Positions 1 to 64,000 of a stretch of DNA of 64,000 bases are shown piece by piece. The notes beneath the pieces are model-generated. The model ran no database searches. It saw only the letters and a program-made list of their open reading frames with translations, and was not told where the DNA came from. Numbering within the stretch: the stretch's first letter is position 1; each line of letters begins with the position of its first letter. The DNA lies in assembly GCA_002937505.1 (NCBI GenBank), contig PTJY01000005.1, positions 124,001 to 188,000 of the forward strand, in the 5' to 3' direction. This DNA is from Alphaproteobacteria bacterium MarineAlpha12_Bin1. GTDB lineage: Bacteria > Pseudomonadota > Alphaproteobacteria > UBA6615. The position numbers and the translations under genes are program-made.

Positions 1-540
1 AACATCTTGCCACTCACGTAGAGGTTTTCCAAGTACGCAAGCAGCATTAAAAAAATTATCAGCCACCATAGTTGGAGTATCTAGTTCACGATAGTTGAAG
101 TAACGAGCGTCAACTAATTCTATTGAAGCCATGCAAGATTGAACTGCGTGACGTACACTATTTAAATTAAATGGCGCATCTTTTAATGAAAGATCTTGTC
201 CAAGTTCTACCGCAATCTCAGCTTCCACCCCTGGTTCCTGATAATCAGAATATTTTAGAACGGCTGTTTCTTCGTAAACTGTATTGTCAAAGACTTCTCC
301 GTAAGATGGTTCTTGTATATTCATATATTTTTGCATTACTGGTGTCGTGCATCCAATTTTATAACCTGAAGGTTTACCATGTCCATTTTCTATGAGGATT
401 TGATTAATTTTTTCTTGAACAGTGTAAGCCTCATCAAGGTTCTGTGGTCTAATGTTTTGAGGAAGAAAATTTAGTCTCTTTTTTCCTAACCTATTATTCA
501 CAATAATTTTGGCAGCCTCTGCAAAATCATTCTTAGTCAT
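1..540 (-). CDS. 2-keto-4-pentenoate hydratase / FAH-fold family protein, 3' end outside window
   Basis: The frame is open from an ATG at 538-540 to the left edge (180 codons, no stop), so the gene is cut by the window and not broken. The protein resembles the MhpD / 2-oxopent-4-enoate hydratase-4-oxalocrotonate decarboxylase group. It shows an N-terminal helical stretch, then YKIGCT near residue 60, an EPSYGEVF block, and the acidic metal-site motif PGVEAEIAVEL near residue 105. The family hydrates 2-hydroxydienoates late in aromatic meta-cleavage or decarboxylates oxo acids. It lies 12 bases downstream of the esterase gene on the same strand, so the two are probably co-transcribed. No ring-cleavage dioxygenase is visible in the window, so the substrate is open. 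Confidence 0.75.
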   Translation of the reverse strand, partial: MTKNDFAEAAKIIVNNRLGKKRLNFLPQNIRPQNLDEAYTVQEKINQILIENGHGKPSGYKIGCTTPVMQKYMNIQEPSYGEVFDNTVYEETAVLKYSDYQEPGVEAEIAVELGQDLSLKDAPFNLNSVRHAVQSCMASIELVDARYFNYRELDTPTMVADNFFNAACVLGKPLREWQDV

Positions 541-552
541 TTTAATACCGTC

Positions 553-1497
553 CTAGCTAGAAAAAGCTTTTTTTAAAGATTTTATAACTTCCTTAAGTGA
601 AGAATCAGCTGCGTCAATAATTTTTCCATAATGAAAAAACCCATGAATCATCCCATCGTAGCAAATATATTTTGCTGGGGAACCTGATTTTCTTAATAAT
701 ACTGCATAATTTTTTCCGTCGTCTCTCAATGGGTCAAATTCAGCTGTGATTATTAATGCGGGAGGTAGACCGGAGAGGTTTTCAGCTAATGCAGGTCCAA
801 GCCTTAGGTCTCTGCGATCAATTCCATCAGGTAAAAATTGATTTTGATACCAATCAATCTGACTTCGTGTTAAAAAATATGGCTCATCAAGTAGTTTGTA
901 AGATGGTAGATCAAGATTAAACAGAAAGTCGGTTGTGGGATATATAAGGACTTGTAAAATAAAATTTTCTGTCTCCGATTTAGCAACATTTTGGCAGATG
1001 AATGCCGCAAGATTTCCTCCAGCGCTATCTCCGCCTATGGCCAGCTTTGCTAGGTTTCCATTTATACTTTGGGCATTATTAATTACCCAGTTCGCTGCAG
1101 TCAGAGAGTCAGCATGTGCGGCAGGAAATTTATTTTCTGGAGCCAATCTATATCGAGGCGCAATAACGATACAGCCAACTTTATTAGCAATTTTTCGAAG
1201 CTGAGGTTCGCGACTTTCAACACTTCCCATCACAAAACCTCCTCCGTGAAAAAACATAAACACTGGAAGTACCTTACTTACTGTATTTTTAGGCCAAAAA
1301 ATTCTCATTGAAATTGGTCCATTTGGGCCATCGATCATTTGATCTTTTACGTTATCAACAGGTTCTAGATTAAAATTTCGTTTTTTTATGAACTTGTCAT
1401 ATGCTAAACGAGCATTTTTAGGTGTCATTTGGTTGAGAGCTGTAGGCGCGGACGTTAGGCTGTCTAATAGTTCTTGTGCTTGTGGGTGGAGGGGCAC
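553..1497 (-). CDS. alpha/beta hydrolase, hormone-sensitive-lipase (family IV) esterase
   Basis: This 314-residue protein has the complete family IV signature: the oxyanion motif HGGG at 84-87, the nucleophile elbow GDSAG at 156-160 (Ser158), Asp255 in EFDPLRDD and His285 in HGFFH. There is no signal peptide, so it is a cytoplasmic esterase or lipase acting on short acyl esters. The length is normal for the family. It precedes the hydratase (1-540) by 12 bases in a probable two-gene operon. It is transcribed divergently from hyuA across a gap of under 100 bases that must carry both promoters. The substrate cannot be read from sequence. Confidence 0.88.
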   Translation of the reverse strand: MPLHPQAQELLDSLTSAPTALNQMTPKNARLAYDKFIKKRNFNLEPVDNVKDQMIDGPNGPISMRIFWPKNTVSKVLPVFMFFHGGGFVMGSVESREPQLRKIANKVGCIVIAPRYRLAPENKFPAAHADSLTAANWVINNAQSINGNLAKLAIGGDSAGGNLAAFICQNVAKSETENFILQVLIYPTTDFLFNLDLPSYKLLDEPYFLTRSQIDWYQNQFLPDGIDRRDLRLGPALAENLSGLPPALIITAEFDPLRDDGKNYAVLLRKSGSPAKYICYDGMIHGFFHYGKIIDAADSSLKEVIKSLKKAFSS

Positions 1498-1592
1498 TAA
1501 TTTCTCCTAAACAGTTGTTGTAGTAATCTATCTTTAGCAATCATAATCATTTGAAGATACAGAAAACGAATGTTGGCGAAAGCGAGGGTTTT

Positions 1593-3653
1593 ATGCGATT
1601 TGCATGTGATACAGGTGGAACATTTACTGACCTTGTAATTGAAGACGATACAGGAGGGTTAAAGATTTATAAAGCGGCGACAACGCCGAGTGATCCAGTA
1701 AAGGGCGTAGTCGATGCTCTTAAACTAGCAGCTAGCGATATGGAGTTAACGCTAGAGTCATTTCTTTCAAAAGGTGATATCCTGGTACATGGGACTACTC
1801 ACGCTATTAATGCCATAATTACAAATAATACTGCAAAAACCGCCTTTTTAACTACTGAGGGGCATCCAGATATTTTAGTTTTGAGAGAGGGAGGACGTAT
1901 TGAACCGTTTAATTTCGAGGTACCTTATCCTGAGCCTTATATACCCAGATCTCTAACTTTCGAAGTACCAGAACGAATTGATAGTGCAGGAAAGGTTCAT
2001 ACAGCCCTCGATGAGAAGGCAGTTATCTCTATTTTTGAAAAACTTAGAGAAGAAGAGGTTGAGGCAGTTGCCGTTTGCTTTTTATGGTCCATATCTAATC
2101 CGCAACATGAAATAAGAGTAGGGGAGTTATTACAAAAGCACCTTCCTGGAGTACCGTTCTCTCTCTCTCATCAATTAAACCCAGCACTTAGAGAGTATAG
2201 ACGATCATCTGCGACAGCGATTGACGCGTCTTTAAAACCTCTTATGACAAAGTATTTGGGAGGACTAACTGATCGGCTTTACAGCTCCGGATTTACAGGG
2301 AGAACATTAGTTCTTACATCTCAGGGAGGTATGCTTGATGCAGGAGACTTGGCCAATAAACCTATACATGCAATTAACTCAGGACCATCTATGGCGCCAA
2401 TTGCCGGACGTTATTACGCTGAAATTGATTCGGAGGTTCCAAATGTCATAATTGCGGATACGGGAGGAACCACCTTTGATGTAAGCCTAGTGAGACAGGG
2501 CAGAATTCCAATGACAAAAGAAACCTGGATTGGTCAGCCTTACCGGGGTCATATGACAGGGTTTCCTTCGATCGATATAAAAAGTGTTGGAGCAGGAGGA
2601 GGATCTATAGCCTGGGTGGACTCTGGGGGACTATTGCATGTGGGGCCTCAAAGTGCTGGTGCTGTTCCTGGACCGGTTTGTTATGGCACAGGCGGAGATG
2701 AGCCAACTTTGACAGATGCTTGTCTAACATTAGGGTATGTTGATGCAGATTATTTTTTAGGTGGAGCAATGCGGTTAGATTCTAATAATGCAGCGGATAT
2801 AATAAATAAAAAAATAGCAAAACAGCTTAATATTTCAACAATGGATGCTGCGGCAGCCATTGTTAGTGTGGCGACAGAGAATATGGTTCAGGCAATAGAA
2901 GATATAACCGTCAATCAGGGTATAGATCCAGCTAATTCGGTGCTAATAGGTGGAGGGGGAGCCGCTGGACTTAATTCAATATTTATTGCTCGTCGATTAG
3001 GCTGTCCCACAGTGCTAATCCCTGAAACTGGTGCGGGTTTGAGCGCGGCTGGGGCTTTAATGTCAGATCTCACTAATGAATATCGAGCCACTTTTTTTAC
3101 GACATCAGGCTCTTTCGATCGAAACGGAGTAAATGTAACCTTGAATACTCTGAGAGAACAATGCCAAGCGTTTATTGATGGACCTGGTATGGGGGCAACA
3201 AGCCAGGAAATAGAGTTTGCTGTAGAAGCCAGATATGCCTCCCAAGTTTGGGAAATAGAAGTACCTTTGAATAATAGTGTTTTTAATGAAGATTCTGATT
3301 TGGAAGCCATGGTTGAAGATTTTCACGCAATGCACGAGCAGATATTTGCAATTCGAGATCCTGGATCAATAATTGAATTTGTAGGATGGAGTGCAACAGC
3401 CCGTTGCAGATTGAGTTCTAGTAAAAGCACACGTTTGATTGATAATAATAAACGCTTGGTTTCAGGTAGGCGGAAAGTTTATTTTTCCGAGACTGGCGAA
3501 GTTGAGGCAGACCTATATGACTTTTCCTCGATGGAATCACGAACCGAGTTTAAAGGTCCAGCAATAATTGAATCCCCCTTTACAACAGTGGTTGCTGATG
3601 AAAATACGGTCTTTTATCGTACTTCGACAGGTAGCCTTTTGATGCATTCATGA
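1593..3653 (+). CDS. hyuA: hydantoinase/oxoprolinase family protein, ATPase subunit (HyuA-like)
   Basis: The 686-residue product is an ASKHA-fold ATPase subunit of the HyuA / N-methylhydantoinase A / acetone-carboxylase-beta family. Phosphate-binding motifs are DTGGTFTD at residues 6-13 and ADTGGTTFD near 289-296, with HGTTHAINAI between them. The ATG at 1593 is chosen over an upstream in-frame TTG at 1551 because a GAGGG ribosome-binding site precedes it and the family begins a few residues before DTGGTFTD. The family couples ATP hydrolysis to opening of cyclic amides (5-oxoproline, N-methylhydantoin) or to carboxylation of ketones. The partner HyuB follows after 13 bases. No hydantoin racemase or carbamoylase is adjacent, so the substrate is unassigned. 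Confidence 0.88.
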   Translation: MRFACDTGGTFTDLVIEDDTGGLKIYKAATTPSDPVKGVVDALKLAASDMELTLESFLSKGDILVHGTTHAINAIITNNTAKTAFLTTEGHPDILVLREGGRIEPFNFEVPYPEPYIPRSLTFEVPERIDSAGKVHTALDEKAVISIFEKLREEEVEAVAVCFLWSISNPQHEIRVGELLQKHLPGVPFSLSHQLNPALREYRRSSATAIDASLKPLMTKYLGGLTDRLYSSGFTGRTLVLTSQGGMLDAGDLANKPIHAINSGPSMAPIAGRYYAEIDSEVPNVIIADTGGTTFDVSLVRQGRIPMTKETWIGQPYRGHMTGFPSIDIKSVGAGGGSIAWVDSGGLLHVGPQSAGAVPGPVCYGTGGDEPTLTDACLTLGYVDADYFLGGAMRLDSNNAADIINKKIAKQLNISTMDAAAAIVSVATENMVQAIEDITVNQGIDPANSVLIGGGGAAGLNSIFIARRLGCPTVLIPETGAGLSAAGALMSDLTNEYRATFFTTSGSFDRNGVNVTLNTLREQCQAFIDGPGMGATSQEIEFAVEARYASQVWEIEVPLNNSVFNEDSDLEAMVEDFHAMHEQIFAIRDPGSIIEFVGWSATARCRLSSSKSTRLIDNNKRLVSGRRKVYFSETGEVEADLYDFSSMESRTEFKGPAIIESPFTTVVADENTVFYRTSTGSLLMHS

Positions 3654-3666
3654 GGAGTATGTTCTG

Positions 3667-5433
3667 ATGGTTAATAAAAAAAAGATGCACCTTGATGGAG
3701 GGCAACTTGCAATTTTGGCAAATCGTTTTGAGGGGATTTCCTCAAAGATGGGAAACACTCTTTTACGCACTGGTCGATCTGGGGTTCTAAATAGGGCAAA
3801 AGACTTTTCATGTTGTATTTTAACATCTGATCATAAGTTATTATCGGTTGCCGAAAGCTTACCAATTCATGTCTTGTCTGGGCCAGATATTATGGCTGCT
3901 TCTATGGAGGAATTTCATAAGGAGATAAAAAAGGGTGACGCCTTTCTTCATAATTCTCCCTATCATGGATGTTCTCACCCAGCAGATCATACAATAATCA
4001 TGCCAGTCATAGATGATGAGGGTGTTCATCATTTTACTTTGTTGGCAAAAGCTCATCAAGCTGACATAGGAAATTCGATACCTACTACATATCATGGTAC
4101 AGCTAGAGATGTTTACGAGGAGGGAGCAATAATATTTCCTGCTGTAAAGGTGATGGATGAATATAAGACTATCGAAGATATTATAAGAATGTGCCAAATG
4201 CGAATAAGAGTTCCTGAGCAATGGTATGGAGACTTTCTAGCTATGTTAGGATCAGCTCTAATAGGAGAAAGAGAACTATTGGCCCTTGGAAAAGAAGTGG
4301 GTTGGAATACACTTCATACATTTACTGAGCAATGGTTTGAGTATTCAGAAAAACGGATGATTGAAGCAGTAAAAAAAGTCCCTATGGGCACGAAAACCGC
4401 CCAGTCTACGCATGATGCCATCCCTGGGACCCCTCCAGAAGGAATTACCGTTACTTCGACTGTCACGGTGGATGCCGAAGAGGCAATTATTGAAGTTGAT
4501 TTAAGAGACAATGCCGACCAAATGAATTGTGGCCTAAATGTTTCGGAAGCTTGCACACGTACAGCAGCTTATATAGGTGTTTTTAACTCTATTGAGCATT
4601 CGGTGCCAAAAAATGCCGGGTCCCTAAGTCGTATTAAATTGCATTTAAAAGATGGGGGGGTTGTTGGGATACCTAGGCATCCTATTAGCTGTTCAGCTTC
4701 TACAACAAACTTAGCAGATAGAATAGTGTCGGCCACCCAACGTGCTATGGCAGAGTTGGGAGATGGTTTTGGAATGGGAGAAGTCGGTTGTTTCTGTCCT
4801 CCCTCAACATCTGTGGTTTCAGGAATAGATCCGAGAAACGGTAAACCATATGTGAACCAGCTATTTCTTGGTCATACATCTGGTGCTGGAGCACCAAATC
4901 AAGATGCGTGGTTAACTATGTTACATGTAGGAAATGGGGGTATGTGTTTTATAGATAGTGTAGAACTTGACGAAGTTTATACGCCTATACACGTACATAC
5001 AAGAAGACTCATTCAAGACAGTGAAGGGGCAGGTAGGTATAGAGGAGCTAATGCTATTGAGGTTGAATTTGGACCAGTAGATTGTAGAATGGAAGCAGGG
5101 TTTGTTGCTGACGGAAAGGTACATGTTCCCCAAGGGGCACGATCTGGGTTGGCTTCAAAACCTTCAGAACAACTCAAACGGCTGAGAAATGGTGAATTAG
5201 AAATTCTTGAACAGTGCTCAATTGTTTGGGTAGAAGATGGAGAGACTCTTGTTTCTGTTGCTCAAGGTGGCGGCGGCTATGGAGATCCAAGTACACGTGA
5301 CATTGATAGAGTGGCTCACGATGTAAATGAAAAACTAATTAGCAGAGCCAGGGCTGAGGAGGTCTACAAGGTGAGTGTTGATGAAGCGGGAAAAGTAGAT
5401 AAAGAGCGAACCTCATTACTGCGCAGTACATAA
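3667..5433 (+). CDS. hyuB: hydantoinase B/oxoprolinase family protein (HyuB-like)
   Basis: This 588-residue protein is the catalytic partner of the preceding HyuA. It has the family block GDAFLHNSPYHGCSHPADHT at residues 90-109, whose His/Asp residues fit a metal site, and the C-terminal glycine signature GGGGYGDP that ends most HyuB proteins. A GAGGAG ribosome-binding site overlapping the end of hyuA precedes the ATG. HyuA and HyuB act as a complex in ATP-dependent lactam opening or ketone carboxylation. The length is in the normal range and no key block is missing. A biotin- or zinc-containing third subunit like that of acetone carboxylase is not encoded nearby, which favours a hydrolase over a carboxylase. 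That preference is inference. Confidence 0.88.
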   Translation: MVNKKKMHLDGGQLAILANRFEGISSKMGNTLLRTGRSGVLNRAKDFSCCILTSDHKLLSVAESLPIHVLSGPDIMAASMEEFHKEIKKGDAFLHNSPYHGCSHPADHTIIMPVIDDEGVHHFTLLAKAHQADIGNSIPTTYHGTARDVYEEGAIIFPAVKVMDEYKTIEDIIRMCQMRIRVPEQWYGDFLAMLGSALIGERELLALGKEVGWNTLHTFTEQWFEYSEKRMIEAVKKVPMGTKTAQSTHDAIPGTPPEGITVTSTVTVDAEEAIIEVDLRDNADQMNCGLNVSEACTRTAAYIGVFNSIEHSVPKNAGSLSRIKLHLKDGGVVGIPRHPISCSASTTNLADRIVSATQRAMAELGDGFGMGEVGCFCPPSTSVVSGIDPRNGKPYVNQLFLGHTSGAGAPNQDAWLTMLHVGNGGMCFIDSVELDEVYTPIHVHTRRLIQDSEGAGRYRGANAIEVEFGPVDCRMEAGFVADGKVHVPQGARSGLASKPSEQLKRLRNGELEILEQCSIVWVEDGETLVSVAQGGGGYGDPSTRDIDRVAHDVNEKLISRARAEEVYKVSVDEAGKVDKERTSLLRST

Positions 5434-5470
5434 TCTTGAAAAACAATAACTTTTTTATAGGGAGAAAATT

Positions 5471-6232
5471 ATGAGGCTACAAAATAAGGTGGCTTTAGTT
5501 AGCGGTTCTTCGGTAGGTATCGGGGAGGCAATAGCCAAAAGGTTTGCAACTGAGGGTGCGGATATAGCAGTTAATTACAAAACTAATGATGAAGCTGCCA
5601 ATAATGTTGTTGCCGAGATAGTAAAGTCAGGTGGTAAAGCCAAGGCTTTTAAAGCGGACGTCTCCAAGGTAAAAGAGATAGAGAGGCTACAAGAGACAGT
5701 TATAGAAGAGTTTGGAGCTATAGATATTCTTGTTAACAACGCCGGGGTATTTCGTACAGTTCCAGTTCTAGAGACCACGGAGGAGATATGGGATGAACAG
5801 CTTGATCTAAACCTCAAAGGCTATTTTTTCATGATCAAGACACTTGTTCCACATTTTTTAAAAAATGGAGGGGGAAAAGTTATAAATATATCTTCTATTG
5901 CAGGCACCGGTGCTTTTCCCAACTGTCCTGGTTACTGCGCTTCTAAAGGTGGTGTTGTAAATATGACACGAGCTTTGGCTGCTGAGCTAGGAAAATCAAA
6001 AATTAATATCAATTCAATAGCGCCAGGAAACGTAGCGACTCCTCTTAACGCCCACGTACGTGGGCCGGGAAATGAGGAGTGGATGGAGTTAATGCGCAAT
6101 CGTACTCCCACTGATATAGATTTTATGGATCCTGAAGATATGACAGGTGCCGCTGTTTTCTTGGCTTCAGAAGACTCAAAAATGGTGCATGGTGAGACTA
6201 TTTTGGTCGATGCCGGATGGTCCGTCGGGTAA
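5471..6232 (+). CDS. SDR family NAD(P)-dependent oxidoreductase (FabG-like)
   Basis: This is a classical 253-residue short-chain dehydrogenase. The cofactor motif SGSSVGIG is at 11-18, NNAG at 89-92, the catalytic serine at 141/142 and the YxxxK pair is Tyr155/Lys159. AGGGAGA lies 7 bases before the ATG. It follows hyuB by 37 bases on the same strand and probably belongs to that operon, oxidising or reducing a hydroxy/keto intermediate. Asn36-Tyr-Lys after the second beta strand suggests NADP(H), but cofactor preference is uncertain. The C-terminal WSVG is typical. It is not the fatty-acid-synthesis FabG on context. Confidence 0.9.
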   Translation: MRLQNKVALVSGSSVGIGEAIAKRFATEGADIAVNYKTNDEAANNVVAEIVKSGGKAKAFKADVSKVKEIERLQETVIEEFGAIDILVNNAGVFRTVPVLETTEEIWDEQLDLNLKGYFFMIKTLVPHFLKNGGGKVINISSIAGTGAFPNCPGYCASKGGVVNMTRALAAELGKSKININSIAPGNVATPLNAHVRGPGNEEWMELMRNRTPTDIDFMDPEDMTGAAVFLASEDSKMVHGETILVDAGWSVG

Positions 6233-6343
6233 CCATATTCTCTGTAAAACCAACTCAAAGTTACAAGCCAGTTAATTCATTATATTGAATAATCTCAATT
6301 TAAAGTCGATATTTATAACATTAATATAAGGGCTGGATATGCA

Positions 6344-7597
6344 TTGAGGGGATTAGAAAATTTGATAAAACAACTAGCTAAACTTGTTAATGAGAATGAA
6401 CTAATTGTTTGGAGTGGTAGATTCCTGAGTGTGGATTTTTTATTGGGAATCGGTAATGACTTTTTTCATGTCCTTATAGATAAGGGCCGGGTTATTGAAG
6501 TCGTAGAGGGCCCGGTTCTGATGCGTCCTTATAAATTTTCTATTAGGGCCTCATCTGATGCCTGGACCGAGTTTTGGAAACCTTTCCCAAAGCCAGGGTA
6601 CCATGATCTATTTGCTATGGTGAAAGATGGAAATGCCACGATTGAAGGGGATCTTAAGTTATTTTTAACCCACTTGAGGTATATAAAGGAGATCCTCGCT
6701 CTACCTAGAAATGAGAAATCTGAAACTAGTAGTGAAGAAGACTTTGTCGAATATATTGAGCCTGTTATCGGCAGATATATGAATATTAATGTAGAAGGGC
6801 GCAGTTATCGTATATATTGGGAAGAAGCCGGAGAAGGGATCCCTCTAGTTTGTCTTCATACGGCAGGCGCTGATGGCCAACAGTTTAGACATTTGATGTC
6901 AGATGAAGCGCTGACTAATCGCTTTAGAGTTATAACTTTTGACATGCCGTGGCATGGTAAATCATTACCTCCAAAAGGTTTCCAATTAGAGGAGTATCGA
7001 TTAACAACGAAACTTTATTCAGAAACAATTCGGTCTGTCTGTAGAGCCCTGAATCTAAATCAGCCAGTTATAATGGGTTGTTCTATGGGAGGGCGCATTG
7101 TACTTCATTTAGCCAGACACTGGCCGGAAGAGTTTAAGGCGGTAATAGGTTTGGAGGGTTCGGACCATCAAACCCCATGGTATGATAGAGCATGGCTACA
7201 TCGTCCAGATATTCACGGAGGGGAAACTTCTGCGGCGTTAGTATCTGGACTTATAGCCCCCACTAGTCCATCTGAAGCTCGTTGGGAAACTTTGTGGGGG
7301 TATTTGGCTAGTGGGCCAGGCATATTTAAAGGTGATTTGAATTTTTATCGGGTTGATTCGGATTATCGCGATATAGTTACAGAAATTGACACAAAAAAAT
7401 GTCCTGTTTTTTTATTAACTGGTGAGTATGATTTTTCTTGCAGCCCGGATGATACATTAAGAACTTCATCAAAAATTAAGGGATCAGAAGTAAAAATTAT
7501 GGAAAATTTAGGACATTTTCCAATGTCAGAAAATCCAATGCTTTTCAAAGACTACCTAAACCCAGTTTTAGAGAGAATTGAACAATTAGACAATTGA
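6344..7597 (+). CDS. two-domain protein: N-terminal SCP2-like module fused to alpha/beta hydrolase
   Basis: The 417 residues divide in two. Residues 1 to about 120 resemble the SCP2/sterol-carrier fold (beta-rich segment around FHVLIDKGRVIEVVEGPV, then a hydrophobic helix with FLTHLRYIKEIL). Residues 145-417 are a classic alpha/beta hydrolase with nucleophile GCSMGG at 245-250 (Ser247), Asp363 in TGEYDF and His391 in LGHFP. A lipid- or CoA-ester-binding module in front of a hydrolase suggests a hydrophobic ester or C-C substrate (inference). The start is uncertain: TTG at 6344 keeps the full N-terminus, while TTG at 6362 has GAGGGG upstream. It lies 111 bases after the SDR gene and its 3' end overlaps the convergent MFS gene by 12 bases. 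Confidence 0.75.
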   Translation: MRGLENLIKQLAKLVNENELIVWSGRFLSVDFLLGIGNDFFHVLIDKGRVIEVVEGPVLMRPYKFSIRASSDAWTEFWKPFPKPGYHDLFAMVKDGNATIEGDLKLFLTHLRYIKEILALPRNEKSETSSEEDFVEYIEPVIGRYMNINVEGRSYRIYWEEAGEGIPLVCLHTAGADGQQFRHLMSDEALTNRFRVITFDMPWHGKSLPPKGFQLEEYRLTTKLYSETIRSVCRALNLNQPVIMGCSMGGRIVLHLARHWPEEFKAVIGLEGSDHQTPWYDRAWLHRPDIHGGETSAALVSGLIAPTSPSEARWETLWGYLASGPGIFKGDLNFYRVDSDYRDIVTEIDTKKCPVFLLTGEYDFSCSPDDTLRTSSKIKGSEVKIMENLGHFPMSENPMLFKDYLNPVLERIEQLDN

Positions 7598-8797
7598 CCT
7601 GGGCCTACTACGAATTATCCATACCAGACCAATAAAGGCGAAGGCCGATGCTAACGCGGTAGCAGACTGAGATATACCGAGATGAATTGTAGTTATGTTT
7701 TCTAAGTTGGCTATGGCTAAAGAAACCAGAAAAGCCCAGCCCATGTGGAAAAAACCGGTTAACGCTGATGCGGCTCCAGCTATTGCTGGTTGGACCATGC
7801 TCAATGCTTGTGCGTAGCAATTAGCAAAGGCTAACCCTGTGCCAAAATTAGAGATTATAACGCTTATAAGAATACTTATTGGAGTACTGTTTCCAGTTAC
7901 TGAAAACCCAAATTGAAGAAATCCTCCGATTACTGCTGCAGAACAGCCAATGGCAATTGTATAATCCATTGGCAATACACTACTTAGACGAGCAGAGATG
8001 AAACTAGCAATGATAAACGTTCCTGGAACGGTCATAACGTAAAGACCAAATAATTCGGGAGAGACGCCCATCTGGTCAATCATAACTATTGGTGCAGCTA
8101 CTATGAACGTTTGGAAAGTTCCTGTTAGGAAAGCTATAGAGAGGCTATAACCTAAAAAAAGTCTATTCCTAGTTAAGATCAAATAGTTACGAAACATTCC
8201 TGAAAAATCTAATTTTCGTCTCATGTCGGTCGTTAATGTTTCATTAAACCTAGGGATTGCCGTAATTAAAGCACAAGCGCCTAATAAAGCAGTAGATATG
8301 AAAGTGGCTCTCCAATCGAACCAAGATACTAGGTACCCACCGAAAAAAGGTGCTATAGCAGGGCCTACGGCTAAGGCCATTGCTAGATAGGACAGAGTCC
8401 GAGCAGCGGTTTTACCGTCGGATCCATCTCTAACTATAGCTCGGCCGACTACGATAGTAGTGCAAGCCCCCATAGCCTGAAAAAATCTTGAAAGTAGAAG
8501 TTGCTCTATATTATTTGATATGCCACAAGCAATGCTTGCTAGTGTAAACAATCCTACGCCACAAAGTATTATAGGGCGTCTGCCAAAAGCGTCCGATAAA
8601 GGACCAGCTACTAATTGCATTATAGCGAAAGCGCATAAGTAAGCAGGAATGACTAACTGAATAGTTGTCAAAGACGTATTTAAGCTTTCTGACATATTAA
8701 CAACAGCAGGTAAAAAAATTGTTAAGGCCATCTGGCTAGATAACATCATTACGAAAAGTAGAGCTAATGATGGCCCTTGTGGAGTTTGATTAGACAT
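7586..8797 (-). CDS. MFS transporter, Bcr/CflA-type multidrug or metabolite exporter
   Basis: The protein has 403 residues with twelve predicted hydrophobic helices. The MFS loop 2-3 signature appears as GPLSDAFGRRP near residue 65, and the motif-C-like glycine/proline-rich helix with AVGPAIAPFFGGYL is near 145. The N-terminal MMLSSQMALTIFLPAV and the overall pattern fit the Bcr/CflA drug:proton antiporter branch. It abuts the upstream PanE-like gene (its ATG ends at 8797, the neighbour's stop begins at 8798), so the two are coupled. Family knowledge suggests export of a toxic or signalling small molecule by proton antiport. The ligand is unknown. The 3' end overlaps the convergent hydrolase gene by 12 bases. 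Confidence 0.85.
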   Translation of the reverse strand: MSNQTPQGPSLALLFVMMLSSQMALTIFLPAVVNMSESLNTSLTTIQLVIPAYLCAFAIMQLVAGPLSDAFGRRPIILCGVGLFTLASIACGISNNIEQLLLSRFFQAMGACTTIVVGRAIVRDGSDGKTAARTLSYLAMALAVGPAIAPFFGGYLVSWFDWRATFISTALLGACALITAIPRFNETLTTDMRRKLDFSGMFRNYLILTRNRLFLGYSLSIAFLTGTFQTFIVAAPIVMIDQMGVSPELFGLYVMTVPGTFIIASFISARLSSVLPMDYTIAIGCSAAVIGGFLQFGFSVTGNSTPISILISVIISNFGTGLAFANCYAQALSMVQPAIAGAASALTGFFHMGWAFLVSLAIANLENITTIHLGISQSATALASAFAFIGLVWIIRSRPRSIV

Positions 8798-9772
8798 TTA
8801 GATAAGGCCTACAAACCGAGCTTGGGCTCTTTGTAGTGACAGAACGGTGTTGATTGTCGGTGTTGGAATGTTGAGCAATTCGCCCAGTTCTCTGACTACA
8901 CCAATAAGTGCATCAATTTCCATTGGTCTATTTTTTTCAAGATCCTGTAGAATTGAAGGCTTAAAGTCACCTAGCTCAGCTGCTAAATCGACTCTTGAGC
9001 TGGCAGACATTTTTAAAGGTAAGCCCAGTCTGTCACCTATTTTCTCTGCCTCTTCAATCATGCTGATGCAGAGATTCCTTGCGTCAGGATCATGTGCTAT
9101 TCCAGATAAGCTCAATTTTGTTAATGTTGATATAGGCCCCATAGACATATTACCTAATAATTTGGACCAGATTTCGCTATGTATGTCTTTTGTTAATTTG
9201 CTTTTAAGATTGGTAGAGTTTATCGCTTCAGAAAGCTGGACTGTTCTCGTTTTCACGCTTCTATCAGCTTCTCCCACTATAAAAAGATCGCCGGAAACAT
9301 GTTTTATAATCCCAGGCTGGTCAACCGTAGCAGCAGCATGAACAACACATCCGATTATGCGATCACTAGAGAATATGGATGCTGGTTTTCTTTTAAAATC
9401 AATTGTTTCTAAGCGACATCCTCTCAGAGGTCCATCCAGGGACTCAAAAAACCACCACGGTATGCCATTCATTGCAGTTACAAGTGTTGTTTGATCGTCA
9501 AACAGCAACTGTAGATTTGATAGAGCCTTCTCTAAAGACGGAGATTTTAGAGTCAGAATAACAAAATCTTGTACTCCAAAAGATGATGGATCATCAGAAA
9601 GAGGAACTTTTACGATTGTTTTGTTGTGTTTTTCGGTTAGAGTTACGCCATTTTCTTTCATGGCTTTGAAGTGAGGGCCACGGGCTAACATGCTAACTTC
9701 GAAACCCGAAATAGCAAGGCGGGTGCCAAGAAATCCTCCTATGGCACCGGCACCTACGATACAAATTTTCAT
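8798..9772 (-). CDS. ketopantoate reductase-like (PanE/ApbA family) oxidoreductase
   Basis: This 324-residue protein begins with a Rossmann motif GAGAIGGFLG at 7-16 and has the two-domain PanE/ApbA layout. The conserved lysine region IWSKLLGN near residue 205 and a helical C-terminal domain are present. The family reduces 2-oxo acids to 2-hydroxy acids with NADPH, with ketopantoate in pantothenate synthesis as the model. Catabolic clusters often hold paralogues with other substrates, and the setting (next to an exporter and arsC, among catabolic genes) points that way. I therefore do not assign panE. A short inverted repeat at 9783-9811 sits just before its ribosome-binding site. Confidence 0.8.
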   Translation of the reverse strand: MKICIVGAGAIGGFLGTRLAISGFEVSMLARGPHFKAMKENGVTLTEKHNKTIVKVPLSDDPSSFGVQDFVILTLKSPSLEKALSNLQLLFDDQTTLVTAMNGIPWWFFESLDGPLRGCRLETIDFKRKPASIFSSDRIIGCVVHAAATVDQPGIIKHVSGDLFIVGEADRSVKTRTVQLSEAINSTNLKSKLTKDIHSEIWSKLLGNMSMGPISTLTKLSLSGIAHDPDARNLCISMIEEAEKIGDRLGLPLKMSASSRVDLAAELGDFKPSILQDLEKNRPMEIDALIGVVRELGELLNIPTPTINTVLSLQRAQARFVGLI

Positions 9773-9782
9773 GGCTTCTCTT

Positions 9783-9811
9783 TACCTTCGTTTTTGTTAG
9801 GTGAGAAGGTA
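9783..9811 (-). other. intercistronic stem-loop upstream of the PanE-like gene
   Basis: A 7-bp perfect inverted repeat (TACCTTC / GAAGGTA) with a 15-base loop lies between the arsC stop and the PanE-like start. Its 3' arm ends 10 bases before the ATG, next to the AAGAGAAG ribosome-binding site. It could tune translation of the second gene. There is no U-tract, so it is not an intrinsic terminator. The fold is predicted by eye only. Confidence 0.35.
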
Positions 9812-9831
9812 TTCTTGTTTATATATAGCTA

Positions 9832-10185
9832 TCAAAGTAGTTCCAGAACAAGCTCCGGTGGGCGGCCGAGCCTTGCTTCGTTACCCGAAACTACAATTGG
9901 CCTTTCAATTAGAATTGGGTTCTCTACCATAGATTTTATAAGCGACTCACTATCCAGAGATTCGTCATCTAATTTTAAAGTTTTATATTCTTTTTCCCCT
10001 TTTCTTATTATATCGCGGGGTTTTTTATTGAGCATGAGCAGAATTTTTTTAAATTGTTTTATATCTGGTGGTGTTTTCAGATATTCTATAATTTCTGGTT
10101 CAACTCTGTTGCTTCTTAGTAAATCTAAGGCTGCCCTTGATTTGCTACATCTGGGGTTGTGGTAGATAATAATTTGATCACTCAT
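9832..10185 (-). CDS. arsC: ArsC/Spx-family arsenate reductase, glutaredoxin-type
   Basis: The 117-residue protein has the ArsC thioredoxin-like fold. The active-site block HNPRCSKSR holds the nucleophilic Cys13. The substrate-proximal arginines are in ERPIVV and EARLGRPPE, matching the LIERPIVV...GRP pattern of E. coli-type arsenate reductases. The family reduces arsenate to arsenite with glutathione and glutaredoxin. No arsB/acr3 or arsR is adjacent. The nearby exporter is an MFS Bcr-type protein and not a recognised arsenite pump, so a role in arsenic resistance is plausible but the gene could be a YfgD-like paralogue. Transcription probably runs on into the PanE-like and MFS genes. Confidence 0.82.
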   Translation of the reverse strand: MSDQIIIYHNPRCSKSRAALDLLRSNRVEPEIIEYLKTPPDIKQFKKILLMLNKKPRDIIRKGEKEYKTLKLDDESLDSESLIKSMVENPILIERPIVVSGNEARLGRPPELVLELL

Positions 10186-10283
10186 AATTTACTCACTAGC
10201 CAATGCTTAGCCAATATAAAATAGAAGGCCATCTTATTACTTTTTAACTAGTTTAACCAACAACTTATATTTCCATCATTCAT

Positions 10284-11591
10284 TTATGACATGCCGGCAG
10301 ATTCTGGTAACCACATAACAATTTCAGGAAACACAGTAATCAGGGCTACTAGAATTAGGGTAAATATGAAGAATGGCGCCACACCTTTAAAAATTTTAGT
10401 TAGAGGCACGTCAGGTGCCATTTTGGCCATAACATATACATTAATGCCTACAGGCGGAGTTATCAAAGCTAGCTCAGACATTATGACCGCATAAACTCCA
10501 TACCAAACAGGACTATAGTTCAAGCCTAGAATAATTGGGAACGTAAAAGGGATAGTTAATATGAGCATGCCCCATACATCCAAAACCATACCCAAGGCAA
10601 TATAGAGAAGACTAAGACCAAGCATAATAGTAAATGCACTAAAGTCCTGGACTTCCATCCATTTTATAAGGCCTTCAGTTAATTCAGTTTGAACAACAAA
10701 CTTGCCCATCATGTGGCCACCGCAAATGATTACAAATATCATTCCTGAGGTTTGCATGGATTTTAGGAAAGAAAGTTTGAGGTTTGGCCAATCAAGTCGT
10801 CTCATAACAAATGCTATAGCAAGGAGACAAAACACGCCAACACCAGCGGCTTCTGTAGGAGTAAAAATACCTCCATAAATGCCACCTATAACGACAATGA
10901 ATGTTAGAAAAATTGGAAGCACCTTGTTAAGAGATCTTACTTTCTCTTCTAAAGAGAATTTCTCTCCAACTGGGCCAAGTTCTGGATTCATTGCACATCG
11001 AATTGCGATTGTGGCTGAATAGCCTATAGTCATTAAGACTCCAGGAATAATGCCAGCAATGAACAAAGCACCAATTGAAGTTTCAGTCAAAATTCCATAT
11101 CCGATGAGTATGATGCTGGGTGGTATTAGTATTCCCAGTGTGCCAGCAGCGCTTATGCAACCAGTTGCTAAGGAATCATCATATTTATATCGCCGCATTG
11201 CCGGAATACACATTGGTCCCATCGTGGCAACGGCAGTCACACTACCACCGGAGACAGCGCCAAAGCCAGCACAGGCCACCACAGAAGATATTGCTAAGCC
11301 GCCAGGCAACCTGCCTAGCCAACGGTAAACGCATTCATAAAGATCGTAGGCGATATCGGTTCTTTGTACCAACTGCCCCATCATAAAATATAGAGGAACA
11401 GCTACCATTACAAAGTTAGCACCCACGTCAGTAAATGTTATTGCTATCTGAGTTTCTGCGTGATTGGGACCACCAACTGCAAACAGTCCAATACAAGCAG
11501 TAGCTAGCATTGAGAAAGCTATAGGAACACCCAAAACGATGAGTCCGAGCATTCCTAGAAAACCTAATATACCAATTAAATTCGGGTCCAT
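10284..11591 (-). CDS. dctM: TRAP transporter large permease subunit DctM
   Basis: This is an integral membrane protein of 435 residues when started at the ATG ending at 11591. That start has GAGG upstream within the end of dctQ and gives the family N-terminus MDPNLIGILGFLGMLGLIV. The longer open frame overlaps dctQ and is rejected. It has about twelve hydrophobic segments and the conserved elements VPLYFMMGQL, AVSGGSVTAVATMG and PPSIILIGYG. It forms the Na+-coupled translocation channel of the TRAP system with DctQ and the periplasmic DctP. It is the last gene of dctP-dctQ-dctM, two bases after dctQ. Confidence 0.93.
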   Translation of the reverse strand: MDPNLIGILGFLGMLGLIVLGVPIAFSMLATACIGLFAVGGPNHAETQIAITFTDVGANFVMVAVPLYFMMGQLVQRTDIAYDLYECVYRWLGRLPGGLAISSVVACAGFGAVSGGSVTAVATMGPMCIPAMRRYKYDDSLATGCISAAGTLGILIPPSIILIGYGILTETSIGALFIAGIIPGVLMTIGYSATIAIRCAMNPELGPVGEKFSLEEKVRSLNKVLPIFLTFIVVIGGIYGGIFTPTEAAGVGVFCLLAIAFVMRRLDWPNLKLSFLKSMQTSGMIFVIICGGHMMGKFVVQTELTEGLIKWMEVQDFSAFTIMLGLSLLYIALGMVLDVWGMLILTIPFTFPIILGLNYSPVWYGVYAVIMSELALITPPVGINVYVMAKMAPDVPLTKIFKGVAPFFIFTLILVALITVFPEIVMWLPESAGMS

Positions 11592-11593
11592 AA

Positions 11594-12115
11594 TTAATCC
11601 TCGTAAGAATTTTCTTCTACATGCGTAAAGGCATCGGTTCTTACAAAGACCGCTATAATACGCAATACAAAATAGATTAAGACAAGAACACTTACCACGA
11701 ACATACTTAAGGTATGTAACCAAACTGGAAGCGATAAGTACTCAGTTACGCGACCTAATTCAAAGTCGAAAATGAACTCTTCCCAGCTATATTTAGCGAG
11801 TAAATAGAAGATGAATATTCCCGAAAGACAGTAGAAAAGTGACATAAATTTTTGTGCGCTGGGTTTAACATTTCCGATTAATAATTCCATACGAACATGA
11901 CCATGATTTTGGGTGCACGCGGGAACCGCATAAAGGAAAACTAACAAAAGCGCCCACTCAGTGAACTCCATGCCCCAAATAAATGGGCTGTTAAATACAT
12001 ACCTAAGAAATACATCGAGTAAAACCACCACACTCATGGCCGGTAATAAAATTATTCCACCAAACCAGTCTAGTGTAGAACCTATCGCTCTAAAGTATCT
12101 TTCAATTCTAAGCAT
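11594..12115 (-). CDS. dctQ: TRAP transporter small permease subunit DctQ
   Basis: This 173-residue membrane protein has four hydrophobic helices. The typical DctQ pattern appears: DVFLRYVFNSPFIWGMEFTEWALL in helices 1-2 and an HGHVRMELL motif in the loop after helix 2. GGAG lies upstream of the ATG. It is the scaffolding subunit that holds the DctM transporter in the inner membrane. It is separated from dctP by an 86-base spacer carrying a very stable hairpin (12134-12161), and its stop is two bases from the dctM start. Confidence 0.92.
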   Translation of the reverse strand: MLRIERYFRAIGSTLDWFGGIILLPAMSVVVLLDVFLRYVFNSPFIWGMEFTEWALLLVFLYAVPACTQNHGHVRMELLIGNVKPSAQKFMSLFYCLSGIFIFYLLAKYSWEEFIFDFELGRVTEYLSLPVWLHTLSMFVVSVLVLIYFVLRIIAVFVRTDAFTHVEENSYED

Positions 12116-12133
12116 AAATAACTCCGCAAATAA

Positions 12134-12161
12134 CCGGCCGAGATAAAAATATCTCGGCCGG
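12134..12161 (-). other. strong intercistronic hairpin between dctP and dctQ
   Basis: A perfect 12-bp inverted repeat (CCGGCCGAGATA and its complement) closes a 4-base loop. It is the most stable GC-rich stem seen in the window's intergenic DNA. It sits 40 bases past the dctP stop and 18 bases before the dctQ start. There is no U-run after it on the minus strand, so read-through is expected. Hairpins in this position usually protect the 3' end of the binding-protein mRNA and give more DctP than DctQM. That function is inferred. Confidence 0.7.
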
Positions 12162-12201
12162 AATCTTGGGAAAGTTTAAATCAATTAATCTAATAAATCA
12201 G

Positions 12202-13383
12202 CTAGTACATTCCTTGTGCTGGGTTATTGATTACTTCAGCCATTACGTCATTAGGAGCCATGGCGGCATATTTAGCAGCAAGCTTCTTAATGTCAGCGAC
12301 AAATGCGCCAGCATTTTTATTTTTGTTGTTTTTGATAAAGTTTGCTTCAATTCCAGCAACGGCTTTTTTCCAGCGATCTAGCTCTGCAGGATCCATATCG
12401 ATCACTTCGGTCTGACCCATACCAACCATTTTATCTAGATTAATTTTATCATATAGATCGTAAAATCCAGCCCCTTCGGCTACTGCCATCTGTCGAGCCC
12501 AGTTGTTCCAAACTACTTTAAGGTCAGCTGGAAGCGCTTTGTGCCATTTAGAATCTAAGCAGTACTCAATAGTCAACAAATTGAAGCCATTGGTGGTGCG
12601 GTATTTTGTGACTTCGTGGGTTTTAAAGATTAGTGCAATAGCATCGCTAAAGTGAATACCATCAAGAGTACCTCTTTGCATTGCTGTATAAGAGTCAGCA
12701 CCTGGCATAGAGACCTGAGTGGCACCAATTGCACCAATGATTTGTGAGTGAATTCCTCCGCCTGCGCGGATTTTCATTCCTTTTACGTCAGCTAGATTAC
12801 GAACAGGCTTGTTAGTCCATAAGTGGTAAGGACTGGTATGAGCCACTCGTGCTATAGATACTCCGTAACGTTCATGTTCTTTTTTCAAATATTTACCGTA
12901 AAGATTTTCTGCGGTTGCAACGGCTTCGTGAGAATTATTAAATAGAAAAGGTAATCCCAGGCCATGAACTAAATTATAGTCTTTTGACATGTAGAGAGAG
13001 AAGCAAGGCGCATAGTTAGTCAATCCGGCACGTGCTGCTTTTCTTCCTTCTTTAACTCCATGTACTGTCTTGGACCAAGTATCTTTAACTTTAATTTTTC
13101 CGCCTGACATTCTCTCAAGATTATCAAAGCCTTTTCTTTGTAACTTTGAAATACCTGCAACAGGTGGTAGATGGCTTGATGTTTTTAAGGTAATGACTGG
13201 GCCGTTATAGGTAACGTTATTCTTACCAAAACTACCTTTACCATTAAACCAATCAACTGCTGCACTAAGCCTCTGTTTGGCTTCAGCAGCGTTTTTGCCT
13301 GTATCACCGGCAAGGGCAGGGCTTACACAAGCCAAAGACAACCCGAGTGCGATACTAGCGGCAGTAAAAAATGTTTTATCCAT
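12202..13383 (-). CDS. dctP: TRAP transporter substrate-binding protein DctP
   Basis: The 393-residue periplasmic protein starts with a Sec signal peptide (hydrophobic core ASIALGLSLACVSPALA, cleavage after about residue 25). The DctP-family core follows with the conserved KGMKIRAGGG segment, whose arginine binds the substrate carboxylate, and the PGADSYTAMQRGTLDGIHF segment. It is longer than the usual DctP (about 330 residues), mainly through an N-terminal insertion around residues 26-65. It captures an organic acid for DctQM. Its position between the cyclase and dctQM suggests that the imported acid is the substrate of the upstream dehydratase/hydrolase genes. GGGAGG precedes the ATG. Confidence 0.93.
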   Translation of the reverse strand: MDKTFFTAASIALGLSLACVSPALAGDTGKNAAEAKQRLSAAVDWFNGKGSFGKNNVTYNGPVITLKTSSHLPPVAGISKLQRKGFDNLERMSGGKIKVKDTWSKTVHGVKEGRKAARAGLTNYAPCFSLYMSKDYNLVHGLGLPFLFNNSHEAVATAENLYGKYLKKEHERYGVSIARVAHTSPYHLWTNKPVRNLADVKGMKIRAGGGIHSQIIGAIGATQVSMPGADSYTAMQRGTLDGIHFSDAIALIFKTHEVTKYRTTNGFNLLTIEYCLDSKWHKALPADLKVVWNNWARQMAVAEGAGFYDLYDKINLDKMVGMGQTEVIDMDPAELDRWKKAVAGIEANFIKNNKNKNAGAFVADIKKLAAKYAAMAPNDVMAEVINNPAQGMY

Positions 13384-13480
13384 AATGTCCTCCCTAAAAT
13401 AAGACTGTATCCACCCAATAATTAAGTTAACTCAACATTCGACGTGGGATGGAGCACGACGAGAAAAGCAAATAATTACA

Positions 13481-14464
13481 TTACTTTATTGCCAATGGAT
13501 TAACAGGCGAACCTACTGCTCCTGTTATTGGCAACGCTGGACCAACAAACATAAACTCATATATTTTATCAGCTTCACAATCATCGGCAAGATCTTTCAA
13601 ATACCAAATTTCACCCATAGTTAGACCCATAATGGGTATAGCTATCCAATGCCAGGGTTGATTGATGTTCTCATCTGTTTCGCACGGACGTACTTCATTA
13701 CCCCAAGTATCCGATGCATAGCCAGCAATTTTTTTCTCAAAAATCCAATCTAATGTTTCAAAAGCCAACCCAGCGGCGTCTCCTCCGGCATATCCGTCCC
13801 AGCTTCCAACATCGAGACACCGCTCCATTTGTCCCGTTCTCAACACAACGTAATCGCCTTCGCGGACCTCTACACCCTGTTTTTCACAGGCCTCATCTAA
13901 ATCTGAGCAGGTAATGGGATAGCCATCTTCCAGGTATTGGACCCCTTTAACTCTTGGTATGTCTAGAAATACACCTCTGCCAACCATTTTATCTTTGGTT
14001 TTTTCAATCCCAGCCTTTTGAGCACCTGCCGTTGTTACTTCTCTGCAGTCATAGCCGTTCCACATGTAGTCTTCGTAAAAAACATGTCCAAGCCCATCCC
14101 ACTGGGTGCCGCATTGTAAAGGCATCATGACAAGATCGTCTGCTCCTCTTATTCCGCGATGATCTAGAACGCCTGAATAAGCGTCGGTGCCAGTGCGTAA
14201 CATCATGTGTATCGGATTAAAGCGTCCCATCGCAGGATAAGGAGTTTTTGCGCCTTGAGGACCAAATTGATCGTAATTTAATCCTAGTGACATGGTTTTA
14301 CCCTTTTTGACAAGCTGAGCAGCAGTTACTATGTCTGAGGGCTTGGTATAATTAAGCGTACCTATCTCGTCATCAGGGCCCCATTTTCCCCAATTTTTAT
14401 ATTTTTCAGCGTATTCTGCAAGGAGTGCATGAGTAACTCGCATATCGCTTCTAGGGTTTGCCAT
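13481..14464 (-). CDS. cyclase-family metal hydrolase (PF04199-like) with altered His ligands
   Basis: This 327-residue protein belongs to the cyclase/kynurenine-formamidase superfamily, which hydrolyses amides and lactones with a metal bound by an HxGTHxDxxxH motif. The matching segment here is QCGTQWDGLGH at 117-127. Both leading histidines are glutamine (Gln117, Gln121), while Asp123 and His127 are kept. This looks like a distinct subfamily and not decay, because the frame is intact and the surrounding fold is conserved. AGGAAAAAAAA precedes the ATG. It lies 97 bases upstream of dctP on the same strand, so it probably acts on the TRAP substrate or a product from it. It is not assigned as KynB. 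Confidence 0.8.
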   Translation of the reverse strand: MANPRSDMRVTHALLAEYAEKYKNWGKWGPDDEIGTLNYTKPSDIVTAAQLVKKGKTMSLGLNYDQFGPQGAKTPYPAMGRFNPIHMMLRTGTDAYSGVLDHRGIRGADDLVMMPLQCGTQWDGLGHVFYEDYMWNGYDCREVTTAGAQKAGIEKTKDKMVGRGVFLDIPRVKGVQYLEDGYPITCSDLDEACEKQGVEVREGDYVVLRTGQMERCLDVGSWDGYAGGDAAGLAFETLDWIFEKKIAGYASDTWGNEVRPCETDENINQPWHWIAIPIMGLTMGEIWYLKDLADDCEADKIYEFMFVGPALPITGAVGSPVNPLAIK

Positions 14465-14527
14465 TTTTTTTCCTCTTTCAAGACAAGTTTTTATTTAAAT
14501 TTACTTTGTATAAACTGGTTGGAGACT

Positions 14528-14551
14528 CTGGGATAGGGATAGTTATCCCAG
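14528..14551 (-). other. 8-bp inverted repeat between hydrolase and cyclase genes
   Basis: CTGGGATA and its complement flank an 8-base spacer in the 152-base gap between the alpha/beta hydrolase stop (14617) and the cyclase start (14464). It lies 64 bases before the cyclase ATG. There is no U-tract, so it is either an mRNA processing or stability hairpin or a dyad operator for a cyclase-dctPQM promoter. Sequence alone does not decide. Confidence 0.35.
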
Positions 14552-14616
14552 TCGTATGGCGAACAATAATCAAACTAACAATATAGTCAACCATCAGAAC
14601 TCAAGGTTTTTGCTTT

Positions 14617-15792
14617 CTAATCAAGAGGCCTGTTTAATATATCTGCTACCCAGTCAGTCATATATTCAACCGCTAGAGATCCATGATCAACTTGGCAGTG
14701 CTCTACCCCACCATCTTCTGATCCGAAAACCTTAAGTTCTGCACGGGGACTCTTAGTTGCCTCTCGAATAGTTTTTTGTGCCATTTCAAGTGGTATTTGC
14801 CTATCGCCCTCACCGTGAACCACTAGTAGTGGGCATTCTATCATGGGGACAGCATCATCAAGGTTCATTTTACTAGTTACGTCCAATATTTCTTGGGCCG
14901 AAGATGTGCCGAACACCCAATTCATATGTTCTTCCCAATGAGAAACTGATAGTTTAGTTCCTGTTCCTTCTAATCGACCCTGTGTAATTTTTCCATAATC
15001 ATTTATAGCACCCCAAGCAACGGCGCATTTTAGACGATGCTCATATCCCGCTGCTCTGGGTACGTAATAACCTCCGAGGCTAATGCCGGCCATACCGATT
15101 CGATTAGAATCAACATCTTCACGGGACTCCAAATAGTCAACGGCTGCACCAGCTGGTACCTCGGTTTCAGGAAACAGCTTAAGATTTCGAAGTCGTAGAG
15201 CTTCTCCAACACCTGGATGGTCTATAAGAAGGGTAGATATTCCTCTTGCGGCATACGCTTTTGCTACACCTGATAGAAATAGAAACTCTTTCATCACGTC
15301 CAAGCCATCAAAATGAATTATACAGGGAGGCTGCGAGGTTTGGCTTGAATTATTTTTATCTGCGGCGCAAAAAAGTGCAGGCAAGCCTGTTTCAAGGTAA
15401 GGAACTTCAACCCATTCGATCGGACTATTCTGTCTCTCAGCTCCTTTTTGAAAGACATTAAGCATTTTTTTGTAAGTTTCAATTCTAACTGGATCGTTAG
15501 ATTTACACATTCTTTCTGCAGTCATATAGTAAACTGCAGATCTGAAATATTTAGCACTCGCGCTCAAACGGTGCCCTAGCGCGTCATCTTCATTAGCGAG
15601 ACGTTCGCTTCTTTCTGCCAGCATCATCCATCTCGAATGCCAAGCTTCATTGGCCGAATCGTCATTTGCACCAGCAACGGATTTTAGTGGTTTGAGGGCT
15701 TCATCTACCTCTGACATTACAGCCCCTGCATTTAGGGCCATAACTGCTGCCATGGACCAAGGATAGTTATCAGGAAAATATTCGAACATCAT
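14617..15792 (-). CDS. alpha/beta hydrolase with N-terminal helical domain (FrsA/C-C hydrolase-like)
   Basis: The protein has 391 residues. Residues 1-120 are helical and carry a motif with HRLSASAKYFRSAVYYM. The hydrolase core has nucleophile GISLGG at 236-241 (Ser238), Asp330 in HGEGDRQIP and His365 in VEHCQVDH. The architecture matches the 2,6-dihydropseudooxynicotine-hydrolase / FrsA-like group, some of which cut C-C bonds in 1,3-diketones. A paralogue with the same layout lies at 19776-20990. It starts 44 bases after the TarD-like gene and is probably its operon partner. Substrate unknown. Confidence 0.8.
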   Translation of the reverse strand: MMFEYFPDNYPWSMAAVMALNAGAVMSEVDEALKPLKSVAGANDDSANEAWHSRWMMLAERSERLANEDDALGHRLSASAKYFRSAVYYMTAERMCKSNDPVRIETYKKMLNVFQKGAERQNSPIEWVEVPYLETGLPALFCAADKNNSSQTSQPPCIIHFDGLDVMKEFLFLSGVAKAYAARGISTLLIDHPGVGEALRLRNLKLFPETEVPAGAAVDYLESREDVDSNRIGMAGISLGGYYVPRAAGYEHRLKCAVAWGAINDYGKITQGRLEGTGTKLSVSHWEEHMNWVFGTSSAQEILDVTSKMNLDDAVPMIECPLLVVHGEGDRQIPLEMAQKTIREATKSPRAELKVFGSEDGGVEHCQVDHGSLAVEYMTDWVADILNRPLD

Positions 15793-15836
15793 GTGATTAA
15801 TCCTCCCAGGATTTTATAGTTTGTTAATACATAATT

Positions 15837-17012
15837 TTAGTTATTTGAAAGTTTTGACATCACCTCATAAATACCTGATTGAGCCTCAAACCCAATACCT
15901 GGTAGGTTTTCACTTAGAGTCAAATATCCATCTATTATCTCCGCATCATCAGCAAAACCCGAAAATATACCAAAAGTATTTGGATAAGACTCACATAATA
16001 GCATTCCGAGCCCTGCCGCAACATGCAAAGACATCTGATTACCTCCGTGAGGCATCAGTGAATTTGCTGACCAGCCGAATGTTTTAAGCATTTTTAAAGT
16101 ATGAGCCACAGATACAAAACCGTAACTTTGAGGGGGATCAATCTGAATCACATCATGGTTGGCTCTTAAACCACCATATTGGATGAGGTTCCTGACATCC
16201 TGAGTTGAAAAAAGATTCTCCCCTGTTGCCAGAGGGGGAGAGTAGATTTCAGCTAATTCAGACATAAGGGCGAAATCTAGTGGGTCTGTCGCCTCTTCAT
16301 ACCAACGCAGGTTGTATGGTGACAGAGCCTTTGCATAATCAAATGCCGCCTGACGGCTTAGCCCACAGTTGGCATCAACGGCCAGATTTTTCCCTTCATT
16401 GTTTAATAGTTTGAGAACCGCTTCCAGTCGTTTTATATCGTTTGAAATGCTTTCCCCGCCAATTTTTATTTTTAACTGGGTGTAGCCCATATCCAAATAA
16501 CTCTTCATTTCATCGAGTAATTCTGGAATTCCCTTATCAGGAGCATACCAGCCACCACCGACGTAAACAAACATTTTGGGTTTGGCTCCGCCTGGGTTAT
16601 AACGATCTGAAATTGAACGAAACGCAGGCTTTTCCTCAATTTTAGAAATCGCGTCCCATATTGCTACCTCAATTGTTCCTATTCCTACGGATCTATCAGA
16701 ATGTCCTCCCGGTTTTTCGCCTTCCATCATAACTGAAAGAATTTTTTCAGGATCAAAATTGTTTCGATCAAAGTCAATTAGCTCTTCAGGATCTGAATTA
16801 AGAATACGAGGAATAAAGCGCATTCTCATTTGCGCACCGCAAGCATATCTACCTGTAGAATTAAAGGCATATCCGACGACTTGCTTACCCTCTCTAATCA
16901 CGTCAGTAATAACAGCAACAACGGAGGTTTTCATCTGACTAAAGTCAAATACAGAGTTTCTTAGGCTGGAGTTCAGCGATATATCAATTTCACGGATGTC
17001 AATGATCTTCAT
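15837..17012 (-). CDS. enolase-superfamily dehydratase, D-tartrate dehydratase (TarD)-like
   Basis: The gene codes for 391 residues from the ATG ending at 17012, which gives the family N-terminus MKIIDIREIDI. The longer frame upstream has no family match. Catalytic landmarks of the mandelate-racemase group are present: KIK with Lys181/Lys183, metal ligands Asp213 (VDANCG), Glu240 (YEEATD) and Glu265 (TGENL), and His322 in MPHGG. The N-terminal lid block (VVGYAFNSTGRY), the EKPGGHSDRSVGIG block and the ending LPGIGFE recall Bradyrhizobium TarD closely (from memory). A hydroxy-acid dehydration is the best guess. It heads an operon with the alpha/beta hydrolase, cyclase and TRAP genes and is divergent from the acyl-CoA ligase. 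Confidence 0.82.
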   Translation of the reverse strand: MKIIDIREIDISLNSSLRNSVFDFSQMKTSVVAVITDVIREGKQVVGYAFNSTGRYACGAQMRMRFIPRILNSDPEELIDFDRNNFDPEKILSVMMEGEKPGGHSDRSVGIGTIEVAIWDAISKIEEKPAFRSISDRYNPGGAKPKMFVYVGGGWYAPDKGIPELLDEMKSYLDMGYTQLKIKIGGESISNDIKRLEAVLKLLNNEGKNLAVDANCGLSRQAAFDYAKALSPYNLRWYEEATDPLDFALMSELAEIYSPPLATGENLFSTQDVRNLIQYGGLRANHDVIQIDPPQSYGFVSVAHTLKMLKTFGWSANSLMPHGGNQMSLHVAAGLGMLLCESYPNTFGIFSGFADDAEIIDGYLTLSENLPGIGFEAQSGIYEVMSKLSNN

Positions 17013-17041
17013 AAATAGACTTTTACGTTTCTTATTTAAAT

Positions 17042-17054
17042 TTCTCAATGAGAA
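17042..17054. promoter_or_regulatory. 13-bp palindrome, candidate operator between divergent catabolic genes
   Basis: TTCTCAATGAGAA (6-1-6) lies in the 117-base region between the TarD-like gene (-) and the acyl-CoA ligase (+). A related half-site, ATTGAGAATA, recurs about 35 bases downstream. The placement fits a shared operator for the two divergent units. No regulator gene is adjacent, so the binding factor is unknown and a chance palindrome in AT-rich DNA is possible. Confidence 0.35.
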
Positions 17055-17129
17055 TATATTATATATAGAATGGTTGCTTCTAATTGAGAATAGAGCAATC
17101 ATAAATAAAGTCTTCTGTTGGAGAAAAAT

Positions 17130-18821
17130 ATGCTCGGATATACCCAAAGTTATGTTTCAGGCCCATCAAATGTTGAGCTTATAGGTGACACAATAGGAGA
17201 GCATTTTGACAAAGCAGTTGGCAGATGGGGATCTGAAGATGCTCTAGTGATCCCTTTCCAGAATATTTGTTGGAATTGGAATGAATTAAAAAAGCAAGTT
17301 GATAATATGGCTAAGGGCTTAATCCAATTAGGTTTAAAACCTGGCGATAGGATAGGGATTTGGTCGCCAAACAATAAGGAATGGGTTTTAACTCAATTTG
17401 CGACCGCGAAAGCGGGACTAATTCTAGTGAACATTAATCCTGCCTATCGTCTATCTGAACTAGAGTTTGCTATTAATAAGGTTGAATGCAAGGCACTAAT
17501 TACTGCGAGCAAGTTTAAAACCAGTGATTATATATCGATGATTTCTGAGTTAGCACCAGAGGTAGAAGCCAGCCAGCCCGGTGAATTACAAGCTAAAAAA
17601 ATTCCCAGCCTTCGAAACCTCATCCAAATTGGAGAAAAACATTCGGGCATGTTTTCATTTGAGGATATTCTTGAAGTTGGTAAATCAGAATCTGATGATT
17701 CGTTAAATGAAATAGGAAAAAGCCTACAATTTGATGATCCAATTAATATTCAGTTTACGAGTGGAACGACTGGTACACCGAAAGGAGCCACGCTAACCCA
17801 TCATAATATTCTTAATAACGGTTTTTTTATAGGAGAAAAATTTGGATTAAGTGAGAAGGACAGAATGTGCATACCAGTGCCACTATATCACTGTTTTGGT
17901 ATGGTTATAGGTAATTTAGCATGTATGACGCATGGCACTGCAATGGTGTACCCAAGTGAGTCGTTTGAGGCATCAGCAACACTAGAAACTATAGAAAACC
18001 ATAATTGCACCGGAGTTCTGGGCGTGCCAAGCATGTTTATTGCTATGCTACAGAATCAGAATTTTAATTCTTTTGACTTTTCTAGCTTGCGAACAGGAAT
18101 GATGGCAGGGTCACCTTGTCCAATTGAAGTGATGAAAGAAGTGACTGACAAGATGGGGCTACGTGAGATGACGATAGGCTATGGAATGACCGAAACGAGC
18201 CCTGTGTCGACCCAAACTGATCTTGATGATTCTCTTGAGCATCGAGTTGCTTCTGTTGGGCGCGTTCACCCCTATGTTGAAATAAAAATCGTTGATGAAA
18301 GTGGTAAAATAGTGAGCCCTGAGGTTCCGGGAGAGTTTTGTGCACGTGGGTATCACGTCATGAGAGGTTATTGGGGGGATTCTGAAAAAACATCAGATGT
18401 AATAGATGATAGTGGTTGGATGCATACCGGAGATTTAGCCACAATGGACCGAGACGGTTATTTCAATATTGTTGGTCGAATCAAGGATATGGTGATTAGA
18501 GGTGGAGAAAACCTATTTCCAAAAGAAATCGAGGATTACCTGTTTAAACATCCAAAAATAGCTGAAGTACAAGTGTTTGGAGTGCCGGATCTGAAATACG
18601 GTGAAGAACTTTGTGCTTGGATTAAATTAGTCGATGGAGAAGATAGTAACGACGAAGAAATTCGTGACTTTTGTAATGGGCAAATAGCGCATTATAAGGT
18701 TCCTCGCTATATCGAATTTGTTGACTCGTTTCCTATGACTGTAACTGGAAAGGTACAAAAGTTCGTTATGCGTGAACAAATGATAGAGACCTTAAATCTT
18801 CAAGAGACGAAAACCGCTTAA
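17130..18821 (+). CDS. AMP-dependent acyl-CoA ligase (medium/long-chain FACS family)
   Basis: This 563-residue protein starts at the ATG at 17130, which follows GGAG. The in-frame TTG 12 bases upstream lies at that ribosome-binding site. ANL-superfamily motifs are complete: the P-loop FTSGTTGTPKG at about 209-219, GYGMTETSPV, the GWMHTGDLA hinge region, GRIKDMVIRGGENLFPKEIE and a C-terminal TVTGKVQK lysine. It activates a carboxylic acid to an acyl-AMP and then the CoA thioester. It is divergent from the TarD-like operon across 117 bases with a palindrome. It may activate the acid made by that pathway, although the sequence also fits a generic fatty-acyl-CoA ligase. Confidence 0.88.
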   Translation: MLGYTQSYVSGPSNVELIGDTIGEHFDKAVGRWGSEDALVIPFQNICWNWNELKKQVDNMAKGLIQLGLKPGDRIGIWSPNNKEWVLTQFATAKAGLILVNINPAYRLSELEFAINKVECKALITASKFKTSDYISMISELAPEVEASQPGELQAKKIPSLRNLIQIGEKHSGMFSFEDILEVGKSESDDSLNEIGKSLQFDDPINIQFTSGTTGTPKGATLTHHNILNNGFFIGEKFGLSEKDRMCIPVPLYHCFGMVIGNLACMTHGTAMVYPSESFEASATLETIENHNCTGVLGVPSMFIAMLQNQNFNSFDFSSLRTGMMAGSPCPIEVMKEVTDKMGLREMTIGYGMTETSPVSTQTDLDDSLEHRVASVGRVHPYVEIKIVDESGKIVSPEVPGEFCARGYHVMRGYWGDSEKTSDVIDDSGWMHTGDLATMDRDGYFNIVGRIKDMVIRGGENLFPKEIEDYLFKHPKIAEVQVFGVPDLKYGEELCAWIKLVDGEDSNDEEIRDFCNGQIAHYKVPRYIEFVDSFPMTVTGKVQKFVMREQMIETLNLQETKTA

Positions 18822-18886
18822 AAACTTATTGAATGGTTAAGCCATTAAAATTTTTGTGAGAAAATAGAGCACGTAAAAATGGCTAG

Positions 18887-19741
18887 TCATCCTTCTGTAA
18901 CAATATTTCTGAGAATTCCTACTCGTTCAATTTCTATTTCACAAACATCGCCAGTATTCATAAATACCTGAGGATCACGAGAAAAGCCCACCCCAGAAGG
19001 AGTCCCCGAAGCTATTACATCTCCTGGCTTTAAATCTACTAAATTTGAAACATAGGAAATTATTTGTGCCACATTAAAAATCATATCTTTTGTGTTTGCA
19101 TCTTGCATTGTGACATTATTTAAACGAGTTGCAATTTGTAAATTTTGGGGATCCGGTATTTCATCCGCAGTCACCAACCAGGGGCCAAAACCTCCAGTTC
19201 CAAAAAAATTTTTACCCGGTGTAATCTGGGTGGTATGAAACTGCCAATCTCGGGCGCTGGCTTCATTAAAACACGAATATCCAGCCACATGGTTGAGGGC
19301 TCTTTCCTCTGTAATATACCTTCCCTGTTTGCTTATTATCACGGCGAGCTCACACTCATAATCCAATTGTTTGACTCGAGGTGATTTTAATAACGGTTGA
19401 TCGTGTCCAACCAGTGTGTCCGAAAAACGGAGAAAGAGAGGAGGGTGTTCGGTTTTACTTCTTGGAAGACCTGCATCTATGGCTTCTTGTAAATGATCAG
19501 CGTAATTTGTTCCTATACAAAAAATGTGTTCTGGATCAGGTATAACAGGAAGGAATTTAATTTCACTTAAATGATAATCTGCCCCTTCATTAGTATTTGT
19601 AGGGACTTCATTAAATTGTTGATTCGCGATTAGATTTTTTAGCGAAAGAACACCTAAACGATCTGTGAGATCTATAACGCCTTTATCAGTAACTAATCCC
19701 ACTTTAGGTCCCGAACCAGCGTCAAACGTCATTAATTTCAT
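18887..19741 (-). CDS. fumarylacetoacetate hydrolase (FAH) family protein
   Basis: The 284-residue protein has the FAH catalytic domain from about residue 70. It carries IGTNYADH with His83, metal ligands Glu129 and Glu131 in DYECELA and Asp165 in ASARDWQ, and the tail signature GDVIASGTPSGVGFSRDP. The N-terminal 70 residues form the small domain seen in ureidoglycolate-lyase-like and HpcE-like members. The family cleaves C-C bonds in acylpyruvates or decarboxylates oxo acids, using Mg2+ or Mn2+. It is convergent with the acyl-CoA ligase and lies 34 bases downstream of the second alpha/beta hydrolase, probably in one operon with it. The specific substrate is unknown. Confidence 0.88.
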   Translation of the reverse strand: MKLMTFDAGSGPKVGLVTDKGVIDLTDRLGVLSLKNLIANQQFNEVPTNTNEGADYHLSEIKFLPVIPDPEHIFCIGTNYADHLQEAIDAGLPRSKTEHPPLFLRFSDTLVGHDQPLLKSPRVKQLDYECELAVIISKQGRYITEERALNHVAGYSCFNEASARDWQFHTTQITPGKNFFGTGGFGPWLVTADEIPDPQNLQIATRLNNVTMQDANTKDMIFNVAQIISYVSNLVDLKPGDVIASGTPSGVGFSRDPQVFMNTGDVCEIEIERVGILRNIVTEG

Positions 19742-19775
19742 GATTATTGCTCACTTGTTAGATAAAAACATATAC

Positions 19776-20990
19776 TTATTGCGGAGGGTGCCACCAAGGA
19801 GGCTCACCAACGCTTTCATCGTAGCGACCATCTGGAGTGATATATATTTTTTTTGAATATTCAGCTCCTTGCGGATTTACCAATGAGTTCTGGAGCCAGT
19901 CTAATGCGGCCAGCAGCCATTCTCCTGAAGATGGTCCGATTGGATGAAACTCCTCTCCATAGACCCACAATTCCTTAGGAGCTTTTATCATTTCGTAAAC
20001 CTCATAAGTATCTTCTAATCGAGTTAATTCATCATATTCGCCAGTTACCATTAAGATTGGGCAACTTATATTTCCGTATAAGTCATCGTTGATCATTGCT
20101 GATGCTAGTTCATCAAATTTATCTTCATCTTCGTAACCCGCCATATACATAAAATTAGCCTTATAACTTGGCTGTGCGACATCAAAAATTATATGTTTTG
20201 ATCCATAGCAGGCCATCATTGTAGCTACTGCCTTAAGTCTGTTTTCTCTCGCTGCCGTTCTTGATCCCCAGTAAGACCCCATTGAAACTCCCATTAGCAT
20301 TATATTATCTGGATTTACTTCTGGGCGTTCTATCAACCAGTCTATTACTCTACTTATAGCAGCTTCGTAATTATCAAGGCCGACTTTAAGCCCATTTGTG
20401 AGACTTTCCCCCTGTCCTGGACCATCGATGGCAAACGCTGCCCATCCCTTTGGTAAAACCATTGTTTCAATCGTTTGATGCCAGTCTTCTTTAAACATAT
20501 CCATTCCTGGTACTAAGATTAGACAGGGAGCGGCTTTTATTCCTTTTGGCGCTTCAAAGAGACCGTATGCAGTTTTCCCTTCGAACGGTATGTTAACTCT
20601 TTCTATGATATGATTTGAGTGAGAAATAACTTCATCGAAACAGCGGTTACAGCAGTTTTGGTATTTAAGTCGACGAGGATCATCACTGTAATAAGAATAG
20701 TAAGCTCGGCCATAAAGTAGCGAAGCACGATGGTAAAGTCGGCGGCCTGCCGTAATGTGTCCGCGATTTATATGATATTTTGCCTTCTGCTCCACTTCCA
20801 TTGCAATCCGGCCAAACCTATCACGAACCATAATACCTGCTTTGGCCGGCTCTACGACACGTTGAAAATCTGCAGCATCATATCCAAACTGAGTTAGGAC
20901 GAACTCAGCACCCGGATGCAAAACATCAAATCCTCCATTAGCAAGTAAAGTATCTAGAGCCCACCTCTGTTGCTCGCTTCTTTGTGTCAT
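19776..20990 (-). CDS. alpha/beta hydrolase, paralogue of the 14617-15792 enzyme
   Basis: This 404-residue protein has an N-terminal helical domain (to about 130, with GRRLYHRASLLYGRAYYSYY) followed by a hydrolase core: VPGMDMFKED oxyanion region, nucleophile GVSMGS at 234-239 (Ser236), a TGEYDELT aspartate and a GEEFHPIG histidine. The layout and the HRAS...YGRAYYS motif show it is related to the hydrolase at 14617. Members include C-C hydrolases of diketone substrates and FrsA-like esterases. With the FAH-family enzyme 34 bases downstream, the pair could act in sequence on a beta-diketone or acylpyruvate. That is inference. Confidence 0.8.
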   Translation of the reverse strand: MTQRSEQQRWALDTLLANGGFDVLHPGAEFVLTQFGYDAADFQRVVEPAKAGIMVRDRFGRIAMEVEQKAKYHINRGHITAGRRLYHRASLLYGRAYYSYYSDDPRRLKYQNCCNRCFDEVISHSNHIIERVNIPFEGKTAYGLFEAPKGIKAAPCLILVPGMDMFKEDWHQTIETMVLPKGWAAFAIDGPGQGESLTNGLKVGLDNYEAAISRVIDWLIERPEVNPDNIMLMGVSMGSYWGSRTAARENRLKAVATMMACYGSKHIIFDVAQPSYKANFMYMAGYEDEDKFDELASAMINDDLYGNISCPILMVTGEYDELTRLEDTYEVYEMIKAPKELWVYGEEFHPIGPSSGEWLLAALDWLQNSLVNPQGAEYSKKIYITPDGRYDESVGEPPWWHPPQ

Positions 20991-21054
20991 TAAATTCTCT
21001 CCCCAAAATTAGAATTCAATTATGATGAATAAAGTTATTTATAAAAAGAGTAGA

Positions 21055-21933
21055 TTAACTTTCTGGTGTCTCTAATTTGTCTTGTGTTTTGGTAAGAAAA
21101 TCTTCTGCATCATGACGTTCACGCAACTGTTCATTTAGCTCGCCGCGCACACGATTTACCATCCGGCCTCTTTTTACTGTTTCTCTGCTGTCGATTTCTT
21201 TTGCCCATCTCATAACTTGAGAGTATGAGGTAGCGTCTAGAAACTCCGCAGCGTTATAGAGTCTATTAAAGAGCAACTGCCCATACCAAGGCCATATGGC
21301 TATGTCGGCAATGGTGTATTCGTCACCGCACATGTATTCATTTTCAGCTAAATGTTTGTCTAGAACGTCCAGTTGCCGCTTGACTTCCATAGTAAAACGA
21401 TCAATTGGATACTGCATTTTTTCATTAGCGTAATTATAGAAATGACCAAAACCACCTCCGAGATAGGGGGCACTTCCCATTTGCCAAAACAACCAAGATA
21501 GACATTCAGGGCGTTTTGAAGGTTCAGAAGGAACTAAGGCATCAAACTTTTCTGATAAATACATTAAGATTGCACCTGACTCAAAAACTCGAGTGGGTTT
21601 CTCGGTGCTATGATCCATTAGAGCGGGTATTTTAGAGTTAGGGTTTACGTTTACAAAGCCGCTCCCAAATTGACTTCCATCTCCAATTCGAATTAAGAAA
21701 GCGTCATATTCAGCATCATTAAATCCAAGAGCTAATAGTTCCTCTAACATTATAGTAACTTTTACTCCGTTTGGTGTTGCCAATGAATACAATTGTAAGG
21801 GGTGCTTTCCTACAGGTAACTTCTTTTCATGGGTTGGGCCTGCTACAGGACGGTTTGTCTTGGCAAAAGGCCCTCCATTCTCTGATTCCCATTTCCAGAC
21901 CTTTGGCGGTGTATATGTTTGAGTTTCGGTCAT
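21055..21933 (-). CDS. yghU: YghU-type glutathione S-transferase / disulfide-bond oxidoreductase
   Basis: The 292 residues follow E. coli YghU closely along the whole length: PVGKHPLQLYSL at about 41-52, TPNGVKVTIMLEELLALG, IRIGDGSQFGSGFVNVNPNSKIPAL, the WLFWQMGSAPYLGGGFGHFY block and the C-terminal LNEQLRERHDA. The family binds two glutathione molecules and reduces disulfides and organic hydroperoxides using backbone and Thr/Asn contacts, with no catalytic cysteine or serine. It is cytoplasmic, standing between the alpha/beta hydrolase and the cupin gene. A detoxification or redox role beside the catabolic genes is likely, but a direct pathway step is not excluded. Confidence 0.92.
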   Translation of the reverse strand: MTETQTYTPPKVWKWESENGGPFAKTNRPVAGPTHEKKLPVGKHPLQLYSLATPNGVKVTIMLEELLALGFNDAEYDAFLIRIGDGSQFGSGFVNVNPNSKIPALMDHSTEKPTRVFESGAILMYLSEKFDALVPSEPSKRPECLSWLFWQMGSAPYLGGGFGHFYNYANEKMQYPIDRFTMEVKRQLDVLDKHLAENEYMCGDEYTIADIAIWPWYGQLLFNRLYNAAEFLDATSYSQVMRWAKEIDSRETVKRGRMVNRVRGELNEQLRERHDAEDFLTKTQDKLETPES

Positions 21934-22015
21934 TTTCTCCCCATTACATTTGTATAAAATAAGCTCATTCTGAATCTAATGTATCCATTTTATAACACGT
22001 TAGTTAGCACTTACA

Positions 22016-22366
22016 TTATTCAATTGGAATAAATAATGAATGCCTCTCTTTCCCATCAACCGATGCAGAGAGATGTCCCTTCCCAAAAGTGTCTTCTACA
22101 AGAAAAACTTCACCGGCTTTTATTATTCGTACTTCACCGTCACTTGCAGTAATTTCTACTGCCGCGTCAAGGTTGACAATATATTGACGTCGTGGTGCAG
22201 GATGCCAATCGAGCTCATAGTTTCCGATAGTGCGACGAAAAATAATACCGGTTGTGGGCAGTTTCTCTGAGAGTTGGCTATATCCTTTATCTTCGGCCCA
22301 ATCAATTTCAATGTCACGAAAATGGGACTCACCACTCTCATCTGCATAAAGGTTGTGAATGTGCAT
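22016..22366 (-). CDS. small cupin-fold protein
   Basis: This 116-residue protein starts at the ATG ending at 22366, which has a good AGAGGGAG site. The longer frame adds a lysine-rich tail with no ribosome-binding site. A single cupin barrel is suggested by DWHPAPRRQYIVNL (first motif), the glycine-turn IIKAGEVFLVEDTFGKGH and the final RHSLFIP. Histidines at WH, GH and RH could bind a metal. No enzymatic activity can be named. It lies 82 bases upstream of yghU on the same strand. Confidence 0.7.
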   Translation of the reverse strand: MHIHNLYADESGESHFRDIEIDWAEDKGYSQLSEKLPTTGIIFRRTIGNYELDWHPAPRRQYIVNLDAAVEITASDGEVRIIKAGEVFLVEDTFGKGHLSASVDGKERHSLFIPIE

Positions 22367-22504
22367 TGTTTTCTCCCTCTGTAAAATAATTAAACTTAAA
22401 GCACAAATAATGTTCTTCTTTGTTTTATAAATGTTAATTTTTAGTTTATTTGACAGCCTAACCATTCAAAAAAAACCTTAGGATCTCTCATTTGCTAATA
22501 TTTA

Positions 22505-23737
22505 TTAGACGGGAAATTTTTTTTTACCATTAAGGATAATCAAATTTAAAATGATTATTAAATTTCCTAAGTTAAAAGCTACACCAATAATAAAAGCTAA
22601 TTGATAAGAGCTTGTTAAATCAAATATATAGCCACCAAGCCATGAACCTATTGCCATGCCAAAGCCAGCGCAAAGTAAAATAAGACCAGTTCTTCTACCT
22701 GCTTCGGCGGCTGGCAGCAGCTCACGGACTATGACTGGATAGCAGGGTAAGATCCCTCCATAACCAAGTCCAAACAAAGCTGCGGCGAAATATACAGCTG
22801 GTAGATTCTCAATGAAAGCTAGCCCTGCAAGAAGAGTTGCTTGACCAGACGAGAAAATTAATAGGGCTTTTAAGCCCCCATATTTTTTTCCCAAAAAACC
22901 AACCCCAAAAAAACTGGCTATAGCAGAGCAAGCTAGCATTACTGACAATACTTCTGCACCTCTAGCTGGATCATAGCCGAGATCGCTAACATGACTAACT
23001 ATATGGGCTAGAGGGAGGGACATGGCTACACAACAACCTATTGAAGCGATCATTAAAGAGATTTGAACTTTCAAATTAGATTGTGGCACTGCCTGTAAAG
23101 ACAATCGACTGTTATTCGATTGATCAACTGTCGGTTGAGGCGATAAGGCCGGTGGTTTTTGGCGCAGTATAAAGGCTAGAGGTAGCATTGTTACTAGTGA
23201 GAAGATCCCATATACAAGTGCTGTTTGTCGCCAACCAATACTAGAAATAAGCTGATGAAAAACCGGTGGCCAAATCATGCCAGCAATTCCTTGGCCAGAA
23301 CCTACAATTCCAACAGCCAGACTTTTATTGTTTTCAAACCAACGGGTGATATTTGCTGTTAAAGGGGCAAACAAGGTAGAACGACCTAAAAAGCCCAACA
23401 TAATCCCATATATAAAAAATAATTCCCACTGAGTTGTTATGAAGCTAGTTGCGATAGCTCCTAGCCCAACCATACTGCCTCCAATAAAGGCTGGCGTTCC
23501 CATGCCACGTTTATCTAAACACCAGCCCATAAAAATGCCACCAAATCCGGCACCTAAATATTGAAGTGCGTATGCTAGTGATGGAACGGTGCGTGGCCAA
23601 TCAAACTCATTAGCTATTTGTTTTAGTGCAACTACTATAAAATAAATGCTTCCAGTGCCAACTAATAAGAATAGTAGCGAAGCTATTAGAACAATACTGC
23701 TCCTATGTTGAGCTATATCTTTTATATAGTGATTCAT
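22505..23737 (-). CDS. MFS transporter, OFA/monocarboxylate-like
   Basis: This 410-residue protein has twelve hydrophobic segments. The loop 2-3 motif is GWCLDKRGMGTP, and helix 1 contains LLFLLVGTGSIYFIVVAL. The second half starts after a polar linker (about residues 195-215, PPALSPQPTVDQSNNSR). The pattern fits the oxalate/formate-antiporter and monocarboxylate-porter branch more than drug exporters. It would be a second organic-acid permease for the island. The 5' leader contains a two-tier stem-loop (23751-23793). The start ATG at 23737 has only a weak ribosome-binding site. Confidence 0.83.
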   Translation of the reverse strand: MNHYIKDIAQHRSSIVLIASLLFLLVGTGSIYFIVVALKQIANEFDWPRTVPSLAYALQYLGAGFGGIFMGWCLDKRGMGTPAFIGGSMVGLGAIATSFITTQWELFFIYGIMLGFLGRSTLFAPLTANITRWFENNKSLAVGIVGSGQGIAGMIWPPVFHQLISSIGWRQTALVYGIFSLVTMLPLAFILRQKPPALSPQPTVDQSNNSRLSLQAVPQSNLKVQISLMIASIGCCVAMSLPLAHIVSHVSDLGYDPARGAEVLSVMLACSAIASFFGVGFLGKKYGGLKALLIFSSGQATLLAGLAFIENLPAVYFAAALFGLGYGGILPCYPVIVRELLPAAEAGRRTGLILLCAGFGMAIGSWLGGYIFDLTSSYQLAFIIGVAFNLGNLIIILNLIILNGKKKFPV

Positions 23738-23750
23738 TTTTACTTAAATA

Positions 23751-23793
23751 TATCCCCTGCTGCCCATTTCGGCATCACCGTAAAGGGGGGATA
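23751..23793 (-). promoter_or_regulatory. predicted structured 5' leader of the MFS gene
   Basis: On the minus strand, TATCCCC pairs with GGGGATA (7 bp), enclosing an inner TGCC/GGCA stem with a 6-base loop. The 3' arm ends 13 bases before the ATG and includes the only G-rich stretch that could serve as a ribosome-binding site. This arrangement could control translation. It was compared mentally with fluoride, ZTP and guanidine riboswitch patterns and does not match them. It may instead be an operator dyad. Confidence 0.35.
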
Positions 23794-23931
23794 CTATTTG
23801 AGCTAATATGTTTTTAATATAATCTTCTATTCAGTTGGCTATGTAAAACAGGTTTTTTGCATTTTTTAGATTAAAAAGAATAATATTCTGAAACTGCGAC
23901 TCATAAAGGCTTAATGGTATAGACTGGCTTT

Positions 23932-26229
23932 ATGAATGACCTAGATCAAGTTAAAGATAAATCAAACACTCAAGGTTTTGGGTTTAACAATATAGATGTG
24001 CCTGAATATATTGTTCAGCTAAACGATTCTCAGCGTGAGGCAGTCGAAACAATTGATGGGCCTGTTCTTGTATTAGCAGGAGCAGGAACTGGTAAGACCA
24101 GAGTCCTTACAACTAGACTAGCACATATATTACGTTTGGGAAAAGTTCGCCCTTATCAAATTTTAGCAGTAACTTTTACCAACAAGGCGGCCAGGGAGAT
24201 GCGAGATCGAGTTGCAGAACTGGTTGGTGGTTCGGCCGAAGAGGTATGGCTTGGCACATTTCACGCACTTGGAGCTCGAATTTTACGACGTCATGCTGAG
24301 TTAGTTGGTTTGAAGTCTAATTTTTCAATAATTGATGCTGATGATCAAGTTCGACTTTTAAAACAACTTCTTGAAGCGTCTAACGTAGACAGTAAGCGCT
24401 GGCCGGCGCGTTCAATGATGGGAGTGATACAAAGGTGGAAGGATCGAGGTTTAGATCCTAGTAAAGTTTCAGAATCTGAAGCGGGAGATATTGCTGGAGG
24501 CAAATTAATACAAATATATGAAGAGTATCAAGAACGTCTCCGTACATTAAATTCAGCAGATTTTGGAGACTTGCTTTTGCATTGCTTAAGTATATTTACA
24601 GACGAAAATTACGAAGACATCATTGGAAAATATCAGCAGCGTTTTAAGTATATTTTGGTGGACGAGTATCAAGATGCTAATGTTGCCCAATACCTCTGGT
24701 TAAGACTGCTCGCCCAAGGTCACAAGAACATAGCATGCGTAGGAGATGATGATCAGTCGATTTATTCCTGGAGGGGTGCTGAGGTTGGAAACATTCTCCG
24801 GTTTGAAGAAGATTTTCCTGGGGCACGGATAATTCGTTTGGAGCAAAACTATCGATCTACAGCTCCAATCCTTGCTGCGGCATCAGCTCTAATCTCTCAT
24901 AATAAAGGTAGGCTTGGTAAGTCCCTTTGGACAGAGGGAGAAGGAGGAGAACCTGTTCATGTGAGAGGTTTTTGGGATAGTAGTGAGGAGGCTCGTTTCG
25001 TTTCTGACCATATTGAAGATTTGCAAAGACGTGGTTTAGATGGATCAAAAATTTTACTTCGAGAAATGGCTATTTTGGTCCGAGCAAGTTTTCAAACACG
25101 AGCATTTGAAGAACGTTTTTTAACATCAGCTATACCCTACCAAGTTATAGGTGGGGCTCGTTTTTATGAACGTTTAGAAATCAGAGACGCGTTAGCTTAT
25201 TTAAGGGTGATCAATCAGCCAGACGATGATTTGGCCTTTGAAAGAATCATCAATCGCCCCAAAAGAGGTATTGGTGATAAGACTTTACAAATTCTACATA
25301 CTGCTGCGAGAGCTGAAAAAACTAGCCTATATAAGGTTTCTGCAGACATTGTTTCTACTGATGAGTTGAAACCCAGTACAAGAAGCTCCCTCTCAAATCT
25401 GTTAAATGATTTTGCCAGATGGCGTTCAATGTGCAGTGAAGACAGTGAAACTGTGGATCATACCGAACTTGCTGAAATTGTTTTAGACGAAAGCGGATAC
25501 ACGGGTATGTTAATGGTAGATAAGTCACCTGAGGCCCCAGGGAGACTTGATAACCTTAAAGAATTGATAACTGCAATGGGAGAGTTTGAGAACCTCGGAG
25601 GTTTTCTGGAGCACGTATCATTGGTGATGGAAAACACAGAGAATCCAAGCGCTGATATGGTTAACATCATGACCTTACATGGGGCAAAAGGTTTAGAATT
25701 TAAAACTGTTTTTTTGCCGGGATGGGAAGAAGGGCTTTTCCCTCACCAACGACATATTGATGAGAGTGGAGAAGCAGGTTTAGAAGAAGAGAGAAGACTA
25801 GCATATGTCGGCCTAACTAGGGCTAAAAATTTAGCAATAGTCACATTTGCTTTAAATCGACAGGTGCATGGCCAATGGAAAAGCTCTATTTCATCCAGGT
25901 TTCTAGAGGAGTTACCATTAGATCAAATTGTCGTAGAAAATGAGCTTGAAACTAGTGTGGTTGAAAACCTCTATGAAAAAAGTCCAAGCTCAAATGTGGC
26001 TTTTTCAAGAAATAAGGTAATACCATCTTCTAATGTATATCAGACAGCCTCTGAAAACATTAATGACAAAAATGCGGAAAGTTTTTTGATTGATGAAAGA
26101 ATTTTTCATCAAAAATTTGGCTATGGAAAGATTATAGAAGTAGATATGAATAAGCTGACAATTGATTTTGAAAAGGCGGGAATAAAGAAGGTGTTAGATA
26201 GTTTTGTCGTTGCAGCGGACTCAGTTTGA
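23932..26229 (+). CDS. uvrD: UvrD/PcrA-type ATP-dependent DNA helicase
   Basis: This is an SF1A 3'-5' helicase of 765 residues. It has LNDSQREAV (Q motif), Walker A GAGTGKT at 50-56, TFTNKAAREM (Ia), DEYQDAN (II), GDDDQSIYSWRGA (III), QNYRST (IV), LHGAKGLEF (V) and LAYVGLTRAKN (VI). A C-terminal Tudor-like segment (FGYGKIIEVDMNKLTIDFEKAGIKKVL) is typical of UvrD/PcrA. It acts in nucleotide-excision and mismatch repair and removes proteins from DNA. The stop overlaps the prmA start (TTGA). The promoter should lie in the 194-base gap shared with the divergent MFS gene. No clear SD sequence was seen. Confidence 0.95.
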   Translation: MNDLDQVKDKSNTQGFGFNNIDVPEYIVQLNDSQREAVETIDGPVLVLAGAGTGKTRVLTTRLAHILRLGKVRPYQILAVTFTNKAAREMRDRVAELVGGSAEEVWLGTFHALGARILRRHAELVGLKSNFSIIDADDQVRLLKQLLEASNVDSKRWPARSMMGVIQRWKDRGLDPSKVSESEAGDIAGGKLIQIYEEYQERLRTLNSADFGDLLLHCLSIFTDENYEDIIGKYQQRFKYILVDEYQDANVAQYLWLRLLAQGHKNIACVGDDDQSIYSWRGAEVGNILRFEEDFPGARIIRLEQNYRSTAPILAAASALISHNKGRLGKSLWTEGEGGEPVHVRGFWDSSEEARFVSDHIEDLQRRGLDGSKILLREMAILVRASFQTRAFEERFLTSAIPYQVIGGARFYERLEIRDALAYLRVINQPDDDLAFERIINRPKRGIGDKTLQILHTAARAEKTSLYKVSADIVSTDELKPSTRSSLSNLLNDFARWRSMCSEDSETVDHTELAEIVLDESGYTGMLMVDKSPEAPGRLDNLKELITAMGEFENLGGFLEHVSLVMENTENPSADMVNIMTLHGAKGLEFKTVFLPGWEEGLFPHQRHIDESGEAGLEEERRLAYVGLTRAKNLAIVTFALNRQVHGQWKSSISSRFLEELPLDQIVVENELETSVVENLYEKSPSSNVAFSRNKVIPSSNVYQTASENINDKNAESFLIDERIFHQKFGYGKIIEVDMNKLTIDFEKAGIKKVLDSFVVAADSV

Positions 26230-27122
26230 AAGTGGATAAAAATTCTAGTTGCTGGAAAATTGAATTTGGTGCCCCTGACCTTTTAAAAGAGGACATACTG
26301 CAAGTTTTAGAAACGTATTCCGATGCTGTAACTGTATTTTTGAAAGAACCTAGTAACGAAGTACTTTTTAATGGATATTTCAACTTTCCTCCTGATACTG
26401 ACAGTATCAAATCTGACTTAACAAAAGTTTTTGAAAACTTTGACATTTCGACTCCAAATTTTATTCCAATCGATTTGTCGTCTATAGATTGGATTTCAGA
26501 AAATAGAAAAAACTTTAAACCTCTTGAAGTCGGGGGATTCACAATTACTGACACCGATCATAAAGGGAATTTTTCAAATTTCATTTCAAGGATCGTTGTT
26601 GATGCCTCAACAGCCTTTGGCACAGGCCATCATGGGACTACTAAAGGTTGCCTTACGGCATTAAACGAGATTTGTGCTAGAGATCTTTTACCTTCAGGGC
26701 ATCTTTTAGATATGGGTTGTGGCACCGGCATACTAGGCATAGCAGCAGCAAAAAAACTTAACCGCAAAATAATTTTGGTTGATAATGATTCTGAGGCAAT
26801 AAATAAGTCGAGCTACAATTTGAAAAAGAACGGGTTACAATTCTCTGGAAAACCATTTTTAAGTCAGGGCTATAATTCTAGAGAAATAATTATCCAGGCT
26901 CCTTACGCTTTAATATTGTCTAATATATTAGCTAAACCGATTGTAAAAATGGCTCCTTATTGTGCTCGTTATCTTCGGAATGGAGGGTACGCAATACTTT
27001 CTGGATTTTTAATTAATCAGGAAGCTCTAATTATTGCCGCTCATAGACAAAGGGGATTAATTCCTTATAAACGCTACAGAATTGAAGGTTGGTCAACGCT
27101 AGTATTTAGAAAGCTAATTTAA
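26226..27122 (+). CDS. prmA: ribosomal protein L11 methyltransferase PrmA
   Basis: The 298-residue protein has the PrmA layout: a variable N-terminal domain to about 110, then STAFGTGHHGTTKGCLTAL (128-146, the FGTG.H.TT substrate motif), the SAM motif LDMGCGTGILGIA at 161-173, VDNDSEAI, and LILSNILAKP, the equivalent of the NIL motif. It trimethylates L11 lysines and the N-terminus. It starts at TTG inside the uvrD stop codon (4-base overlap), and a GTG two codons later is the alternative. Translational coupling to uvrD is likely. The N-terminal domain is more divergent than the catalytic one. Confidence 0.9.
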   Translation: MKVDKNSSCWKIEFGAPDLLKEDILQVLETYSDAVTVFLKEPSNEVLFNGYFNFPPDTDSIKSDLTKVFENFDISTPNFIPIDLSSIDWISENRKNFKPLEVGGFTITDTDHKGNFSNFISRIVVDASTAFGTGHHGTTKGCLTALNEICARDLLPSGHLLDMGCGTGILGIAAAKKLNRKIILVDNDSEAINKSSYNLKKNGLQFSGKPFLSQGYNSREIIIQAPYALILSNILAKPIVKMAPYCARYLRNGGYAILSGFLINQEALIIAAHRQRGLIPYKRYRIEGWSTLVFRKLI

Positions 27123-27176
27123 TTAAAAGAAAATCTCTGCATTGAATTCTTGTCATCCCTCATTTAGCTTCTATGA

Positions 27177-29015
27177 ATGATTAAGAGAACAGATAATAGT
27201 AGTCAGTTAGTAAAACGGATTAGCAACTTAAGGACCTGTTTGTTGGGGCTAAATGTTGATGGTTTTATTATTCCTCATAATGATGAATACAATAATGAGT
27301 TTCTACCAGAAAATGCTGAAAGGTTAAGGTGGTTAACCGGCTTTGGAGGATCTGCAGGCACAGCTATCGTTTTAAGTCAAAAAGCTGCAATTTTTGTTGA
27401 TGGCAGATACACAATACAAGCAAGAGAACAAGTAGACACATCTCTGTTTTCTTTGCACCATCTGATTGAGCTGACCCCATTTAAGTGGTTAGCGGAAAAT
27501 CTCTCTTCTGGATTAAGTTTGGGCTATGATCCTTGGTTGCATGATCTCAATAGTGTTAAGAAATTAAAAGAAGTTTGCGCTAAAGCTGGAGCACGTTTAA
27601 TCGCTGTTGATGAAAATCCGATTGACGTAATTTGGGAAGATCAACCGTCCCCACCGCTAGAGCCAATTTTTGCCCACGAGTTGGATTATGCTGGAGTATC
27701 TAGTAAAGAAAAGAGAGAAGATCTGGCTAAATCCCTTAAAAATAATGATACACAAGCTTTAATACTTACGGACCCAGCTTCTATTGCCTGGGTTTTAAAC
27801 ATTAGAGGTAACGATGTTCCTTATACACCCCTGCCATTAAGTACGGCCATTATCCATTCTGACTCTAGTGTTGATTGGTTTGTTAAAAAAGAAAAAATAG
27901 ATGGAGCTTTACTGAGTCACCTAGGTGAACAGGTTAGAGTGCATGATCCAGATAACCTTAAAAGTGTTCTTGAGCTACAAGGCAAAAACAGTTCTTCTAT
28001 TCAAATTTGCCCAGATACTGCTGCGTCGTGGATTTTTGATCAGTTATCTTTTGCAGGAGTTGATATTCGTAAGGAAGTTGATCCTGTTATTTTAGCCAAA
28101 TCAATTAAAAATAAAGTTGAACTAGAAGGTTCTCGCTCAGCCCATCGACGAGATGGCGCAGCTATGGCCAGATTTTTAGTTTGGTTAAAAGCTAATGCTG
28201 AGTCTGAGGAATTATCAGAGAAAGAAGCTGCCGAAAAGCTTACGGGATTCCGTAAAAATGAGAAATTGTTTCAGGGCCTAAGCTTTGAAACTATATCTGG
28301 GGCCGGGCCTAATGGGGCTATAGTGCATTACAGAGTTGATGAGAAAAGCAGTCGTTTAATAAAAAAAGATGAACTCTATTTAATTGATTCGGGAGGGCAA
28401 TATCTTGATGGCACAACCGATGTTACTCGAACAGTTTCAATTGGAGAGCCCAGTGATGAAATGAAAGATCGCTACACTAGAGTACTTAAAGGACACATCG
28501 CTATTGCTAAAGCTGTTTTCCCCAAAGGCACTACAGGGGCACAACTTGACGTGCTTGCTCGCCAATATTTATGGCAGTTAGGTTTGGACTATGATCATGG
28601 TACTGGACATGGCGTAGGTAGCTTTCTTGGAGTCCATGAGGGGCCTCAAAGAATATCTAGGGTTGGAGCTTACCAGGAACTCGTTCCAGGTATGATTTTG
28701 TCCAACGAGCCAGGTTATTATAAAGAAGGGGAATATGGGATAAGGATAGAAAACCTCATAGTAGTAACAGCTTTTGATAACATGAATGAAGCAGAGAGGG
28801 AGATGTTAGGTTTCGAAACTATAACATTAGTGCCTCTGGATCTTAATTGCATTAAAACATCTCTTTTAGGAACTGATGAACTAACTTGGATAGACAATTA
28901 TCACTCAAGGGTAAAAACAGAAATATCACCATTGGTAGACCCTGAGACTAAAAAGTGGCTTAGATCTGCAACACGGCCTTTGTATCTCAATTTAACTACT
29001 GAAAAGTTTGATTAA
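27177..29015 (+). CDS. pepP: Xaa-Pro aminopeptidase, M24B family (aminopeptidase P)
   Basis: This 612-residue protein has two creatinase-like N-terminal domains (FIIPHNDEYNNEF near residue 32 and a second from about 180) and a C-terminal pita-bread M24 domain. The dinuclear metal ligands are visible: Asp in LIDSGGQY (about 403), Asp in GTTDVTRT (about 414), His in GTGHGVG (about 478), Glu in LSNEPGYY (about 511) and Glu in GIRIENL (about 525). It removes N-terminal residues before proline in the cytoplasm. The size matches the long three-domain form. It follows prmA by 54 bases and its stop is two bases from the convergent ligA stop. The symbol is by family only. Confidence 0.9.
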   Translation: MIKRTDNSSQLVKRISNLRTCLLGLNVDGFIIPHNDEYNNEFLPENAERLRWLTGFGGSAGTAIVLSQKAAIFVDGRYTIQAREQVDTSLFSLHHLIELTPFKWLAENLSSGLSLGYDPWLHDLNSVKKLKEVCAKAGARLIAVDENPIDVIWEDQPSPPLEPIFAHELDYAGVSSKEKREDLAKSLKNNDTQALILTDPASIAWVLNIRGNDVPYTPLPLSTAIIHSDSSVDWFVKKEKIDGALLSHLGEQVRVHDPDNLKSVLELQGKNSSSIQICPDTAASWIFDQLSFAGVDIRKEVDPVILAKSIKNKVELEGSRSAHRRDGAAMARFLVWLKANAESEELSEKEAAEKLTGFRKNEKLFQGLSFETISGAGPNGAIVHYRVDEKSSRLIKKDELYLIDSGGQYLDGTTDVTRTVSIGEPSDEMKDRYTRVLKGHIAIAKAVFPKGTTGAQLDVLARQYLWQLGLDYDHGTGHGVGSFLGVHEGPQRISRVGAYQELVPGMILSNEPGYYKEGEYGIRIENLIVVTAFDNMNEAEREMLGFETITLVPLDLNCIKTSLLGTDELTWIDNYHSRVKTEISPLVDPETKKWLRSATRPLYLNLTTEKFD

Positions 29016-29017
29016 AA

Positions 29018-31090
<2,073 letters not shown>

Positions 31091-31132
31091 TTACCCTCCC
31101 TGACCATTTATATGAATCTAAATGAGAATAGT

Positions 31133-32068
31133 TCATTTTTCGTCTGTTGTTTTATTTGGATGTGATATAGATAGTTTTGACGAATCAACAGGGTTTGCTC
31201 CAAGTACAGCGGCTAACATACCAACTGTTACTAGGCCAACGGCCCCCCAACCTAGTACACTCAGAGGCTCTCCCAGAAAAATTAGCGCTGATACTGCTGC
31301 TGTTGCTGGAACAGCTGCTGTGATAGTTGTTGTCATGGTTGCCCCCAACGCCGCTACAGCACGAGTATAAAGAAGTAGAGAAATTATCGCACTAAAAAAA
31401 CCTTGATAAATTGACTGTCCTAAAACATCAGTAAATGGAGCTGTGCTAAGTTTTGAAGGTAAAAGGATGAAGTGAATAGGGACGTAAGAAATCATAGAAA
31501 TCACCGCTACTAGGGCAGTACATCTCAACGGTTCCACTTTCCACGATTTAGCTAAAAGTGTGAATACAGCCCAATCGGCTACACCTATAAAAAAAAGGAC
31601 GTCTCCAAGCCAAGCTAGTCCAACTAAATCGCCAAAACCATCAGCGACTAAAATTGCTACGCCGGTTAAAATCACTATTAATCCACTTAACTGCCAAGTA
31701 CTTAATCGCTCTTTTAGAAAAAACCATGCTAGGGGAACTGTAAATAGTGGAATTGCCCCAGCCAAAATAGCAGCTCCATGTGCAGCTGGTGCAAATTGGT
31801 ATCCAGTGAAAGCGAAAAGAGAAAATCCAGGACCTGCAAGCATTGCCAGCACAATGGCTTGCCACAACTTTAAATGTCCCAGACCATATTTTATAACGAG
31901 TGGGAGCATTAAAATCCCTCCCACCCCAAGTCTTAATGCTACCAAGTCATAGGGAGTGAGGCTGGTCTGAACTCCAAAACGTGAAATCGAATGAAAACTG
32001 GACCATAGGATGACAACTAATAAAGCGCAGATTATGCCTATTGTGAATTCACGTGTGTTTATATTCAT
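31133..32068 (-). CDS. DMT-superfamily EamA-type transporter
   Basis: The 311-residue membrane protein has ten hydrophobic helices arranged as two EamA repeats (about 10-145 and 160-295). The first repeat ends in LSTWQLSGLIVILTGVAILV and the second in EPLSVLGWGAVGLVTVGML. EamA proteins export amino acids, nucleobases or other small metabolites. The ligand here is unknown. It is placed in the same orientation between recN (29 bases upstream) and ligA (45 bases downstream), interrupting an otherwise conserved pair. No mobile-element scar was seen. Confidence 0.85.
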   Translation of the reverse strand: MNINTREFTIGIICALLVVILWSSFHSISRFGVQTSLTPYDLVALRLGVGGILMLPLVIKYGLGHLKLWQAIVLAMLAGPGFSLFAFTGYQFAPAAHGAAILAGAIPLFTVPLAWFFLKERLSTWQLSGLIVILTGVAILVADGFGDLVGLAWLGDVLFFIGVADWAVFTLLAKSWKVEPLRCTALVAVISMISYVPIHFILLPSKLSTAPFTDVLGQSIYQGFFSAIISLLLYTRAVAALGATMTTTITAAVPATAAVSALIFLGEPLSVLGWGAVGLVTVGMLAAVLGANPVDSSKLSISHPNKTTDEK

Positions 32069-32097
32069 AGAATAAACTAAGTTAAAATTCTTTAAAA

Positions 32098-33801
32098 TTA
32101 AGGATTGAGGCCTTTACCAGTAGAACTAGATGCTCCATCGATCAAGGTTTGTGCAGCTGCACGAGCTTCATCTGTGATTTTAGCACCCGCTAACATACGC
32201 GCTATTTCTTCCCTTCTTTGTTTTTTACCTAGAAGTTCGACTTTTGTTATTGTCTTTCCTTCACTTTCTACTTTTGTGACTCTCCAGTGATGGTTCCCTA
32301 TTGCAGCGACCTGTGGACTATGAGTTACAACCAAAACTTGTCTGTTTTTTACAGCGCTTAATGCTGCCAGCCTTTGTCCAACTGCAGATGCAGTTGCTCC
32401 TCCTATTCCCGAGTCAACTTCATCAAATATCAGAGTAGGAACACCATCAGAATCCGTTAGAACCACTTTTAGCGCTAGTAAAAACCTACTCAGCTCTCCT
32501 CCAGAGGCAATTTTTCCTAGGGGTCCAGGAAAATTTCCTTGATTGGTGGAAACAAGAAACTCGATTGAGTCTATACCGGTTTCTGACCATGATTGTTCGG
32601 GTAGGCGCTGCACATTGGTTTTAAATATAGCTCCTTCGAGCTTAAGAGGGGGCAACTCGTTATTCACGGCATCATCTAGATTAATGCTTGTTTTATTTCG
32701 TTCTAAGGATAAATGTTCACAGGCTTTTAAATAAGCGTCTTTTGTGGTTTGTTCTATTTCGGATAATTTATTTAGATCCTTATTTTTTGTTTCTAAAGAT
32801 TCTAACTGATCTGACAAACTATCTCTTACGTTAATTAGGTTATCTACATCAGTTCCATGTTTACGCGCTAAAGATCGCAACTCAAATAATCTTTCTTCAA
32901 GTGTTTCAAGTAATGAAGTGTCTGTTTCAATTGACCGAGCCAAGCTCTCCAGCTCACTTATTGCTTCACGAAGTTCTGAGCTTGCCCTCTCTAGAGCTAA
33001 AATAATCTGATCTACTTGGTTGCCAGAAAGTTCAGAGACTTTTTCAACTATTTTTAGCGATTTTTGAATCAGTGCCTCTGATCCTGAATCACCCTCTAAC
33101 TCCTTTATAGCTTCGTTAAATGAGGACAGAAGTCGTTCCCCATTTTGTAAAAACTTGCGTTGATCGTTTATTTGAGTTTCTTCTCCTTCAGATGGTGATA
33201 AACTGTTGAGTTCATCAAAATCGTGTTTAATTTGCTCTTTTTTTTGATTAATTGAGTGAAAGTTAGCCTCTGCCTTACTAAGTGTTGATTGGGCTAAAGA
33301 CCAATCTTTAAACAGGTTTGTAACTTCTATAACTAAGGGATTAAGGTTACCAAACACGTCTAGAGCTGATCTTTGAACCGCTGTATTAGCTAGTGCGTAC
33401 TTATCGAATTGTCCTTGTATTTCAATTAGTTCTGTGCCTACAGCTTTTAAAAGCGCAATTGTAGCTGGTTGATCATTTATAAAAGCTCTACTTCGTCCAT
33501 CATTACTTAGTGTTCGACGTAGCAAAATATAATTATCGTTAAGACTTAGACCATTATCTTTCAGTAGGTCATTTGCAGGATGATTATTTTCAATCTCAAA
33601 AGAGGCAGATACAGCAGCCTGATCTGATTTTTCACTTATAAGTGTTGTATCAGCTCTTGATCCAATAATAAGTCCTATGGAATCAAGTAATATCGATTTT
33701 CCTGCTCCAGTTTCTCCTGTTAATACTGACAATCCAGAATCGAACTTTAAATCAAGACTGTCGATTAGAACGATATTCCGTATCGACAATTCACGCAGCA
33801 T
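32098..33801 (-). CDS. recN: DNA repair protein RecN
   Basis: This SMC-like ATPase has 567 residues. The N-terminal Walker A GETGAGKS is at 29-36, long coiled coils span about 150-360, and the C-terminal half has the signature SGGELSRFLLALK and Walker B LIFDEVDSGIGG. It acts at double-strand breaks, promoting RecA loading and sister alignment. The internal ATG at 33801 gives the family N-terminus MLRELSIRNIVLID. A frame start six codons upstream would overlap bamD. Neither has a strong ribosome-binding site. It follows bamD by 5 bases, so coupling is likely. Confidence 0.95.
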   Translation of the reverse strand: MLRELSIRNIVLIDSLDLKFDSGLSVLTGETGAGKSILLDSIGLIIGSRADTTLISEKSDQAAVSASFEIENNHPANDLLKDNGLSLNDNYILLRRTLSNDGRSRAFINDQPATIALLKAVGTELIEIQGQFDKYALANTAVQRSALDVFGNLNPLVIEVTNLFKDWSLAQSTLSKAEANFHSINQKKEQIKHDFDELNSLSPSEGEETQINDQRKFLQNGERLLSSFNEAIKELEGDSGSEALIQKSLKIVEKVSELSGNQVDQIILALERASSELREAISELESLARSIETDTSLLETLEERLFELRSLARKHGTDVDNLINVRDSLSDQLESLETKNKDLNKLSEIEQTTKDAYLKACEHLSLERNKTSINLDDAVNNELPPLKLEGAIFKTNVQRLPEQSWSETGIDSIEFLVSTNQGNFPGPLGKIASGGELSRFLLALKVVLTDSDGVPTLIFDEVDSGIGGATASAVGQRLAALSAVKNRQVLVVTHSPQVAAIGNHHWRVTKVESEGKTITKVELLGKKQRREEIARMLAGAKITDEARAAAQTLIDGASSSTGKGLNP

Positions 33802-33806
33802 GGCTT

Positions 33807-34712
33807 TTAAAATGGCCAAAGGCGGCTAAAGAAACCATGCTTTTCAGGCACAGGGTCAATAATTCCATCACCATCAACATCTCTTACGACAATATTCTCT
33901 AGTAGTTCATAGCTATCTGAATACCACTGACTTCCAGGAAAATTATGACCTAAAACAGCTGCGTTTTTTCGGGCCTCAGAATCAATCCCAAGCGCTTTGA
34001 AGGCTTCTGTCATTCTGTGAAGAGCTTCCGGTATATGTGTGGTAGACTGATAATTTTCTATAACATTTTTAAAGCGATTGATAGCTGCTAAATACTGCTC
34101 CCTCTTTAAGTAAAATCGACCTACCTCCATTTCTTTGCCGGCAAGATGGTCATGGGTTAAATCGATTTTTAGTTTTGCGTCACGTGCGTATTTGCTTTTA
34201 GGAAAGCGTTGTACAACCTCAGATAGTGAAGCTAGTGCTAGCTCAGTTATTCTCTGGTCTCTTCCGACGTCAGTAATCTGCTCGTAATAGCATAATCCCT
34301 TGAGATAGTAAGCATATGAGACATCTTTGTTTCCTGGATGTAATTGTATGAACCTGTCTAAGGCCAGTATTGCGTCGTCATATTCACCAATAGAATAAAA
34401 AGAGTAAGCGCCCATCAGTTGTGATTTAATAGCCCATATTGAGTAAGGGTGTTGACGCTCAACTTCCAAAAATAGATCAGTGGCTAATTTGTAATCACCA
34501 TCATCTAAATGATCTAACCCTGTGTTATAGAGTTCTTCTAGAGACCTTTCTAAATAGACTTGTTGATCTTTGTTTGCACAACTAACCAGCGCTAGAGATC
34601 CCATGATAACTAAATATAAAAAACAAACTGGAATAGGGCATTTTCTACGCAAGCCAGCTTTTGTTAAGAATGCCGACCCTGTAGAGTTGATATGTATATG
34701 TCTTAAGTTCAA
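33807..34712 (-). CDS. bamD: outer-membrane assembly lipoprotein BamD
   Basis: The 301-residue protein has a positively charged N-terminus, a hydrophobic segment and the lipobox LVSC (Cys45), predicting a lipid-anchored outer-membrane protein. TPR repeats run from about residue 60 to 265, with the family block RQHPYSIWAIKSQLMGAY and the ITDVGRDQ segment. BamD is the essential partner of BamA in beta-barrel insertion. The signal peptide is longer than usual. The C-terminus ends in a calcium-loop-like DVDGDGIIDP that is not a standard part of BamD. Its place between lpxC and recN is the usual alphaproteobacterial order. Confidence 0.93.
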   Translation of the reverse strand: MNLRHIHINSTGSAFLTKAGLRRKCPIPVCFLYLVIMGSLALVSCANKDQQVYLERSLEELYNTGLDHLDDGDYKLATDLFLEVERQHPYSIWAIKSQLMGAYSFYSIGEYDDAILALDRFIQLHPGNKDVSYAYYLKGLCYYEQITDVGRDQRITELALASLSEVVQRFPKSKYARDAKLKIDLTHDHLAGKEMEVGRFYLKREQYLAAINRFKNVIENYQSTTHIPEALHRMTEAFKALGIDSEARKNAAVLGHNFPGSQWYSDSYELLENIVVRDVDGDGIIDPVPEKHGFFSRLWPF

Positions 34713-34827
34713 GATGACCGTCCAAACTTTGAGTCAGATTATAATTAAACAATAAATGACTATTTTGCACCAATTATAGCATCAGGAAGTTATTTTCCAA
34801 CTTACCTGGCTTGGATTTTAATAAAGT

Positions 34828-35778
34828 TTAGGCAGTCGCTGCTAGTGACAAGTTGTCTGATTCGGAGTGGTCAGATGAATAATCTCGTTGAGCCATGGTG
34901 TAACGCCAACTATCCTTCTTCTTTAATAATTCGTGAAGGATTTTATGGTTTAATGCGTGTCCTGATCTATTTCCTATAAAGTGCCCAATGATAGGAGCTC
35001 CTACCAAGTAAAGATCACCAATACAATCAAGTATTTTATGGCGCACAAACTCATTTTCGTAACGTAATCCGTCTTTGTTTAGGACTTGGTCTCCACTTAG
35101 AACAACAGCATTATCTAGGCTTCCTCCCAAAGCTAATCCATTTGAGCGCAATTTATCGACTTCTTCTATAAAACCGAATGTTCTGGCCCGGCTTAGTTCA
35201 CCTTTGAAAGTCCCATTAACTAAATCAACGGTCATTTCTTGCTGTCCAATAGCTTGAGAACCAAACTCGATTTCAAAATTAACCGAGAATCCATCTCCTG
35301 GTCTTAATTCTGCCAATTTATCTTCGTCTTCAACACGAATTGTTTCTAATATTTCTATAGCTTGTCTTGGTGATTCTTGTTCAACTATGCCCGCGCATTC
35401 AATTAAAAAAACAAAGGGGGCAGAGCTACCGTCCATTATTGGCAGTTCAGCTCCCTCAACTTCAACATAAACATTATCAATACTACAACCGCTTAAAGCG
35501 GCCATAAGATGTTCTACAGTAGCAATTGAATTTCCATTTTTATTGCCAAGCGTAGTGCACATTCGATTATCTACTACATTCTCGACTAGACCCGAAATTT
35601 CCAAGCCATTCCCTTCATTATCAGTCCTTCGAAAGACCACTCCAGTATCTACTGGAGCAGGTAAAAGGGTTAAGGAAACTTTTGCTCCTGAATGTAGGCC
35701 AGTACCGCAACAACTAATTCTATTTTTTAAGGTTTGTTGAGAAGCATAAGGGGAAGAAAGATCTACCAACTTAATCAC
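34828..35778 (-). CDS. lpxC: UDP-3-O-acyl-N-acetylglucosamine deacetylase LpxC
   Basis: This 316-residue enzyme commits to lipid A synthesis by zinc-dependent deacetylation. Recognisable blocks are GTGLHSGAKVSLTLLPA, TVEHLMAALSGCSIDN (first zinc His), PIMDGSS, KILDCIGDLYLVGAPIIGH (zinc His is replaced positionally by the usual H/D pair) and SGHALNH (catalytic His). The length is normal. It is the first gene after ftsZ, separated by 190 bases that hold a strong hairpin, so it probably has its own promoter. Its presence shows that the cell makes lipopolysaccharide. Confidence 0.96.
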   Translation of the reverse strand: MIKLVDLSSPYASQQTLKNRISCCGTGLHSGAKVSLTLLPAPVDTGVVFRRTDNEGNGLEISGLVENVVDNRMCTTLGNKNGNSIATVEHLMAALSGCSIDNVYVEVEGAELPIMDGSSAPFVFLIECAGIVEQESPRQAIEILETIRVEDEDKLAELRPGDGFSVNFEIEFGSQAIGQQEMTVDLVNGTFKGELSRARTFGFIEEVDKLRSNGLALGGSLDNAVVLSGDQVLNKDGLRYENEFVRHKILDCIGDLYLVGAPIIGHFIGNRSGHALNHKILHELLKKKDSWRYTMAQRDYSSDHSESDNLSLAATA

Positions 35779-35921
35779 CTTTTTAGCAAGTTCTTAGTTT
35801 TGAAATTAAAGTTTTACTAATTAAGAAGAAGCTTGTACCTGTAAGAAACATCCATCAGCAAATTTTTTAGCAATCGTACGAGTGTCATACAAATCACTCT
35901 TTGTTACAATTTGTTACTCTT

Positions 35922-35955
35922 TAGTTTCGGAAATCACTAGGGATTCCCGAAACTA
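35922..35955 (-). terminator. hairpin just downstream of ftsZ
   Basis: A 14-bp stem (TAGTTTCGGGAATC pairing with GATTTCCGAAACTA, one G-U wobble in the minus-strand RNA) closes a 6-base loop, starting 13 bases past the ftsZ stop. It marks the 3' end of the dcw transcript or protects it. There is no clear U-tract, so termination may be partial or Rho-aided. This is the only strong stem in the 190-base ftsZ-lpxC gap. Confidence 0.55.
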
Positions 35956-35968
35956 ATCAATATTAAGT

Positions 35969-37699
35969 TTAATTAACCTGGCGGCGCAGAAAAGCAGGGA
36001 TTTCCAATAGGTCGTCATCACCTTCTGATGGTTCTGTTTGTAAGGAGGGCTCTAAATCGTCAAGTGAGGTTTGTGTTGGAGCTTCCTCTGTAGGCTCTTT
36101 ATCAATATTAGCTTCTTCTGAAAACGAATCACTCTTGGGATTAGAGACATTATTTATAGGATCTTCTGCTGAAGAAGTTGTTTTTGAGAGCTGCTCTTTA
36201 TCAGCCGCTTTAATAGTCTTATTTAGGGTGCTGTTCGAGTTTGTAGTCTCTTTTTGTTCTTCTGTCACGGGACTATTAAAGGCTCCTGTGACTTTCTGGA
36301 ATAGACTTCGTCCACGTTTTTTATCGCTTTGAGCGGATCCATTTTGAATAGCTGCTTCAGCAAATGCGTCAGGCGCCGTTTTGCTTTCTCTATCACTCGT
36401 ATTGATAGTAGATGCTGTGACGGGTTTGGGGGGTATAAAGGGTTTATCTCCTGTTTCTATAATTTGCTGCGTGTTAGTGGTTTCTTCCGTATTTTGTTCA
36501 GAAAGAGGTTCCTTGTTCCTGTTCAAAATAGCATCAGTCTCTGGTTCAATAATGTCATTTAGGTCAGAATAGGGCAGTTTATCGTGTTTCATTTCAGATG
36601 TACTTTGACTTAAATCTGATGGAGGCTGATTTGCCTTTTCTGCGGCTAAAACAGATGACACTTGAACTTTACTAGCCTTTTCACTGTCATGAACAAGAGA
36701 AATATTAGGAGAGCGCGCTATAGAAGATGAATCTGCATCAATTCCCGTAGATACAATAGAAACACGCATGGTACCTTCCATTTTTTCATCGAAGGTTGAA
36801 CCAAAAATAATATTAGCGTCAGAATCGACTTCTTCCCTTATTTTATTTGCTGCTTCATCTACCTCAAATAGGGTCATATCGAGGCCGCCAGTAATGTTAA
36901 TTATTACTCCTCTTGCTCCACGCATAGAAACGTCATCTAATAATGGATTTGCAATAGCTGCTTCGGCAGCGGCAATTGATCTTCCTTCACCTGATGCTTC
37001 GCCTGTGCCCATCATTGCCTTTCCCATTTCGCTCATAACAGTACGAATGTCAGCGAAATCAAGATTTATTAGACCCGGCATTACCATTAGATCAGTCACA
37101 CCTCTAACTCCTGAATGGAGTACATCGTCTGCCATACAAAAAGCTTCGGCAAAAGTGGTATGCTCGTTACATACTCTAAAAAGATTTTGGTTTGGTATCA
37201 CTATCAGTGTGTCAACAAAATGCTGAAGCTCTTCTATTCCCTCTTCAGCAGATTTCATTCGATTGTTTCCCTCAAACTGAAAAGGTTTAGTTACAACACC
37301 CACCGTAAGTATTCCTTGTTCTCTGGCAGCACGCGCTATTACTGGGGCAGCACCTGTTCCGGTACCTCCGCCCATGCCTGCGGCAATAAAAGCCATATGA
37401 CTGCCTTGAAGGTGGTCTAAAACAACGTCAAGTGATTCCTCCGCAGCGGCCCTACCTATATCCGGTCTTGCACCTGACCCTAATCCATTAGTGATATTAA
37501 CACCTAACTGAATTCGTCTTTCTGAAGCGCTGAGGGCCAGAGACTGGGCATCGGTGTTCGCAACCACGAACTCAACGCCTTCTAGCTTAGCTGAAATCAT
37601 ATTATTAACAGCGTTACAGCCAGCTCCGCCGACACCAACCACAACAATGCGTGGTTTTAATTGTGATTCGGTTCCAGGTGCACTTAGGTTTAAGGTCAT
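35969..37699 (-). CDS. ftsZ: cell division protein FtsZ
   Basis: This tubulin-like GTPase has 576 residues from the ATG ending at 37699, preceded by TTGGAGG. The GTP-binding core (1 to about 320) has [14 protein letters not shown] and the tubulin signature [12 protein letters not shown] at 108-119, plus the T7 loop [12 protein letters not shown] long acidic, Ser/Thr/Glu-rich unstructured linker spans about 325-560, and the conserved tail EIPAFLRRQ at the C-terminus binds FtsA. The long linker is usual in alphaproteobacteria. It forms the Z-ring at midcell. The 105-base gap to ftsA is the largest in the upstream cluster and may hold a ftsZ promoter. Confidence 0.98.
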
Positions 37700-37804
37700 T
37701 TTAGCCTCCAATTAGTGTTGTCCGAGGGCAATTTATAAAAAATAGCTTTTTTGTCTGCGATTTGCATACCGAATAAATCGATAAAACACAGTTTTTTTAT
37801 GGTT

Positions 37805-39100
37805 TTACAAATGTTCATTTATCCAACTTCCTATTCGACTTCCTAAGCCAGTTGTTTCTCTTCTAGTGAATCCTGTAGCAGTTAAATCAGTCGAGTGGTC
37901 GCCTACTGCAAACGCTATTAGACCAGCGCTCGTAGCGAAAGCTGGTCCTGACATTGATTCAGCTAGTCCTCTAAGCCTTAAGGGGCGTCCCATGCGCACT
38001 TGTTTATCCAAAATAATTGGAGCCACCTCACGAATTCCTTGAAGTTGACTTGCACCGCCAGTTAAAACAACGCGGCGCCCGGCAATTTGATCAAGTCCGC
38101 TGTCAGTTAATCTCTCGCGCACCAGTTCGAATGTCTCTTCTATTCGTGGCTGAATAATGCCGTTAAGTAATGATCTGGGAATATGGTTAGGACTATTATG
38201 TTCATCTTCACCAACAGGAAGGACGTCTATCAACTCGTGATCATCTTCGTCTGAAACCATAGCTGCACCATGGAGCGTTTTTAACCGCTCTGCATGCGTG
38301 ACTGGAGTCGATAGCCCTCTGGCAATATCGTTTGTTACGTGACCCCCTCCAACAGGTATTATATCTGTGAACACCATTTCTCCATCGGTGAAAACAGCGA
38401 TACTAGTTGTTCCTGCACCCATATCAATGACTGTTACGCCAAGATCAGTTTCATCTTGAACAAGCGTAGATAAACCTGATGCATATGGCCCGATCACGAA
38501 ATCGTCAATTTCCAGATGGCACTGTTCTACGACATTCTGTAGTGTTCTAACTACGCCATTTAATGCGGTAATTAAGTGCATTGAAACTGATAGCTGTTCT
38601 CCATACATTCCCCTGGGGTCTCGAATGCCTCTATTCCCATCAACTTTGTACCCTGTAGGAATCGAATGAATTAACTGCCGATCAGTTCTAGGGGTTCCAT
38701 TTTCCCCTATAGACAATGATTTCTGAAAAGCTTGTTGTAGATCGGCATCATCAATTTGTAAGCCTCCGATTTCTACATCTATACCTATCGTGCTAGATAA
38801 TGGTTTTCCCCCATTAATATTAACTGTAACAGATGTTATTCTATCATTCGCCATTTCTTCAGCAGAAAAAACTGCTTTTCGTATGGCTGTCTCTGCAACA
38901 TCCAAGTCAACTATCACACCATTTTTTAGTCCTGCGTTTAATTGAAGACCACTTCCAATAACCCTCGGTTGTACATTGAAATTAGCACCATTTTCGACAG
39001 CAGGTCTGTCAACTTGAGCTATGAGGCAACAAACTTTACTTGTTCCTATATCCAATGCCACAAATGTTCCCGTACGAGGACGGTTGGAGCGTCTTGTCAT
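37805..39100 (-). CDS. ftsA: cell division protein FtsA
   Basis: This actin-like membrane tether for FtsZ has 431 residues. The start at 39100 follows GCGAGGG and gives MTRRSNRPRTG. The longer frame overlaps ftsQ. Motifs include FVALDIGTSKVCCL (phosphate 1), DMGAGTTSIAVF (phosphate 2) and LTGGASQLQG (adenosine). The C-terminal amphipathic helix is SRIGSWINEHL, which binds the inner membrane. It follows ftsQ by 19 bases and precedes ftsZ by 105. The residue pattern is standard for the group. Confidence 0.97.
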   Translation of the reverse strand: MTRRSNRPRTGTFVALDIGTSKVCCLIAQVDRPAVENGANFNVQPRVIGSGLQLNAGLKNGVIVDLDVAETAIRKAVFSAEEMANDRITSVTVNINGGKPLSSTIGIDVEIGGLQIDDADLQQAFQKSLSIGENGTPRTDRQLIHSIPTGYKVDGNRGIRDPRGMYGEQLSVSMHLITALNGVVRTLQNVVEQCHLEIDDFVIGPYASGLSTLVQDETDLGVTVIDMGAGTTSIAVFTDGEMVFTDIIPVGGGHVTNDIARGLSTPVTHAERLKTLHGAAMVSDEDDHELIDVLPVGEDEHNSPNHIPRSLLNGIIQPRIEETFELVRERLTDSGLDQIAGRRVVLTGGASQLQGIREVAPIILDKQVRMGRPLRLRGLAESMSGPAFATSAGLIAFAVGDHSTDLTATGFTRRETTGLGSRIGSWINEHL

Positions 39101-39119
39101 AGTTAGTTTTTCCCTCGCA

Positions 39120-39968
39120 TTAGGTATCTTCACCTTCGGCAAGGACTGATTTTGTTGCCTTGTCATCAAGCCTTACTGTTAAGCGTTTCTGCACACGTAG
39201 GTCGATTGAAATTATCTGGCGTCCAAATAGGTTTTTTTCCCTATTAACTTTAGATAGGTGATGAAGCGCAAAGTCTAATTTTTCTTTGGGGAGTTTAATT
39301 ACAAGACCATTTTTCAAATATAAGTTCCATCTTCGATTAGAAACTCTTTGTGCGCTTTTAAGACGATTAGATATTGATGGATAATAACTAATCATATCTA
39401 ACAAGTAGGCAGCGTGTTGGGCTGCGTCTTGCCCAACCACAATTGGCAAATGATCAAAATTGGCAAGGTTTGTTCGTTGAATAACTTCACCTTCTTTATC
39501 AATTAAAAACATTTTTTGTTTATGTTGCCATATAGCTAGGGGTTTTCGTTCAGTAATATGAAGCCAGATCTCGTTGGGTAGTTTACGAGCAATGGAGGCG
39601 GTTTTGATCCATCCAAGCAACTCCAAACGTTCTTGCGCATGTTTGATATCTGCTTGAAATATTGGTGTGCCTATCTTTATCCCCAATGCGCGAATTAAAT
39701 CGTCTTTATGAGTCGATTTACGACCCACGACATCAACACTATCCACCTTTAGTCCGACTCTTGCTGTAAGTTCCATAAAATGTTTTTCTATGACGTTAAA
39801 CTTACTTTCTATCCAGCCTGTTCCTGCATTCGACAAACTAAATGCAATGAAAACTGCTAAAGGTATAATAATAGCTAAACACAAAGTGATTCGTTTTCGT
39901 CTCATTTTAAAAAATGACTGACGTCTTGTTTTTTTTCTGTTTGGTATAATCGAGGAAATCAATCGCAT
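39120..39968 (-). CDS. ftsQ: cell division protein FtsQ
   Basis: This bitopic protein has 282 residues from the ATG at 39966-39968, which overlaps the ddl end by 10 bases. A cytoplasmic basic segment (NRKKTRRQSFFKMRRKR) precedes one membrane helix (about 27-48, ITLCLAIIIPLAVFIAFSL). The POTRA domain follows (VDSVDVVGRKSTHKDDLIRA...), then the FtsQ/DivIB beta domain with GWIKTASIARKLPNEIWLHI and ERKPLAIWQ. It links the FtsLB complex to the late divisome in the periplasm. Confidence 0.93.
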   Translation of the reverse strand: MRLISSIIPNRKKTRRQSFFKMRRKRITLCLAIIIPLAVFIAFSLSNAGTGWIESKFNVIEKHFMELTARVGLKVDSVDVVGRKSTHKDDLIRALGIKIGTPIFQADIKHAQERLELLGWIKTASIARKLPNEIWLHITERKPLAIWQHKQKMFLIDKEGEVIQRTNLANFDHLPIVVGQDAAQHAAYLLDMISYYPSISNRLKSAQRVSNRRWNLYLKNGLVIKLPKEKLDFALHHLSKVNREKNLFGRQIISIDLRVQKRLTVRLDDKATKSVLAEGEDT

Positions 39969-40873
39969 TGCGCAGTCCCCACAAGCCAATTCACTAGTTC
40001 TTTAAACGTAATTCCTATAAATGCTGCTTGTTCAGGCACGGTTGATAAAAGTGTCATGCCTGGTTGTGTATTAACCTCAAGTAAAACCAGTTGCTCTTTG
40101 TCTTCATCATATCTTAAGTCTGCTCTGCTCACGCCACGACATCCTAGGGCTTTGTGGGCTTTTGCAGCCCAATCCATAGCCAATTCATATATCTCTGTGG
40201 ATATAGGAGCGGGAACAAGGTGCTCAGTTTTACCCTCAGTATATTTGGCTTCGTAATTGTAGAATCCTTGGTTAGGACATAACTCTGTTACTGCTAAAGG
40301 TTTAATCTCTTCTAAAGCCCCTCCCATTACAGCGACAGTTAATTCTCTTCCAGGGATGTAGCGTTCAACTAATAATTTATTAGGTTGGCTTTTGAGGTCT
40401 GGGAGAGTTTCAAAGCTGTCATGGATTATGCTAACTCCTATTGATGATCCTTCATTAATAGGCTTTATAACGTATGGAGGAGGCATTACCTCTGCTGATT
40501 TTATTTGATCGGGGCTGATAATAACTGCTTCGGCCATCCCAATATTTTGGGCAGCAAAAACATTACGTGCAGCAAACTTATTCATTGCCAAAGCTGACGC
40601 CAGAACACCAGAGTGGGTATATGGAATTTTTAAAAGATTTAGTAATCCTTGAATACACCCGTCTTCACCATATCGGCCATGAAGTGCGTTGAAAGCAACG
40701 TCTGGTTTATCTTCCAGGGTTCTAACCAGTGCTCCAATATTATCGGTTACATCTATTTCATCTACTTCATACCCAATTTCTCTCAGAGCGCTTGCACATT
40801 GTTTGCCTGAGCTTAGAGAAACATTTCTTTCTGCTGATATGCCTCCCATTAAAACTGCAACACGTTTATTCAT
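39959..40873 (-). CDS. ddl: D-alanine--D-alanine ligase
   Basis: The ATP-grasp ligase has 304 residues from the ATG at 40871-40873 (AGGAG 8 bases upstream, overlapping murB by 8 bases). Motifs: VAVLMGGISAERNVSLSSG, HGRYGEDGCIQGLL, PYVIKPINEGSSIGV, and the metal site LLEVNTQPGMT. It joins two D-alanines for the pentapeptide added by MurF. The size matches DdlB. An in-frame TTG two codons upstream is a less likely start. Confidence 0.96.
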   Translation of the reverse strand: MNKRVAVLMGGISAERNVSLSSGKQCASALREIGYEVDEIDVTDNIGALVRTLEDKPDVAFNALHGRYGEDGCIQGLLNLLKIPYTHSGVLASALAMNKFAARNVFAAQNIGMAEAVIISPDQIKSAEVMPPPYVIKPINEGSSIGVSIIHDSFETLPDLKSQPNKLLVERYIPGRELTVAVMGGALEEIKPLAVTELCPNQGFYNYEAKYTEGKTEHLVPAPISTEIYELAMDWAAKAHKALGCRGVSRADLRYDEDKEQLVLLEVNTQPGMTLLSTVPEQAAFIGITFKELVNWLVGTAQCD

Positions 40874-41804
40874 GGTCAACTCCTGAGTACTTACCTATCC
40901 TCTCCAGTTCCCACTCAAGCTCTACTCCAGTAACTTCACGAACGCGTCTTCTTACCTCTTCTCCAAGCCCTTCGATATCAGCTGTGCTAGCTCCACCCAG
41001 GTTAATCAAAAAATTACAATGCTTTTCCGAAACTTGAGCTTTTCCTAATCGCAAGCCGCGGCATCCTGCCTTATCTATTAGCTCCCAAGCTTTTTGTCCG
41101 TTAGGGTTTTTATAAGTACTACCGCCTGTACGACTTCTTATGGGTTGTGACTCGCTGCGAGAACTTTGAACGAGTTCCATAGCTCTGGATATTTCATTCT
41201 CATTTCCCCAGACTCCATCCATTATGCAGCCGGTAAATATCCAGTCTGATGGTATTCCGCAGCTTCTGTATTGAGGCGCCCAGTCTTCAGTTGAAAGACA
41301 TTTAAGTTCGCCTAAAGGAGTTAGGGCCATTACTTGATTAACGATATCTCTAAACTCCCGACCATAGGCGCCTGCATTCATGCGAAGACCGCCACCAATT
41401 GTACCAGGAATACCTGCAAGAAACTCAAAACCAGCTATGGACTCTACTCGTGCTACTTTGGCCACGTTATAATCCAATGACATAGCCCCAGCATGAATTT
41501 CTGTGCCTTTTGTTCGAATGGTCGAGAAAGGTCTGCCTAGCCGGATTACGACACCAGGGATGCCTCCATCTCGAACAAGCAGATTTGAGCCTACCCCAAT
41601 AGTTGTTATTGGAATATCACTAGGTTTGTTAATTAGAAACTCTTTGAGATCATTGACATCAGCTGGCCTGAATAACACTTCTGCTGGCCCCCCGGTTCTG
41701 AACCAGGTAAATTGTGAAATTGGGGCCTCAATGTCGTATTTTCCTCGAACTGGAGGAAGCCGATTAATTAAACTGCCCGGATAATGATTTTTCATGACCA
41801 TCAT
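40866..41804 (-). CDS. murB: UDP-N-acetylmuramate dehydrogenase MurB
   Basis: This FAD flavoprotein has 312 residues. It shows [33 protein letters not shown] (FAD PP-loop), [17 protein letters not shown], and the substrate block [20 protein letters not shown] with the catalytic Ser and the later [12 protein letters not shown]. It reduces the enolpyruvyl group to lactyl, making UDP-MurNAc. Its start overlaps the murC stop in ATGA, and its 3' end overlaps ddl by 8 bases. Confidence 0.97.
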
Positions 41805-43231
41805 TTATTCGGCCTTATTCGTTTATTGCTGAGGCGTTCTAACTCTGAAGGTAATTCTTTGGCCCAGTTGGTAACGTTTCCTGCGCCCAAAAATATTACT
41901 GTGTCATGAGGCACAGCCTCTTGGGAAATAAGTGCTGGCAAGTCATTAGGATCAGGGAGTGGACGCACGTCACGATGGCCGTGGGTTCGAAGCCCTGAGA
42001 CCAAAGCATTGCGGTCCACCCCCTGTATCGGACTCTCGCCGGCTGGATAGATATCACTGACAAAAACTATGTCAGCATCATTGAAGCAATTACAAAACTC
42101 ATCAAATAAGCTCACAACTCTAGAATATCTGTGGGGCTGAAATACTGCTATTGTTTTTCCCGATGTGCTATCTCTAGCAGCCTCCAAAACAGCAGAAATT
42201 TCCACTGGATGATGTCCGTAATCGTCAATTATTGTAATGCCCCCTACAACACCAGTTTTTGTGAATCTCCTGTTAACCCCTGAGAACTCTGCTAGTCCTT
42301 TGCGAATAAATTTTTCTTCTATACCCATCTCTAAAGCAACGCTTATAGAAGCAAGCGCGTTTTGAACGTTATGTGTTCCGTACATGGGAAATGAAAGACT
42401 GCTGATCGATCTTGTCCCATGCTCTCCGCGCCCTGAAATCTCAACGTCGAACATGACACCATCTGATTGATTTTTTAAATTAAGGCCCCTTACATCGGCT
42501 TCAGGTGAAAGCCCGTAAGTTATAACGCGTCTATCAGAGATTTTTGAGACGAGTGCTTGGACTTCAGAATCGTCTATGCATAAACTTATGAACCCATAAA
42601 ATGGGATGTTTGTAATAAAGTTTGAAAAAGCATCTTTTAAAGAATCAAAACTCCCATAGAAGTCTAAATGTTCAGGGTCGATATTGGTAACTACAGCAAT
42701 AGTTGCAGGAAGTTTGACGAAGGTTCCATCTGACTCGTCAGCTTCGACAACCATCCAGTCTCCACCACCTAGTCTGGCGTTAGTTCCATACGCGTTTATT
42801 ATTCCTCCATTAATTACAGTCGGATCAAATTCTGCCGCATCAAGCACAGACGAAATCAATGATGTTGTAGTAGTTTTCCCATGAGTTCCGCCAACAGCAA
42901 TTGACCACTTTAACCTCATAAGCTCTGCCAGCATTTCAGCTCGTCGGACGATAGGTAATAGTAATTTTCGAGCACTAATAATTTCGGGATTATCTGGTTT
43001 TATTGCAGTGGAAATGACAACAACCGTTGAGCCAATTATGTTTTTACCAGAATGGCCTATTATAATTTTAATACCTAATTCACGTAATCTTTTTATGTTT
43101 GCGCCTTCTGCAATGTCGCTTCCCTGTATAACATAGCCTAAAGAATGCAAGGTTTCAGCGATTCCACTCATTCCAATGCCGCCAATGCCAACGAAGTGGA
43201 TTGTACCTATATCCAGAGGAAGAGCTTTCAT
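41801..43231 (-). CDS. murC: UDP-N-acetylmuramate--L-alanine ligase MurC
   Basis: The ligase has 476 residues from the ATG at 43229-43231, where ATGA overlaps the murG stop. [17 protein letters not shown] starts the Rossmann domain, [13 protein letters not shown] is the P-loop, and [14 protein letters not shown] and [13 protein letters not shown] mark the central and C-terminal domains. It adds L-alanine to UDP-MurNAc. The frame opens 12 codons upstream, but those codons lie inside murG. It is in the usual order murG-murC-murB. Confidence 0.97.
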
Positions 43232-44385
43232 TTTGGCCTCTCTGAATAAAAAGTTGTTGTTTCGCACATTGTACTGTTTTTATTTAATAAACCGGTCACC
43301 ATATCGGTGAGTAATTCGGTTGCTTTTGGGTTTCCTAGTGAACGGGCTGCTTCGGCTACCTTTTTTAAAGTTGATGGCTCTTCTAGAGCTGTCTCTAGCC
43401 AACCAGCCAAGGCGCCAGGCGTAAATTCATTTTGGGGACAAACCCAACCACCACCGCCTTTTTCTACCGCCCTAGCATTACTCATCTGATGGTTATCAGC
43501 TGCGTCAGGGTATGGCACATAAAGGGCTGGCCTACCAGCAGCAGTCAATTCGGCAACGGTAGAAGCACCCGAACGACAAATCACCATGTGAGAATTAGCG
43601 ATTCTTTGTGGAATATCTTCAAAAAACGTATCTAATTCGACAGACATTTCCATATTTTCATAGGCCAAACGGACTTGATCTAGATCTTCACGGCGGCATT
43701 GTTGACTTACCTGAAACTTGGATCTTAAAACTGGAGACATTGACAAAAATGCCGCTGGAACAATTTCCGAAAATACCTTTGCACCAAGACTACCTCCAAG
43801 AATTAGAAGGTGAAAAATAGAATTTGGAGTTCTGTAAGGACGAGTTGCAAGAGCAGCAATTTCTTCGCGTATGGGGTTGCCAACTACTCGGGAACGAGCT
43901 GCCCCTGTTTTATTCAACTTTGAAGTTTGTTCAAAAGATAAAGCAAAAGCTTTTGCACCACTTGCAAGCCTCCTATTAGCTCTTCCTAAAACTGCGTTTT
44001 GTTCATGAATAATTGTTGGAATACCAGACATTCCTGCAGCAAGTATTGGAGGTATAGTTGGGTAGCCTCCAAAGCCTATTGCTAAAACAGGATTTAGACG
44101 CCTGACTAATTTACGGGACTCGTTAAGACCCTTAATAAGGGCCCTGGCACCACGGACACTTGGAAATATTCCCCCACCAAACCGTCCTGCAGAAATAGCA
44201 TATCGTTCTATCTCGGGAGGTAAACCAAGAGTGTCACGGCTTAGACTAGCTCCTCGGTTGTCACTTACAAATATTACAGGATGTCCAAGTGAAGTTAATG
44301 AGCAAGCCAACGATACGCCCGGAAACATATGCCCACCAGTTCCTCCAGCAGCTATCATAATCGGTGATGTAAAGGCCCTATTCAT
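43228..44385 (-). CDS. murG: UDP-N-acetylglucosamine transferase MurG
   Basis: This GT28 glycosyltransferase has 385 residues from the ATG at 44383-44385, which follows GGAAAGG and overlaps the ftsW end by 8 bases. The N-terminal glycine loop [12 protein letters not shown] is at 12-23. It has [11 protein letters not shown], the [11 protein letters not shown] block and the C-terminal donor site [24 protein letters not shown]. It transfers GlcNAc to lipid I at the inner face of the membrane to make lipid II. Confidence 0.97.
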
Positions 44386-45502
44386 TTCGAGCCTTTCCAC
44401 TGCGCCTTCTTGTTAAAGCAAGTATCATGCCAACACTCAATGCGATAGCCAACAAGGAAGAACCACCATAACTTATGAATGGTAATGTCATTCCTTTGGC
44501 TGGCATGAGTTGTAGGCTTGAAGCCATATTTATCAGAGCTTGTAGGCCAAATTGCCCGAGCAAACCACAAGATGCTAAAAGGATGAAGAGATCGCCTTCT
44601 CCCATCGTTCTGATTAATCCACGCAGAACAATAAACGCAAAAAGGCAAACAATTACTAATACAATTATTAATCCCAGCTCTTCGCCAGCTACCGCGAATA
44701 CAAAGTCTGCATGTGCATCTGGTAAACTATTTTTTACTGTTCCTTCTCCTGGGCCACGGCCGAAAAGCCCACCATTGGCAAACGCGTCAAGGCTTCGCTC
44801 TCCTTGATAGTTGTCACCCATAGAAGAATCTATAAAGCTATTGATTCGTTGCTTTACATGATCCATAAAATAATATGCGCTGCATAATCCAGCAATTCCC
44901 AGAACAAACAGTGATGCAACTATCCATATGGGTAGACCGGCTAAGCAAAGTTGAGCCATCCAAATGGTGCCAATCACAAAGGATTGTCCCAAATCTGGTT
45001 GTTTTAGTACAAGACCAATTAGTATTACAAAAGATGCTATGGCCAAGGTGTATCCTGGAAACTTATTGTCTCTTATTTTTTCTGCAAAGAGCCAAGCCGT
45101 AACTACTGCAAAAGTTGGTTTAGCAAACTCAGTAACTTGGAGTGTCTGCCCAGCTATTGAAAGCCATCTTTGTGCTCCATTAACTTCTTTTCCTATTAAA
45201 AGTGTTAGAGCAAGACCTAATATACAAAATAAAAAAGCGAGAACTGAGTAACGTCTTATTTGGGTTGGGGTTAGTAAAGATACAAAAATAATTCCTATGG
45301 CTGCAAAAGGCAGAAATATTAGATGGCGAGTAACAAAATGTAGGCTATCATAACCCATCTTTATTGCTACGGCAGGACTAGAGGCCAATGTTAACATTGT
45401 GCCAAATGCTATTAAGGCTACTATTGCCGCAAGACTCCAGCGATCGACTGTCCACCACCACCTTCCCAAAACTGATGTGTCCGTTCTTGAAAAGGTAGTC
45501 AT
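44378..45502 (-). CDS. ftsW: SEDS-family peptidoglycan glycosyltransferase FtsW
   Basis: The 374-residue membrane protein has about ten hydrophobic helices. Conserved SEDS features include GAQRWLSIAGQTLQVTEFAKP, KQPDLGQSFVI, YQGERSLDAFANGGLFGRGPGEG and LPDAHADFVFAVAGEELG, which carries the catalytic aspartate region, and PFISYGGSSLLA near the C-terminus. It polymerises septal glycan with FtsI. The start overlaps the murD stop in ATGA. Confidence 0.97.
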   Translation of the reverse strand: MTTFSRTDTSVLGRWWWTVDRWSLAAIVALIAFGTMLTLASSPAVAIKMGYDSLHFVTRHLIFLPFAAIGIIFVSLLTPTQIRRYSVLAFLFCILGLALTLLIGKEVNGAQRWLSIAGQTLQVTEFAKPTFAVVTAWLFAEKIRDNKFPGYTLAIASFVILIGLVLKQPDLGQSFVIGTIWMAQLCLAGLPIWIVASLFVLGIAGLCSAYYFMDHVKQRINSFIDSSMGDNYQGERSLDAFANGGLFGRGPGEGTVKNSLPDAHADFVFAVAGEELGLIIVLVIVCLFAFIVLRGLIRTMGEGDLFILLASCGLLGQFGLQALINMASSLQLMPAKGMTLPFISYGGSSLLAIALSVGMILALTRRRSGKARNE

Positions 45503-46911
45503 AGCCTGTTTCCTAATATATTTTTCACGGTGTCTCTGAATGTCTTGCCCCTAGCTTCGAAGTCTGGAAACTGATCGAACGAAGAGCAGGCGGGTGACAG
45601 TAAAACGACACACGGTTTGTCTTCCTTTATGGCGAGTTCTATTGCGTTCTCAGTTGCTTTTATAAGATCGATACTGATTGTGTAAGGTGCTTTCCCTTCA
45701 AGAGTTTGGGCAAACTCATTAGCTGATTCACCAATCAAAAAAACATGTAATATTTTAGAAAAATATGAATTTAGTTCCTCTATTCCTCCTTCTTTGGCCC
45801 TTCCACCTGCAATCCAAATAATATTATTATTACATTCTAGGGCGCGAGCAGTTGCATTGGCATTTGTTGCTTTGGAGTCATTTATAAATCTGCAGCCATT
45901 AGTTATTGCTACCAATTCTTGACGATGCTCCAGGCCGGGAAAGTCAGATATTGAATCAGCTACTTCACGCAGCTTAGCTGCGTTCTTATTTAAAATTAGT
46001 GATACGGCAGCATATGCGGCTGCGGTATTTTGGGCATTATGAAGGCCAGGTAGCCTTTCAACTTTACTGAGGTCTATAATCCTACATTTCGATTTATATC
46101 GATCATCGATAAGCCAACCATTTTCGACATAAACTCCGTTGCAAATAGGTCTTTCCGCAGATATGGCTATTACTGGTTTTTCTGCTTTAGACAAATTCCT
46201 ATGAATGTCACGACAAATAGAATCATCTACCCCAATAACTGCCCCGATTGTTTTTGACTTCTGTGAAAAAATTCTACGTTTTGCCGATATGTATCCCTCC
46301 ATACTTCCATGGCGATCAATATGGTCAGGACTAATGTTGAGTAAAACAGACAAATTAAAAGTGGGAGAAGAAATTAATTCGAGTTGATAGGAAGATAACT
46401 CCAAAACATATATTCCGTTCTCTCCCATAGAGGAGAGCGTTAGAGCAGGCTTTCCAATATTTCCTCCAATCACTGCTTTTTTACCCAGCTTATTGAGCAA
46501 ATGTCCTATTAAGGCCGTAGTTGTTGATTTGCCATTTGTTCCAGTGATTCCAATAAAAAAGGCATTTGGTTCAGCTCTCGCTAATATTTCAATATCACAA
46601 ACTATTTCACAGCCCGCCATTTTCGCTTTATTAACCACAGGGTGAGGGGAGGGGTGTGCCAGCGGGATACCTGGACTAAGCAGCATTAGAGACACCCCTT
46701 TCATGTCGATATTGTTCAAATCAACTAGAGGTAGGCCTTGTTTTTTTGCGGCGTCACGTTGATAGACATCATCATCCCAAGCCAAGATATTTGCGCCGAA
46801 TTTTTTTAGTGCATAAGCTGCCGGTAGCCCAGATTTTCCGAGGCCCAAAACAGCAATCGTTTTGCCATTAAAGGTCGATAGGTTTATGTCTAATTTGCTT
46901 TCAGCTTTCAT
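45499..46911 (-). CDS. murD: UDP-N-acetylmuramoylalanine--D-glutamate ligase MurD
   Basis: This 470-residue ligase shows the Rossmann start VLGLGKSGLPAAYALKKFG, the P-loop GITGTNGKSTTTALIG, ISPDHIDRHGSM, and in the C-terminal domain FINDSKATNANA and VLLSPACSSFDQF. It adds D-glutamate to UDP-MurNAc-L-Ala. It sits five bases after mraY and overlaps ftsW by 4. No SD stronger than the A/G-rich end of mraY is visible, so coupling is likely. Confidence 0.97.
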   Translation of the reverse strand: MKAESKLDINLSTFNGKTIAVLGLGKSGLPAAYALKKFGANILAWDDDVYQRDAAKKQGLPLVDLNNIDMKGVSLMLLSPGIPLAHPSPHPVVNKAKMAGCEIVCDIEILARAEPNAFFIGITGTNGKSTTTALIGHLLNKLGKKAVIGGNIGKPALTLSSMGENGIYVLELSSYQLELISSPTFNLSVLLNISPDHIDRHGSMEGYISAKRRIFSQKSKTIGAVIGVDDSICRDIHRNLSKAEKPVIAISAERPICNGVYVENGWLIDDRYKSKCRIIDLSKVERLPGLHNAQNTAAAYAAVSLILNKNAAKLREVADSISDFPGLEHRQELVAITNGCRFINDSKATNANATARALECNNNIIWIAGGRAKEGGIEELNSYFSKILHVFLIGESANEFAQTLEGKAPYTISIDLIKATENAIELAIKEDKPCVVLLSPACSSFDQFPDFEARGKTFRDTVKNILGNRL

Positions 46912-46916
46912 TTTTA

Positions 46917-48002
46917 TTATCGCAGTTTAAGTGTAGCGAGTCCTGCAAGGGCTAGAACGGTTGCAATGATCCAGAAACGTATGACAATAGTTGGCTCAGC
47001 CCATCCTTTTTGTTCGAAATGGTGATGGAGGGGGGCCATACGAAAAACCCTTCGTCCTGTAAGTTTAAAAGATGTCACTTGAACTATTACTGATACTGTT
47101 TCTAAAACGAATAAGCCGCCAATAATTGCCAGTACTAGTTCGTGTTTGGTAACAATAGATATACCTCCCAAAGCACCGCCAATAGATAGCGATCCAGTGT
47201 CTCCCATGAAAACCATTGCCGGGGGTGCGTTGAACCATAAAAAACCCAAAGCTGCACCAACTAAGGCACCACAAAATACTGCTAATTCACCTGACCCTGG
47301 GACGGCAAAAATTAATAAATAGTTTGCAAATACTGCATTGCCTACCAAATAAGAAATTAAACCGAAGCTGCCCGCCGCAATCATTACTGGAACAATTGCC
47401 AGCCCATCAAGCCCGTCAGTTAAGTTGACTGCATTAGATGCCCCAACAATTACAAAAATAGCAAACGGCCAAAAAAACCAGCCTAAATTAAGTAATACGT
47501 TTTTTACGAAGGGTAGTGCCAGGCCAGTGGAAAGAGAGGGCTCCATTAAATTCATAATCCAGTAGGTGGCAACACCTGCCACTAGAACTTCTAAGGATAT
47601 CCTTAGCTTTCCTGGTAAGCCATTAGAACTCGATTTAGTGAGTTTCTTATAATCATCTATAAACCCTATGGCACCAAAGCCAACTGTAATGAGTAATACC
47701 GCCCAAATATAACCATTGGTAAGGTCTGCCCATAATAAGGTTGATACAATGATGGCAAGTAAAATTAAAAACCCTCCCATAGTTGGGGTGCCGGCTTTAA
47801 CGAAATGTTGTGGAGGTCCATCTTGCCTAATTGGTTGTCCACCAGGCTGTTGTTGTTTTAGCCAACCTATTACCAATGGGCCAAAAACGAATGCTACGAA
47901 TAGAGCTGTGACAACAGCGCCTCCGGCTCGAAAGGTTAGAGAGCGAAATAAAAACAAGATACTGTATTCATCTCCTAAGGGTGCCAGCAAATTATAAAGC
48001 AT
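46917..48002 (-). CDS. mraY: phospho-N-acetylmuramoyl-pentapeptide transferase MraY
   Basis: The integral membrane enzyme has 361 residues from the ATG at 48000-48002 (GAGGAGG upstream, 11-base overlap with murF). Ten hydrophobic helices are present. Active-site blocks are [21 protein letters not shown] and [11 protein letters not shown], and the C-terminal [13 protein letters not shown] is characteristic. It transfers phospho-MurNAc-pentapeptide to undecaprenyl phosphate to give lipid I. Confidence 0.97.
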
Positions 48003-49461
48003 TTCCAGCCTCCTCATTTCGCAAATCTAAGGTTTTATTATTTTTTAAAGAGTTTTTAATTAGAGCATTAGCTATCGAACTAGTGTTGCTGCCCTGTGAT
48101 CCTTTGATTAAAACAATATCACCCGCCTGAAGAGCCTCTCTTACTGCTGGTATTAGAACATCGGGACATTCTGCATGCTTAGCACGCATATGTTTTGGTA
48201 AAGCTTGATGAAGAGCAGCCATAGATTTGCCGACAGTATAAACTTGGTCGATTCCATTTGCCTCTAGTTTGATGGCGAGCCGTTCATGTAGTCTAAAAGA
48301 TTCTTTTCCCAGTTCTAACATATCGCCTAAGACGGCAACCCTTCGACCTTTTCCTTCAGGGTAGCTATCCCTCAGAGTTTCAAAGGCAGCTCGCATGGAA
48401 GCTGGGCTGGCATTATAGCTGTCGTCAATTACTGTAAGTTCGCCTTTGGGAGTTGTTACTCGATGACGACGACCTCGTCCATTGGTAAGGCTTAGATTGA
48501 TTAAAGCTTTAGCAGCTTTATCAACATCAGCATTTAAGGCACTTACTGCAGCCAATATTGAGAGAGAATTAATTATGTTATGACGGCCAGGTGTGTTCAG
48601 ATTATAACTAATTGTTTTACCTCTGATGTCAGCAGTAACGTAAGTGCCTAGGTCATTTGATCTGATGTTTAGTAGTCGGACATCTGCTTCAGGATCTGCT
48701 CCAAAGCCTATTATTCGTCCTACTCCATACTCTTCGGCGAGCATAGATAAGTAGGCAAAATAGATGTTGTCACGATTTAATATAGCTGTCTTTTCTCCGG
48801 TAAGGCCTGCAAAGACTTCTGCTTTTGCCTCAGCAATCGAAGCAACCGAATCAAAGAACTCTAAATGAACTGCTTCTATAGTTGTGATGATAGCTACGCT
48901 AGGACGAATAAGTTTTGATAAACTATAAAGTTCACCCGTATGATTCATGCCGAGTTCAATCGCAGCATAAGCAGAATCTTCTGGAAGTCTCGATAATGTT
49001 AGAGGAGCACCATAATGATTATTTAAGTTCCCATCTGTTGAATGTGTTAAGCCTGACGCTCCAAGAGCTATAGATAATCCATCTTTTGTAATTGTTTTTC
49101 CTACGGACCCAGTTACTGCAACAATCTCCGCCTTAGTGCGGTTTCGAGCGAAATCAGCAAGCTGATTTAAGGCGTTTTCACAATCTTTAACTAAAATTAA
49201 TTTTTCAGATTTTTTTATGCCTTCAGGAACTTTACTGACTATTGCAGCAACGGCTCCCTTATCCAGAGCTTGAGAAACATAATCATGGCCATCAAAATTT
49301 GGTCCTGACAAAGCGAGAAATATATCGCCGTGATCACAGGTACGACTATCAATAGAAATTCCTTCTGCGGACCAATCTTTCACAGAATCGAAAACACAAT
49401 GTCCGCCAGTGGCTTCAATTACTTGTTTTCTAGTCCAAACTGTTTTGGGCTGTGATGTCAT
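47992..49461 (-). CDS. murF: UDP-MurNAc-tripeptide--D-Ala-D-Ala ligase MurF
   Basis: This 489-residue ligase starts [19 protein letters not shown] after an N-terminal segment, has the P-loop [28 protein letters not shown] and [18 protein letters not shown]. It adds D-Ala-D-Ala to the tripeptide. The ATG shares one base with the murE stop (TAATG), and its own end overlaps mraY by 11 bases. The C-terminal 20 residues are a lysine/asparagine-rich tail of no known role. Confidence 0.97.
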
Positions 49462-50933
49462 TATTTCAGCTCACCTCCCAATTCTATAATAGTAGAAGCG
49501 GCAACATCAGTATCATCAAAAGGAATTATTTGACCTCCAACTATTTGTCCTGTTTCATGTCCTTTTCCGGCAATTATCAAAATGTCGTCTTTAGAAAGTT
49601 GACTTATTGCTTGCTCTATTGCAGTGGCGCGATTGTTAATTTCTATTGCGTTAGGACATCCAGATAAAATCTGTTTTCGTATAGAGCTGGGGTTTTCATT
49701 TCTAGGGTTGTCATCTGTAATGAAAACTCGGTCACACAGTTTAAAAGCAATCTCGCCCATTTTTGCTCTTTTAGTGGAGTCCCTGTCTCCACCTGCTCCA
49801 AAAACTAGATTGAGATTACCCTTTGAATGATTCTTTACTGAAATAATTAATGATTCTAACGCCGCTGGGGTGTGGGCGTAGTCAACAAACACTCGTGAGC
49901 CATTCTGGAGGCGTCCAATGAGTTCCACCCGTCCTTTGATCCCATTAAGATTGGCTAACGCGGAAAAAGCATCATCTATATTTGAGCCAAGAGCTATTAT
50001 TAATCCTAGCGCCGCAAGGGCGTTATAGGCTTGGAAAGAACCTATTAGGGGTATGTGTGTCTCGTAAGGTTTTCCAAAAATATTCAGGCAAACTCTTAAC
50101 CCTTCAGGAACAGAATCCAAGCAGTCAATTTGTATATCAGAAGCGTTTTGGCCAAAGGTTAAAATATTTTGGCCTTTATCTCGGCAAATACTGTAGAGTT
50201 TATCAAATTCAGCACTATCACTGTTAAGTACGGCTGTTCCTTCCTCAGGTAGAAGCTGTTCAAAAAGGTAAGCTTTAGCATTAAAGTATTCATTTGTGTT
50301 TAAATGATAATCTAGATGATCATGGCTTAAGTTTGTAAATGCTGCCGCTTGAATATTTACCCCATCTAAGCGGTGCTGATCCAGACCATGAGAAGACGCT
50401 TCAATTGCTATTGAGTTGATATTCTTATCTTCCAGTTCAGATAATAATTTATGAAGTTCAATCGGATCAGGCGTAGTAAGAGAGCTTTGAATATCAAGTC
50501 CTTCAGAATCAACTCCTAGAGTTCCTATGCTGGCGGAAACAATACCCAGTTTTGTCCATATCTGCTTAGAGAATGAAACAACAGATGATTTACCGTTTGT
50601 TCCAGTGACCGCAGCAATATTTTTTGGCTGGCGTTCATAGAAGGTGGCCGCTAATTCTGCTAAATGCCGGCGAGGGTTTTCATGAAGAAGCAGGCATGTT
50701 TTATCATCTAGCTCAGTGCCTTCTGGAGCAAGTATAGCCACAGCACCATTATTTATGGCTTCAGAAATAAAATTCCTGCCATCGGTGGATGATTCCTTTT
50801 GTGAGCTTGGAAGCGCAGCAAATATATACCCAGGTTTAACCAAACGGCTGTCAGCAGCGAGCCCTGTGATCTCTATCTCATGTAGCTCTTCAGTATTTAG
50901 TGCCATGCCTGCCATTAGTTTAGTTAACTGCAA
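49461..50933 (-). CDS. murE: UDP-MurNAc-L-Ala-D-Glu--meso-diaminopimelate ligase MurE
   Basis: The ligase has 490 residues. It has ITGLAADSRLVKPGYIFAAL, the P-loop VTGTNGKSSVVS (about 109-120), and the specificity motif DDNPRNE (about 408-414). DNPR is diagnostic for meso-diaminopimelate over lysine, so the peptidoglycan is of the Gram-negative type. The start is a TTG at 50933 that gives the family N-terminus MQLTKLMAG and overlaps ftsI by 14 bases. An ATG six codons later is an alternative. Confidence 0.95.
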   Translation of the reverse strand: MQLTKLMAGMALNTEELHEIEITGLAADSRLVKPGYIFAALPSSQKESSTDGRNFISEAINNGAVAILAPEGTELDDKTCLLLHENPRRHLAELAATFYERQPKNIAAVTGTNGKSSVVSFSKQIWTKLGIVSASIGTLGVDSEGLDIQSSLTTPDPIELHKLLSELEDKNINSIAIEASSHGLDQHRLDGVNIQAAAFTNLSHDHLDYHLNTNEYFNAKAYLFEQLLPEEGTAVLNSDSAEFDKLYSICRDKGQNILTFGQNASDIQIDCLDSVPEGLRVCLNIFGKPYETHIPLIGSFQAYNALAALGLIIALGSNIDDAFSALANLNGIKGRVELIGRLQNGSRVFVDYAHTPAALESLIISVKNHSKGNLNLVFGAGGDRDSTKRAKMGEIAFKLCDRVFITDDNPRNENPSSIRKQILSGCPNAIEINNRATAIEQAISQLSKDDILIIAGKGHETGQIVGGQIIPFDDTDVAASTIIELGGELK

Positions 50934-52611
50934 TCCTCTGTTTCCTTGAGCTTTGGTTTGTTTGGTTATTTAACGAGACTCCCTTTATGTCTGGAGCGTT
51001 TACCATCACTGGAAAAACTCCTAACAAGGGTGCAATCTCGGAGATTACTCTACCGACAACCGGAGCAGCCACTCTTCCCCCAGTTGGGCGCAATTTGTTT
51101 ATTTGTTTTGGATCATCGATGTTCACTATCACTACGTATTTTGGGGAAGTAATAGGAAAAACACCGACGAAAGATGAAATTAATTTACTCCGATCGTATC
51201 CGCCCCCTCTAGATTTATCCGCGGTTCCAGTTTTACCCCCTACTAAATAATCAGCAGCATCAGCACTTCTGCCTGAGGTCTTCAGGACAACTTCCCTTAG
51301 AAGTTTTCTCATGATTAAAGAGGTTTTTTCGGAAATTACTTTTGTTCCATGAACTGGTTTATTGTCTTTTTTAAGCAAAGTCGCTTGATAGTGGTTTCCA
51401 TTGACTATTGCTGCTACAGCTGTGGCAGCATGTAATGGACTTACGGATATTCCATGGCCATAGGATACAGTCATTCTGTAGATTTTTTTCCAATTATCGG
51501 GAGGTTTGGGTGTTCCTTTGGCCGCTAATTCGATACTTGAAGGGCGCAATAAACCAAGATCCGTGAAAAATTTTTGTTGAAGGCTCCTATCAAATTCTGC
51601 AGCTATTAATGCTGAGCCGATATTGGATGAATGTATGAATATCTCGGGAACTGTTAGAACTTTATTTTGGGCATGATAGTCGCGGATAATATAACGACTA
51701 ATATAAATTGGTTTTCTTGCGTCATAAGAAGTGTCTAGCTTAACTTTTCCGCTTTCAAGTGCAATTGCTGTATTAAATATTTTGAATATAGACCCCAACT
51801 CATAAATACCGTGAGTAGCTTTGTTAAACTTTTCATTGTCGGTTGCAGTTCCGGCTTCATGAGGCATGAAGTCTGGAAGCGAGACGAGGGCAATGGTTTC
51901 GCCAGTTTCTGCGTCAAGTACAATGCCTGATCCGCCGATTGCCTTATATTTATCTATCTGATTGTACATTTCACGTCTAAGAACCTGTTGAACGCGAACA
52001 TCTAAGGAGAGTTCCAGGGGCTTTTGGTTTTCTTTTAGAATTTCATCACAAAATAGCTCTATTCCCGCTAAGCCCTTATTATCGACATTTGTATACCCTA
52101 CTGCATGAACCGTCAGGTTGCGCATGGGCCAGTATCGTTTCTCCTCATATTTGAAATCAACGCCGATGATGCCAAGCTTATTAATTTCATATTCCTGTCT
52201 TGGGGTAATTTCTCTTTTAAGCCAAACAAATTCTTTCGACTTTGCAGAGAGCTGTTTTACAAGTTTTGTTTCACTTAATTCTGGAAGGATTTGAACTATA
52301 GACCTAGCTGCTTGTATAGGATCAATAACTTTTTTTGGGTTTCCGGTTAAGCCGGGAGTCCTTAAGTTTGTGGCGAGAAGTATACCATTTCGATCAACTA
52401 TATCAGCACGGCTCATTTTAATGCCTGCTGTTACATTTCTAGTTTCTATTGTGTTTTTCCGGCTTTCTTCATTCAAAATTGTTACGTCAACAAGGCGAAC
52501 AGCTATGACAAGGAAAGCAGCGGCAACCAGTGTTCCACCAAAAAGGAGTCTGGATTTAGCCTTCTCAAGAGCTTTCTTATTTGTACTTTCAAATGAAACA
52601 CGACTAGTCAT
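50920..52611 (-). CDS. ftsI: peptidoglycan D,D-transpeptidase FtsI (PBP3)
   Basis: This class B penicillin-binding protein has 563 residues. A short cytoplasmic tail is followed by one membrane helix (about 23-45). The pedestal domain has ADIVDRNGILLATNL. The transpeptidase domain carries SIFK (nucleophile Ser near 272), SSN near 327 and KTGTAD near 457. The canonical SxxK middle residues are Ile-Phe instead of Thr-Phe. It crosslinks septal peptidoglycan with FtsW. The ATG overlaps the ftsL end by 8 bases and the end overlaps murE by 14. Confidence 0.96.
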   Translation of the reverse strand: MTSRVSFESTNKKALEKAKSRLLFGGTLVAAAFLVIAVRLVDVTILNEESRKNTIETRNVTAGIKMSRADIVDRNGILLATNLRTPGLTGNPKKVIDPIQAARSIVQILPELSETKLVKQLSAKSKEFVWLKREITPRQEYEINKLGIIGVDFKYEEKRYWPMRNLTVHAVGYTNVDNKGLAGIELFCDEILKENQKPLELSLDVRVQQVLRREMYNQIDKYKAIGGSGIVLDAETGETIALVSLPDFMPHEAGTATDNEKFNKATHGIYELGSIFKIFNTAIALESGKVKLDTSYDARKPIYISRYIIRDYHAQNKVLTVPEIFIHSSNIGSALIAAEFDRSLQQKFFTDLGLLRPSSIELAAKGTPKPPDNWKKIYRMTVSYGHGISVSPLHAATAVAAIVNGNHYQATLLKKDNKPVHGTKVISEKTSLIMRKLLREVVLKTSGRSADAADYLVGGKTGTADKSRGGGYDRSKLISSFVGVFPITSPKYVVIVNIDDPKQINKLRPTGGRVAAPVVGRVISEIAPLLGVFPVMVNAPDIKGVSLNNQTNQSSRKQRIAVN

Positions 52612-52975
52612 TTATTGGAGCCTTGGAAAAATAATTTTTTGTTAAGGAGCCCTTTTCACCCATGGGGTCTTTTTTCCTAGTTACCAAGGATGCAGGTACT
52701 ACCCGTTGGGGAATTGAAGAAGCATCCAAAAACTGAGAGCTTTTTAGTGGTTGTAACTTTAGATATTTACTATTTAAAATTTCTAACCGTTCAGGTCGGT
52801 TAAGCTCATGCCAGTCCGCTCTCAGGGCTAAAACTTTCAGCTGATTTTCTTTGATGTCACGGTTTAACGTGGCTAGTCGTTTTTCTAGTTTATCTACCTC
52901 AAAGGTGATCCTAAATAAGATTCCTCCTGCCATAATACAGAGCATTATCAGGATGAGGGTCGCTCGCGTTTTCAT
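52604..52975 (-). CDS. ftsL: cell division protein FtsL
   Basis: This small bitopic protein of 123 residues has a membrane helix at about 5-22 (ATLILIMLCIMAGGILF) followed by a leucine-zipper-like coiled coil (VDKLEKRLATLNRDIKENQLKVLALRADW) and the conserved LNRPERLEILN segment. It sits between rsmH and ftsI as usual. It recruits FtsQ and FtsB and activates FtsWI. The overlap with rsmH is ATGA, and with ftsI 8 bases. FtsL is poorly conserved in sequence, so the call rests on fold features and position. Confidence 0.92.
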   Translation of the reverse strand: MKTRATLILIMLCIMAGGILFRITFEVDKLEKRLATLNRDIKENQLKVLALRADWHELNRPERLEILNSKYLKLQPLKSSQFLDASSIPQRVVPASLVTRKKDPMGEKGSLTKNYFSKAPIND

Positions 52976-54015
52976 TTTTGACCTTCCTGACTGAGCGAGC
53001 TCCAGCTGGGTGCACTAGTACGCTCAGCTATTCTGAGCCGTGCTGATCGGGCTCTTGGATTAACAGATATTTCTGCCTCGGTAGGTTGGATGGCTCGCTT
53101 TTTTAGTAAACGCCACGTAGGTTCTTTAACTTCTTTGGGGTCGGGACGATGGCGTGATCCCTTATGGTCATTACCACTTCTTTGACGAAGGAATACTTTC
53201 ACTTTTCTGTCTTCTAGAGAGTGAAATGAAACGATGGCTAATCTTCCACCAGGTTTGATAACCTTCTCAGCTTCATTCAGCCCCAGTTGTAACTCATTTA
53301 TTTCATCATTAATTTTTATTCTTAGGGCCTGAAAAGTACGAGTAGCTGGATCAATCCTATTTAATTTGTTTCTTCTCGAACGATTTTGACTTCCCGCTAC
53401 GGAACGAATGATTTCTGCAAGCCTACTGGTCGTCACAATGGGTTCATTTTTTCTGGCACTCACTATTGCACGAGCTATACGCTTTGAAAGCCGTTCTTCT
53501 CCATATTTATAAATAAGGTCTGCCAAATCGTCCTGTTCGAGAGAATTCACTATTTCGGAAGCAGTCTCACCTGACTGACTCATGCGCATGTCTAAAGGGC
53601 CATCTTGGCTGAAAGCAAAGCCCCTATCGGGATTATCAATTTGTAACGAGGACACGCCTAAATCAAGAGCAACACCATCAACTTCTGATAAACCACAAGT
53701 TGATAAATGAGCATTCATATTACCAAAATGTCCGCAAATTAAATGTAGTCTATCAGGATAACGTTCACTTAGTACTTTATTATAGGAAATTGCATACGGG
53801 TCTCTGTCAATTCCCACAACTATACAGTCAGAAGACTCCAGGAGTGCTTTAGTGTAGCCTCCCGCTCCTAATGTGCCGTCAACATAAACTTTTCCACTTT
53901 TGGGAGATAAGGCCTCGATAACGGCTTCTAATAATACAGGTGTGTGGCTAAAAGCATTATCAGTGACGGCATTTTCAGCCGGTTTATAATCATGACGAGG
54001 AGCGGCCCTCGCCAT
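52972..54015 (-). CDS. rsmH: 16S rRNA (cytosine-1402-N4)-methyltransferase RsmH
   Basis: The 347-residue methyltransferase (formerly MraW) has HTPVLLEAVIEALSPK, the SAM motif VDGTLGAGGYTKALL, GVALDLGVSSLQIDN, GFAFSQDGPLDMRM, the ERLSKRIARAIV block and GRLAIVSFHSLEDRKVK. It methylates C1402 in the ribosomal P site. It begins one base inside the mraZ stop (TGATG) and overlaps ftsL by 4. The N-terminus is about 25 residues longer than in E. coli. Confidence 0.97.
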   Translation of the reverse strand: MARAAPRHDYKPAENAVTDNAFSHTPVLLEAVIEALSPKSGKVYVDGTLGAGGYTKALLESSDCIVVGIDRDPYAISYNKVLSERYPDRLHLICGHFGNMNAHLSTCGLSEVDGVALDLGVSSLQIDNPDRGFAFSQDGPLDMRMSQSGETASEIVNSLEQDDLADLIYKYGEERLSKRIARAIVSARKNEPIVTTSRLAEIIRSVAGSQNRSRRNKLNRIDPATRTFQALRIKINDEINELQLGLNEAEKVIKPGGRLAIVSFHSLEDRKVKVFLRQRSGNDHKGSRHRPDPKEVKEPTWRLLKKRAIQPTEAEISVNPRARSARLRIAERTSAPSWSSLSQEGQK

Positions 54016-54488
54016 CAGTGTTTCTCCTCTTTAGACTTTTGTGGTGGTGGCCTTAAGGTCAATTTTTGTTCTGAGGCAATGTTTGTGGCGTTCAGTTGAT
54101 AAGCGTAGAAGTCTTCAGGCTCCCAGATTTCGAAGAGTGGTCCGCGCCCAACGAATGCGGCTTTATTTGTGATTTTTGCGTGTGTAATTAGACTGGAAGG
54201 TAAAACAATTCTGCCATCCCCATCAAATGAGAGTTGAACTGTTTTTGAGAAAAGTGTAGCAGTTAGCGCGTCATGTTCATCTGAAAAGAAGTCATAGGCA
54301 TTTACACTATTGCTAAGCTCTTCCATCCATTCCATTCCGCCACATTGTATTGCGGGATACTTAAAAGAAGGCATAGCGACTATTCCATGAAACGTCTGCC
54401 CAGCCAAAGCAGAGCGAAATGCGGCGGGGACAGAAACCCTCCCTTTTGTATCGACTTTGTTGACCGTCGTTGAAAGAAACAACGCCAT
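54015..54488 (-). CDS. mraZ: transcriptional regulator MraZ
   Basis: This 157-residue protein is built of two AbrB-like repeats, each with a DxxGR signature (VDTKGRVSVPAAFR at about 13-26 and DGDGRIVLPSSL at about 96-107). MraZ forms rings and represses its own promoter by binding TGGG-type repeats. A four-repeat array lies 110-144 bases upstream. It heads the dcw operon and overlaps rsmH by one base. The C-terminal 20 residues are a charged extension. Confidence 0.96.
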   Translation of the reverse strand: MALFLSTTVNKVDTKGRVSVPAAFRSALAGQTFHGIVAMPSFKYPAIQCGGMEWMEELSNSVNAYDFFSDEHDALTATLFSKTVQLSFDGDGRIVLPSSLITHAKITNKAAFVGRGPLFEIWEPEDFYAYQLNATNIASEQKLTLRPPPQKSKEEKH

Positions 54489-54597
54489 TTTGTTTGTCCG
54501 TTTGTCGTAACGACGCTACGCTCCGTCATTAACTGGTTTACACTCTTCTTCCTAGTTTTGAAGGTTTCAAATCTTAAAAGGACAAACCTTATAAAAC

Positions 54598-54638
54598 TGG
54601 GATTATATGGGATAGCATGGATATTTATGGGTAGTCAA
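54598..54638 (-). promoter_or_regulatory. mraZ promoter region with four-copy MraZ box array
   Basis: On the plus strand TGGGA, TGGGA, TGGAT and TGGGT begin at 54598, 54608, 54618 and 54628, exactly 10 bases apart. Such 10-base-periodic TGGG repeats are the known MraZ binding signal. A minus-strand -35-like TTGACT (54633-54638) and a TATAAT (54602-54607) overlap the array, though their mutual spacing (25) is too long for one classical promoter. Autorepression of the dcw operon is inferred. The rest of the 345-base mraZ-rnpB gap shows only AT-rich sequence. Confidence 0.7.
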
Positions 54639-54833
54639 CGGGATCTAGCCAATAAATGCTTAAAATATAAGTAAATTTTGGCAAATTTTTTAAATTCTTA
54701 AGAGAATCAAAAAATTTTGTAGATCTTGACATTAATCTCATGATTAAAGCTAAAAAAGAAATGTGGTAGTAATTTGTTCTGAAATTGTTCAAATCTTGTT
54801 TGTTAATCCCGAATCTTATTCTTTAAAAAAGAG

Positions 54834-55227
<394 letters not shown>

Positions 55228-55247
55228 GTCTTATTTTAGAAAATAGC

Positions 55248-55958
55248 TTAGTTCTCTGCAACAGATTTTAGCAACCGGCTTAAAATTGAAATTGTCTCAT
55301 CATCAGCAATTCCATCGAAGCATTTGGGGCGGAAGTGCCTTTGAAAGGCACTAATCACATCTTTTAATGAATTATTTTCCGTGTCATATCCATAAGAACT
55401 AAGCATCTTGGAGATAATTACGTCCTTATATGTTTTGCTTTTTATAGAATGAGGTTTGGGCCAAATTCCTATTTTTTCTGAAGCAAACTGTTCCCAAGGA
55501 AAAAGCTCCCCAGGATCAATTTTTCTTCCTGGAGCAACATCAGAGTGACCTATTATATTTCTAGGAGGAATTGGATGCGTATTTATTAACTCTTTAGAAA
55601 GCCTTATAAGTGCATCAATTTGTGGATCGGGGAAATTTCTATAACCAAAATCATGCCCAGGATTAGATAATTCAATCCCTATAGAGTGGGAATTTATGTC
55701 CTTTATTCCCCTCCAAGAGCTTATGCCTGCATGCCAAGCTCGGTTCTTAGTTGCTACCAATTGATAAGTATTCCCTTTCTCATCTAATAAGAAGTGTGCG
55801 CTTACCTTAGATAAAGGGTTACATAAATGCTCAAGAGATAGAGAGTGACTACTCATTCCCGTATAATGCAATACAAGCATATTAATTTTAGGTTCATTTC
55901 CGTCTTCAGAAATTCTAGGCCCATAATTGGGCGATTTATAACTTTTGATCCAGGCCAT
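55248..55958 (-). CDS. ampD: N-acetylmuramoyl-L-alanine amidase, AmpD/AmiD family
   Basis: This 236-residue protein is an Amidase_2 domain with zinc ligands in LVLHYTGM (His32 region), WHAG and GHSDVAPGRKIDPGE, followed by a C-terminal peptidoglycan-binding-like repeat (about 185-232, with VISAFQRHFRP). It cleaves the lactyl-alanine bond in anhydro-muropeptides during cell-wall recycling. No signal peptide is seen, favouring a cytoplasmic AmpD over the AmiD lipoprotein, although the binding domain is more AmiD-like. The ATG shares one base with the stop of the ABC-F gene. Confidence 0.9.
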   Translation of the reverse strand: MAWIKSYKSPNYGPRISEDGNEPKINMLVLHYTGMSSHSLSLEHLCNPLSKVSAHFLLDEKGNTYQLVATKNRAWHAGISSWRGIKDINSHSIGIELSNPGHDFGYRNFPDPQIDALIRLSKELINTHPIPPRNIIGHSDVAPGRKIDPGELFPWEQFASEKIGIWPKPHSIKSKTYKDVIISKMLSSYGYDTENNSLKDVISAFQRHFRPKCFDGIADDETISILSRLLKSVAEN

Positions 55959-57772
55959 CAATTTTTAAGAGATTCGCTCTCAGCCTCTAGCTCTAGCCAA
56001 CGGTTTTCGGCAGAAGATATAGAATCATTTGTGTCCTTTAACTCCTTCGCTAATTTTTTGTAGCTGTTAGGATCTCTAGAAAACAGCTGAGGATCCGAAA
56101 GTTTAGATTCTATATCTTTTTTAGTTTTTTCCAAAAAGGAAATTACCTTGGGTAATTCATCGAGCTCTCGCTGATCTTTATAAGATAATTTTTGGACTTT
56201 AGCTGTTGAACGTTTCTTATTATTTTCTGACCTTTTATTGTTTGCTTTCTTTTTAGTGGCAGTTTTTGGTGTTATTCTTTTAGCGATTTGGTGAGTATAA
56301 TCTGTATAGCCTCCAGCATACTCAGTAACTTTACCTTCAGATTCGATAACAAGAGTGCTTGTAACCACGCTATCTAAAAAATCTCTATCATGACTAACTA
56401 TAATTATAGTCCCGTTGTAGTCATCAAGCATTTCCTGCAGTAAATCCAGAGTATCTAAATCGAGGTCATTGGTCGGTTCGTCCAGTATTAGTAAGTTACT
56501 TTCCCTAGACAGTATCTTAGCTAAAAGCAATCGGTTTTGTTCTCCGCCCGAAAGAGTTGATATTTTTGTATGAATTCGTTTTGGATCAAAGAGAAAGTCG
56601 TTTAGATAAGAGATCACATTCCTTTGTTTGCCCCTTATAACTAGCGAATCGCCTCCTCCAGGAACTAGTGCTTGAAGCGGCGTTTCAGAAAGCTCTAGGG
56701 TTTCTCTTAGTTGGTCAAAAATTGCTATATTCAAGTTACTGCCTAAACGAGAAGTGCCGGAATCTGGTTGAGTATTTCCAATTAGTAGATTTAATAAAGT
56801 AGTTTTGCCAGAACCATTTGAGCCTAGTACTCCTACCCTGTCTCCTTTCATAATTTTTGTTGAAAAATTAGAAATTATTTTTTTTTCATTATATTGTTTG
56901 CTTAAGCCACTTGCTTCAATAACAAGGCGACCACTCATCTTTCCGGAATCTATTTTAGCTTTGTAATTCGATTTCTCTTCAAGTCTCTTTTTATGTTGAT
57001 CTCTAAGATCCTTTAACTTTTTTATCCTTCCTTGATTTCTTTTTCTTCTTGCGGTCACTCCATGTATTAGCCAATGTTCCTCAGCCTGAAGTTTTGTGGC
57101 TAATCTCTGGGCACGTTTTTTTTCCTCATCTACAAGTCTCTCACTCCACTTATCAAACTCATCATACCCAGCCTTATGGTGAAGTATTGTTTGTTGATGC
57201 AACCATAGAGTCTCAGTTGACACCGCCTTTAGAAAAGCTCGATCATGACTGATTACAAGAAACGTTTTATTACTTTTTATTAGTCTGTTTTCTAACCACT
57301 TAATTGTATCTATATCAAGATGGTTTGTTGGCTCATCCAAGAGAATTAATTCAGGAGAGCCTAATAGGGCTTTAGCTAAATCAACACGTCTGCTTTCGCC
57401 TCCAGATAAGCTTCTAATATTTCTTCCGCCGTCTATCTTCACTTTTGAAAGAATTTCTTCCACTTCGTGTGGTTGACCATTTTTATTATTTGACCCCAAC
57501 ATGAAGTCCGCGACTGTTCCACTTTTTTTTATCGAGGTATTTTGTTGTAAAAAGCTAATTTTAAGACCCGGTTGTATATATATATTTCCCTGGTCAGCTT
57601 CGATTAGACCTGCAATTAGTTTAAGTAACGTTGACTTTCCGGTTCCGTTTTTTCCAACTAGACAAGTTCGAGTGCCGGGCAAAAGGTTTAATTCAACATT
57701 TTGGAAAAGATGTTGGCCACCAAAACCAATCAAAATATTGTCTAGGGCTATTATTGGTAAATCGCTGGTCAT
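55958..57772 (-). CDS. uup: ABC-F family ATPase, Uup-like
   Basis: This 604-residue soluble protein has two ATPase cassettes. The first Walker A is GKNGTGKS (40-47) with SGGESRRVDLAKAL and LILLDEPTNHLD. The second has GSNGSGKTT (about 339) with SGGEQNRLLLAKIL and DEPTNDLDLDTLDLLQ. A charged linker joins them, and a C-terminal coiled coil (about 540-604) is typical of Uup. There is no membrane segment. ABC-F proteins act on ribosomes, and Uup is linked to DNA-branch handling and transposon excision in E. coli. It is transcribed with ampD. Confidence 0.9.
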   Translation of the reverse strand: MTSDLPIIALDNILIGFGGQHLFQNVELNLLPGTRTCLVGKNGTGKSTLLKLIAGLIEADQGNIYIQPGLKISFLQQNTSIKKSGTVADFMLGSNNKNGQPHEVEEILSKVKIDGGRNIRSLSGGESRRVDLAKALLGSPELILLDEPTNHLDIDTIKWLENRLIKSNKTFLVISHDRAFLKAVSTETLWLHQQTILHHKAGYDEFDKWSERLVDEEKKRAQRLATKLQAEEHWLIHGVTARRKRNQGRIKKLKDLRDQHKKRLEEKSNYKAKIDSGKMSGRLVIEASGLSKQYNEKKIISNFSTKIMKGDRVGVLGSNGSGKTTLLNLLIGNTQPDSGTSRLGSNLNIAIFDQLRETLELSETPLQALVPGGGDSLVIRGKQRNVISYLNDFLFDPKRIHTKISTLSGGEQNRLLLAKILSRESNLLILDEPTNDLDLDTLDLLQEMLDDYNGTIIIVSHDRDFLDSVVTSTLVIESEGKVTEYAGGYTDYTHQIAKRITPKTATKKKANNKRSENNKKRSTAKVQKLSYKDQRELDELPKVISFLEKTKKDIESKLSDPQLFSRDPNSYKKLAKELKDTNDSISSAENRWLELEAESESLKN

Positions 57773-57787
57773 TTATTTAGAGGGTTA

Positions 57788-58513
57788 TTAGAGCCCTCTC
57801 TGGGTAGATATTTTATCATAGGCACTATTTATAACAGCTAGTTTGTCATTGGCGACTTCAATAAATTCTTCAGGCATTCCTTGAGCTATTAGGGAGTCGG
57901 GATGATGTTTCTTAACTAGTTTATGGTAAGCAGTTTTAATTGTTTCATCATCCATGTCTTGTTTAACCCCCAGTATTGTGTAGGGATCTGAGTTATCCGA
58001 TTGGGTATGTTCTGCAAGTAGTCGAGAAAAATCTGACTCAGTCACTCCGAAAATATAGGCTACATTTTGCAAATAGTCTCTTTCTTGTTCCGTGATATTG
58101 CCGTCGGCCTGGGCGATGTAAAATAAGCAGGCTAAGAGCTCCTCTAGAATAGCTGGATTATCTGAAAACATACCCGCTACTTGTTTTGCGTAAGGTTCGT
58201 ACCCAGCAACACTTCGACGGGCCTGATTAAATACACGTGCAACATTATTCATTTCTTCAGGGGCAACTCTGAAGACTCTTTTAAAAGCAAGTATTTCAGC
58301 CTCGGTTACAACGCCATCTGCTTTGGCTAATTTAGCTCCTAAAGCAATGACTGCTATAGTAAAACCAATCTGTTTAGTAGGGTCATTATTATCATTTATA
58401 TTCCGTTTGCTGCTGTCATATACATGTCCAGCAACAGCGCCAAGTAAAGCTCCTAATGGCCCCCCTAAAGCGAATCCGGCCGCCCCACCTACAATTTTTC
58501 CCCAAATACTCAT
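57788..58513 (-). CDS. djlA: DjlA-like co-chaperone (TerB + J domain)
   Basis: The 241-residue protein starts with a glycine-zipper membrane segment (IVGGAAGFALGGPLGALLGAVAGH), a TerB-like helical domain (about 50-165, with AKLAKADGVVTEAE and IAQADGNITEQE), and a C-terminal J domain (about 175-238) with the HPD tripeptide in KKHHPDS. DjlA proteins are inner-membrane DnaK partners linked to envelope stress. It lies 15 bases upstream of uup. The symbol is by architecture and not by confirmed orthology. Confidence 0.85.
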   Translation of the reverse strand: MSIWGKIVGGAAGFALGGPLGALLGAVAGHVYDSSKRNINDNNDPTKQIGFTIAVIALGAKLAKADGVVTEAEILAFKRVFRVAPEEMNNVARVFNQARRSVAGYEPYAKQVAGMFSDNPAILEELLACLFYIAQADGNITEQERDYLQNVAYIFGVTESDFSRLLAEHTQSDNSDPYTILGVKQDMDDETIKTAYHKLVKKHHPDSLIAQGMPEEFIEVANDKLAVINSAYDKISTQRGL

Positions 58514-58680
58514 AACGAAGGTTTAACGTAAACTTTCCAAATAAGAAACCATTCCTTTCTGACTGGTTTTAGAAAAATTAAAAAAATTCCATTACTTTCT
58601 TATTCTGCAATGGCTGACCAAAGAACGAAAATAATGTTATTTAGTTTTTTTAATTCTAATTTTTTATAAGTTTTTTCAAA

Positions 58681-59817
58681 TTAACTTTTTTTACGATTTA
58701 GATAGCGTTCAGTTTCGACCGATATTGCATCATTCACTGCTCCAACGAGCTTATCTCGATTTGCGGCGACATGATCATAGGATTCTTTTCGAGCCATCAG
58801 TGAATTCTGAAAATGGGGAATAACGTATCGAGCTATTAATTCGTAACTTTTTTGTGTGTTTTCCCAATCAGCCCAATTATGGGCCAGCGCAAGTAAAGTG
58901 CCGAATCCTCCACTGCCTTGCCATAAACGTTCAATATGATTTATTGCGTCATCGGGTGTTCCGATTACGGCCATGCGGGTTTCCTGCAGGTGTTTAAGAG
59001 GGTTTTCTGTTCCTGGAGGTATAATAGGGGTAGGGGCAATATTTCTGAAATAATCGGCAAAAGCCTCTAACCCAAAATTCACATTCTGTTCAGCCTTCTC
59101 CCTTGTTTCCGCTATGTGCATAAAAGTAGTAATGCGCCATTTTTGACGATCAACCTTCTTTCCATGTTCCAAAGCGGCTTCTTCACAGCGTCGCCAATTT
59201 TCGGAATGTGCGGCTAAGGCGTCATCATTTGTGCCGCCGAGTGATAAGAGGCCAATCCCGTGTTTGCCAGCAGCTAATGCTCCAGCTGGTGAACGCAGGG
59301 ACGCTACAGCCATCTCCATCATTGGTTTGGTATAGCTTGGTAGTTGTAAGCTAGCCTTGTCTAGTATGAACCAATCTGTTTCAGCACTTACTCGTTCGCC
59401 TTTTAAAAGTGGAACCAGTGCGTCTAATGCTTCATTCATTCGTCGTCTTTGTTCCTTAGGATGAAAACCCATTGCAAATGCATCTGATGGCAATGAGCCG
59501 GGTCCGACGCCAAACATAGTTCGGCCTCTTGTCATATGGTCAAGTTGGTTAATTCGGTCGGCATTTATTAAAGGGTGATGATATGCAAGTGAAGACACTC
59601 CGGTGCCAAGCCTGATATGTTTGGTCCTCTCAGCCGCAAATGCAATAAAGACCTCGGGAGAGGCGATTATTTCAAATCCACCAGAATGATGTTCTCCTAT
59701 CCAAGCTTCATCAAATCCTAGCTTGTCTAGGAGCACAACTAAGTCCAAATCTCGCTCAAGTGCTAGCGTTGGATTTTCAGCTGTACTATGAAAAGGGCCA
59801 AGAAATATGCCAAACTT
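58681..59817 (-). CDS. LLM-class flavin-dependent monooxygenase
   Basis: The luciferase-like TIM barrel has 378 residues from the ATG ending at 59817. This start has GAAAGG upstream and gives the family N-terminus MKFGIFLGPF. The longer frame adds 19 residues with no SD. Landmarks are DEAWIGEHHSGG, IRLGTGVSSLAYHHP, GRTMFGVGPGSLPSDA and a C-terminal RYVIPHF. It uses FMNH2 and oxygen, most like limonene-monooxygenase or alkanal types and not clearly SsuD. It follows the TauD-like gene by 94 bases. No flavin reductase is adjacent. Confidence 0.85.
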   Translation of the reverse strand, partial: KFGIFLGPFHSTAENPTLALERDLDLVVLLDKLGFDEAWIGEHHSGGFEIIASPEVFIAFAAERTKHIRLGTGVSSLAYHHPLINADRINQLDHMTRGRTMFGVGPGSLPSDAFAMGFHPKEQRRRMNEALDALVPLLKGERVSAETDWFILDKASLQLPSYTKPMMEMAVASLRSPAGALAAGKHGIGLLSLGGTNDDALAAHSENWRRCEEAALEHGKKVDRQKWRITTFMHIAETREKAEQNVNFGLEAFADYFRNIAPTPIIPPGTENPLKHLQETRMAVIGTPDDAINHIERLWQGSGGFGTLLALAHNWADWENTQKSYELIARYVIPHFQNSLMARKESYDHVAANRDKLVGAVNDAISVETERYLNRKKS

Positions 59818-59911
59818 CATATGCCTTTCATCTGTTGTCGCTGATTTGATCGTGTCTTGTTTTGTGTTATTCATAACAGTGTTATTGTTCCCAAAAAAAT
59901 TATTATTAGCT

Positions 59912-60832
59912 TTAGGTTTGAAGATATGGCTGACTACCTTTTATGACCACCCGATGCATAAGGCGTCTCTCTTCGGGGTCAAAAGAATCCCTCCGATGCA
60001 TAACGCATCTATTATCCCACATTATCAAGTCTCCTTGTTTCCATTCATGACACCAACTTAAATTCTGATTTGTTGAATGGTCCCAAAGAGCCTGCAAAAT
60101 CTCGTCTGATTGACCCCTTGGCATGCCTGTGAGATAGGCATTTGATCTTCGGCCTAGGTATAAGCAGTCTTTTTTAGTTTCAGGATGTGTTCTTATCAAT
60201 GGATGGATGGCTCCAGGGCTCTCTTCTGGCTCTAGATTAGCAAGGTGCGCCAATTCAGGTCGTAGATGACCGGCAGCATCAATTAATAAATCATGTTTTA
60301 AATTAAGATTCTTTATTCTCTTGTAGGTATCTTTAGGGAGCGTATTCAAAGCTTCATACATATTGCAGAAGTAAGTATCGCCGCCCGCCGAGGGCACTTC
60401 AATGGCATATAATATAGTTTGGTTTGGGGGTTCATCAAAACTGGACATATCTGTATGCCAAACTACATCTCCATCTCCAAGCCCCCCAAGTGCTACGTTT
60501 TTTTCAACAATGTTTGAAACAACTGTTATCTCTGGAAAGTCAGTAAATTTTCCTCCTTGTGAGGGAACTTTACCTGACGTAACCAAAGGGCTGCTTAATG
60601 GATTTGAGTACTGAAAGTTTCCAAAGTAGCCACCTATAGTCACTAAATCTTCTTTATTAAGTCTCTGATTTCTGATGACGACTACTAGATGTTCCAGCCA
60701 TGCTTCTCTTATTTCAGCAGCAATTAAATCATCAATTTTTCTTAAATCACCACAAACAATTTCGGCTCCACATACAGAGGATAGCTTGGAAACTTCTATA
60801 AATTTAAATTTTTTTAAACTTTGAGTAGTCAT
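59912..60832 (-). CDS. TauD/TfdA-family 2-oxoglutarate-dependent dioxygenase
   Basis: This Fe(II) dioxygenase has 306 residues from the ATG ending at 60832. The long upstream frame runs through the divergent epimerase gene and is rejected. The iron facial triad is His126-x-Asp128 in VVWHTDMSS and His279 in NRCVMHRR, with Arg290 for 2-oxoglutarate. The family hydroxylates sulfonates, phenoxyacetates or other carboxylic substrates. No sulfonate transporter is adjacent, so the substrate is open. It is divergent from the epimerase across 103 bases. Confidence 0.9.
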   Translation of the reverse strand: MTTQSLKKFKFIEVSKLSSVCGAEIVCGDLRKIDDLIAAEIREAWLEHLVVVIRNQRLNKEDLVTIGGYFGNFQYSNPLSSPLVTSGKVPSQGGKFTDFPEITVVSNIVEKNVALGGLGDGDVVWHTDMSSFDEPPNQTILYAIEVPSAGGDTYFCNMYEALNTLPKDTYKRIKNLNLKHDLLIDAAGHLRPELAHLANLEPEESPGAIHPLIRTHPETKKDCLYLGRRSNAYLTGMPRGQSDEILQALWDHSTNQNLSWCHEWKQGDLIMWDNRCVMHRRDSFDPEERRLMHRVVIKGSQPYLQT

Positions 60833-60935
60833 ACTGAAACTTTGGCAGATTATTGGCTTTATTGGGAGTCTTTGGGTTACACTTATTTTTTTTAATGTCC
60901 TTTGTTTTTTTGAATCAAAGAGTGAGGAAATAATA

Positions 60936-61337
60936 ATGAAAATTAAAAGAATTGAACACGTTGCTATTGCGGTAAATGACATGGCGGATTCAATGAAAAT
61001 GTTAGAAAATATTTTTGGGTTTGAGTTGGAGTTAGAAGAGAAGATTGGCAGCACCAGTTTGGCTATGTATCCTATCGGAGAGACCTACATAGAACTATTA
61101 GAAAGTGATGATCCAAAATCAAAAATAAATGGTTTAGTAAGTGAGAAACAGCAGAGTTTGTATCACCTTTGTTTTGAAGTTGATGACATTGAAGAAGCTC
61201 TTGATGAATTAAGAGAAAAAGGTGTCAAGCTTTTGGATGAAAAGCCGCGCACTGGACATGGCGGTGCAAAAATAGCGTTTCTAAACCCCGAATCAACTGG
61301 AGATATACTTATAGAGCTAGCGGAATTATCTCACTAG
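60936..61337 (+). CDS. mce: methylmalonyl-CoA epimerase (VOC fold)
   Basis: The 133-residue protein has two paired glyoxalase-type motifs. EHVAIAVNDM (His8) starts it, with YIELLES (Glu53), YHLCFEVDDIEEAL (His77) and DILIELAEL (Glu127) giving the metal ligands. The GHGGAKIAFLNP block fits epimerases. It interconverts (R)- and (S)-methylmalonyl-CoA in propionate and branched-chain degradation. GTGAGGAAATAATA precedes the ATG. The mutase gene is not in the window. It converges on fbpC, whose stop begins 19 bases away. Confidence 0.88.
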   Translation: MKIKRIEHVAIAVNDMADSMKMLENIFGFELELEEKIGSTSLAMYPIGETYIELLESDDPKSKINGLVSEKQQSLYHLCFEVDDIEEALDELREKGVKLLDEKPRTGHGGAKIAFLNPESTGDILIELAELSH

Positions 61338-61356
61338 GCTTTATAGTCCAAGTCCA

Positions 61357-62406
61357 TTATTTTAAAAAGATAAAGGTACTGTCAGGGTCAACCCCAAGAT
61401 TTATTTTTTGACCGTGCTCCAATGCAAATCGGCTTGGGTGCCTTGCTAACAAGTGTGTGTGTGGACTGGGCCAGTCTCCGATTCCTACCTTAACCAAATT
61501 AGAGGTTCCTGTATAACGAACGTCGCAAACATGTACTTCAATTTCAGACTGTGTGTCAATTTTGCTAGGGTTAATTCTTAGTCCATCTTGGCGGATCAAA
61601 ACATCAACACGAGAACCATTAGGGAAATTTTTGTTGGAAAACGAACCAATCTCTGTTGTTATCATATCACCAATAACGGACCCTTCAATCCGGCTAATGT
61701 CTCCAAAAAATTCTGCTGAGAAACTATTTATAGGATTAGTATACAGAGTATTCGGGCTTCCTTTTTGAATAACTCTCCCATTTTGCATTAAAACAATTTT
61801 ATCGGCAATCAGCATGGCTTCTTCAGGGTCATGAGTGACTATGATTGAAGCAATCTCATTCTCCTTTAATATCTGAATCGTCTCTTCCCTGATTTGTTGA
61901 CGTAAAGAGACGTCCAATCCAGAAAAAGGTTCATCTAGAAGAAGCAATCGTGGCTCAGGAGCCCTGGCCCTCGCAAGAGCTACTCTTTGTTGTTCTCCGC
62001 CAGATAGCATGTGGGGATATTTCTTTGCCTGTTCCGATAACCCTATTTGTTGCAGTAGCTCTTCTGTCCTATTCTTAGCAGCTGTCTTCGAAAGTTTTGA
62101 TAAACCATAAGAAATATTTTCCGCAACAGTTAAGTGAGGAAACAGAGCAAAGTCCTGGAACAGGAACCCGATATCTCTTTCATATGGAGGTGTGACTGAA
62201 TTTCTATTTGACACAGTTTTGCCATTTAATTGCACAAATCCACTGTCAGGGGTTTCGAGGCCAGCTATAGCCCTTAATGTAGATGTTTTTCCGCAACCAG
62301 ATGGTCCTAGCAAACACAGCAATTCGCCTTCTTTGAGGTCAAAGGTTACGTCTTCTAGTATTTTTTTCTTTCCTAGGCTTAGGTTTAAATTCTCTAGTCT
62401 AAGCAT
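61357..62406 (-). CDS. fbpC: ABC transporter ATP-binding protein, FbpC/Fe3+-type
   Basis: This 349-residue ATPase of the Fe3+/spermidine/putrescine importer type has Walker A GPSGCGKT at 34-41, the Q-loop in FLFQDFALFPHLTVAEN, signature LSGGEQQRVALARA at 134-147, Walker B LLLLDEPFSGLD, and a C-terminal TOBE domain (about 240-349). FbpC proteins energise periplasmic-ferric-ion import with FbpA and FbpB, neither of which is adjacent. The iron call is supported by the Fur-box region upstream, shared with the DUF4856 gene. A polyamine or thiamine importer is less likely. Confidence 0.82.
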   Translation of the reverse strand: MLRLENLNLSLGKKKILEDVTFDLKEGELLCLLGPSGCGKTSTLRAIAGLETPDSGFVQLNGKTVSNRNSVTPPYERDIGFLFQDFALFPHLTVAENISYGLSKLSKTAAKNRTEELLQQIGLSEQAKKYPHMLSGGEQQRVALARARAPEPRLLLLDEPFSGLDVSLRQQIREETIQILKENEIASIIVTHDPEEAMLIADKIVLMQNGRVIQKGSPNTLYTNPINSFSAEFFGDISRIEGSVIGDMITTEIGSFSNKNFPNGSRVDVLIRQDGLRINPSKIDTQSEIEVHVCDVRYTGTSNLVKVGIGDWPSPHTHLLARHPSRFALEHGQKINLGVDPDSTFIFLK

Positions 62407-62484
62407 GCTCGTCCCTGAATAGTGATAAAATTACCAATTTTCATTACTCGCCCTTTTTTTTAAAAATCTACGAGTTTAACTAGA

Positions 62485-62600
62485 TTAATACATCATCTGT
62501 ATGAAATTGACAATCATTCTCATTGATAATTATTCTTATTATTATTGACATTAATAATCATTCTCATTATTAATGAGACTAATAATCATTCTCATTTAAT
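62485..62600. promoter_or_regulatory. Fur-box-like array with divergent promoters for fbpC and the DUF4856 gene
   Basis: The 13-base element AATCATTCTCATT occurs exactly three times (62512-62524, 62556-62568, 62584-62596), and a degenerate copy lies between the first two. It resembles the Fur consensus of A/T hexamers. Plus-strand promoter TTGACA (62545-62550) and TATTAA (62568-62573) are 17 bases apart, with the second element in the spacer. A second TTGACA (62507-62512) also exists. On the minus strand TTGTCA (62508-62513) and TATTAA (62485-62490), also 17 apart, would drive fbpC. Iron repression is inferred. The rest of the 298-base gap shows a small inverted repeat only. Confidence 0.75.
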
Positions 62601-62624
62601 CTCTTATTATTACCCTAGAAATTG

Positions 62625-62639
62625 AAGATTGAGAATCTT
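62625..62639. other. short inverted repeat upstream of the DUF4856 gene
   Basis: AAGATT and AATCTT flank GAG, a perfect 6-3-6 dyad, 66 bases before the ATG. It lies inside the likely 5' untranslated region of the plus-strand transcript. It could be a minor operator half or an RNA hairpin. It is short and AT-rich, so chance is possible. Confidence 0.25.
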
Positions 62640-62704
62640 GGTTTTTTTCAGTTTTGAATTGTCAATTTATTACCAGAAGAAGAAATTATAGAAAGGTAAG
62701 ACCG

Positions 62705-64000
62705 ATGTGTCTAAGTAAGTTAAGTTTGGCAAACCTATTGTCTGTAGGATTATTAGCTATAGCATCCTTGATGTTAAGTATTTCTGCTCAGGCTGGTGAA
62801 AAGGTTTATGGTAAATTTCCGGTAACTTTAAAAGGTTATTCAGGGTCTAAAACTAATTCTGTGTCGTACACTGGTCAAATAGCCCGGCACGTTCTCCACG
62901 ACTCTTTAAAAAAGCTTGCCGCGAAAGGAAATGGCAAACCAAATCCGAAACTTAAATCCCTGATGATGTCTTATTACTCTGGTAAGGATGCAGGAAGAGC
63001 AATTATCGCTCCTAAAACCAAGGGTTCATTTGTGGTCAAACAGACTTTGGTTGACCAGATAAGTAAAAATAAAAACTTGTCTGGTAAAACTTATAAGGGA
63101 ACTATCTCAGGTATGCCTAACAACATGACAGGACCAGAGCTCGTGACATTTTGGATTGATAAAGCTTCATCAGCAAATAAAGGAGTTGATTCGAGAAATG
63201 GTTACAACTATCCACAGTTAATCTCTAAGTTCATTATGGGGTCAGTGTTTTACAATCAGGCTGTAGATAATTATCTAGATGAAAAACTATCTGCAACCAA
63301 GAAGCCCAATAACAAGCCCTATAAAAAAGGTGCGGCTTATACAGGCAAAGAACATAGTTGGGATGAAGCATTTGGGTATTATGGGGTTCCTGCCCACGGG
63401 TTATCTTTTTCAGGAAAGCAATTATATTTGATTGCAAAACAAAAGCCTGAGGGATTTTCGATTGCTGACTTTAATGGTGATGGAAAAATCGATTTGTATA
63501 AGGAAATGATGTTTGCCCCTGCATATTATGCAGCGAGCTATGACAAGTCGAACAAAACAAGTTACGGCATGAATATTTCAAATGCATTTCTGGATGGCCG
63601 AAGACTTATTACTTCTGCTAACGGTGAAATACTGAGTGATTCACAGCGCTCACAATTAAGAAAATATGCCGCTATAATTGAAAAAAATTGGCAGATGACT
63701 CTAGCTGAATCTGTTTTTAAGTATGCTGGTTCTGTTTATAAAGACCTCAAAAAAATCAATGCTTCTATGGCTGATGAGAAAGATAAGACAAAGAAGGCTG
63801 AAAAAGCATATATCAAGCATTGGGGAGAGCTTAAAGGCTTCAGTCTGTCTCTACAGACTGGCCGGACCAAGCTTGGCGGTGACACGGCAGTAAGGCTCAA
63901 TCGTCTAATTGGATTTGGGCCAGTAATGCCTAATTCTAGCCAGGTTGTAGATATTGATAGCAATGGTAATTACGTTAAAGATCAATCATCAGGTATTGAG
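62705..64000 (+). CDS. exported DUF4856 (imelysin-associated) protein, 3' end outside window
   Basis: The frame is open from the ATG at 62705 (AAAGG upstream) to the right edge, 432 codons without a stop. A signal peptide is clear (hydrophobic core ANLLSVGLLAIASLMLSISA, cleavage after about residue 30, AQA). The DUF4856 features are VSYTGQIARHVLHDSL near residue 60, HSWDEAFGYYG, and a DFNGDGKID EF-hand-like loop near residue 263. The family is found with imelysin-type iron-regulated proteins and outer-membrane receptors. It is divergent from fbpC over a Fur-like region, so an iron-uptake or sensing role at the envelope is likely. Its biochemical function is not known. Confidence 0.85.
   Translation, partial: MCLSKLSLANLLSVGLLAIASLMLSISAQAGEKVYGKFPVTLKGYSGSKTNSVSYTGQIARHVLHDSLKKLAAKGNGKPNPKLKSLMMSYYSGKDAGRAIIAPKTKGSFVVKQTLVDQISKNKNLSGKTYKGTISGMPNNMTGPELVTFWIDKASSANKGVDSRNGYNYPQLISKFIMGSVFYNQAVDNYLDEKLSATKKPNNKPYKKGAAYTGKEHSWDEAFGYYGVPAHGLSFSGKQLYLIAKQKPEGFSIADFNGDGKIDLYKEMMFAPAYYAASYDKSNKTSYGMNISNAFLDGRRLITSANGEILSDSQRSQLRKYAAIIEKNWQMTLAESVFKYAGSVYKDLKKINASMADEKDKTKKAEKAYIKHWGELKGFSLSLQTGRTKLGGDTAVRLNRLIGFGPVMPNSSQVVDIDSNGNYVKDQSSGIE

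Follow-up and report, generated by a model that had tools for sequence, protein, structure and literature searches.

The classical Fur box consists of two overlapping 7-1-7 repeats (PMC11353095). The Fur protein of Magnetospirillum gryphiswaldense has been crystallised on the feoAB1 operator and on the Pseudomonas aeruginosa Fur box; Lys15, Tyr56 and Arg57 mediate its recognition of DNA, and the Y56A, R57A and K15A substitutions weakened or abolished binding (PMC4506495). In vivo, the same protein is a repressor of iron transporter genes (PMC3251581).

We analysed the intergenic region between fbpC and a DUF4856 gene in the window, i.e., the whole 64,000-base stretch of DNA under study. This region is very probably a Fur operator array that overlies the divergent promoter serving a ferric-iron ABC transporter. 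A sequence-only reading had proposed that a Fur-type operator overlies a divergent promoter for iron uptake, and this proposal was supported: the boxes occur beyond chance, Fur is encoded in the genome, and the boxes are conserved in relatives.

Repeats and boxes in the intergenic region

The intergenic region is 298 bases long and AT-rich (26% GC). The 13-mer AATCATTCTCATT noticed in the earlier reading is present in three exact copies on the plus strand (62512-62524, 62556-62568 and 62584-62596), and no further exact copy was found in the whole genome (2,343,358 bases searched). Among 20,000 sequences simulated from a first-order Markov model of the region, 0.065% contained some 13-mer three times; therefore, the repeats are real and not a product of chance in sequence of the same dinucleotide make-up. 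A degenerate fourth copy, AATTATTCTTATT, lies at 62528 with two mismatches, inside the 44-base gap, and the steps between copies are 16, 28 and 28 when it is counted. The exact 13-mers each comprise the 3' portion of a 15-base 7-1-7 Fur box together with its flank.

Boxes were sought by scoring 15-mers over the 12 specified bases of TGANAATNATTNTCA. Six 15-mers in the intergenic region matched at least 10 of the 12 bases, whereas 0.16 were expected and none of 5,000 simulations reached six. The best site in the array for the TGATAATnATTATCA-type 7-1-7 inverted repeat matched 12/12 specified bases, and TAATAATCATTCTCA is the box sequence at both 62552 and 62580. With up to one mismatch allowed, TGATAATNATTNTCATT has eight placements genome-wide, four of them within the array. 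Boxes shifted by 6 bases start at 62502, 62546 and 62574, and the steps between boxes in the array are 6, 16, 22 and 28 bases (Table 1). The earlier model of three repeats was therefore replaced by one continuous array, because a fourth box (box 2 in Table 1) and the overlapping, 6-base-shifted boxes join the repeats. That model had also derived unequal occupancy from gaps of 44 and 28 bases; this argument was rejected because the overlooked fourth box fills the 44-base gap.

The full 19-base E. coli Fur consensus at up to three mismatches had no match in the window, because the array is made of 7-1-7 boxes of a variant type; we therefore scanned with the shorter pattern. A BLASTN comparison of the intergenic region with plasmids returned chance matches only.

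Table 1. Genes, candidate promoters and predicted Fur boxes around the intergenic region (window coordinates unless a locus is named).
Feature	Position	Strand	Description
fbpC	61357..62406	-	ABC transporter ATP-binding protein, 349 aa; PF00005
Putative fbpC promoter	62485..62513	-	TTGTCA (62513-62508), 17 bases, TATTAA (62490-62485)
Putative extended Fur operator	62502..62594		93 bases; overlapping 7-1-7 boxes; scan and simulation
Box starts in the array	62502, 62508, 62524, 62536, 62546, 62552, 62574, 62580		9-12/12 against TGANAATNATTNTCA
Box 1, TGACAATCATTCTCA	62508..62522	+	12/12; includes the greater part of the first 13-mer and overlaps the fbpC -35 on the minus strand
Box 2, TGATAATTATTCTTA	62524..62538	+	11/12; the degenerate fourth copy
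Putative DUF4856-hydroxylase-fbpA-fbpB operon promoter	62545..62573	+	TTGACA (62545-62550), 17 bases, TATTAA (62568-62573)
Box group 3	62546..62566	+	62546-62560 and 62552-62566, 7-1-7, overlapping with a 6-base shift
Box group 4	62574..62594	+	62574-62588 and 62580-62594, 7-1-7, overlapping with a 6-base shift
DUF4856 gene	62705..64000, continuing beyond the window to L004 position 2141	+	478 aa; PF16148, 2.5e-12
Fatty-acid-hydroxylase/sterol-desaturase-family gene	L004:2218-3231		between DUF4856 and fbpA

Similar sites were also sought in the rest of the genome. The sole full match to AATGANAATNATTNTCATT outside the array is AATGAGAATCATTATCATT at C1:90286-90312 (L018:1495-1521); the perfect box at C1:90290 lies upstream of the genes for a 191-aa protein without a Pfam match and a redoxin, with a glutamate-synthase-like gene running divergently. 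Overlapping Fur-like sites are present at C5:404639-404663 (L124:2140-2164), upstream of a porin-like gene that adjoins a PstS-like gene. A match with at most one mismatch at C6:360011 falls within a coding frame and is probably due to chance. No strong box was found upstream of the only TonB receptor found. At up to two mismatches, the 15-mer pattern had 77 matches genome-wide and the reversed-pattern control had 85; therefore, weak genome-wide matches are uninformative.

Flanking genes and candidate promoters

The region had been described as flanked by iron-import genes, and this description was borne out, with fbpC on one side and fbpA-fbpB behind the DUF4856 gene on the other. FbpC matches Phn/Pot/Fbp-type ATPase models, none above its equivalog cut-off, and its specificity for iron is presumed from fbpA and fbpB across the intergenic region. 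The plus-strand gene order is DUF4856, FA_hydroxylase, fbpA and fbpB, the DUF4856 gene being first. The best PDB matches of FbpA were ferric- or iron-binding proteins (1q35, E=7e-83; 2pt1, 3e-79). The 521-aa permease had no Pfam match and resembled Phn/Mod/Cys permease models only weakly; we therefore called it fbpB by context. Because fbpC and fbpA-fbpB flank it, we consider that the two halves of one ferric-iron ABC transporter are both driven from this region. Together, the ATPase, the binding protein and the permease make up a complete ferric-iron importer whose genes are divided between the two sides of a divergent promoter.

As first noted, TTGACA occurs twice on the plus strand (62507-62512 and 62545-62550), and a 17-spaced TATTAA occurs on each strand. 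Both promoters and the exact transcription starts are predictions from such elements. In an alignment with the nearest relative (L044), both hexamers and the spacing of TTGACA-17-TATTAA at 62545-62573 are kept; the fbpC promoter keeps its -10 and has a degenerate -35 and a spacer of 18. TTGACA at 62507 reads ATGAAA in this relative and is not conserved. The promoter scan requires the sixth base of the -10 to be T, and the plus-strand promoter at 62545-62573 was therefore unlisted. The array overlaps the candidate -35/-10 elements, and the candidate promoters are weak consensus matches only. The box at 62552-62566 sits within the 17-base spacer of the plus-strand promoter, and box group 4 lies over the site where transcription of the DUF4856 operon is predicted to start.

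The DUF4856 protein has a signal-peptide-like start and DxNxDG calcium-loop-like motifs (window 62705-64000, L004:705-2141). Its AlphaFold2 model was confident (pLDDT 88.9, pTM 0.89) and mostly helical. Against the PDB, the model had no match at E up to 0.001 (best E 0.36), and none of the 50 best matches listed had a probability above 0.41. An imelysin-type iron-regulated protein was considered and rejected, no imelysin being among these 50 best matches. The hydroxylase-like protein weakly matches the ornithine-lipid hydroxylase OlsE and carries the histidine boxes HAALH, HKIHH and HQIHH. An open-access literature search found no paper mentioning DUF4856.

We tentatively suggest, with some doubt, that DUF4856 (probably secreted) and the hydroxylase are an unrecognised component of the machinery with which marine alphaproteobacteria acquire ferric iron, controlled by Fur together with FbpABC. 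For example, DUF4856 could be a periplasmic or surface iron-capture factor, with membrane-lipid modification beside it. Iron often limits growth in the open ocean. DUF4856 and a di-iron-hydroxylase-like enzyme head a ferric-iron transporter operon under putative Fur control that is found in many open-ocean bacteria. The value of the Fur operator is guilt by association, as it ties a family without known function to iron uptake, and DUF4856 is the part of the locus most deserving experiment.

Regulators in the genome and boxes in relatives

The sequence-only reading depended on a Fur homologue, and one is encoded at C5:421450-421806 (129.5 bits to PF01475). It shares 97 of 142 residues (68%) with M. 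gryphiswaldense Fur (PDB 4RAY) and keeps Lys15, Tyr56 and Arg57 as well as the metal ligands of that protein. The genome holds three Fur-family proteins, namely this Fur (C5:421450), an Irr (C5:444439), whose gene adjoins fabA/fabB-like genes, and a Zur-like protein (C3:12881), whose gene adjoins znuB/znuC-like genes. Some alphaproteobacterial Fur-family members can respond to manganese; therefore, iron is here the presumed metal at the array. A sulphur-rich centre in Fur has been said to be unique to magnetotactic bacteria (PMC4506495). In the present Fur (L001:1468-1908), Cys9 and Met16 of this centre are present, but position 14 is Leu.

Other iron regulators of alphaproteobacteria might be thought to bind these sites. 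RirA, the Rrf2-type iron-sulphur repressor of Rhizobiales, binds the IRO box (TGA-N9-TCA), and four matches to this pattern lie in the array (62502, 62508, 62546 and 62574); perfect Fur boxes also fit the pattern. However, RirA was not found in the genome: the two Rrf2 proteins score 44 and 55 bits, and the RirA cut-off is 193. One of them is best matched by IscR (181.6 bits), its gene adjoining cysteine-desulphurase-like genes, and the other is without the three cysteines. In addition, the conserved AATNATT core is Fur-like. Thus, it is very unlikely that the sites are IRO boxes for RirA. Irr, a haem-responsive Fur-family member, binds ICE boxes (consensus TTTAGAANNNTTCTAAA, palindrome TTTAGAAnnnTTCTAAA) and is encoded here, with 195 bits against an IrrA cut-off of 150. 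However, the best sites have 4/14 mismatches to the consensus TTTAGAANNNTTCTAAA and are the Fur boxes themselves, and a role of the sites as ICE boxes has slightly less probability still. The findings suggest that Fur, rather than RirA or Irr, controls iron import in the marine Rhodospirillaceae-like group.

We searched 84,980 genomes for relatives of DUF4856 and obtained 80 loci, the majority in marine Rhodospirillaceae-like and other alphaproteobacterial MAGs. Of the 77 sequences examined upstream of DUF4856, 52 had a best box of 10/12 or better. Among the upstream regions of at least 150 bases, 52/76 (68%) had such a box compared with 4.0% of shuffles; boxes of 12/12 were present in 20 upstream regions, and no shuffle reached 12/12. 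About one third of the related loci had no box of at least 10/12. At the 10/12 level, box pairs in the related loci were spaced by 6 (22 pairs), 16 (4), 22 (10) and 28 bases (9), which gives 45 pairs where about 0.05 were expected, the pairs not all being independent events because some loci are closely related.

In the nearest relative, the DUF4856 protein is 96% identical and all main boxes are retained at identical spacing, though the 13-mers differ. The repeats had been expected to be conserved upstream of orthologues; this was so for the Fur boxes but not for the exact 13-mers. Nucleotide identity with this relative was 85% inside the array and 83% outside, and the case for selection therefore lies in the box pattern and not in raw conservation. 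The view that AT-rich DNA was recently duplicated here in tandem, without a regulatory role, would suit the 28-base spacing of the copies at 62556 and 62584 and the three identical 13-mers exclusive to this genome, but is very unlikely because relatives hold the 6/16/22/28 spacings with differing sequences upstream of the same iron operon, and many of their boxes are perfect palindromes.

The hydroxylase gene was next to DUF4856 in 72/74 loci, fbpA was close downstream in 58/66, and fbpB was present in 43/59. A divergent fbpC was found in 12 of the 70 loci with enough flank. Several divergent, more distant loci had two box clusters, one near each gene, the distance being ~70-125 bases on the fbpC side and ~30-150 bases on the DUF4856 side. 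Therefore, the single array in our genome may be two operators close together, i.e., adjoining operators instead of a single cassette. Repression of both sides by one operator would fit the layout in the host genome and in the nearest relative, and we hold this claim to be uncertain.

Proposed repression and comparison with known systems

We propose that the Fur array would act on both promoters; binding, iron dependence and repression are here predicted from the DNA. Given enough iron, dimers of Fe(II)-Fur would fill the overlapping 7-1-7 boxes from 62502 to 62594. The bound Fur would cover the fbpC -35 (62508-62513) as well as the spacer, -10 and start region of the DUF4856-hydroxylase-fbpA-fbpB promoter (62545-62580), and RNA polymerase would thereby be kept off both promoters. 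Under iron scarcity, Fur would leave, and the two halves of the transporter would be made together.

Judged by its boxes, the array is a strong Fur operator of an ordinary kind, to which Fur would bind in response to iron. It shares with the E. coli and P. aeruginosa Fur box (GATAATGATAATCATTATC) and with extended arrays the 7-1-7 palindromes, the overlap with a 6-base shift and a position over -35/-10 elements, which here are candidates (PMC11353095, PMC4506495); however, four predicted box groups, a 22/28-base ladder and a divergent promoter pair are present here. The M. gryphiswaldense Fur/feoAB1 system resembles ours in its repressor, which is 68% identical with the DNA-contact residues kept, whereas the target here is a ferric ABC transporter and several boxes stand in place of one. 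The SAR11 Fe3+ ABC transporters likewise represent a marine alphaproteobacterial FutA/FbpA-type importer behind 7-1-7 Fur boxes (PMC4771312). In contrast to these, the first genes of the operon here are DUF4856 and one for a fatty-acid-hydroxylase-like protein, and fbpC lies divergently.
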